DNA of 33,365 nucleotides, from positions 1 through 33,365 of the forward strand of contig NZ_WTPX01000041.1 in the NCBI RefSeq assembly GCF_013036045.1. Direction: 5' to 3'. Below, in pieces: positions 1-33,365 of the stretch (positions are counted from its first letter, which is position 1; each line of letters begins with the position of its first letter). The notes below the pieces were generated by a model. The model saw only the letters and a program-made list of their open reading frames with translations. It searched no databases and had not been told where the DNA came from. This DNA comes from Alienimonas chondri (lineage in GTDB: Bacteria > Planctomycetota > Planctomycetia > Planctomycetales > Planctomycetaceae). The position numbers and the translations under genes are program-made.

Positions 1-81
1 CCTTCGACCCGTTCACGCCCTGAGCGTACGTCGCTGAGCCTTCGCTCCCCGACCTCCGCCCGTCCCACGACCGTCAGCGCC

Positions 82-1044
82 GTGATCCGCCTCTCCACTC
101 TGTCGTTCGCCGTCCTGCTCGGTTCCGCCCTCAGCGGGTGCGCCTCGCTGGCGCTGCCCGTGCCGGACTCGCTCCCGGACTGGCTGCCGGGGGACGACGA
201 TGAGGGTCCCGTGCAGGCGACGGCCGCGAATCCGGTCACGCAGGTGGCCGGCTTTTGGCGGCCGGCGGAGGATACCGGTCCGAACGGACGGCCGGTCCGG
301 GGCTTCGCCGGGAAGATTCTGCTGTTCCCCGCGCAATCGCGCGGCGACGAGCCGATCGCCGCCCGCGGTTCGGTCCGCGTGAGCCTCTACGACCAAACCG
401 GCGGATCGGACAAACTGATCCATCAGTACGACCTCCCGCCGGACGCATGGGAAACGCACGCCGCCCATTCGAATCTCGGCGTGGGCTATGAGGTGTTTCT
501 CCCCTACATGAGCGACGATCCCCGCCGGATCCGCTGCGGGCTGCGAATCCGGTTCATCCCCGAATACGAGAACGGGGTGCAGGCTCGGCCCGTGTTCTCC
601 GCCTTGGAATCGTGCGTGCTCGACGAGGCCGTCTCGCAGCGCCGGCCGAGCGCGTACCCGGAGGAACTCATGGCGACGCGACACGGATTGCGGACGGAAA
701 CGATTCGCCCCGTGCCGGTCGAACGTCCCGCGATGGCCGCACGCCGGGACTCCGGCGTGATGCCCGCTTCCGCGGAGCGCGCCTACACGGACAGATCCAG
801 CGGGGTTCCGGCGAGCGCCGCCGACGGATTGACGCCGGAGATGCGAGCCAGGATCGAAGCCGCCCTGGCCGAACGGAGCCGACGGACGGCGACCGGTCGT
901 CACTCCGCGGCGGTCGAGTCTCCGGCGAGCCGCGCCCCGGACGCCGGCCCCGGTCGCCGGTTCACGCTCACCCCCGCCGACGGTTCGGGCGCGGACGGGT
1001 CGAATCCGAACGAGCAGGCGTCTCACCCCTTGGGAATCGACTGA
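82..1044 (+). CDS. Putative lipoprotein of unknown function
   Basis: A 320-residue protein starting at GTG. Its N-terminus is a signal peptide ending in a lipobox (L-S-G-C, Cys20), so it is probably lipid-anchored in the envelope. Residues about 50-185 form a folded-looking region of mixed beta and alpha character. The tail from about residue 195 to the end is rich in Arg, Ala, Pro and Ser, and looks disordered. I recognise no family by name. It is the first of four same-strand genes that all carry export signals, but an 86-nt gap separates it from the next, so co-transcription is uncertain. The GTG start is favoured because it puts the hydrophobic stretch and lipobox exactly at the N-terminus; no clear ribosome binding site is visible. 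The coding call is firm; the function is unknown. Confidence 0.8.
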   Translation: MIRLSTLSFAVLLGSALSGCASLALPVPDSLPDWLPGDDDEGPVQATAANPVTQVAGFWRPAEDTGPNGRPVRGFAGKILLFPAQSRGDEPIAARGSVRVSLYDQTGGSDKLIHQYDLPPDAWETHAAHSNLGVGYEVFLPYMSDDPRRIRCGLRIRFIPEYENGVQARPVFSALESCVLDEAVSQRRPSAYPEELMATRHGLRTETIRPVPVERPAMAARRDSGVMPASAERAYTDRSSGVPASAADGLTPEMRARIEAALAERSRRTATGRHSAAVESPASRAPDAGPGRRFTLTPADGSGADGSNPNEQASHPLGID

Positions 1045-1130
1045 GTCCAACCGCGGGGCGACTCTTGGCCCACGCCCCCCGCGAGAGCGGGTAAAGTGGA
1101 GATGTCGTTCCCCACTTCGAGTCGCCCGCC

Positions 1131-1973
1131 GTGCTCCGAACCGCCGCCTGTCTGCTCGCCTTCGCAGGGCTGGCCTGTTCCGCTCCTGCACAGGGCGCTC
1201 GCGGCACGACCTCGGGCGCCGGGGGCGCGACCACGGGCTCTTCGTTCGGGGGAACGTCAGGCGCCGGAACGCTGACCGGCGGAGCGACGGGCGCGGGCCA
1301 ATCGCTGAGCGGAGCCGCGGGCGGTCTGACCGGAGCGGGCGTCGGCGGGGCGGGCGCGGGAGGGATCGGCGGACAAACCGGAACCGCCGTCGGCTTCGGC
1401 GAGGGCTTGCAGGCTCAAAACCCGGGTACGTTCCTGGGCAGCGGAGCCGGCCTGAACGGGTTCGTCGGCGGCGCCGGCGGCCAGCGGGCGGTTAACGCCG
1501 CCACCGGCGGAACGACCGGATTCGGCGGGGGAGGCGGGGGAGGAGCCGCGGGACCGACCCGGCAAGGCGGCGCTCGGTCTTCCGGCAACGATCCGCGGCT
1601 GAATATCGCCGTGCCGCTGCGGGTGCGCATCGCCGTTCCGCCGCGGTCGCCTGCGGCCCTCGGTCAGTCACTCGCTCGGCGGGCGGCGATCCTCACCGAT
1701 CCCTCACGATTTGAGTCTCGTCCCGGCTTCGCCGGCCTGCGGGTCGGCGCCGACGATGCGGGCGTCGTCACGCTCTCCGGCAGCGTCCCGGAGGAAGACC
1801 GCCGACTCGCAGCCGCCATCGCCCGTCTTCAGCCCGGCGTCTCCGACATTCGGGAGGCGTACGACGCGGAACCGGGCGTCGACGCCACCCCCGCTCCCCG
1901 CCCGCCGGCAGTAGATGCGCCTGTCCTCCTGCGGACGGAACGCGGCACATCGATGCGGGTGCTCAACCCGTGA
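1131..1973 (+). CDS. Secreted glycine-rich protein with C-terminal BON domain
   Basis: A 280-residue protein starting at GTG. Residues 1-21 are a Sec-type signal peptide ending Ala-Pro-Ala-Gln. Residues about 22-150 are low complexity, dominated by Gly, Ala and Thr, including a run of seven or more glycines. Residues about 185-245 resemble a BON domain: a beta strand with 'GVVTLSGSVP', then a helix and a second strand near 'GVSDIREAYD'. BON domains are known to bind membranes or phospholipids, for example in OsmY, or to sit in secretin-associated proteins. A role at the envelope is inferred. Its stop overlaps the start of the next gene by 4 nt (GTGA), so the two are probably translationally coupled. 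The BON assignment comes from motif pattern only. Confidence 0.8.
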   Translation: MLRTAACLLAFAGLACSAPAQGARGTTSGAGGATTGSSFGGTSGAGTLTGGATGAGQSLSGAAGGLTGAGVGGAGAGGIGGQTGTAVGFGEGLQAQNPGTFLGSGAGLNGFVGGAGGQRAVNAATGGTTGFGGGGGGGAAGPTRQGGARSSGNDPRLNIAVPLRVRIAVPPRSPAALGQSLARRAAILTDPSRFESRPGFAGLRVGADDAGVVTLSGSVPEEDRRLAAAIARLQPGVSDIREAYDAEPGVDATPAPRPPAVDAPVLLRTERGTSMRVLNP

Positions 1974-2692
1974 GAGGTTCGGCCCTGATGTCGACGCTGC
2001 TGATCAGCGGCAGCATGGTCGGTTGCGGGCCGAGTGAAGATCGCGATGCGCCGCCGAGCGACTGGACGCAGCAGGTCGAGGACGTCGCCGACGGCCAAAG
2101 CACGACGATCACGGTCGATCAGGACTCGACGCAGGCCGGCGAACGCCCGTTGCGACCGAGCGATCTGCTCAGCCTGAGCGACCGTTGCGCGCGGCTGGAG
2201 CGGATCACGGTCCTGCGTTCACTGACGCCGGACGATCGATCGGCCGTCGATTCCGCATGGGAAACTGTCCTGCCGGCGTTGCCGAACCTGCGTCGGGTGA
2301 CGTTTGAGGGGCCGGTCTCTGCCGCCGGCTTCGGAGCGCCGGGCGGACCGCCGCTGACGCACCTCAACCTACCGGCAGCCGCCGCGGACGGGGCGGATTT
2401 GCGAGCCTTGGCGGAGGGCGTGCCGTCGCTCGTCCTGTTGCGTTTACAGGCTCCCGGGGCGACCGATGACGATCTCGCGGCGCTGCGAAAGCTGCCGGCC
2501 CTCCGCTTCCTGCACCTGATCGACGCCCCGCTGACCGACGCCGCCGTGCCGCACCTCGCCGCCTGCGCCGCGCTGGAGTCCTGCTACCTGGATCGATCGC
2601 AGCTGACCGCGGACGGGTGGGAGGAATTGCACCGCCTGCGGCCCGATCTGCACCTGCATGCGGACCTCACCCATCCCGTCGGCGGGCATTGA
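1970..2692 (+). CDS. Putative lipoprotein with leucine-rich repeats
   Basis: A 240-residue protein whose GTG start overlaps the preceding stop by 4 nt. The N-terminus has a short hydrophobic segment ending in a lipobox-like V-G-C (Cys19), indicating lipid anchoring. A later in-frame ATG at 1988 would leave an unusually short signal, so the GTG is preferred. Residues about 95-230 show irregular leucine-rich repeats, with segments such as 'LTHLNLPAAAADGADLRAL', 'LRFLHLIDAPLTDAAVPHL' and 'LESCYLDRSQLTADGWEEL'. This matches the cysteine-containing LRR subtype common in planctomycete surface proteins. LRRs usually mediate protein binding; the partner is unknown. The overlap suggests it works with the Gly-rich BON protein. 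Confidence 0.82.
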   Translation: MRGSALMSTLLISGSMVGCGPSEDRDAPPSDWTQQVEDVADGQSTTITVDQDSTQAGERPLRPSDLLSLSDRCARLERITVLRSLTPDDRSAVDSAWETVLPALPNLRRVTFEGPVSAAGFGAPGGPPLTHLNLPAAAADGADLRALAEGVPSLVLLRLQAPGATDDDLAALRKLPALRFLHLIDAPLTDAAVPHLAACAALESCYLDRSQLTADGWEELHRLRPDLHLHADLTHPVGGH

Positions 2693-2744
2693 TGGAACGG
2701 GTTCGGTAGTCTCGGGGGGTCGCTCTCTTCCCGCAGGTTTTCCC

Positions 2745-3806
2745 ATGCCTTATCGCCGTCCGCTCGCCGTAGTTCTCGCCGCCGCCGTGGTCGGCTTCTC
2801 CGCCTGGTCCGGCAGTCTGGGCGCCCAGGACGAACGCGGCGCGGCGCCGCCCTCCGTCGCGGCGGAGGCGTTCCTGGCGACGCTGGACGACGCGGAGTTG
2901 AAGACGGCGGTTCTCGATCCGGCGGACGCCTCTCGCATGGATTGGCACTTCATCCCGAAGCCGACCCGTAAAGGCCTGATGCTGAAGGAGATGGACCGGT
3001 CGCAGCAGTTGGCCGCGCGGAAGTTGCTCGCGTCGCTGGTCTCCGCGGCCGGCTACAAGCGGGCGGAGCAGGTGATGACCCTCGAATCGGTCGTCGCGCT
3101 GCTGGAGAACGACCCCGTCAAACGCGATCCGCTGAAGTACTACTTCACGCTGTTCGGTCGCCCGAACGACGCCGGCGAACCGTGGGCGGCGAGCATCGAG
3201 GGGCATCACCTCTCGCTGAACTTCCTGGTAAAGGGGGATGAAGTCATCGCGTCGACGCCGCTGTTCTTCGGGGCGAACCCGGCGACCGTGCCGGACTCGT
3301 TGAAGGCCGGAGCGGTCGAGGGCGTGGAAGCCGGCGATCGGATTCTGTCCGACCCGGAGGATGCGGGGTTCGACCTGCTGAACAGTCTCACGGACGCCCA
3401 ACGGGCCGTCGCCCATATCGATCAACAGCCGCCGCGCGAGATCCGCAGCGCCGGGAAGGGTTCCTGGACCGTCCCGCCGATGGGGCCCGAGGACGGATTG
3501 CGGGGGGTGAAGATGACTCCGCCGCAGCGTGAGAAGCTGAAGTCGATCGTCGAATGGCACCTCGCGCCGCTGCCGGACGCGGAACGGGGGGAGAAGCTCG
3601 CCGCGATGAAAGACGCCGGCGGCCTGCGGGCGCTGCGATTTGCCTGGCTGGGGGCGACGGAGCCGGGCATCGGCCACGGTTACCGCGTTCGCGGACCGAG
3701 CCTGCTGATCGAGTTCGTCAACAGCCAGCCGGACAGCTTCGGCAACCCCGCCAACCACGCCCACGCGGTCGTGCACGACCCCGCAGGCGACTTCGGCGAC
3801 GAGTAG
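2745..3806 (+). CDS. DUF3500 family secreted protein
   Basis: A 353-residue protein. The start is placed at the ATG at 2745 because it directly precedes a typical Sec signal peptide (about 28 residues, ending Leu-Gly-Ala-Gln); upstream in-frame codons overlap the end of the LRR lipoprotein gene and add a non-signal-like stretch. The mature part has the hallmarks of DUF3500: the early 'DWHFIPKPTRKGL' segment, the central 'YYFTLFGRP' and 'SIEGHHLSLNF' blocks, and a C-terminal 'LLIEFVN' followed by 'NHAHAVVHDP'. These histidine-rich blocks could bind metal, but no reaction is established for the family. It lies 52 nt after the LRR lipoprotein gene and converges with the next gene on the other strand. 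Confidence 0.9.
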   Translation: MPYRRPLAVVLAAAVVGFSAWSGSLGAQDERGAAPPSVAAEAFLATLDDAELKTAVLDPADASRMDWHFIPKPTRKGLMLKEMDRSQQLAARKLLASLVSAAGYKRAEQVMTLESVVALLENDPVKRDPLKYYFTLFGRPNDAGEPWAASIEGHHLSLNFLVKGDEVIASTPLFFGANPATVPDSLKAGAVEGVEAGDRILSDPEDAGFDLLNSLTDAQRAVAHIDQQPPREIRSAGKGSWTVPPMGPEDGLRGVKMTPPQREKLKSIVEWHLAPLPDAERGEKLAAMKDAGGLRALRFAWLGATEPGIGHGYRVRGPSLLIEFVNSQPDSFGNPANHAHAVVHDPAGDFGDE

Positions 3807-3832
3807 AACTGGGAGCCGAGTAGCCGCGGCGG

Positions 3833-6220
3833 TCAGGAGCTGAGTTTCGAGGTGAAGGTCATCGTGCGATCCGCCCGGTTGCGGAGGTCGTCCAGTAGCG
3901 GACCGACCTCCGGCCGGAGGAAATCGCGGTGTGCGCGGCGACCGTTGACGCGCAGATCGACCTTCGCGTCGTAGTCGATCAATTCCGGGCTGAGCCACAC
4001 GTCGACCGGTTTCGCTCCGCAGCGCACGACGACGAGGTTCCCGTCCCGCGCCTCGGCGTCGATGGAGACCGTATTGACGCGTCCCGGCCCCGGATTGCGG
4101 CCCGCTTCCAGCACGGACGACGGCAGCCGCCCCGCTTCGATCCACCACTTCCGAGCGGCGGAGGGACGCAGCACGCGGGCGTCGATCGTCTTCGGGAACG
4201 GGGTGCGGCTGTGGCGTTCGAACCATTCCAGAATGCGGGGCGTCTCCTCCGCGTAGAACTCTCGGCCGCGGCCGAAATACTCGACGTAGGTGACGTCGTG
4301 GCCGTCCTTCATCAGATCCCGCAGACGTTCCGCGTCGTCGCCGCGGCGGACGGGACCGAACGGATCGAGCTGACCGCCGACGATGTACAGCGGGCAAGCG
4401 GCGGCGTTGCGCTCGAGGGCGGCGGCGAACTTCTTCGTCCGCCCGCCGACCGCCGCGACGGCCGCGAACAGATCCGGTCGAGCCAGGCCCACGTCGATCG
4501 CCGCGTCGCCGCCGTCCCAGTGTCCGGCGAGGTAGCAGCGATCCGGGTCGAGGGCGAAGCGACGGCGGGCGTCCTCCACGACCGACGTCACCGCCCGGAG
4601 TTGCTCGTCGCCGTACGGATGCCCCCCGCGGGAATTCGGCGGACGGCCGGTCGTCGCTTCGAGATCCAGCGACAGCACGACCATCCCGCGAGTCGTCGCT
4701 GGGCCGGGCACCACCGCGTCGCCCACCCGTTTCGCCCCCCAAAATGATGCTCCGCCGCCGGCCCCGGTGGCATAGGGACCGAGTACGACCAGCGTCGGAT
4801 ACATCCGGTCGGGGTGATACCCGGGGGGCAGGACGGCTTCGTAGCGGGGCGTTCCGGTGGGGAGGCGGGCGGAGCCGAACCGTTCGTCGCAGGTCAGCGG
4901 GAAGGGGCCGATCAAGCCGCTGGGATGCGGAGCCGGCATCGACGTTTCCACCCACGGCCGTAACCGAGAGACGACCGAGCGAACCCCGATCGCATCCACC
5001 TCTTCCAGACTCGCGAGTCGGTCGCGGAGCGCCCCGGCCCGCAAGCCGTCCGTCGTCGCGAGCGCCTCGCGGAGCATGCGACGAGCCTCCCACAGCCCGG
5101 CGGCGCGGCGCGGATCGGTATCGGCCCCGCCCGGCCCGGCGGCCCAGCCGGAGTAGGCCAGCGCCAGCCGATCCGCCGCGGGCAGGCTGTCATCGGCGGC
5201 GAATTGCAGGAACGGGTCCAACCGGTCGAGGGTGTCGGGATTGATCGACTCCGCGATTTCCGAGCGGTACGGGCGAAAACGGTCTTGTTCCTCGGACGAG
5301 AGTTCTCCATGCAACATGTCGAACCGCACACGCGCCAAGGCGATCCGGCGTTCGATCTCGTCGTACTCTGCCCGAAGATCGTTGACCCGACGGGCGATCG
5401 CGGGCGGCACCTGTTCCTCCGGGAAACCGATCAACGCCCGGCGGACCAGTTCATGCTGACCGGCGGCCCGGCGGACGAGCAGGTCGCTTAGTAAGGACGC
5501 CCCCACGGCGCCGCGCAGCCCCTCTGCGGCGGCGTCCGCGGCGGCCGCCAGCTCCGGGAAGTCGCGTCGCACGGCGTCCAGTTCGGCGCCGGCCCGGCCG
5601 AGCAGACCGGCCTCCGTGTAGAACCGCACCACGGCCAGTCGGTCGTCCGGGTTCTTTACGTCGATATCGGTCGCGATCATCGCGGCCAGACGCTCGGGCG
5701 GCACCGCGGAGACGTCCAGCCCAGTCCTCCACAGGTGCGTCGTGCTCGCCAGATCCAGCCCCTCGGCGGAGATGCCGCGGACGAATTGAACCACGTCGAT
5801 CTCCCCGTTGGGCGTCGACAGCGTGACCGTCCGCCGACCGTGATCGCTGAACGGCGTAACCCGGGCGATGCTGCCGATCGTCAACAACTCCTTCACCGGT
5901 TCCGGCTCGCGATCGTCCAGGATGAACTCCACCCGGCCGCTGCGGAGATCCTCGGCCGGATCGGTCTCCGCGATATTTTTCAGCCCGACGAAGGTGCGTC
6001 GGGTCAGCGTGTCAATCAGCTCCAGCGGCCGGTAGGCGTTCGGCATCTCCGGGTCCGCGCCGGCCGGGGGGAGCATCTGCTCATCCGTCAGTCCGCGCAC
6101 CGGCATGATCGAACCGACGTGCACGGTTCCGTCCTTCGTCGTCACCGACCCGGCCCGCGCGATTCCGGCGAGAGCCAACAGGCCCGACAGGAGAAGGGCG
6201 GCGACGGCCGGACGAGGCAT
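3833..6220 (-). CDS. Secreted alpha/beta-hydrolase-fold protein, catalytic residues lost
   Basis: A 795-residue protein read from the minus strand, starting at the ATG at 6220, immediately before a signal peptide ending Ala-Arg-Ala. An alternative start at 6298 would add 26 Arg-rich residues ahead of the signal and is rejected. Residues about 25-430 are an N-terminal region, first beta-rich and then helical. Residues about 450-690 resemble a polyhydroxybutyrate depolymerase/feruloyl esterase-type alpha/beta hydrolase: 'YEAVLPPGYHPDRMYPTLVV', then 'CYLAGHWDGGDAAIDVGL', then 'YIVGGQLDPFGPV'. The nucleophile elbow normally reads G-H-S-x-G-G but here has Trp568 in the serine position, and the expected catalytic His near the end appears as Arg653 in 'GRGREF'. 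A binding or structural role is therefore more likely than hydrolysis. It lies 194 nt downstream of purC, with no sign of a functional link. Confidence 0.88.
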   Translation of the reverse strand: MPRPAVAALLLSGLLALAGIARAGSVTTKDGTVHVGSIMPVRGLTDEQMLPPAGADPEMPNAYRPLELIDTLTRRTFVGLKNIAETDPAEDLRSGRVEFILDDREPEPVKELLTIGSIARVTPFSDHGRRTVTLSTPNGEIDVVQFVRGISAEGLDLASTTHLWRTGLDVSAVPPERLAAMIATDIDVKNPDDRLAVVRFYTEAGLLGRAGAELDAVRRDFPELAAAADAAAEGLRGAVGASLLSDLLVRRAAGQHELVRRALIGFPEEQVPPAIARRVNDLRAEYDEIERRIALARVRFDMLHGELSSEEQDRFRPYRSEIAESINPDTLDRLDPFLQFAADDSLPAADRLALAYSGWAAGPGGADTDPRRAAGLWEARRMLREALATTDGLRAGALRDRLASLEEVDAIGVRSVVSRLRPWVETSMPAPHPSGLIGPFPLTCDERFGSARLPTGTPRYEAVLPPGYHPDRMYPTLVVLGPYATGAGGGASFWGAKRVGDAVVPGPATTRGMVVLSLDLEATTGRPPNSRGGHPYGDEQLRAVTSVVEDARRRFALDPDRCYLAGHWDGGDAAIDVGLARPDLFAAVAAVGGRTKKFAAALERNAAACPLYIVGGQLDPFGPVRRGDDAERLRDLMKDGHDVTYVEYFGRGREFYAEETPRILEWFERHSRTPFPKTIDARVLRPSAARKWWIEAGRLPSSVLEAGRNPGPGRVNTVSIDAEARDGNLVVVRCGAKPVDVWLSPELIDYDAKVDLRVNGRRAHRDFLRPEVGPLLDDLRNRADRTMTFTSKLSS

Positions 6221-6414
6221 GGCGGCGGGCGATCGGGACAGGGGGCGGGACGATAGTGTCGGCCCGCTCCGCGGCGCGGTCCATCCCCGCCCGCGCAATC
6301 GTTCTCACCCGAACCGAGGAACGCTCGTTGCTTCATTCTGCCGGCCGAGCGCCGTACGGATCGCCGCTTCTCCGCCGGCAACGCCCGGCGGCGTCCCCTC
6401 CATCCGGCCTCCGC

Positions 6415-7383
6415 TCAGAGGCAGTCGCGGCCGGTCAACAATCGGTGGGCGGATTGATACTTCTCCGCCGTACGGGCAGCGACCTCCGGGGGCAGCGGCG
6501 GCGGCGGACTCTCCCGGTCCCAACTGCTGCCGAGCAGCCAATCGCGCACGTACTGCTTATCGAAACTCGGTTGGGCGCCGCCGGGCGCGTACCCCTCCGC
6601 CGGCCAATAGCGAGAGCTATCCGGCGTGAGCGCCTCGTCGCACAGACGGAGGATCGGTTCGCCCTGCTCGTTCAGGTCGCCGGGGAGGGCGCCGAACTCG
6701 AACTTCGTATCGGCGAGGATCAAACCGCGATCCGCAGCGTACTCCGCAGCCCTGCCGTATAACTCCAACGTGAGAGCGCGAAGTCGCTCCGCGGTCGACG
6801 TCCCCACCGCTTCTGCGGCGCGTTCCAGCGAGACGTTTTCGTCGTGTCCCTCCGCCGCTTTCGTGGCGGGCGTGAAGATCGGCGCCGGCAAGCGATCGGA
6901 CTCCGTCATTCCGGGCGGGAGGGCGACGCCGCACACCGAACCGTTCTGCCGGTACTCCTTCCAACCGCTGCCGGACAGATATCCCCGCGCGACGCATTCG
7001 ACCGGGAACATCTCGCATCGCTTCACGACGACGGACCTCGCGGCGAGTTCCGTCAGATCCTCGTCGCGCACGCCGTCGAGCGGCAGGTCCGCGACGGTGC
7101 GATCCGTCCGGTGGTCGGGGACGCTCAGATAATCGAACCACCAATTCGACAGGCTGGTCAACACCCGTCCTTTTCCGGGAATCCCGGTCGGCAATATGAA
7201 GTCGAAGGCGCTGATGCGGTCGGTGGCGCAGACGAGCAGCAGGCGCTCGAAGGCGGGGTCCACCGCGGCGAGCGGGCGGAGATCGAACACGTCCCGCACT
7301 TTGCCGCGGATCGCGACCAGACCGGGCAGATCGACCCGCAGGACGGCGCCGGCGGCGTCGCGGTGAAGCGCCGGAGCGGTCAT
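6415..7383 (-). CDS. purC: Phosphoribosylaminoimidazole-succinocarboxamide synthase (SAICAR synthase)
   Basis: A 322-residue enzyme of de novo purine synthesis. It joins CAIR and aspartate with ATP to make SAICAR in the cytoplasm. Recognisable family blocks appear in order: 'GKVRDVFDL' near the N-terminus (ATP-binding loop), 'CATDRISAFDFILPTGIPGK', 'VECVARGYLSGSGWKEY', 'PIFTPATKAAEGHDENVS', 'GLILADTKFEFG' and 'LCDEALTPDSSRYW'. The length and these blocks match the longer (about 300-residue, yeast-ADE1-like) version of the family. The ATG at 7383 is chosen because the family begins about there; the extra upstream residues from an alternative start are Arg-rich and unlike the family. It is divergent from the GH10-like gene, with 178 nt between them, and no other purine gene is present in the window. 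Confidence 0.97.
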   Translation of the reverse strand: MTAPALHRDAAGAVLRVDLPGLVAIRGKVRDVFDLRPLAAVDPAFERLLLVCATDRISAFDFILPTGIPGKGRVLTSLSNWWFDYLSVPDHRTDRTVADLPLDGVRDEDLTELAARSVVVKRCEMFPVECVARGYLSGSGWKEYRQNGSVCGVALPPGMTESDRLPAPIFTPATKAAEGHDENVSLERAAEAVGTSTAERLRALTLELYGRAAEYAADRGLILADTKFEFGALPGDLNEQGEPILRLCDEALTPDSSRYWPAEGYAPGGAQPSFDKQYVRDWLLGSSWDRESPPPPLPPEVAARTAEKYQSAHRLLTGRDCL

Positions 7384-7549
7384 CAGCGAAGCTTGGAAGG
7401 AGACGCGGCGGGACGGACGGGTGGCGCGGACCGTAGCGGGGGCGTGGGGCCGCGACAACGAGGGCGGCGCCGAGGCCGATTGCGTCGACCGCGGCTCTGC
7501 CGCAAACTTGCCCCATTGGTCGACTTCCGGCCGAAACCCCGCCCCCCAC

Positions 7550-7555
7550 TAGAAC
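7550..7555 (+). promoter_or_regulatory. Candidate -10 hexamer 6 nt before the ATG
   Basis: TAGAAC (four of six matches to TATAAT) ends exactly 6 nt before the ATG at 7562. If used, transcription would begin at or next to the start codon, giving a leaderless mRNA. No good -35 is visible. Three other genes in the window show the same spacing. Confidence 0.35.
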
Positions 7556-7561
7556 ACCCGC

Positions 7562-9160
7562 ATGGGGCAGATGCGGTTCACCGTCGCCCCGCCCGAGCGG
7601 CTTCGCAGTCAAGCGGAGCTGGCGGAGGTGCATGTGGTCGGGCCGGGGGAACGGGTCGAACCGGCGACAGTGACGCGCGTCGGCGACCTGCTGATCGTCG
7701 ATCGGCCCGGGACCGGCAGCGCCCGCCTGCGATGTCCGTGGCCGGTTCCCGGGTTCGGAACGCCCGTCGTGGCGACGTGCAGTTTGGCGGAACATGCCGT
7801 CGACGCGGAGCCGCATCGATTGGCGATCGAACTGGCGCGCGGCCTCGTGGGGGTGGCGCGAGAGCAAGTCGCCGCGGCCCGCCGCGCGAACGTGCTCCTC
7901 CCGCCGAAAATTCTTGAGGAACTCGGCAGGGCGTGGGGATCATTCGTTCAAGCGGCGTGCGGCGACAGCGAAGCCGAGGGCGTCGATCCTGCGGAGGCCG
8001 CGGAACGGTCCATTGTCGCGGCGTGTTCCGTGGCGGATTCCGTGGCGGCGGCTCGCGCCGACCGGCGCCTCAGCCTTCTAAAGCGACAGTCCTCCCACCC
8101 GCCGGCGTCGCTCGCGATCCGTGCCGGGCAGGGCACGGATCCACGGGAGCGTTTGCCGGCCGCGTTGTTCGGTCCGTTCCGCACCGCCGCGATCCCGGCG
8201 GGCTGGGCGTCCATCGAGCCGGTGCGCGGCCATCGAAACTGGACGGCGTTGGATGCGGCGCTCGATCGCTGCGAGGCCGTGGGCGCGGCGCCCGCCGTCG
8301 GTCCGTTACTGGACTTCAGCCCCGGCGGATTGCCCGATTGGCTTGCCGAGTATCGCGGCTCGCCGGGGAATCTGGAGAGCCTGTGCGCCGATTTCGTGGA
8401 GACCGTCATCGGTCGGATCACGGGTCGGGTGAGGACGATTGAAGTCTGCGGCGCCGCGAACATCGGCGGGGCGCTCGGCCTGGACGAGCCGACCCGATTG
8501 GGACTGGTGGCCCGCACGGTGCAGGTGGCCCGCGGCGTGGACGAAGAGAACCGATTGTTCCTGCGGATCGCCCGTCCGTTCGGGGATTATCTGGCCCGAG
8601 GGGAGCATCGGCTCGCCCCGCTGCAATTCGCGGATGCGCTGTCCCGAGCCGGCGTGGGACTGGACGGCGTCACGCTGGAATTGGCCATCGGGTTCGAGAG
8701 CGTCGGCACGCCCCCGCGGACCCTCGCCGGCTATGAGCGATTGCTGGCAGGATGGAGCAAACTCGGCGTCCCGCTGCGGATCTCGTTGGCGGTGCCGGCA
8801 ATCCCGCCCAAGTCAGGGGTTGAATCAAGCGACTGGCGTGCCGGCGGGAGTCCGGAGAAACAGGCCGAATGGATCCGCCACCACCTCCCGCTGTTCTTCG
8901 CCACGGATCCGGTCGTGGAAGTCGAATGGGCGCTTGCGCGGGACTCAGGACCGGGCAAGGCGCCCGAGCGGTTGAACGGCGGCGGTTTGCTCGCCGCGGA
9001 CGGCGCGCGACGGCCGGCGCTGGGCCAGTTCGCGGAGTTCGCTCGTCAGTTTGCCGTCGATCCGGACGCCGGCACGCACCTCGACATCGCGGTGATGGAC
9101 GACGAAACCGAGGAGTTGGGGGAACCGCCCACCTGGGCGGGCGACGCCTACGACGGCTAG
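7562..9160 (+). CDS. GH10-like TIM-barrel protein without catalytic glutamates
   Basis: A 532-residue protein without a signal peptide, so probably cytoplasmic. Residues about 1-200 are an N-terminal region, beta-rich and then helical. Residues about 205-470 follow the pattern of a family 10 glycoside hydrolase barrel: 'FGPFRTAAIPAGWASIEPVR' (start of barrel), 'ALDRCEAVGAAPAVGPLLDF', and 'TIEVCGAANIGGALGL', which corresponds to the strand that normally ends in the acid/base Glu (W-D-V-x-N-E). Here that Glu is Ala, and the later strand that normally carries the nucleophile (I-T-E-L-D) reads 'LRISLAVP'. Xylanase activity is therefore unlikely; similar planctomycete proteins are annotated as endo-xylanase-like, but their role is not established. 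The ATG at 7562 is preferred over one at 7571 because of the upstream -10-like hexamer. The fold assignment is by pattern only. Confidence 0.75.
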   Translation: MGQMRFTVAPPERLRSQAELAEVHVVGPGERVEPATVTRVGDLLIVDRPGTGSARLRCPWPVPGFGTPVVATCSLAEHAVDAEPHRLAIELARGLVGVAREQVAAARRANVLLPPKILEELGRAWGSFVQAACGDSEAEGVDPAEAAERSIVAACSVADSVAAARADRRLSLLKRQSSHPPASLAIRAGQGTDPRERLPAALFGPFRTAAIPAGWASIEPVRGHRNWTALDAALDRCEAVGAAPAVGPLLDFSPGGLPDWLAEYRGSPGNLESLCADFVETVIGRITGRVRTIEVCGAANIGGALGLDEPTRLGLVARTVQVARGVDEENRLFLRIARPFGDYLARGEHRLAPLQFADALSRAGVGLDGVTLELAIGFESVGTPPRTLAGYERLLAGWSKLGVPLRISLAVPAIPPKSGVESSDWRAGGSPEKQAEWIRHHLPLFFATDPVVEVEWALARDSGPGKAPERLNGGGLLAADGARRPALGQFAEFARQFAVDPDAGTHLDIAVMDDETEELGEPPTWAGDAYDG

Positions 9161-9248
9161 TCGGCGCAGCCGTCGAACGGGCGGCGTCGAGCCGGGCGCC
9201 TCGAGACTGCGGCCCCCCGGGCGGGTATGCTTCCGGCCCGCGACCCCG

Positions 9249-12200
9249 ATGGAATCCGCGATGCCCCGCCGACGCCCGTTTTCCCGCGGTTCCGCCCGCG
9301 ACCCGCGCCGGTTCTCGATCCCGTTCGCCGCCGCGTCGCTTCTGGGAGTCATCCTCCTGCCGACGGTCGCCCAGCCGCGAAATATTCAGGGCCTCGAAGA
9401 TCGCGACGGTCAGAACTTCGAAGATCCCGGCGCCGGATTTACGGCGCCTCCGCTGTTCCACCTCGATCGGGCAGCACTTCGGCAGATCGAGCTGAGCCGC
9501 CGCGCCCAGAAGGCGGGTCGCGTGGACGAAGCGGCCGCCCTCGCCGAACTGGCAACGAACGCCGAGTTCGATTCCGTGATGCCGGACGGCACGCCGGTGC
9601 AGGTCGCCGCCGCGGACGTCCTGCACCGCGCCGCCTCGGAAGCGGAGGCGATCGTCGAGCTTCGCCTCGGCGTCGCCGCGGAGGACGCCTTCGAAGCCGC
9701 GTTCGGAAGCGGCGATCCTCAGCGCTTCGCGGCGATCGCGGCCCGCTTTCCCGGCACGATCGCCGGCCGTCGAGCCGAGGCCCGCGTCGCCGACCTCGCC
9801 ATGGATCGCGGCGAGTTCGAGATCGCCGCCCGGCTGTACGCTCAACTGGCAGAGCGTTCCGCCACACGTCCCGTCGATCAAAACCGTTGGCGGATGAAGG
9901 CGGCGACGGCCTATCAACGAGCCGGGAAGGGCGGCCGGGCAGATGCGTTGGTCCGGCGAGTTCCAGTCGCGGATCGTGCCGCATTCCTCAATGCCCTGTT
10001 CCCCCAGTCGAACGCGAACGCCGACGACCCCGCTGCGGTTCTCGCGGCGTTGGGCCGGGGCGCTGCGCCGCCCGAGGCGCTGCCGGAGTGGCCGTTGGTG
10101 GGTCGCCTGCCGGGCCGTGGACTGACGTTGCCGGGGGGCGATCCGCCGGAGCGGGTGAACGCGGTCGGCGGTCCGCTCTGGACGATGAACCTCACTGACG
10201 AGATCCCCCCGACCGGGGCGGACGGTCCCGGACGGGTGATCGCTTCGACCGTTCATCGCGATCGGATGGGGCGGGGCGAATCGATGTGGCCCGCGGCTCG
10301 CCCGCTCGCGCTCCGCGAACCGGGCGGGGGAGACTCCGTGGAAGACGTGACGGTCGTCTTCACCTCGCCGTCCGGCCTGACGGCGGCGGACGCCGCGACG
10401 GGCGAGGTGCGATGGAGGAGCGGGCTGATGCTCGATTCCGAGTTCTATCAACTCACGCGCGGCGAGGAGGAAGCGACGCTCAGCGACCGCGGCCGCGGAG
10501 CGATCACCGGGCTGCGGAACCTGCACGAGGAACGCGGCTATCGGGACGCCGCTTCGGGCGCCCTGTCCGCGGACGATCGGCACGTCTACGCGGTGCGCAA
10601 CGTCGATCTTCCCAAATTGATTCTGGACCCGGACTTCAATGCGCTGATCTCCAACGGCGTCGATCTCGCCCGCCGCAACCGGGTCAACCGACTGGTCGCC
10701 TACGACCGTCAGACGGGCCGGATCGCCTGGACGGTCGGCGGCACGTTTACGAGCTTCAATTTCGAAGGACCGGAGAATCCGACGGACGAGGCGTTCTTCT
10801 GCGGCCCGCCCCTGCCGACGCCCCACGGTTTGGCCGTGATCGCGGAGACCGGCGGCGTTCTGCGACTGCTGGTTCTCGATCCGGACGACGGTGCCGTGCG
10901 ACGGGTGATGCCGATCGCGGTTCCCGCGCTGCCGACCTTCGAACCGCCTCGCTGGCGATTGGCGGGGTTGGGCGTCTCGGCGGCGGCGGGGCTATGGATC
11001 GTGCCCACCTCCGCCAGCGGCGTCGCGGCGGTCGATCCGCTTACCGGGGACTTTGTTTGGACCTATCGGTACGTCTCGGCGGTGCAGGTCGAAGACGGAC
11101 CGCCGGTCCCGCGGCGGGCATCGCTGTCCGCCTCGGAGGACGATCAGCCCAAATGGGTCGATCACCCGCCGAAGATCGTCGCCGACCGCGTGCTGCTCAC
11201 GCCGAGGGATTCGGAAGAACTGCACTGCCTCGATCTGGCGACTGGCGAGCCGATCTGGACCCGCCCGCGGGGCGCCGGCCGACAGGTGGCCGCCGTGGTT
11301 TCCGCAACTGACGCGGACGCCGCCGCGGATGGCATCGGCGCCCGCGGTGACGGCGATCCTCTCACGGTCCTCGTGGTGGGCGACGACGGCGTCCGCGGCT
11401 TGGCGCTCTCGGACGGAATCGAGCGATGGTTCACGCCGCTGCCCGCCGCCGTCGGCGATGCGACGCTCGCCGGGGACGCGCTCCTCGTCCCGCTCTCGGA
11501 TGACACGATCGTCGCCCTGAGGCCGGAAGACGGGAGCGTGCTGAATCGACTGCCGGCCAGCGGCGGGGCGGGGAACCTGATCGCCGCTGGCGGACGTTTG
11601 ATCAGTCAAACGCCGACCGAAGTCGGGGCGTTCCGCACCCGGACGGAGACCGACGCGGCGATTCAAGCCGCGTTCGCGGAGGCAGACGCAGAGCGGGCGC
11701 TCTCGCCGGCGCTGCTCCTCCGGGCCGGCCTCGCGCTGCAGGATGGCCGCCACGCCGACGGCGTCGCCGACTTGATCGCCGCCGCCACCGCCTCCGCCCC
11801 GGCGGGAAACGCGGGGGTGGCGGCGCGCCTCGCGGCGAGCCGTGCGCGGGATCGCCTGTCCGAGGTGCTGGCGGACGGGCTGCGTCGAGACTTTGCAACC
11901 TTCGATCCCTTATTTCGCACAGCCGCGAAGGTGCTGGGCAATCCGCCCACGGGCAAGGTCGCCCGCGCCTACGTTGACGGTCTGACCGATTCCGGCCGTC
12001 TGGCGGAGGCCTTTCGCACCCTCGCCCGGCTCGAAGACGGCGCCGCGCGGCCCGACGTCACCGCGGTTGCCTGGGCGCGTCCTCGGCTGCCGCGACTGTT
12101 CCTCGCGGCGGACCAATCGGTGCGAGGTGGAATGGTCAAGGATGTGGCCGACCTCTACGCGGCGGCGACCGACGGGGACTCGCTGGAAGCCTTCGCCGGC

Positions 12201-13949
12201 AGATTTGGTCGCCTGTGCAGCACGCCGGAGTGGCGCAGCGCGGCGCCGCCGTTGAAGGACGCCGTCGATCTGACCGACGCAGCGCTGCGACGTGCCGCCG
12301 CGATGCAGCGGGAGAACCGGAAATCGACGCCGCTCGCGGCCGCGCGGCTGTTGCGCTGGGCGGCGTCCCGTCCCGGAGCGGCGCCCGCCGATGAGACGCT
12401 CGCGGAGATCTACGCGTCCGCGGGCGCCTCGTCAGCCGCTGCGTATCTCCGCGGGCAGCCTGTGTCCGACCCCCTCCAAGGTCGACGGCTGGCAGTCGCC
12501 GAGGCCGACGATCGCGGGCGGGTGCCGGCGATGGTGCGGATCCCGGTCGGCTCGCTTCCGCCTTGGGAGACGGGCGGACGGCTGACGGGCGACAACGTCG
12601 GGCCGCACCTCCGCTGGCAAACCGACGACGGTCGGCTGGCGTTTTCTCACATCCTGCTCGGCGGACCGCCCCGTAGCGGGTCGCGGGCGATGTGGGACGG
12701 ACACCTACTGGTCGCCGGCCTCGGCGATCGCATCGTCGCATTGGACACGCTCACCCGGTCGGGAACGCCGGAGCCGCTTTGGAGAGGGAGAATTACGCGA
12801 AACGTCATCTCGGACGGACCGTTCTTCGTGCCTTCGGATTTCGATGCGGCGACCGCTCGCGGGAGCCGGTTCGACGGACCGGCGGTCCTCACGCCGCGTC
12901 AACTGGTCGTCCGGACCGGTTCGACGCTCACGGCCCGGCACCCGCTGACCTCGCAAATGCTCTGGCGACGCACCGGCCTGCCGTCGCAGGCTCGCGTGAT
13001 CGGCGACGATCGGTCGATCATCGTCCTCCCGCTCGGTGGGGACCGGGCAACGCGGCTGTCCGCGGACGACGGGTCGGAAATCGGCCTGGTCGACGTCGGT
13101 CCGGCCGGCGATCGCTGGCTGGAGCGCGGAACGCGCATTTGGTCGCGATCGTTCGAGAACGGAGCAGAGCCCCGAATCACGGTATCCTGCATAGACGTCG
13201 CCGGCGCCGCGGATGACGGGGTCCCGGATGATGGAGCCGAGCCGTCGGCGGCTCCGCGGACCGTGTGGTCCCGGTCATTCTCCCCGGATGCCGTGTTCGC
13301 TCCGAACGATGCCGCGACGCACCTCACGGTCGCGACGCCGGATCGGCGGGCCGTCGTTCTCGATCTTGAGACGGGGGAGGACGTGGAATCCGCCGATCTC
13401 GGGCCCGGCCCGGCTGCGGCCTCCGTGTGGGGCGAACGCAGCTTGGACGGTTGGACCGTGATCGTGTCGGACGAGCCGGATGCTCGGGCCGAACGTCTGT
13501 TGGACCCGTTCGGCCGTCGGGCGCCGGAGGCGACGGAGTCGTTCGCGTACGGCCTCAAAGCCGGCCGCGTGCTTTGGTCGCGGTCGGTCAGCGGGTTGCC
13601 GGGCAGCGTGTGGCAGCCGCCGAGGCTGCCGATTCTCGCGCTGCCGGGACGAACGCGAGAGGACGACGGAGGTTCGCCCTATGGCCGGCAGTTCACGCTC
13701 ACGCTGATCGATACTCGGAACGGAGCGGAGCTGGCCGAGGTCGAAAACCACGCCCCGCTCACGCCGATTGACTGGGAGATCGGACCGGCCGGCCCCTGGT
13801 TCGTCGACGGTTCCCCCAGCGAAGCCATCGACGTGCGACTGCGGACGCGCGGCCCGGATCTGTCAGTTCGCGTGCTCGACGAACCGCTCGCCGAACCGGC
13901 CCGTGCGACTCCGCCCTCCCCGAAAGGGGAGCCGAGCGAAGGATCGTGA
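9249..13949 (+). CDS. Giant secreted PQQ-like double beta-propeller protein
   Basis: A 1566-residue protein. The N-terminus has a basic Arg-rich stretch and a hydrophobic segment (about residues 22-42), consistent with export; a second ATG at 9261 is an alternative start. Residues about 60-260 are helical and Ala-rich, TPR-like. Residues about 360-770 form a first PQQ-type propeller, seen from blades such as 'LTAADAATGEVRW', 'LVAYDRQTGRIAW', 'GVAAVDPLTGDFVWTYRY' and 'ELHCLDLATGEPIW'. Residues about 800-1090 are again helical. Residues about 1150-1530 form a second propeller, for example 'LTARHPLTSQMLWRR', 'AVVLDLETGEDVESADL' and 'AYGLKAGRVLWSRS'. No heme (CxxCH) or clear quinoprotein active site is evident, so a structural or binding role is more likely than dehydrogenase activity. 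It follows the GH10-like gene by 88 nt. Confidence 0.9.
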   Translation: MESAMPRRRPFSRGSARDPRRFSIPFAAASLLGVILLPTVAQPRNIQGLEDRDGQNFEDPGAGFTAPPLFHLDRAALRQIELSRRAQKAGRVDEAAALAELATNAEFDSVMPDGTPVQVAAADVLHRAASEAEAIVELRLGVAAEDAFEAAFGSGDPQRFAAIAARFPGTIAGRRAEARVADLAMDRGEFEIAARLYAQLAERSATRPVDQNRWRMKAATAYQRAGKGGRADALVRRVPVADRAAFLNALFPQSNANADDPAAVLAALGRGAAPPEALPEWPLVGRLPGRGLTLPGGDPPERVNAVGGPLWTMNLTDEIPPTGADGPGRVIASTVHRDRMGRGESMWPAARPLALREPGGGDSVEDVTVVFTSPSGLTAADAATGEVRWRSGLMLDSEFYQLTRGEEEATLSDRGRGAITGLRNLHEERGYRDAASGALSADDRHVYAVRNVDLPKLILDPDFNALISNGVDLARRNRVNRLVAYDRQTGRIAWTVGGTFTSFNFEGPENPTDEAFFCGPPLPTPHGLAVIAETGGVLRLLVLDPDDGAVRRVMPIAVPALPTFEPPRWRLAGLGVSAAAGLWIVPTSASGVAAVDPLTGDFVWTYRYVSAVQVEDGPPVPRRASLSASEDDQPKWVDHPPKIVADRVLLTPRDSEELHCLDLATGEPIWTRPRGAGRQVAAVVSATDADAAADGIGARGDGDPLTVLVVGDDGVRGLALSDGIERWFTPLPAAVGDATLAGDALLVPLSDDTIVALRPEDGSVLNRLPASGGAGNLIAAGGRLISQTPTEVGAFRTRTETDAAIQAAFAEADAERALSPALLLRAGLALQDGRHADGVADLIAAATASAPAGNAGVAARLAASRARDRLSEVLADGLRRDFATFDPLFRTAAKVLGNPPTGKVARAYVDGLTDSGRLAEAFRTLARLEDGAARPDVTAVAWARPRLPRLFLAADQSVRGGMVKDVADLYAAATDGDSLEAFAGRFGRLCSTPEWRSAAPPLKDAVDLTDAALRRAAAMQRENRKSTPLAAARLLRWAASRPGAAPADETLAEIYASAGASSAAAYLRGQPVSDPLQGRRLAVAEADDRGRVPAMVRIPVGSLPPWETGGRLTGDNVGPHLRWQTDDGRLAFSHILLGGPPRSGSRAMWDGHLLVAGLGDRIVALDTLTRSGTPEPLWRGRITRNVISDGPFFVPSDFDAATARGSRFDGPAVLTPRQLVVRTGSTLTARHPLTSQMLWRRTGLPSQARVIGDDRSIIVLPLGGDRATRLSADDGSEIGLVDVGPAGDRWLERGTRIWSRSFENGAEPRITVSCIDVAGAADDGVPDDGAEPSAAPRTVWSRSFSPDAVFAPNDAATHLTVATPDRRAVVLDLETGEDVESADLGPGPAAASVWGERSLDGWTVIVSDEPDARAERLLDPFGRRAPEATESFAYGLKAGRVLWSRSVSGLPGSVWQPPRLPILALPGRTREDDGGSPYGRQFTLTLIDTRNGAELAEVENHAPLTPIDWEIGPAGPWFVDGSPSEAIDVRLRTRGPDLSVRVLDEPLAEPARATPPSPKGEPSEGS

Positions 13950-14001
13950 CCGCCGGTCGATCAGCGGGGACCGCTCGCAGCGATGGTCGTCCCGCGATCC
14001 G

Positions 14002-14030
14002 TTGACGCTGCGACAAGCCGGCTTTAGCGT
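14002..14030 (+). promoter_or_regulatory. Candidate sigma70-type promoter
   Basis: TTGACG (five of six to the -35 consensus) at 14002-14007 and TAGCGT (three of six to the -10) at 14025-14030 are separated by 17 nt. The pair lies about 41 nt before the start of the sugar isomerase gene. The -35 is good but the -10 is weak. Confidence 0.35.
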
Positions 14031-14071
14031 GCCGAGCCGTTCGCCCGTTCACTTCTCGTCAGGTTTCTCCG

Positions 14072-15103
<1,032 letters not shown>

Positions 15104-15128
15104 GCCTTTCGGAACGTCGGCTCCGGCC

Positions 15129-16493
15129 TCAGGCGGCGTGCTCGAAGGACACGTCGTCGGGGGCCGGATACGCCTTCAGCGCCTCCCGAACCGCCGTTAG
15201 CCCGAGACGAATGCGGCGGCGATCCCGGGCTTCCGGCAACGCGGCTTCGGCGCCGCGGACGACCATCTCCGCCTGTCGGTACACGATGTCGGCGTCGTCT
15301 TGCGCCGAGAGACACGCGGCGATCCGGCCCAGGCTGCGCAGCAGGCAGAGATTCACCAACAGACTACCGCCGCAGTACTGACGGATCGGATCGAACGCTT
15401 CGCCCATCGCCTCCTCGAACGTCACCGGCCGGGCGAGCAGACGCAGGGCGTCGGAATCGTCATACCGGCGCGGGCTGGGTCGATCGCGCATCGCCATCCG
15501 GGCCAGACCCACGCCGAGGGCGTCGACGCAGTATGTCGCGGTGTACGGATCGTTGATGCCGGGGGACAGCGCCCGCACGGCGATCTCCGCGAGTTCCGAA
15601 ATCGTGCAGCGGACGTCCTGCCGCGGCGTACGGTCCCGACCGATCACGACGGCTTCCTGGATCGTGCGATCGCAGTCTGCTTCCGCGTCCTCGCCCGTCG
15701 GGCGGGGTCGCACATGCGCGATCGGCAACAGCTCCGAGACGAAATCACCGGGGCGGTGTAGCAGTTCGATCGTGACGTCCGCGTCGATCGCCCAGTCCAT
15801 CAGGGCTTGTTCGTTGATCCCCTGCAGATACCCGTTTTTCGGGGCCTTCACGACGTACGGCTCCCCCTGAAGTCGCCCGCCGGCCCCGCGGTGCGATTCA
15901 TCGACGTCCGCTTCCGCCGTGCCGATCTTCTCGGGGAACAACCGGTCGACGGACTCGTCCAGCGAGTTCGCCACGTCCCGTACGATGTGCGAAGGCTGCA
16001 CCGCCCGCGCCGTGTGATGAACGAAGTAGACCAGGATGCAGAGGTCGAAGATGGCCAGAACCACCGCCGCCAGCACGGAGACATGCGGCACCACGGCGCC
16101 GGCCTCCAGGCCGCGGATCAGGCGCAGCACCAGCAGGCAATACACGCTGGTGCCGACGAACGCCCCCAACGTGACTTGGGTGACGCTGTCCTCCATAAAC
16201 GTGCGGATCAGCCGCGGTCCGAACTGCGAACTGGTCAGGCTGAGCGTGACCATCGTGATGCTGAACACCACGCCGGTGACCGTCACGCTGGCCCCCGCGA
16301 TGGTCGAGACGGTCGTCTGCCCGGCGGAGACCGTCGTCGCCAGCCACGCCGACTTCTGGGCGACGGAATCGCCCATCCGCGAGTCCGTCCACGGCAGCAC
16401 GAACGCCAGCAGGGCGGCCGCGACCATCATCAGCCCGGGAATGAACCAGAAGCTGCCGCGGAAGCGGTCCCAGAGGTGAATGAGGCGGGTCAA
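15129..16493 (-). CDS. DUF2254 family membrane protein
   Basis: A 454-residue inner-membrane protein. Four hydrophobic segments are visible at about residues 15-35, 63-86, 107-125 and 137-160. A soluble C-terminal region follows, containing 'LSPGINDPYTATYCVDAL', a hallmark of DUF2254. The family has no established function. The start is TTG at 16493, overlapping the TGA stop of the upstream DUF457 gene by 4 nt (TTGA). The next Met is at residue 22, inside the first membrane segment, so the TTG is the only start that leaves the protein whole. The overlap strongly suggests translational coupling with the DUF457 gene. Its 3' end converges with the sugar isomerase gene, leaving 25 nt between them. 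Confidence 0.9.
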   Translation of the reverse strand: MTRLIHLWDRFRGSFWFIPGLMMVAAALLAFVLPWTDSRMGDSVAQKSAWLATTVSAGQTTVSTIAGASVTVTGVVFSITMVTLSLTSSQFGPRLIRTFMEDSVTQVTLGAFVGTSVYCLLVLRLIRGLEAGAVVPHVSVLAAVVLAIFDLCILVYFVHHTARAVQPSHIVRDVANSLDESVDRLFPEKIGTAEADVDESHRGAGGRLQGEPYVVKAPKNGYLQGINEQALMDWAIDADVTIELLHRPGDFVSELLPIAHVRPRPTGEDAEADCDRTIQEAVVIGRDRTPRQDVRCTISELAEIAVRALSPGINDPYTATYCVDALGVGLARMAMRDRPSPRRYDDSDALRLLARPVTFEEAMGEAFDPIRQYCGGSLLVNLCLLRSLGRIAACLSAQDDADIVYRQAEMVVRGAEAALPEARDRRRIRLGLTAVREALKAYPAPDDVSFEHAA

Positions 16494-17764
16494 CGAGGCG
16501 TGCTCTGCGGCGAAGGGAAGATCGTTCTTAGTGTGTCAGGACGCTCCGACAAGGCCGAAGCAGTTCCTTCCGCCCGACCGCTGAACGGAACCGCGATCCG
16601 CAACTCGCTCCAGTCGTCGGCGTCCGCCCCGCAGCGGGCGTCGCCCATGACGAATTCGCCCTCCTGACCGGGCGTCGAGTCGTCTTGCTCCGTGATCCGC
16701 CAGCCGCCGATGTGGAATCGGGCGAAGGCTTTCCAAGCGATCACTTTAGGATCCTCCTCGAGACCGCGTCGTTCTGCCTCTCCGGGGCTCCGCGAGAGGC
16801 AATCTCGATGAACGTAGCCCCCGGTCAGTCCGTCCCAATCGCCGTAGCAGACGTTGGCGAGCACGTCCCGACCCGAGGGACCGACGGTCATCACCGAGGA
16901 CATCACGCGCCTCCGCCACGGCACGCCGGGGACCGGCATCGCACCCAGTGCGTCGATCCGGTCGGAGTCGTACCTCTGGGAAAGGACCGGGCCGGCGAGC
17001 GCCGCCCCCACCGCCTGGACGGACCAGTAAGCGTTCGCCACGAGATACAACCCGATCAGCGATGCAGCGATCAGCGGGGCGAACCGCCATCGGCCCCACC
17101 ACCGCAACAGAGCGACTTCAATCACCCCGGTCGCCCAGCCTACCGCCACCCACGACGGACATTGCTCCTTCCAGCAGGCGCCGGCGACCACCAGCGTCGC
17201 GGCGAACGTCAGGGCGTACCACCACCACTTCGTCCGGCCGAAGCGCCGGGTTCCGCAGACGAGCGCCCCGCCGAGCATCAGCCAGACCCACGGATCGACG
17301 ATGAACACGCGGTCGCCGTAGTACCACGTCTTGTCCCACGGATAGAACGGCCGCACGCCGTAGCTGTTCCACCAATCCATGAACAGGTGCGAGCCGACGC
17401 CCAGCGCCGCGACGTCTAGCCCCCGCCGCAGCGTGAAGCCGGCGAACCAGCCAGCCGTGCATCGGCAGCGGGCCAGCAGCCAGAGCAGCGCTGTGAACGT
17501 GACCGCCTCCGCGGCAATGCCGACCAGGCTGTGACTCCACCCGCGATGGTGCAGCAGATAGGCCGCCTTGTCGCCCAGCGGCGGAGGCCAGAGAACCAAC
17601 GCTTCAAAGTCCGGCAGGTTCGCCGCGACCACGGCGGACCAGGTGAGCCAGCGGCCGGGGCGGACGGAGTCGGGATCGAGCGGTTCATCCCGCTCGCCGG
17701 CCCAGCGGTCGGGCAATGTGCGGGCGATCAGGGCGCCGGTGAGGGCGTGCGTGAGGTTGTCCAT
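16490..17764 (-). CDS. DUF457/YdjM-type membrane-bound metal-dependent hydrolase
   Basis: A 424-residue membrane protein. The N-terminus carries the conserved 'MDNLTHALTGALIARTLP' block, followed by 'ANLPDFEAL', 'LLHHRGWSHSLVG' and 'GSHLFMDWWNSYGVRPFYPW'. These His/Asp-rich motifs define the LexA-binding, YdjM-like family of predicted membrane metal-dependent hydrolases. About six to seven hydrophobic segments lie between residues 45 and 270. A soluble C-terminal region of about 140 residues is less conserved. The ATG at 17764 is chosen because the family begins with this M-D-N-x-T-H sequence; a start 10 codons earlier is possible but unlikely. The substrate is unknown. It overlaps the following DUF2254 gene by 4 nt. 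Confidence 0.9.
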   Translation of the reverse strand: MDNLTHALTGALIARTLPDRWAGERDEPLDPDSVRPGRWLTWSAVVAANLPDFEALVLWPPPLGDKAAYLLHHRGWSHSLVGIAAEAVTFTALLWLLARCRCTAGWFAGFTLRRGLDVAALGVGSHLFMDWWNSYGVRPFYPWDKTWYYGDRVFIVDPWVWLMLGGALVCGTRRFGRTKWWWYALTFAATLVVAGACWKEQCPSWVAVGWATGVIEVALLRWWGRWRFAPLIAASLIGLYLVANAYWSVQAVGAALAGPVLSQRYDSDRIDALGAMPVPGVPWRRRVMSSVMTVGPSGRDVLANVCYGDWDGLTGGYVHRDCLSRSPGEAERRGLEEDPKVIAWKAFARFHIGGWRITEQDDSTPGQEGEFVMGDARCGADADDWSELRIAVPFSGRAEGTASALSERPDTLRTIFPSPQSTPR

Positions 17765-17811
17765 CGCAGGACAGTGTGCGGCCCGCGATCGCACGCCGGT
17801 AGCGGTCCGTC

Positions 17812-17840
17812 TTCACCGCACCCGGCGGCGGCTCTACGAT
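17812..17840 (+). promoter_or_regulatory. Candidate promoter of the DUF1570 gene
   Basis: TTCACC at 17812-17817 and TACGAT at 17835-17840 (each four of six to consensus) are 17 nt apart. They lie in the 105-nt region between divergent genes and about 30 nt before the GTG at 17870. Confidence 0.35.
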
Positions 17841-17858
17841 CGGGGTCCGCCGTCGCTC

Positions 17859-17863
17859 AGGAG
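17859..17863 (+). promoter_or_regulatory. Ribosome binding site supporting the GTG start at 17870
   Basis: AGGAG lies 6 nt before the GTG at 17870. Shine-Dalgarno sequences are rare in this window, so this one helps decide the start of the DUF1570 gene over in-frame codons far upstream. Confidence 0.55.
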
Positions 17864-17869
17864 TTCGCC

Positions 17870-19363
17870 GTGCCGCTTGTTCGTTCCGTTCTGATCTCGG
17901 CGGCGCTGTCGCTGGTCGCCGTCACCTCGGCGACGGCAGGAACCGTCGCGGAGGTGCAGGCGGCCGCCGAACCGCTGCGGGACGCCTACCGCGCGGAATT
18001 GACCGCCTTCGCCGATCGAGCCGACGCCGCCGGGCTGGCGGAGTTCGCCGCGGAGCTACGGACCCGCGTCACGCCGCCGGACCCGCTGACGCTCTCCGTC
18101 ACCCCGCCGCCGCGGGCCGTTCAGCCGCCACTGCCCGCGGCCGATCGATCCGACGAGATGGTCCTGCGTCGTGCGGTACGGCGATCCGGGGAGGAATACG
18201 CGAACGCCCTGTTCCTGCTCGCCAAGAAGGTCGGCACGAAGGGGGCGGACGAGCCGACGGCCGCGGAGACGGCGATGGGACTGGTTTGGGAGATCCTCGC
18301 CGCGAACCCCGATCACGCCCCGGCCCGCCGCGCGATCGGACAGAAACAGGTCGACGACGAGTGGCTGACGCCCTGGCAGGCCGTTCAAACGAAAGCCGGC
18401 CGGGTCGATCATCCGGTCTACGGCTGGACGCCGGAGGGGCACGTCGATCGGTGGGAAGCCGGCGAGCGATTGCTCGACGGCCGTTGGGTCGACGCCGATC
18501 GGGAAGCGCTGGTGCGGTCGAACTTCGCTTCCGGCTGGGTCTGCGAAACGGAGCACTACCGCGTTCGCACGAACGTCAGCCTCGAACGCGGCGTCGAGGT
18601 CGCCCGGCAACTGGAACGCTTTCACACGTTCTTCCGCGCCGTCTTCCCGGGCTTCGGCCTCGGTCCGGCCGACCTCCGCAAGCGGTTCAGCTCGTACGGC
18701 GCCATCCCCACCTATACCTACGTCGGCGGAGCGGACGGAGCGTACAACGTGCACCTCTACCGCGAAAAAGGGGAGTACGTCCTTGCATTGAAGGACGAAA
18801 CGCCGCAGATCGAAGTGACGAACGGGTTCTACGATCACCGCACCCGAATCGCGTCGTTCTACGAAAACGGCCCCGGCGCCGACCCGCGAACGGTCTTCCA
18901 CGAGGGCACCCATCAACTGTTCTACGAGTGCACGCCGCGGTTCCGGCTGGTGGGCGAGAACGCCCATTACTGGGCGGTCGAGGGCATCGGCTGCTACATG
19001 GAAAGCTTCCGCGACGACGGGCAGACGATGTCCGCCGGCTCACCCCGCTACATCCGTTTCTCGAACGCCCGCAAGCGGTGGATCGACGAGCAGTTCTTCG
19101 TCCCCCTCAACGAGTTCGACGCCCGCGGCCGGGTGGCGTTCCAAACCTCGCCGGACATCTACAAGGTCTACAGCCAGGCCAGCGGGCTGACGCACTTCTT
19201 CATGCACGCCGGCGGCGGGGCGCTGAGGCCGGCGCTCACCGCTCACCTGTCCGACCTCTACCACCCCGCGGTCCGACCGACGCAGGTGCGGTCGCTGGAC
19301 GCCCTCACTGGCGTCTCTTGGACGAACTTGGGCGAGTTCTACAAGGACTATCTGGTGAAATAG
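17870..19363 (+). CDS. DUF1570 family secreted protein with HExxH metalloprotease signature
   Basis: A 497-residue protein starting at GTG (17870), with AGGAG 6 nt upstream. The next residues form a Sec signal peptide ending Ala-Thr-Ala-Gly. Residues about 25-200 are mainly helical. From about residue 220 comes the DUF1570-like part: 'YRVRTNVSLERGVEVARQLE', 'YTYVGGADGAYNVH' and 'TVFHEGTHQLFYEC'. The last contains H344-E345-x-x-H348, and Glu371 in 'WAVEGIGCYMES' lies 23 residues downstream, which is the arrangement of a gluzincin-type zinc peptidase. Peptidase activity is inferred from this pattern and is not shown for the family. It is divergent from the DUF457 gene, and its stop lies 8 nt from the convergent ribD stop. 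Confidence 0.88.
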   Translation: MPLVRSVLISAALSLVAVTSATAGTVAEVQAAAEPLRDAYRAELTAFADRADAAGLAEFAAELRTRVTPPDPLTLSVTPPPRAVQPPLPAADRSDEMVLRRAVRRSGEEYANALFLLAKKVGTKGADEPTAAETAMGLVWEILAANPDHAPARRAIGQKQVDDEWLTPWQAVQTKAGRVDHPVYGWTPEGHVDRWEAGERLLDGRWVDADREALVRSNFASGWVCETEHYRVRTNVSLERGVEVARQLERFHTFFRAVFPGFGLGPADLRKRFSSYGAIPTYTYVGGADGAYNVHLYREKGEYVLALKDETPQIEVTNGFYDHRTRIASFYENGPGADPRTVFHEGTHQLFYECTPRFRLVGENAHYWAVEGIGCYMESFRDDGQTMSAGSPRYIRFSNARKRWIDEQFFVPLNEFDARGRVAFQTSPDIYKVYSQASGLTHFFMHAGGGALRPALTAHLSDLYHPAVRPTQVRSLDALTGVSWTNLGEFYKDYLVK

Positions 19364-19371
19364 GACGACCG

Positions 19372-20556
19372 CTACTCGGTGGCCCCGGCGGCTCTTCGAG
19401 CCGACTTGAACCAGAAGTCCCCCGGCGACTCGCCGACGCTACCGATGGCTGTAATCAGCAGGTCCGGCCCGACCGGTTCGGCTCGCATCTCGCAGAACTC
19501 CGCCGCGGTCGCGATGGTGGGAAATCCCTCGCCCGCAAATGGCGTCGTCGCCGCCGCGCCGCCCAGCAGCTTCGGGCAAAGGAAGGCTCGCACTTCATCG
19601 GTCTGCCCCTGATCGAGCCAAGCCCCCGCGGTCGCGCCGCCGCCTTCGAGGAACACGCGGTACACGTCGCGGTCCGCAAGAGCGTCCAGTAGAGCCAGCA
19701 CGTCGATGCGGTGCGGATCGCAAGGCGCGGCCGGCAAGTCGAGCCGCTCCGCGTGATCCGGCAGCGGCGTCGGCGGGGCGCCTTCCAATGCCGTGATCAA
19801 TATCGGCCCATCCTCCGGCGTTCTCGCCAGCCGGCAATCCGGCGGCAGTTCGCCCTTGGTACCGACAATCACCCGTAACGGCGTCCGAGAAGCGGGGGGC
19901 AGGCCGAACGCTTCGCAGCGGGGGGCGAGGTGCGGGTCGTCGGCCCGCAGCGTGCCGGCGCCGACGACGACGGCGCCGCTCTCGCCCCGCCAGCGATGCA
20001 CCAGCGCCCGACTCTCGCGCGAACTGATCCACTTGGAATCGCCGGTGCGGGAGGCAGTCTTGCCGTCCAGCGTCATGGCCCACTTGGCCGTGATCCACGG
20101 TCGCCGCACGGCGAGCCATTTGAAGAACGGGGCCGCCAGCGACCGGCACTCCTGCTGGAGCACGCCGACCTGCACGTCGATCCCCGCGGCCCGCAGCCTG
20201 GCGATTCCCCCGCCGGCGACATGCGGGGCGGGGTCTTCCGTTCCGATCACCACCCGCGAGACGCCCGCGGCGATCACCGCGTCGGCGCAGGGGGGCGTTT
20301 GGCCGTGGTGGGAACAGGGTTCGAGGGTGACGAACAGCGTCGCCCCTCGCGCCCGCTCACCGGCGTCCCGCAGCGCATGGACCTCGGCGTGCGGTCCGCC
20401 GTAGCGTTGATGCCACCCCTCGGCAATCGGATGTCGCTCCGGGGTCGTGAGCACGGCGCCGACGCAGGGATTCGGTTCGACGCTCCCCCGTCCCCGCCCG
20501 GCCACCGCGACCGCGCGGGCCATCGCCGCTTCTTCGGAGGGGAACGGGGCGGTCAT
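19372..20556 (-). CDS. ribD: Bifunctional riboflavin biosynthesis deaminase/reductase RibD
   Basis: A 394-residue cytoplasmic enzyme of riboflavin synthesis. The N-terminal cytidine-deaminase-like domain deaminates the diaminohydroxy pyrimidine product of GTP cyclohydrolase II; its zinc site is H56-A-E58 with C81 and C90 in 'EPCSHHGQTPPCADAV'. The C-terminal reductase domain (from about residue 150) shows 'WITAKWAMTLDGKTASRTGD' and 'VFLEGGGATAGAWLDQG', and reduces the ribosyl group using NADPH. Both domains look complete. The ATG at 20556 is the natural start. It lies 22 nt after the SEC-C/TPR gene, so the two probably share a transcript. No other rib gene is nearby, and the short gap leaves no room for an FMN riboswitch. 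Confidence 0.96.
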   Translation of the reverse strand: MTAPFPSEEAAMARAVAVAGRGRGSVEPNPCVGAVLTTPERHPIAEGWHQRYGGPHAEVHALRDAGERARGATLFVTLEPCSHHGQTPPCADAVIAAGVSRVVIGTEDPAPHVAGGGIARLRAAGIDVQVGVLQQECRSLAAPFFKWLAVRRPWITAKWAMTLDGKTASRTGDSKWISSRESRALVHRWRGESGAVVVGAGTLRADDPHLAPRCEAFGLPPASRTPLRVIVGTKGELPPDCRLARTPEDGPILITALEGAPPTPLPDHAERLDLPAAPCDPHRIDVLALLDALADRDVYRVFLEGGGATAGAWLDQGQTDEVRAFLCPKLLGGAAATTPFAGEGFPTIATAAEFCEMRAEPVGPDLLITAIGSVGESPGDFWFKSARRAAGATE

Positions 20557-20578
20557 CGACGCTTGCTCGGAGCGTGGC

Positions 20579-22759
20579 TCAACTTCCCGGCACCCACAAT
20601 TTCTTCGCCTCGCCGCCGTCGTCGGGGGCGTCGGAGCCGGCCGTCCAGACCCCGCCCGCGGAGGTCTTGCCGGCCGCTCCCCCCGAAGCCTCGGGAGCGG
20701 CGTTCGCCGCGACCGACGGCGGCGGAGCCACGTCGTGAGCGGCGAGGATTTGCAGCAGATAGGGACGGAACTGCGGAAGCTTCGGTCCGTAGTAGCGGTC
20801 CAGCCGCTCGATCAGCGGGGTGAGTTCCGGGTCGTCCGGCGTCTCCAACCGCAGGGCGAGTTCGCGGGTTTCCCAGCGGAAGACCGCTTCGAAGCTGTTC
20901 TCCGACTCCTTCGCCTCCGCCCGGCCCTTCTCCAGCCATTCGAAGGCTTCGTCGTAGTCGTAGCGGTCGCGGGCCAATTCGCCGAGCGTGTGATAGGCCC
21001 GCTGCCGATCGAACTGTTCCGAAAGCGAATCGCGGCTTAACGCTTCGGCCAGCGTCGCCCGCAGGAACCGGGAGGGATGCACCAGCAGCACGCGGTTCAT
21101 CACGGTCAGCAACTGTCGATCGTCCAGCTTACCGAGATCCACCCGCTGGAGTTGCAGGATCGAATAGGCGTTCAGCGCCGCATCCGCCGGCGCCTCGGTC
21201 GTCTGCAGGGCGGGCACGCCGAACCGATCACGGAGGGCGTCGATGTCGAGCTCGTAGCGGCCGCGGTCGCAGACGGCGTCCAAGACGTACAGGGCACCGG
21301 CGAGCTGCTTGGCGAGGGACTCGTCGTTCGCGGCGGCGTTCGGGGTCTTTCCGTCCAGAGCCGCGAGGGGCGTTTCCGGCCACACCTCGTTGATGCGGCG
21401 GGTCCACTCCTCGCTCTCCAGTTCCCGACGACGACGCAGCGCCACGCCGTCCGGGAACGCCCAGCGCCAGCGGAGTCCCCACAACTCGCGGGGCAGGCCG
21501 TAGCGGCCGTCGTCGCCCTCGGGGGGCTGTTCGTCATCCGGGGCCTCCGGCAGGCCGATCTCCTCGACGAGCGCGAAGGCGGCGTCCCATTCCTCTCCTT
21601 CAAACCCGGACAGCGCCGCCCGCGGGCCGTCGGCGTCGTCTTCCTCAGCGGGGGCGTAGAGCGTCAACTCGCCGATCACGTTCGGCACCGCGTCGCCCGT
21701 CAGCTCGCTGCCGTCGTCGGAAGACGGCATCGGCCGATCCAGCAGTTCGTAGACTGCCGCCGGCGGGTTGGGGTCGTCTTCTTCCGCGGCCTGGGGAAGG
21801 CGGAGGAAGCGGTCGTGGTCGTCCAGTTCGCTGAGCAGTTTCGAGATACTCGCCGGGGCGAACAGGCGCTCCTTCAGATCTACGCTGCCGCCTTCCTCGG
21901 CGAGGCCCAGCAGTTGAGCGAGCGCTTCGAGTTCGGCGGCGACTTCGAAGTCGTCTTCCGCCTCCGCGGCTTCGCTCAGAGCGGCGCTGGCGGCCTTGTG
22001 ATTGCCGTCGAACGCATGGCACAGGCCGGCGTTCGCCCGGACGTCGGCGTTGTCCGGGAGGTCGCTCGCGACGGCGGCATAGCGGTCCGCGGCGGCGCCG
22101 TAGCAGCCGCTCTCGGCGATTCGCCGGGCTTTCGCGGCGGCGTCGACCGCCTCGCCTTCGCCCTTGATATCCGCCAGGGGATGCACGCTCCGCAGGGGGT
22201 AGGGGACCTCCGCGTTGCCGTCGAATTCCATCAGCCGCATGAACAGTTCCTGCTTCCGCTCCTGCGAAGCGAATCGCAGGGCGCAGGCGAGATGTTCGCG
22301 GGCGGCCGGATAGGCTCGGCGGCTGTACAGATCGCCCGCCGCCGCGGAGGCCAACCCGCTGACGAGGTCGCCGTAGTGCGGCGCCGCCTTGCGGAAGGCC
22401 CGCCAGATCGGCTGGCGACTGTTGGCGAAACCCTTGGCCGACAGGCTCGCCGAAGCGTGCAGCCCGAGCATCAGCGCGTTCGTCGGATCGGCGGCGAGGC
22501 CCGCTTCCAGGATCTCCAGCGCAGCGCTGGCCTGCCCGCCGTTCAGCAGCATCGTGGCGCGCGTGCTCTGGATCGCGGGCGTGTCAGGGTGCTTCTCGTC
22601 CAGCGCCGCCAGCTTCTCAAGCGCCTTGGCGGCGCTGCCGCGCTCCCGCAGTTTCGCCACCGAAGTCATCTCCGAGGCGACCGCGGTGCAGCGACAGAAC
22701 TTCTTTTTTCGACCCGTGCCCAGGCAATAGGGGCAGGGAGCGTAAGCGTCAGCGGCCAT
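20579..22759 (-). CDS. SEC-C-like zinc finger and TPR protein of unknown function
   Basis: A 726-residue protein without signal peptide. The first 24 residues hold a cysteine cluster, C9-x2-C12-x9-C22-x-C24 ('CPYCLGTGRKKKFCRC'), resembling the SEC-C zinc-binding motif found at the end of SecA. Residues about 30-320 are TPR-like helical repeats ('ALEKLAALDEKHPDTPAIQS', 'ALEILEAGLAADPTNALML'). Residues about 330-430 are strongly acidic and low complexity. Residues about 440-680 are helical again, with a further TPR-like pair near 'RAYHTLGELARDRYDYDEAF'. The tail is Ala/Gly-rich and looks disordered. No enzyme motif is seen. It sits between pyrF (110 nt upstream) and ribD (22 nt downstream) on the same strand. 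A role as a protein-binding scaffold is inferred. Confidence 0.85.
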   Translation of the reverse strand: MAADAYAPCPYCLGTGRKKKFCRCTAVASEMTSVAKLRERGSAAKALEKLAALDEKHPDTPAIQSTRATMLLNGGQASAALEILEAGLAADPTNALMLGLHASASLSAKGFANSRQPIWRAFRKAAPHYGDLVSGLASAAAGDLYSRRAYPAAREHLACALRFASQERKQELFMRLMEFDGNAEVPYPLRSVHPLADIKGEGEAVDAAAKARRIAESGCYGAAADRYAAVASDLPDNADVRANAGLCHAFDGNHKAASAALSEAAEAEDDFEVAAELEALAQLLGLAEEGGSVDLKERLFAPASISKLLSELDDHDRFLRLPQAAEEDDPNPPAAVYELLDRPMPSSDDGSELTGDAVPNVIGELTLYAPAEEDDADGPRAALSGFEGEEWDAAFALVEEIGLPEAPDDEQPPEGDDGRYGLPRELWGLRWRWAFPDGVALRRRRELESEEWTRRINEVWPETPLAALDGKTPNAAANDESLAKQLAGALYVLDAVCDRGRYELDIDALRDRFGVPALQTTEAPADAALNAYSILQLQRVDLGKLDDRQLLTVMNRVLLVHPSRFLRATLAEALSRDSLSEQFDRQRAYHTLGELARDRYDYDEAFEWLEKGRAEAKESENSFEAVFRWETRELALRLETPDDPELTPLIERLDRYYGPKLPQFRPYLLQILAAHDVAPPPSVAANAAPEASGGAAGKTSAGGVWTAGSDAPDDGGEAKKLWVPGS

Positions 22760-22780
22760 CGGCGGTCGCGGAAAGATGTG

Positions 22781-22838
22781 AGCGTGATACGGCGAAGCGA
22801 AGCACGGTACGCGGTTCGGCCCGAAAATTCATCACGCT
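22781..22838. repeat. 8-bp inverted repeat between pyrF and the TPR gene
   Basis: AGCGTGAT at 22781-22788 and its exact reverse complement ATCACGCT at 22831-22838 flank 42 nt. It lies in the 110-nt gap between pyrF and the start of the TPR gene. It could be an operator or a loose hairpin; 8 bp alone may be chance. Confidence 0.3.
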
Positions 22839-22869
22839 TGGCCGCCGCGGCCCGCTCGCACCGGAGCGT

Positions 22870-23811
22870 TCAGCGCACGATCGCTCGCAAATCTTCGACC
22901 ATCGCCCGCGCCGCGGCGGCGCTGGCCTCCTGCCATCGGGCGGGGCCGAACTCCGCCGCGAACGGCTCGGCGGAGAAGGCAAAGTTGACCGCCCGACTGC
23001 TGTTGATGAGGGCGCCCAGGCCCCCGCGTTCGCCGCACTTCTCGTCGAACGCCCCGGCCACGTCGGCGGCGGACCCGCCCTGGCTGCCGTACCCCGGCAC
23101 CAGCAGCGGCACACAGGGCATCGCGTTGCGGAGGTCCGTCAGTTCCGCCGGGTAGGTCGCTCCGACGACGGCGCCGACGAATCCGTAGCCCGTCTCGCCG
23201 ATCGAGTTCGCACAGATCAGATCGAGGTGCGCGGCGATGCGATTCGTCGTGCTCACGCCGTCCAGTTCGGCGTCCTGATACTTGCCGCTGAGGGGGTTCG
23301 ACGTTTTGCAGAGCACGTACAGCCCGGCGCCGCGCTCCCGGGCGACGTTCACGAACGGTTCGAGCGTGTCCGGCCCCAGGAACGGATTGACGGTGAGGGC
23401 GTCCGCCATGTCCGGCCGCGGCGGATCGACCCCGCCGAGCAAGCCGCGGGCGTAAGCTTCCGCGGTGCTGCCGATGTCGCCGCGCTTGGCGTCGAGGATC
23501 ACGATCAGCCCCGCCGCCCGGGCGTGGGCGATGACGCGGGAGAGCGCCGCGACGCCCGGGGGGCCGAGTTCCTCGAAGAAGGCGCTCTGCGGTTTGACGG
23601 CCGGGACGAGGTCGGCGACGGCGTCGATCAATCCCTTGCCGAACCGCTCGAAGGCGTCGGCGAAGCGTTCCAGTTCGGTCGGTCCCGTCGCCGCGTCGAG
23701 GACCGGCGCCGGCAGGGACTTCAACCGTGGGTCGATGCCGACGAGGGCCGGCGTGCCCTTCGAGCGGACGGCGGCGTGCAGACGGTCGGCGTAGTGATGC
23801 GGAGCGCTCAT
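22870..23811 (-). CDS. pyrF: Orotidine 5'-phosphate decarboxylase, long (type 2) form
   Basis: A 313-residue cytoplasmic enzyme for the last step of UMP synthesis, converting OMP to UMP. The catalytic D-x-K-x-x-D motif is intact (D107, K109, D112 in '[12 protein letters not shown]'). Other family blocks are '[12 protein letters not shown]', '[12 protein letters not shown]', '[18 protein letters not shown]', '[11 protein letters not shown]' and '[11 protein letters not shown]'. These, and the length, mark the longer OMP decarboxylase subfamily also seen in actinobacteria and myxobacteria. The ATG at 23811 matches the family start; a much longer in-frame extension upstream overlaps the divergent hydrolase gene and is rejected. 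A -10-like hexamer ends 6 nt before the ATG. It is divergent from the alpha/beta hydrolase gene, with only 48 nt between starts. Confidence 0.97.
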
Positions 23812-23817
23812 GGCCGC

Positions 23818-23823
23818 AAGATA
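23818..23823 (-). promoter_or_regulatory. Candidate -10 hexamer 6 nt before the pyrF ATG
   Basis: On the minus strand TATCTT ends exactly 6 nt before the pyrF ATG at 23811, placing the transcription start at about the start codon. No clear -35 is seen. Confidence 0.35.
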
Positions 23824-23847
23824 ACGGGTGATTGCGGGATCGCTCGT

Positions 23848-23853
23848 TACACT
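23848..23853 (+). promoter_or_regulatory. Candidate -10 hexamer 6 nt before the hydrolase ATG
   Basis: TACACT ends exactly 6 nt before the ATG at 23860. With the opposite-strand hexamer at 23818-23823 it would form a compact pair of divergent leaderless promoters within 48 nt. Confidence 0.38.
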
Positions 23854-23859
23854 CCCGGC

Positions 23860-24702
23860 ATGCCGCTGATCGAACTTCCGAATCGCCCGACCCCGCTGTT
23901 CGTTCGCGATGCCGGCCACGGTCCGCCCGTGTTGCTGATCCACGGCTGGCCGCACGATCGACGGGTGTGGGACGGCCTGGCGGACGCGCTCAGTGATTCG
24001 CACCGCGTGATCGTCCCGGACCTCCCGGGGTTCGGCTACAGCCCCCCGGCGTTCGAAGGCGAACCGGCCGAAGCCCCGCCGCTCTCCATGGACGATCTGG
24101 CGGAGACGCTCGCCGCGCTGCTGGACGCCGTCGGGGTCACGGAGCCGGTCGCGGTCGGGGGGCTTTCGATGGGCGGGTATGCGGCGTTGGCCTTCGCGGA
24201 ACGCTTCGGCGAACGGCTGAGCGCGTTGATGCTGTTCGACACGAAAGCGGCCGCCGACAGCGACGCCGCACGTGGGAAGCGGGGCGAGATCGTGGATCGA
24301 CTGATCAGCGAGGGAACCGGCTTTCTCGCGGACGACTGCCCCGGGCAGCAGCTCTCGCCACATTCGCTGGCGGAGCGTCCCGAGGCGATCGAACGGCTTC
24401 AGGAGATGACGCAATCGGCGACCGCGGTCGGGGTGATCGGCGCCCAGCGGGGGATGGCCGCGCGGGCGGATCGCACCGGGTTGTGCGGGCGGGTCGATGT
24501 GCCGACGCTGGTCGTCGGCGGGTCGGACGATACGTTCACGTCGCCGGCCGACCTGCGGGCGTTGGCGGACCTCTTCCCCCGAGGCCGCTACGCGGAGATC
24601 CCCGCGTGCGGTCACCTCCCCCCGCTGGAAGATCCCGAGGCCGCCGCCGAGGCGGTGCTCGCGTTTCTCGATGCGACTCCCCCCGATCAAGAACCGGCCT
24701 GA
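23860..24702 (+). CDS. Alpha/beta hydrolase with intact catalytic triad
   Basis: A 280-residue cytoplasmic hydrolase. The oxyanion-hole block '[13 protein letters not shown]' appears at residues 25-37. The nucleophile elbow is '[11 protein letters not shown]' (Ser103), the acid is Asp223 or Asp224 in '[12 protein letters not shown]', and the base is His252 in '[11 protein letters not shown]'. The length and motifs match the haloperoxidase/proline iminopeptidase-like group of alpha/beta hydrolases. The substrate is not evident. The ATG at 23860 places the fold correctly; an in-frame extension on the 5' side overlaps pyrF on the opposite strand and is rejected. The stop overlaps the DoxX start by one base (TGATG), so the two are almost certainly co-translated. 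Confidence 0.93.
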
Positions 24703-25226
24703 TGAGCGCTCCCGCCGACGTCCGCCCCCGCGGCAATCGTCCCTCGACCGACCTCGGTCTGCTGATCCTGCGGGCCGCGGTCGGGCTGGACCTCGCCTAC
24801 CACGGCGCCCAAAAGCTGTTCGGCCAGCCGATCGGCGGGTGGTGGACGACCGATCCGAGAACCGGCGAGTCGCCGGTGAAGGACGCCGGGGCGACGATCG
24901 AGGGCCGGATCGAAGCGTTTGCGGGGAAACTGGACGGGATGGGCCTGCCATACCCGGAAATCAACGCCTGGGCGGCGGCGGTGACGGAGTTTGGCGGCGG
25001 GCTGCTGGTCGCCCTCGGACTGTTCTGCCGGTTCGGAGCGTTGGGTTTGGCCGTCGCGATGGGCGTTGCGTCGTTCATGGTTCACCGCGGCGCCTGGGAC
25101 AATCGAGCCGGCGGAATGGAGTTCCCCGCGATCCTAATGTGCGCGGCGCTCGCGCTCGTCTTCACCGGCCCCGGGCGATTCAGCATCGACGGAGCGCTGT
25201 TCGGGCGGAAGAAGGCCGCGAGTTGA
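24702..25226 (+). CDS. DoxX family membrane protein
   Basis: A 174-residue inner-membrane protein. It begins '[20 protein letters not shown]' after a short polar N-terminus, the typical DoxX opening with an early membrane segment and a following 'GAQKLFG'. Three more hydrophobic segments follow at about residues 85-105, 107-125 and 142-160. Residues 45-80 form a polar loop. DoxX proteins are known from thiosulfate:quinone oxidoreductase and from redox-stress complexes, but most members have no assigned reaction. The ATG overlaps the hydrolase stop by one base. A rhodanese gene follows after 74 nt, which hints at sulfur-related metabolism; this is inference only. Confidence 0.9.
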
Positions 25227-25300
25227 GCGACTCTTTCTTCCACTAACGACGCCTACGTCGCCGTCCGCGTCGCGATCGTCTCCCCCCGTTTGAATCCGTC

Positions 25301-25678
25301 ATGGCCGACAAGAAGCACGCTCCCCGATTCGTCGCGATCTGCGAGGCGGCCTCCGCTCGCGTTCCGCACACCACCGCGGATGCGGTGAAGGCCCGACTCG
25401 ACGCCGGCGAGTCCGTCCAGCTGATCGACGTGCGGGAGGAAAGCGAGTTCGCCGCGGGACATCTGCCCGGCGCGACGCACCTCTCGAAGGGGGTCATCGA
25501 ACGAGACGTCGAGAAGACGTTTCCCGACGCCGACACGGAGCTGATTCTCTACTGCGGCGGCGGCTATCGCAGCGCTCTCGCGGCGGACAACCTGCGGGAG
25601 ATGGGCTACACGAACGCGATCAGCCTCGACGGCGGCTGGCGCGGCTGGACCGACGCCGGCCTGCCGACTGAGGGTTGA
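25301..25678 (+). CDS. Rhodanese-like domain protein
   Basis: A 125-residue single-domain rhodanese. Key features are 'VQLIDVREESEFAAGHLPGA' and the active-site loop beginning at Cys85 in 'LYCGGGYRSALAA', which has the C-x-x-G-x-R form of sulfurtransferases that carry a persulfide. The C-terminal 'ISLDGGWRGWTDAGLP' is also typical. There is no signal peptide, so it acts in the cytoplasm. The sulfur donor and acceptor are unknown. It follows DoxX on the same strand by 74 nt and converges with the SulP transporter gene, separated by a 55-nt region with a hairpin. Confidence 0.95.
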   Translation: MADKKHAPRFVAICEAASARVPHTTADAVKARLDAGESVQLIDVREESEFAAGHLPGATHLSKGVIERDVEKTFPDADTELILYCGGGYRSALAADNLREMGYTNAISLDGGWRGWTDAGLPTEG

Positions 25679-25684
25679 ACGCAG

Positions 25685-25719
25685 CCTGCCCAGCACAGAT
25701 TTGCCCGGCACGGGGCAGG
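25685..25719. terminator. Nested hairpin between convergent genes, possible terminator
   Basis: CCTGCCC at 25685-25691 pairs perfectly with GGGCAGG at 25713-25719, and the loop contains a smaller stem (TGCC/GGCA at 25702-25710). It lies in the 55-nt gap between the convergent rhodanese and SulP genes. There is no T-run on either strand, so intrinsic termination is doubtful. Confidence 0.35.
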
Positions 25720-25733
25720 GGCGGGGCGAAGCG

Positions 25734-27485
25734 TTACCGAGTGAAGCGATCCGTCGCGACGTGGTACTGCGGATCTTCGCTGACGTTCACCTCGACCAGC
25801 GATCCCGCCCGGTCCAACAGCGTGCGGCACTCCGGCGACAGATGCGTGAGGTGCAGCCGCTTCCCGAGGGCCGTGTATTTCTCCGCCAGCGAATTGATCG
25901 CTTCCAACCCGGACTGGTCGTAGACGCGGGTGTAGTAGAAGTCGATGACCACGTCGTCCGGGTCTTCGCGGGGATTAAACAGCTCTTTGAACGAAGCGAT
26001 GCTCGCAAAGAACAGCGGGCCGTGGAGCTGATAGATCTTGCTGCCGTGCTCGTTGATCTTGATGTCCGCGTTCAAATGCGTGGCGTGCTGCCAGGCGAAG
26101 ATCAACGCGGAGACGATCACCCCCAGCACCACGGCGCTGGCGAGATCGTGCATCACGACCGTGTATCCCGCGACCAGCAGCATCACCAGCACGTCGGCTG
26201 TCGGCATGCGGCGGAACATCTTCAGGCTGGCCCACTCGAACGTGCCGATGACGACCATGAACATCACGCCCACCAGCGCCGCCATCGGGATCATCTGAAT
26301 CCACGGCGACAGGATCAGCACGAACGACAGCAGGGCCAGGGCCGCGACGATCCCGCTGAGCCGACCGCGGCCGCCGGAGTTCACGTTGATCAACGATTGC
26401 CCGATCATCGCGCAACCGCCCATCCCGCCGAAGAATCCGCAGATGACGTTCGCGGCGCCCTGACCGAGGCATTCCCGGTTGCTCTGGCCGCGGGTCTCCG
26501 TGATCTCGTCGATGAGCGCGAGGGTCATCAGCGATTCGATCAGCCCCACGCCGGCGAGCGTCAGGGCGAACGGGAAGATGATCCACAGCGTCTCCCAGGA
26601 GACCGGCGGCAGGTTGGCGTACTCAAGAAAGAACGGTCGCGGCAATCCCCCGGCGATGCTGCGGCTCTCGGGATCTTCCTCGACCGCGGTGAGCGCCGAG
26701 GCGACCGCGGCCTGCACCAGCGCCGGATCGAGTTCGGTGGAGGGACGGCCGGCGGTCTTCGCTTCGTGCTCCGCCTCCAACGTGACGCGGGCTTTCGTCG
26801 CCTCGCGGTCCTTCTTGCCGGTCGCGACCATGTCGCCGACCGTCGGCACGACGTTCCATTGCCCCTCCGCGACGTAGTCCGGGCCGAGACCCGCGTTGAT
26901 CCCCGCCGCGACGAGCGAGACCGTCAGGATCGCCGCCAGCGAGGAGGGCACCGCCCGGGTGAGCTTCGGCAGCCCCCAGATGATCAGCATCGTCAGCCCG
27001 ATCAGGCCCAGCATGATCCACAACGGCGGACCGCTGAGCGGGATCAGTTCGCCCGCCTCGCTAACCGTCTGAAAACTGCCGAATTGGGCGAGCAGAATGA
27101 CGATCGCCAGCCCGTTCACGAACCCCAGCATCACGGGGTGCGGCACGATGCGGATCAGCACCCCCAGCCGGGCCGAGCCGACCGCGATCTGCAACAGTCC
27201 GCAGAGGATCACGGTCGGGAACAGGTACTCGACCCCGTGCATTTCGACCAGACCGATCACCACGACCGCCATCGCGCCGGTGGCCCCGGAGATCATCCCC
27301 GGTCGCCCGCCGAGCACCGCGGCCCCGAGGCAGAGGAAGAACGCCGAGTAGAGCGCGATGATCGGCTCGACCCCCGCGACGAAGGCGAACGCGACCGCCT
27401 CCGGAACCAACGCCAGGGCGACGGTGAGACCGGAGAGCGTGTCGCCCTTGATGCTGCGTTGACGCTGTCGAAAAAACTGGAGCAT
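25734..27485 (-). CDS. SulP family anion transporter with STAS domain
   Basis: A 583-residue inner-membrane transporter. The N-terminal '[20 protein letters not shown]' opens the SulP transmembrane domain (residues about 1-470, roughly 12 hydrophobic segments), with '[20 protein letters not shown]' at about 353-372. A STAS domain occupies about residues 485-575 and includes '[16 protein letters not shown]', where Ser525 sits at the usual regulatory serine position. Such proteins move sulfate or bicarbonate, often with sodium; the substrate here is not determinable. Residues about 221-275 are a polar, helix-prone insertion in a loop that is short in relatives. The ATG at 27485 matches the family start. 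It converges with a rhodanese gene. Confidence 0.95.
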
Positions 27486-27850
27486 GGGCGTGTCAGGTCC
27501 GGCGAACCCGCATCGGGTCGAGGCCGGAGGCGATAATATTGAGGCGTGTCGCGACGCCCAGGCGGCGGGCGTCGGACGAAAGACCGGCGGCGAGCGAAAC
27601 GCCGGATCCGGCAATCAACGAGCCGGATTGTCGATCTGACGATCGTCTTGCGAGTTGAGTTGGAATCCTAGCACAGCGATCGACCGTCCGGCCGCGGCAA
27701 TCTTGCGCACTCTCGATGCGTCGGGGCCGCCCGAGCAGCGCGTAATTCACGGCGGGGAGTTGCGTCTCGCCCTACGCTCAACGAACGAAACCGGATCGAC
27801 CCTCGCATCCGCAGCGTGACGGCCCCCCCGGCATCGGGTAGATTTGATCT
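27486..27850. other. 365-nt intergenic region between divergent genes
   Basis: This gap separates the starts of the SulP gene (minus) and the cytochrome-like gene (plus), so it should hold both promoters. On the minus strand TATTAT at 27533-27538 is a possible -10, about 48 nt before the SulP ATG, but without a recognisable -35. The plus-strand end holds the -10-like element reported separately. I see no tRNA, small ORF with support, or strong repeat in the rest. Confidence 0.6.
27816..27844 (+). promoter_or_regulatory. Candidate promoter with -10 ending 6 nt before ATG
   Basis: GTGACG at 27816-27821 and TAGATT at 27839-27844 (each four of six to consensus) are 17 nt apart. The -10 ends 6 nt before the ATG at 27851, predicting a leaderless mRNA for the cytochrome-like gene. 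This is the best-formed of the four such elements. Confidence 0.45.
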
Positions 27851-30307
27851 ATGAATCGTTCGCTTGCCGCCGCCGGTTGGCTCCTATTCGCCTCCGTTCT
27901 CTTTACGGCCGACGCGATCGCCGCCGACGTGCGATCGGAGTCGGCCGCGTTCGTTCAGGCGCATTGCGTCGACTGCCACAGCGGGGAGTTCGCGGAGGCC
28001 GGGCTGGACTTCGATCAGCTTTCCGCCGATCTGGCGGATCCCGCGACGTTCGCCCATTGGGAGCGGGTCTTCGATCGCGTGAACGACGGCGAGATGCCCC
28101 CGGCAGACGCCCCGCGTCCGGCGTCCCGCGAGGTCGAAACGTTGCTCGATTCGCTCTCCCGCCGACTCGTTGCCGCCCATTCGACCGTCCGCGAGACGGC
28201 CCTCCGGCGGCTCAATCGGCGGGAGTACCAGAACACCCTCAACGATACCTTCGGCACGAACCTCGACTTCACCGGCCTGCTGCCCGAGGACGGGCGTAGC
28301 CATGAATTCGACACCGTCGGGGACGCGCTCTCCGTCTCCGCGACGCACCTCGTCCGATACATCGAGGCCGCGGGGCTGGTGTGGGACGCGGCCGTCGTCG
28401 ATTCGATCGCTCCTCCGCGGCCGGAGGCGGTCGTCGCCAGCTACGCGACCAGCCGGGAAGGGGATCAGTTCATTGGAAAGGTTTGGCGAAAGCTGTCCGA
28501 CGGCGCGGTCGTGCGGTTCGGCGCCGGCGGCTATCCCTCCGGCATGTTGCGGGGCACGGACCCGAAGATCCCCGGTCGCCACCGCATCACCGTCCGCGGA
28601 TACGCCTTCCAGACGGACGGCGAGCCGCTGACGTTCTCCGTCAACGGAACCAGCTTCGCGCGAGGCTCCGGCAAGCCGGTCTACGGGTATTTTGAAATGC
28701 CGCCCGGCCAGCCGGGGGACATGCACGAGGTGACGTTCGAAGCCGACGTCGCGGAGCGCTACATGGTGCAGATCGAACCTTACGGACTCCGTCTGCCGAA
28801 CGAACGCGACCGTCCCGCGATCGACGACTACGCCGGTCCGGGTTTGGCGATCCTCGACGTCACGCTGGAGCGTTTGCCCGAACCGTGGCCGAGTCGCGGT
28901 CACGAGCTGATCTTCGCCGGCATCGACCGGCAGGAGGTCATGCCCTCGAACCCCAGTCAAAGACAGAAGACGTGGTACCGACCCAGTTTTCGGTGCAGTT
29001 TCCCGAATGAACGGGCCGCCTCGGACGCCGCCGCCGCAAGCCTTGTTCAGATCGCGTCAGCCGTATTCCGCCGGCCGGTCGAGCGGGAGGAGATCAGTTC
29101 ATTCCTCGCTCTTTACGAGGCGGAACGCGACGCCGGGACGGACTTTGAATCCGCGCTGAAGGTGGCGTTCTCCGCACTGCTTTGCTCGCCCCGGTTCCTG
29201 TTCCTCGACGAGCCGGTCGATGATGCGGGGCGCCTCGACCAGCACGCGCTGGCGGCGCGACTCGCCTACTTCCTCACCCGGACGGCGCCGGACGAAGACC
29301 TGCGGCGTGCGGCGCGGGCGGGGCAACTGTCCAATCCCACAACGCTGCGTGCCCATACCGAACGTCTGCTACGGCAGCCGGACCGAGCACGTTTCCTGCA
29401 GGACTTCGCGGACGCCTGGCTCGATCTGCGGGAGATCGATTTCACCGCCCCGGACGGCGCCCTGTTCCCGGAGTTCGACGACTACCTCCGCTGGAGCATG
29501 CCGCGAGAGTCCCTGGCGTTCCTCGAAAAGCTGCTCGTCGAGGATCGCCCCGTCCGGGATCTCATCGAACCGGAATACGCCCTCCTGAACGCTCGGCTGG
29601 CGGAGCTGTACGCGATTCCCGGCGTGGAGGGACCGGAGATTCGATCGGTCGCCCTGCCGACCCGCGGCGCCGGAAGCCTCCGCGGCGGGCTGCTGGGGCA
29701 GGCCGCGGTGTTGAAGGTGACCGCGAACGGCACGAACACCAGCCCCGTCGTTCGAGGGGTGTGGGTGTTGGAGCGATTGCTGGGCACGCCCCCCTCGCCC
29801 CCGCCGCCGGGCACGCCGGGGGTCGAACCGGACACGCGCGGCACCAGCACCTTGCGGGAGTTGCTCGCCGCTCACCGCTCCACGGGCGACTGCCAAAGCT
29901 GTCACGACAAGATCGACCCGCCCGGCTTCGCCATGGAGCAGTTCGACCCGATCGGCGGCCTCCGCGATCGCTATCGGACGCTTGGAGAAGGCGAGAGAGT
30001 GGACGTGACGATCAACGATCGCAGGGTGCGCTATCGTCTCGGCCCGCCGGTGGACGCCTCCGGCGAGCTGCCTGACGGTCGCTCCTTCACTGGGTTCGCG
30101 GAGTTCCGCGACCTGCTCGTCGAAGACGAGGACCGGCTCGCCCGGACGCTCGCCGAGAAGCTGCTGACCTTCGGTTGCGGTCGCGAATTGGGCTTCAGCG
30201 ACCGTGAGGAACTGGATCGCATCGTCGCGGAGAGCGGTCGATCGGGCCACCGCGTCCGCGAGTTGCTGCACCTGTGCGTGCAGAGCGAAATCTTCCGCGG
30301 CCCGTAG
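27851..30307 (+). CDS. Planctomycete cytochrome-like protein, DUF1587/1592/1595/1588/1585
   Basis: An 818-residue exported protein. A signal peptide (about residues 1-25) is followed by a heme-type motif C39-V-D-C42-H43 ('CVDCH') in a planctomycete cytochrome C-like domain. DUF1587 follows at about 116-180 ('LRRLNRREYQNTLNDTFG'). Residues about 235-320 are beta-rich and resemble a carbohydrate-binding sandwich. Then come DUF1595 (about 395-460), DUF1592 (about 460-600), DUF1588 (about 610-715, with 'DCQSCHDKIDPPGFAMEQFD', a second CxxCH) and DUF1585 (about 750-817). The domain order is the standard one for this planctomycete family. A redox role in the periplasm is inferred from the heme motifs; no substrate is established. 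The DUF1552 gene starts 74 nt downstream, the usual partner. Confidence 0.95.
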   Translation: MNRSLAAAGWLLFASVLFTADAIAADVRSESAAFVQAHCVDCHSGEFAEAGLDFDQLSADLADPATFAHWERVFDRVNDGEMPPADAPRPASREVETLLDSLSRRLVAAHSTVRETALRRLNRREYQNTLNDTFGTNLDFTGLLPEDGRSHEFDTVGDALSVSATHLVRYIEAAGLVWDAAVVDSIAPPRPEAVVASYATSREGDQFIGKVWRKLSDGAVVRFGAGGYPSGMLRGTDPKIPGRHRITVRGYAFQTDGEPLTFSVNGTSFARGSGKPVYGYFEMPPGQPGDMHEVTFEADVAERYMVQIEPYGLRLPNERDRPAIDDYAGPGLAILDVTLERLPEPWPSRGHELIFAGIDRQEVMPSNPSQRQKTWYRPSFRCSFPNERAASDAAAASLVQIASAVFRRPVEREEISSFLALYEAERDAGTDFESALKVAFSALLCSPRFLFLDEPVDDAGRLDQHALAARLAYFLTRTAPDEDLRRAARAGQLSNPTTLRAHTERLLRQPDRARFLQDFADAWLDLREIDFTAPDGALFPEFDDYLRWSMPRESLAFLEKLLVEDRPVRDLIEPEYALLNARLAELYAIPGVEGPEIRSVALPTRGAGSLRGGLLGQAAVLKVTANGTNTSPVVRGVWVLERLLGTPPSPPPPGTPGVEPDTRGTSTLRELLAAHRSTGDCQSCHDKIDPPGFAMEQFDPIGGLRDRYRTLGEGERVDVTINDRRVRYRLGPPVDASGELPDGRSFTGFAEFRDLLVEDEDRLARTLAEKLLTFGCGRELGFSDREELDRIVAESGRSGHRVRELLHLCVQSEIFRGP

Positions 30308-30381
30308 CGAGTTCCGGTTCGTCCTCCCCAAATCCGATCGCCTTCAGCGATCCCCGTCAGCTCCCCATCCGACGCTTGCCC

Positions 30382-31653
30382 ATGTCCGCTCTCCACCGCC
30401 GCACGTTTCTCCGCGGCGCCGGCGCCGCGTTGTCGCTCCCGTTGCTGGGGGCGATGCGACCGGCGTTCGGCCGTTCCGCCGTTGAGGAGCAGCCGAAGCG
30501 GACGGTCTTCATCAACGGCTCGCTCGGCTTCCACGGGCCGCACTTTTTCCCGACGACGGAGGGGCCGGAGCACGAGGCGACGCCGTACCTCAAGCTGATC
30601 GAACGGCACCGCGGCCGGTACACGCTCTTCTCCGGTCTGTCCCATCCGGAGCAGAGCGGCAACAACGGCCACGCCTCCGAGATGACCTGGCTGACCAGCG
30701 CCCAACGGCCGGGGCTGGCGGGGTTCCGCAACACGATCTCCGTCGACCAGGTGATGGCGCAGCGCCTCGGCGGGACGACGCGTCTGCCGTTCTTGAACCT
30801 CTCCAACAACGGCGGCTCGCTTTCCTGGACGGCCAATGGCGTGAACCTGCCGGCCGAACGCAGTCCGGCGAAGGTCTTCAAGCAGTTGTTCGTGGACGGA
30901 TCGCCGGAGCAGGTTCGCGATCAAGTCCGTGATCTCGGCCGCGGCAAAAGCATTCTCGACGCCGTTCGCAGCGACGCCCGGCGGCTCGACAGACGCCTCG
31001 GCCCCCGCGACCAGGCCAAGCTGGACGAGTACTTCACCGCGGTCCGAAATTTGGAGGTTCGCATCGGGCAGTCCGAAGGATGGGCGACGCGGCCCAAGCC
31101 GCAGGTGGATCGCACGCCGATGGAGGACGTCGCGGACGACAAGGACATCACCGCGCGTCAGCGATTGATGTACGAATTGATCTCGCTGGCGTTCGAGACG
31201 GACAGCACGCGGGTGGCGACCTTCTCGCTTGGGGCGATGAACGCGCCGCCGACGAACATTCCCGGCGTGGCGACGGACTGGCACAATCTGTCCCACCACG
31301 GGAAGGACGAGGCCAAAATCGCGGAACTGCGGCTGATCGAAGAGGCGGAGATTCGCGAGTTCGACGCCTTCCTCGCCCGCCTTGCCGGCACGTCGGAGTC
31401 CGGCGGAAGCGTGCTGGACGGAACCGCGGTGCTGTTCGGCTCGAATCTCGGCAACGCCAGCGCCCACGACTGGCGGAACCTGCCGATCCTGGTGGCCGGC
31501 GGCGGCCTGAAGCACACCGGCTACGCCGCCCACGACGCGAACGACAACACGCCGCTCGCCAATCTGTTCGTGACGCTGGAGCAGCGCATGGGCATCGAGA
31601 CCGACGCGTTCGGCAGCAGCGTCGCCGCCGGCGTCCGGGGCATCGACCTCTAA
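30382..31653 (+). CDS. DUF1552 family Tat-exported protein
   Basis: A 423-residue protein. The start at the ATG at 30382 gives a twin-arginine signal ('RRTFLRGAGAALSLPLLG'), so it is probably exported folded. The mature part contains DUF1552 blocks: 'SLGFHGPHFFPTTEGPE', 'FSGLSHPEQSGNNGHASEM', 'TISVDQVMAQRLG', 'LISLAFETDSTRVATFSLG' and 'TDWHNLSHHGKDEAK'. The fold is related to DUF1501/sulfatase-like alkaline phosphatase proteins, and the conserved His/Asp positions suggest metal binding. No reaction is known. It is the standard partner of the DUF1592-type cytochrome-like protein upstream. An upstream in-frame codon is not needed. Confidence 0.95.
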   Translation: MSALHRRTFLRGAGAALSLPLLGAMRPAFGRSAVEEQPKRTVFINGSLGFHGPHFFPTTEGPEHEATPYLKLIERHRGRYTLFSGLSHPEQSGNNGHASEMTWLTSAQRPGLAGFRNTISVDQVMAQRLGGTTRLPFLNLSNNGGSLSWTANGVNLPAERSPAKVFKQLFVDGSPEQVRDQVRDLGRGKSILDAVRSDARRLDRRLGPRDQAKLDEYFTAVRNLEVRIGQSEGWATRPKPQVDRTPMEDVADDKDITARQRLMYELISLAFETDSTRVATFSLGAMNAPPTNIPGVATDWHNLSHHGKDEAKIAELRLIEEAEIREFDAFLARLAGTSESGGSVLDGTAVLFGSNLGNASAHDWRNLPILVAGGGLKHTGYAAHDANDNTPLANLFVTLEQRMGIETDAFGSSVAAGVRGIDL

Positions 31654-31718
31654 TCCGATCCCCGTTCGCGCGCCTGTCGAATACTGAGCATTGACCCGCC
31701 AAATTGGGGGTGAACTCA

Positions 31719-31735
31719 GAGCCTATCCCGGTAGG
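31719..31735 (+). repeat. Left terminal inverted repeat of the IS
   Basis: GAGCCTATCCCGGTAGG. It matches the reverse complement of the right end at 15 of 17 positions. Confidence 0.85.
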
Positions 31736-31761
31736 TGACGACTGGTAGGTAGGTGACGACT
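31730..31761 (+). repeat. 14-bp direct repeat near the IS left end
   Basis: GGTAGGTGACGACT occurs at 31730-31743 and again at 31748-31761, an 18-nt period. The first copy overlaps the inner edge of the left terminal repeat. It may be a local tandem duplication or a paired transposase binding site. Confidence 0.7.
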
Positions 31762-31791
31762 AGGAGACTGACACGGTTGTCCGCCGTCACC

Positions 31792-31798
31792 AAGGAGG
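31792..31798 (+). promoter_or_regulatory. Strong ribosome binding site of the transposase
   Basis: AAGGAGG lies 8 nt before the ATG at 31807. It is the best Shine-Dalgarno sequence in the window and contrasts with the host genes, which mostly lack one; this fits a gene acquired from elsewhere. Confidence 0.7.
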
Positions 31799-31806
31799 TT
31801 CGTGCG

Positions 31807-32657
31807 ATGGCCGTCGAGGCCGTGGGCGTGGAAACTAAGCGCACAGACCGCCGCGACTGGCGAATGCCGGACGAACTGTGGGAGCGAATTCCGCCGCTCC
31901 TGCCGCCCCGCAAGCCGCATCCGCCGGGCCGTCATCGCCCGCGGGTGGACGACCGGGCGGCAATGGACGCGATCTTCTTTCGCCTGCCGACCGGCTGCCA
32001 GTGGAACGCCCTCGCCGCGACCGGGATCTGCTCTTCCTCCTTGGCCCACCGGCGGTTTCAGGAGTGGGTCGCGGCCGGCGTGTTCGTCGAACTGTGGCGG
32101 CGGGGTCTGACGGAGTGCGACGTCCTGCGGGGATCGACTGGTCTTGGCTGAACGCCGACGGAGCCCTGACGAAGGCCCCGCTCGGGAGGCAAGACGGGCC
32201 GCGATCTGACCGACCGCGGCAAGCTCGGGGTGAAGCGCAGCCTGCTGACCGAGGGCGGCGGCGTGCCGATCGGGCTGGCGATCGCCGGGGCCAACCGGAA
32301 CGACTTCAAGCTGGTGCGGGAGACGCTCGAAAGTCTCCCGATCCCCCGGCCCGAGCCGACCGACGAGGCTCCGCAGGGGATGTGTCTGAACAAGGGGTAC
32401 GACTACCGGGAAGTGCGTGCACTGCTGGCGGAATATCGGTTCACGCCGCACACCCGCTGCCGCGGCGAGGAGGCGGAAGCGATCAAGCAGGAGTCCGGAT
32501 AGAAAGCCGGCGGTGGGTCGTGGAGCGGGCCCACAGTCGGCCGAACCGGTTCCGGACGATCCTGATCCGCTGGGAGGAGCAGGACGCGAACTATTTGGGC
32601 CTGCTCCACTGGGTCTGCGCCCACATCGCCTTCCAAAAAGCCGGCCTACTGGGATAG
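31807..32657 (+). pseudogene. IS5-family transposase, three frameshifts
   Basis: Recognisable from its N-terminal DUF4096-type part ('MPDELWERIPPLLPPRKPHP', 'GCQWNALAATGICSSSLAHR') and its DDE part ('IDWSWLNADGALTKAPLG', 'LLTEGGGVPIGLAIAGANRN', 'RRWVVERAHSRPNRFRTILI'). The frame changes near 32128-32133 (a G seems lost), near 32184-32189 (an A seems gained) and near 32497-32510 (one base lost, which also exposes a TAG). The first two compensate each other. The position usually Asp in the 'LDKGYD' catalytic block is Asn ('LNKGYDY'), which would also impair a DDE enzyme. The Asp of 'NADGA' and the Glu of 'VVERAH' remain. The first shift could be programmed, as in some IS5 relatives, but the other two cannot be explained that way. 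Confidence 0.85.
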
Positions 32658-32661
32658 GCCC
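32645..32661 (-). repeat. Right terminal inverted repeat of the IS
   Basis: CCTACTGGGATAGGCCC. Its reverse complement differs from the left end at two positions. The transposase stop codon (TAG at 32655-32657) lies within it. Confidence 0.85.
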
Positions 32662-32974
32662 CAAGTGGATGATGGCTCGAGGCGAAGATCAGCTCTCGCG
32701 TCGCGTCGCCTCCGCTCTGGCCCCGAGCCGTTGCCGCGTCGCCGGGACGGCCGACCTGTCGCGAAAACCGTAGCTGCCGACCCATGCTGCGAAGTGCCGC
32801 TGCCGTGAATCATGGCCGTTCCGTCCCGAAAGGCGGCGGCCACGGCCGAGAACGGAGGCAGCGGGTCGCGCCGGCTGTTTGGCTGGAGGAGGTCACATGC
32901 GGCGGCCGTGGCATCGAAGAGCGGCATGCCGTTGGTTCGTCCCCTCACCCCCGAACGGTGTGGGGAAATCGGCG
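32662..32974. other. 313-nt region right of the IS with no supported gene
   Basis: This stretch lies between the IS right end and the Ala-rich partial gene. A minus-strand reading frame (starting TTG at 32978, overlapping the neighbouring stop by 4 nt) crosses it and ends inside the IS repeat, but it matches no family I know and has an Arg/Ser-rich second half. It could be the remnant of a gene cut by the IS. I see no RNA gene or repeat here. Confidence 0.5.
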
Positions 32975-33365
32975 TCAACCCGCGAAAGGCGTCAGCGGGT
33001 CAAGGCCGGCGGGGAGCGGGACGAGGACGTTCGGTCCCGCCTCTGTGACCGCCCACTCGCTGAGGACGGCTGCGGCCGCCGCGGCCTCGTCCGCGGCGAG
33101 CCGTGACAACTCGGCGCTCCGAGCGGCGGCGGCGACTTCCGAGGGCGGCGCCGCGCCGGTCGCCGTCAGCGGCTGCAACCTGTCCGCGAGTTCCGCGGCC
33201 GCCGCGGCAGCGTCTCGGAAGGCGGCGGCGCGGGCAGTCAGGACGACGGTCGCCAGCCGGACCTCCGCGGCGCCGACCAGCAGGTCGACTTCCTCCTCGC
33301 TCGCTGGAAACTGACCCGCGGACGTGGAATGCGGACGCCTCCGCGACAACGGCGGTTCGCAGTCG
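32975..33365 (-). CDS. C-terminal part of an Ala-rich helical protein, start outside window
   Basis: The minus-strand frame is open to the right edge of the window and ends at TGA (32975-32977). About 129 residues are visible. They are dominated by Ala, Leu, Glu and Arg, with two long predicted helices ('VDLLVGAAEVRLATVVLTAR' and 'LSRLAADEAAAAAAVLSEW') and a Pro-rich end. Codon third positions are strongly G/C, like the neighbouring genes. A TTG at 33349 could be a start, but the frame continues upstream without a stop. No family is recognised; small helical chaperone-like proteins are one possibility. In high-GC DNA long open frames occur by chance, so the call is tentative. Confidence 0.45.
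   Translation of the reverse strand, partial: DCEPPLSRRRPHSTSAGQFPASEEEVDLLVGAAEVRLATVVLTARAAAFRDAAAAAAELADRLQPLTATGAAPPSEVAAAARSAELSRLAADEAAAAAAVLSEWAVTEAGPNVLVPLPAGLDPLTPFAG

Follow-up and report, generated by a model that had tools for sequence, protein, structure and literature searches.

A probable exported pseudoenzyme built on an esterase fold in Alienimonas chondri, and the loss of the catalytic triad among its orthologues in the class Planctomycetia

What may an exported-looking protein do when it keeps the fold of an esterase and loses the residues that make an esterase work? The question is raised by a gene of Alienimonas chondri located at positions 3833..6220 of a stretch of 33,365 nucleotides (contig NZ_WTPX01000041.1, hereafter the window). 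The open reading frame and its translation run on the minus strand, as do all protein features given below, from an ATG at 6220 to a stop at 3833-3835, and encode 795 amino acids plus the stop. An earlier note on this DNA had placed the gene at these positions, correctly, and mentioned no strand. It had also pointed to the strings GHWDGGDAA (Trp568, codon TGG), GGQLDPF (Asp619) and GRGREF (Arg653, codon CGA), which are all present in the translation. The protein is an uncharacterised and almost universal member of the exported-looking repertoire of Planctomycetia, a class with unusual cell envelopes, and automatic annotation could label such proteins as esterases or peptidases.

The N-terminus is hydrophobic and signal-like, MPRPAVAALLLSGLLALAGIARA, and residues 1-23, ending in ARA, form a probable Sec signal peptide according to the sequence (6152..6220); a hydrophobic 12-mer within the first 60 residues is found in 63 of the 68 full-length orthologues. 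An AlphaFold2 model built on 64 aligned sequences (pLDDT 92.1, pTM 0.92) and a separate model of residues 22-435 (414 aa; pLDDT 90.9, pTM 0.77) both inform the first half of the chain, the latter consisting of a beta part and a helical solenoid. The N-terminal beta part (residues 24-168, 5717..6151) weakly resembles Sm/Hfq-like small barrels, the Foldseek comparison with Hfq being non-significant (TMt about 0.54, E 0.85). The alpha-solenoid (residues 175-417, 4970..5698) is TPR-like in the models: Pfam TPR_19 is detected in 14 of 54 orthologues (best E 5e-4), and the matches to TPR structures are short and weak (Z up to 7.6). A search of PDB sequences with a profile of the N-terminal part returned a single chance-level match, and the corresponding fold search yielded no match with an E below 0.001 and none whose Z reached 8.

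The alpha/beta-hydrolase domain (residues 440-672, 4205..4903) was delimited by its match to the esterase domain LC-Est1C (3wyd), which is the top Foldseek match (TMt 0.84-0.86) and superposes on residues 459-673 with a Z of 21.1 and an rmsd of 1.7 over 185 aligned positions in VIA-align. Given the quality of the model and this match, the fold is confidently predicted, with the core sheet, the helices and the elbow, acid and His loops predicted in the expected order. A loop at 521-536 (4613..4660) holds residues missing from most orthologues in the alignments. The chain ends with a mainly beta domain in the model (residues 678-795, 3836..4189), which is also matched in many relatives from other classes and in a 448-aa protein of the same genome. 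Sequence, model and 3wyd match thus agree with the earlier description of a full-length, well-kept protein of hydrolase fold, export being supported to the extent that the protein looks exported.

Within this fold, the catalytic site is destroyed. The best PDB sequence found by phmmer is again 3wyd (E 2.7e-14), and in this alignment Trp568 (4517..4519) stands opposite the Ser of GHSMGG, so that the G-x-S-x-G of the nucleophile elbow reads G-H-W-D-G. Arg653 (4262..4264), inside a conserved R-G-x-E loop, occupies the position of the catalytic His, opposite the His of PGGDHV. Asp619 (4364..4366) aligns with the acid region of 3wyd and is kept, with Glu at this position in the sister genome. The substitutions at nucleophile and His and the retention of the acid, which the earlier note had proposed, are hence confirmed by the structure-bearing homologue, and the alignment adds a third lost element to the two named there, the oxyanion His-Gly of relatives being replaced by Gly481-Pro482 (4775..4780). 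A pseudoenzyme is defined in PMC10211241 by the absence of conserved catalytic residues, and against its active-type relatives the window protein answers to that definition. The evidence for the loss of the catalytic site is strong. The earlier proposal of a pseudoenzyme, with fold kept and catalytic site lost, is well supported at the level of sequence.

A sequencing or assembly error is excluded by a second genome of the genus, whose protein is 83% identical and carries the same Trp (codon TGG) and Arg (codon CGG). Of the ten genes tested, nine recur in this sister genome with their order unchanged, and the remaining one, encoding a DUF2254 protein, lies at the end of the compared stretch. 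Identical residues in a conserved gene order therefore indicate that Trp568 and Arg653 are real.

Several known systems share the fold. The C-terminal esterase domain of LC-Est1 (3wyd) is the best match in both sequence and structure (profile E 2.6e-31) and has nucleophile, acid and His at the same positions, but it carries GHSMGG and a catalytic-loop His where the window protein has Trp and Arg, and its construct has no counterpart of the N-terminal and C-terminal parts. PHB depolymerases and CE1-type esterases (NF050058, TIGR01840, PF00756, PF10503) give weak matches near the elbow in the window protein and its orthologues, but the window protein lacks their catalytic Ser and His; the NCBIfam scores of PHB-depolymerase type stay below the curated cut-offs (29.1 against 150 bits for NF050058, 20 against 107.85 for another), and membership in the scl-PHA depolymerases of NF050058 was rejected on this score. 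Prolyl oligopeptidases of Peptidase S9 (PF00326) share the fold, several chains reaching a Z of 18-19, but the element list of the window model contains no propeller. The only Pfam match is a sub-threshold Peptidase_S9 one, and membership was rejected here as well (15 bits against a cut-off of 22.6, catalytic residues missing). With nucleophile and His absent and scores under the curated cut-offs, the protein falls outside the active esterase families against which it was tested. In its way of working it may be likened, without being classed with them, to alpha/beta-hydrolase proteins that have no catalytic function, among them NDRG and neuroligin, animal proteins in which the catalytic residues are lost and the hydrolase fold is kept; unlike these, it belongs to a set of bacterial orthologues that includes triad-intact members. 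NDRG3 (PMC7022630) serves as the comparison case. Among the papers covered by title and start of abstract, a coverage that leaves out most subscription journals, none described this family.

How widespread is the protein, and how widespread is its inactivation? A match was found in all 59 genomes formed by the window's own and 58 relatives, and in 393 of 397 genomes of the class Planctomycetia (189 of 191 genera), in a search restricted to genomes at least 90% complete in which two candidates per genome were scored and most rows are a single match. Named records with a match include Gimesia, Schlesneria, Rhodopirellula baltica, Stieleria, Isosphaeraceae and Gemmataceae. In a phylum-wide sample, 104 of 294 genomes gave a match at E 1e-20 or better; outside the class, among the matches listed, all start at profile position 361 or later and therefore cover the hydrolase domain and often the C-terminal part. 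The genome of A. chondri itself holds one full-length match, with 32 of 32 candidates scored, and the profile search adds five partial matches to it. One of these five, a separate 448-aa homologue of the same genome (contig C347; L002, L246), shows an intact-looking G-Y-S-A-G-G and T-G-H when the motifs are read by eye, and would provide a within-genome control for intact-looking motifs.

The census of the catalytic residues covers 165 distinct orthologue rows, that is 172 aligned rows minus two with unreadable triad columns, four repeated hydrolase sequences and one short row. Ser, acid and His are all kept in 36 of the 165 and the full set is missing in 129, a ratio that is not an unbiased share since 40 of the rows were chosen from the listed best-scoring matches in genomes outside the window's family, 33 of these 40 being intact. 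Among the rows without a full triad, Ser and His are missing with the acid kept in 74, all three residues are missing in 38, Ser alone in 14, and Ser is kept with His missing in three. Position 568 is occupied mainly by Gly (91 rows) or Ser (39), and Trp occurs in two rows, both from this genus. Position 653 holds His (50), Tyr (43), Arg (17) and then others, and in the loop around it R651, E654 and E659 are retained in 159, 154 and 156 of the 165 rows. The question whether the Trp/Arg pair is conserved among planctomycete homologues is thus answered in the negative, and a conserved Trp/Arg motif was ruled out, Trp568 being confined to the two genomes of the genus; what is shared by the 51-row clade containing the window is the loss of the full triad, which recurs elsewhere. 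In phylogeny-aware pairings among the orthologues, the association of Ser with His (8 pairs, median p 0.06) and that of Ser with the acid (8 pairs, p 0.5) did not reach significance. Forty further, more distant relatives were also compared, 39 from other classes together with L191, a 268-aa hydrolase with intact triad motifs from a genome of the window's own family (G105); the nucleophile Ser is present in 34 of them, and 32 have a complete triad. Six of these 40, outside the orthologue set, have no Ser, so that the loss is not special to the class.

The history of these losses was followed on a maximum-likelihood tree of 110 rows thinned at 62% identity, with the catalytic columns removed (the main tree). 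Partial rows were excluded from all trees, and the long outgroup rows L179, L181, L190 and L191 from the main one. An earlier tree, thinned at 72% identity, included 19 of the 40 outside relatives and the main tree 15, both selections having been made after the motifs were known and leaving out five of the six Ser-lacking relatives; 14 of the 15 have an intact triad. The 95 class rows form a single clade (96/84) among the relatives from other classes. The window falls in a clade of 51 rows (96/90), every one of them without a full triad, and the 15 triad-intact class rows all group within a single 23-row clade (100/99), which also holds three lost lineages, namely the Rhodopirellula/Stieleria-type (5 rows, 100/98), L204 with L209 (99/99), and L022. 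At least six changes are required on this tree, and the starred branches alone force five. When losses only are allowed, eight changes are needed, seven of them inside the class, one of these seven depending on a weakly supported branch that joins L037 to the Isosphaera-type rows (53/69).

A check tree was obtained by adding the five omitted Ser-lacking relatives (115 rows, quick method, SH-aLRT only). The 95 class rows remain one clade, the window's clade of 51 is still lost throughout, and a history of losses only still requires seven within the class; the total becomes eight changes, or 11 under losses only, with further losses outside the class. The Rhodopirellula-type branch now stands beside the intact group (18 rows) and not inside it as in the 23 rows of the main tree, and its displacement means that two or three losses nest in the intact group, not surely three. 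The conclusion of repeated loss therefore withstands the added relatives; the precise count of losses does not. One basal loss followed by one regain and later losses fits the main tree with fewer changes (six against eight for losses only). Nevertheless, retention of the triad in the intact group seems more natural than regain, judging from the GHSMGG and GRGHE strings that this group shares with its nearest relatives outside the class. The best reading of the ancestry is an active one, the protein being built on an ancestral esterase, as most of the distant relatives examined keep the triad.

The manner of the loss was approached through the 61 columns that are at least 95% conserved in triad-intact rows. 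In 12 Rhodopirellula/Stieleria-type rows, Ser568, Asp572 and His653 drop to 0 and the median column stays at 100%, a pattern that points to the site having been lost selectively. In the clade of 51 rows that holds the window, by contrast, the departure from the intact rows is broader, being as complete at three Trp columns and one Gln column as at Ser and His. The loss there is accordingly not surgical.

Taken together, we consider it likely that the window protein is a multidomain pseudoenzyme, exported and derived from an ancestral esterase, with a core job that is non-catalytic. Its layout would comprise a signal peptide, one or more small beta domains, a TPR-like solenoid, a dead hydrolase domain of esterase type and a C-terminal beta domain. 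From the architecture and the conservation, we infer a binding or scaffold role for the hydrolase domain, which would offer a surface for binding or assembly, and we presume that the TPR-like part docks a periplasmic or envelope partner. In the genus of the window, Trp568 and the oxyanion Gly-Pro would fill and disable the pocket. The enzymatic activity suggested by the residues retained in one group of the class would then be an addition on top of the shared role, the essential job of the protein being probably not catalysis. Pseudoenzymes are often described as inactive paralogues standing beside an active copy. The present case seems rather to be one of a near-universal orthologous protein that lost its enzyme site repeatedly: inactivation affects the orthologue itself, is seemingly recurrent, and occurs in a class that also has triad-intact orthologues. 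It may hence be regarded as a natural experiment on the non-hydrolytic roles of a hydrolase. The broader statement, that the esterase site of a near-universal exported protein of the class died in orthologues at least two to three times, and perhaps seven, with the gene staying indispensable, is advanced tentatively, as something a little short of an even chance. If true, the fold would have had a structural or regulatory primary role in these cells from the outset, hydrolysis being an optional extra.

Could the dead domain still act as a substrate sensor or decoy that binds an ester, acyl or polymer ligand and leaves it uncut? A role of this kind, which the earlier note had suggested in the form of a binding protein for polymer or ester substrates, draws on the fact that the closest matches in fold and sequence are esterases; the relatives include PHB depolymerase, feruloyl esterase and PET hydrolase. 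However, had an ester pocket been kept, less variation would be expected than residue 568 shows. The oxyanion Gly482 is kept in 31 of 37 intact rows against 19 of 132 triad-lost rows, and is thus absent in 113 of the latter (169 rows in all, repeats and near-copies included); in a phylogeny-aware pairing, the association of Gly482 with the triad was not significant (5 pairs). The bulky Trp at the elbow of the window lineage and the altered oxyanion position also argue mildly, as far as sequence can tell, against an intact ester pocket. A sensor or decoy consequently appears unlikely, though worth keeping in mind.

A second alternative holds that the site is changed and not dead, other pocket residues such as Asp619, Asp572, Glu654, Glu659 or Arg651 running a different reaction. 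Some pseudoenzymes have migrated catalytic residues, as mentioned in PMC10211241, and in the window's clade 86% of rows retain Asp619 and 98% retain Glu659; had the site simply decayed, such retention of Asp619 would not be expected. However, the triad-intact rows conserve these acid and Arg residues as well, so that no new function is needed to account for them, and the acid is lost too in Isosphaera- and Gemmata-type members. A replacement Ser or Cys nucleophile, which the earlier note had named as the observation that would overturn its proposal, did not emerge: column conservation across the window's clade revealed no newly conserved Ser, Cys or Thr in the hydrolase domain. The only Ser/Cys/Thr column reaching at least 80% in this clade, column 559, holds Thr or Ser in other groups too and lies ahead of the strand that runs into the elbow; the window protein has Pro there. 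With the remaining acidic and Arg residues identical to those of intact rows, a changed chemistry is less likely, and we regard it as improbable.

According to a third alternative, the protein is the envelope partner of a PknB-like Ser/Thr kinase encoded just upstream in many relatives. Planctomycetes have many Ser/Thr kinases. In the window's group, a PknB-like kinase gene lies on the same strand at most 800 nt upstream in 21 of 51 loci, these 51 being the loci within the L062-L134 set with at least 1.5 kb of upstream sequence; the upstream kinase has an HRD motif by pattern and a C-terminal membrane segment by eye. Nevertheless, no kinase adjoins the gene in the window, where it sits between a convergent DUF3500 gene and purC, nor in the sister genome. 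None was found next to the gene in the 15 loci of three other groups (10 of Rhodopirellula type, one of Isosphaera type and four of Gemmata type, the kinase of the Gemmata-type locus L136 being 1.5 kb off), and 11 flanks representing other families of the class gave no match to the kinase cluster. The upstream association is a lead, and a partnership with the kinase would be rather surprising as the general explanation. Across the window, the related loci and the flanks of the class, the gene neighbourhood indicated no function.

Decay under relaxed selection, with the gene on its way out, is the least credible account and was rejected: two or three catalytic elements are gone and the stem branch of the window lineage is long (about 1.2 changes per column), but the frame is intact and full-length, comparison with the second genome of the genus gives a dN/dS of 0.159 for the whole gene and of 0.185 for the hydrolase domain, and nearly every genome of the class has a match. 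Over the close pairs yielding a value, pairwise dN/dS in the hydrolase domain ranges from 0.02 to 0.18, values that are rough owing to the many saturated synonymous distances. The catalytically dead domain is under purifying selection.

Two further genes of the window lie beyond purC on the plus strand. The first, at 7562-9160 and divergent from purC, encodes a conserved protein of 532 aa that has no Pfam match, was matched in 11 of 80 related loci, and recalls, by impression only, a barrel of glycoside-hydrolase-10 type. The second, at 9249-13949, encodes a 1566-aa protein with matches to propellers of PQQ/BamB type.
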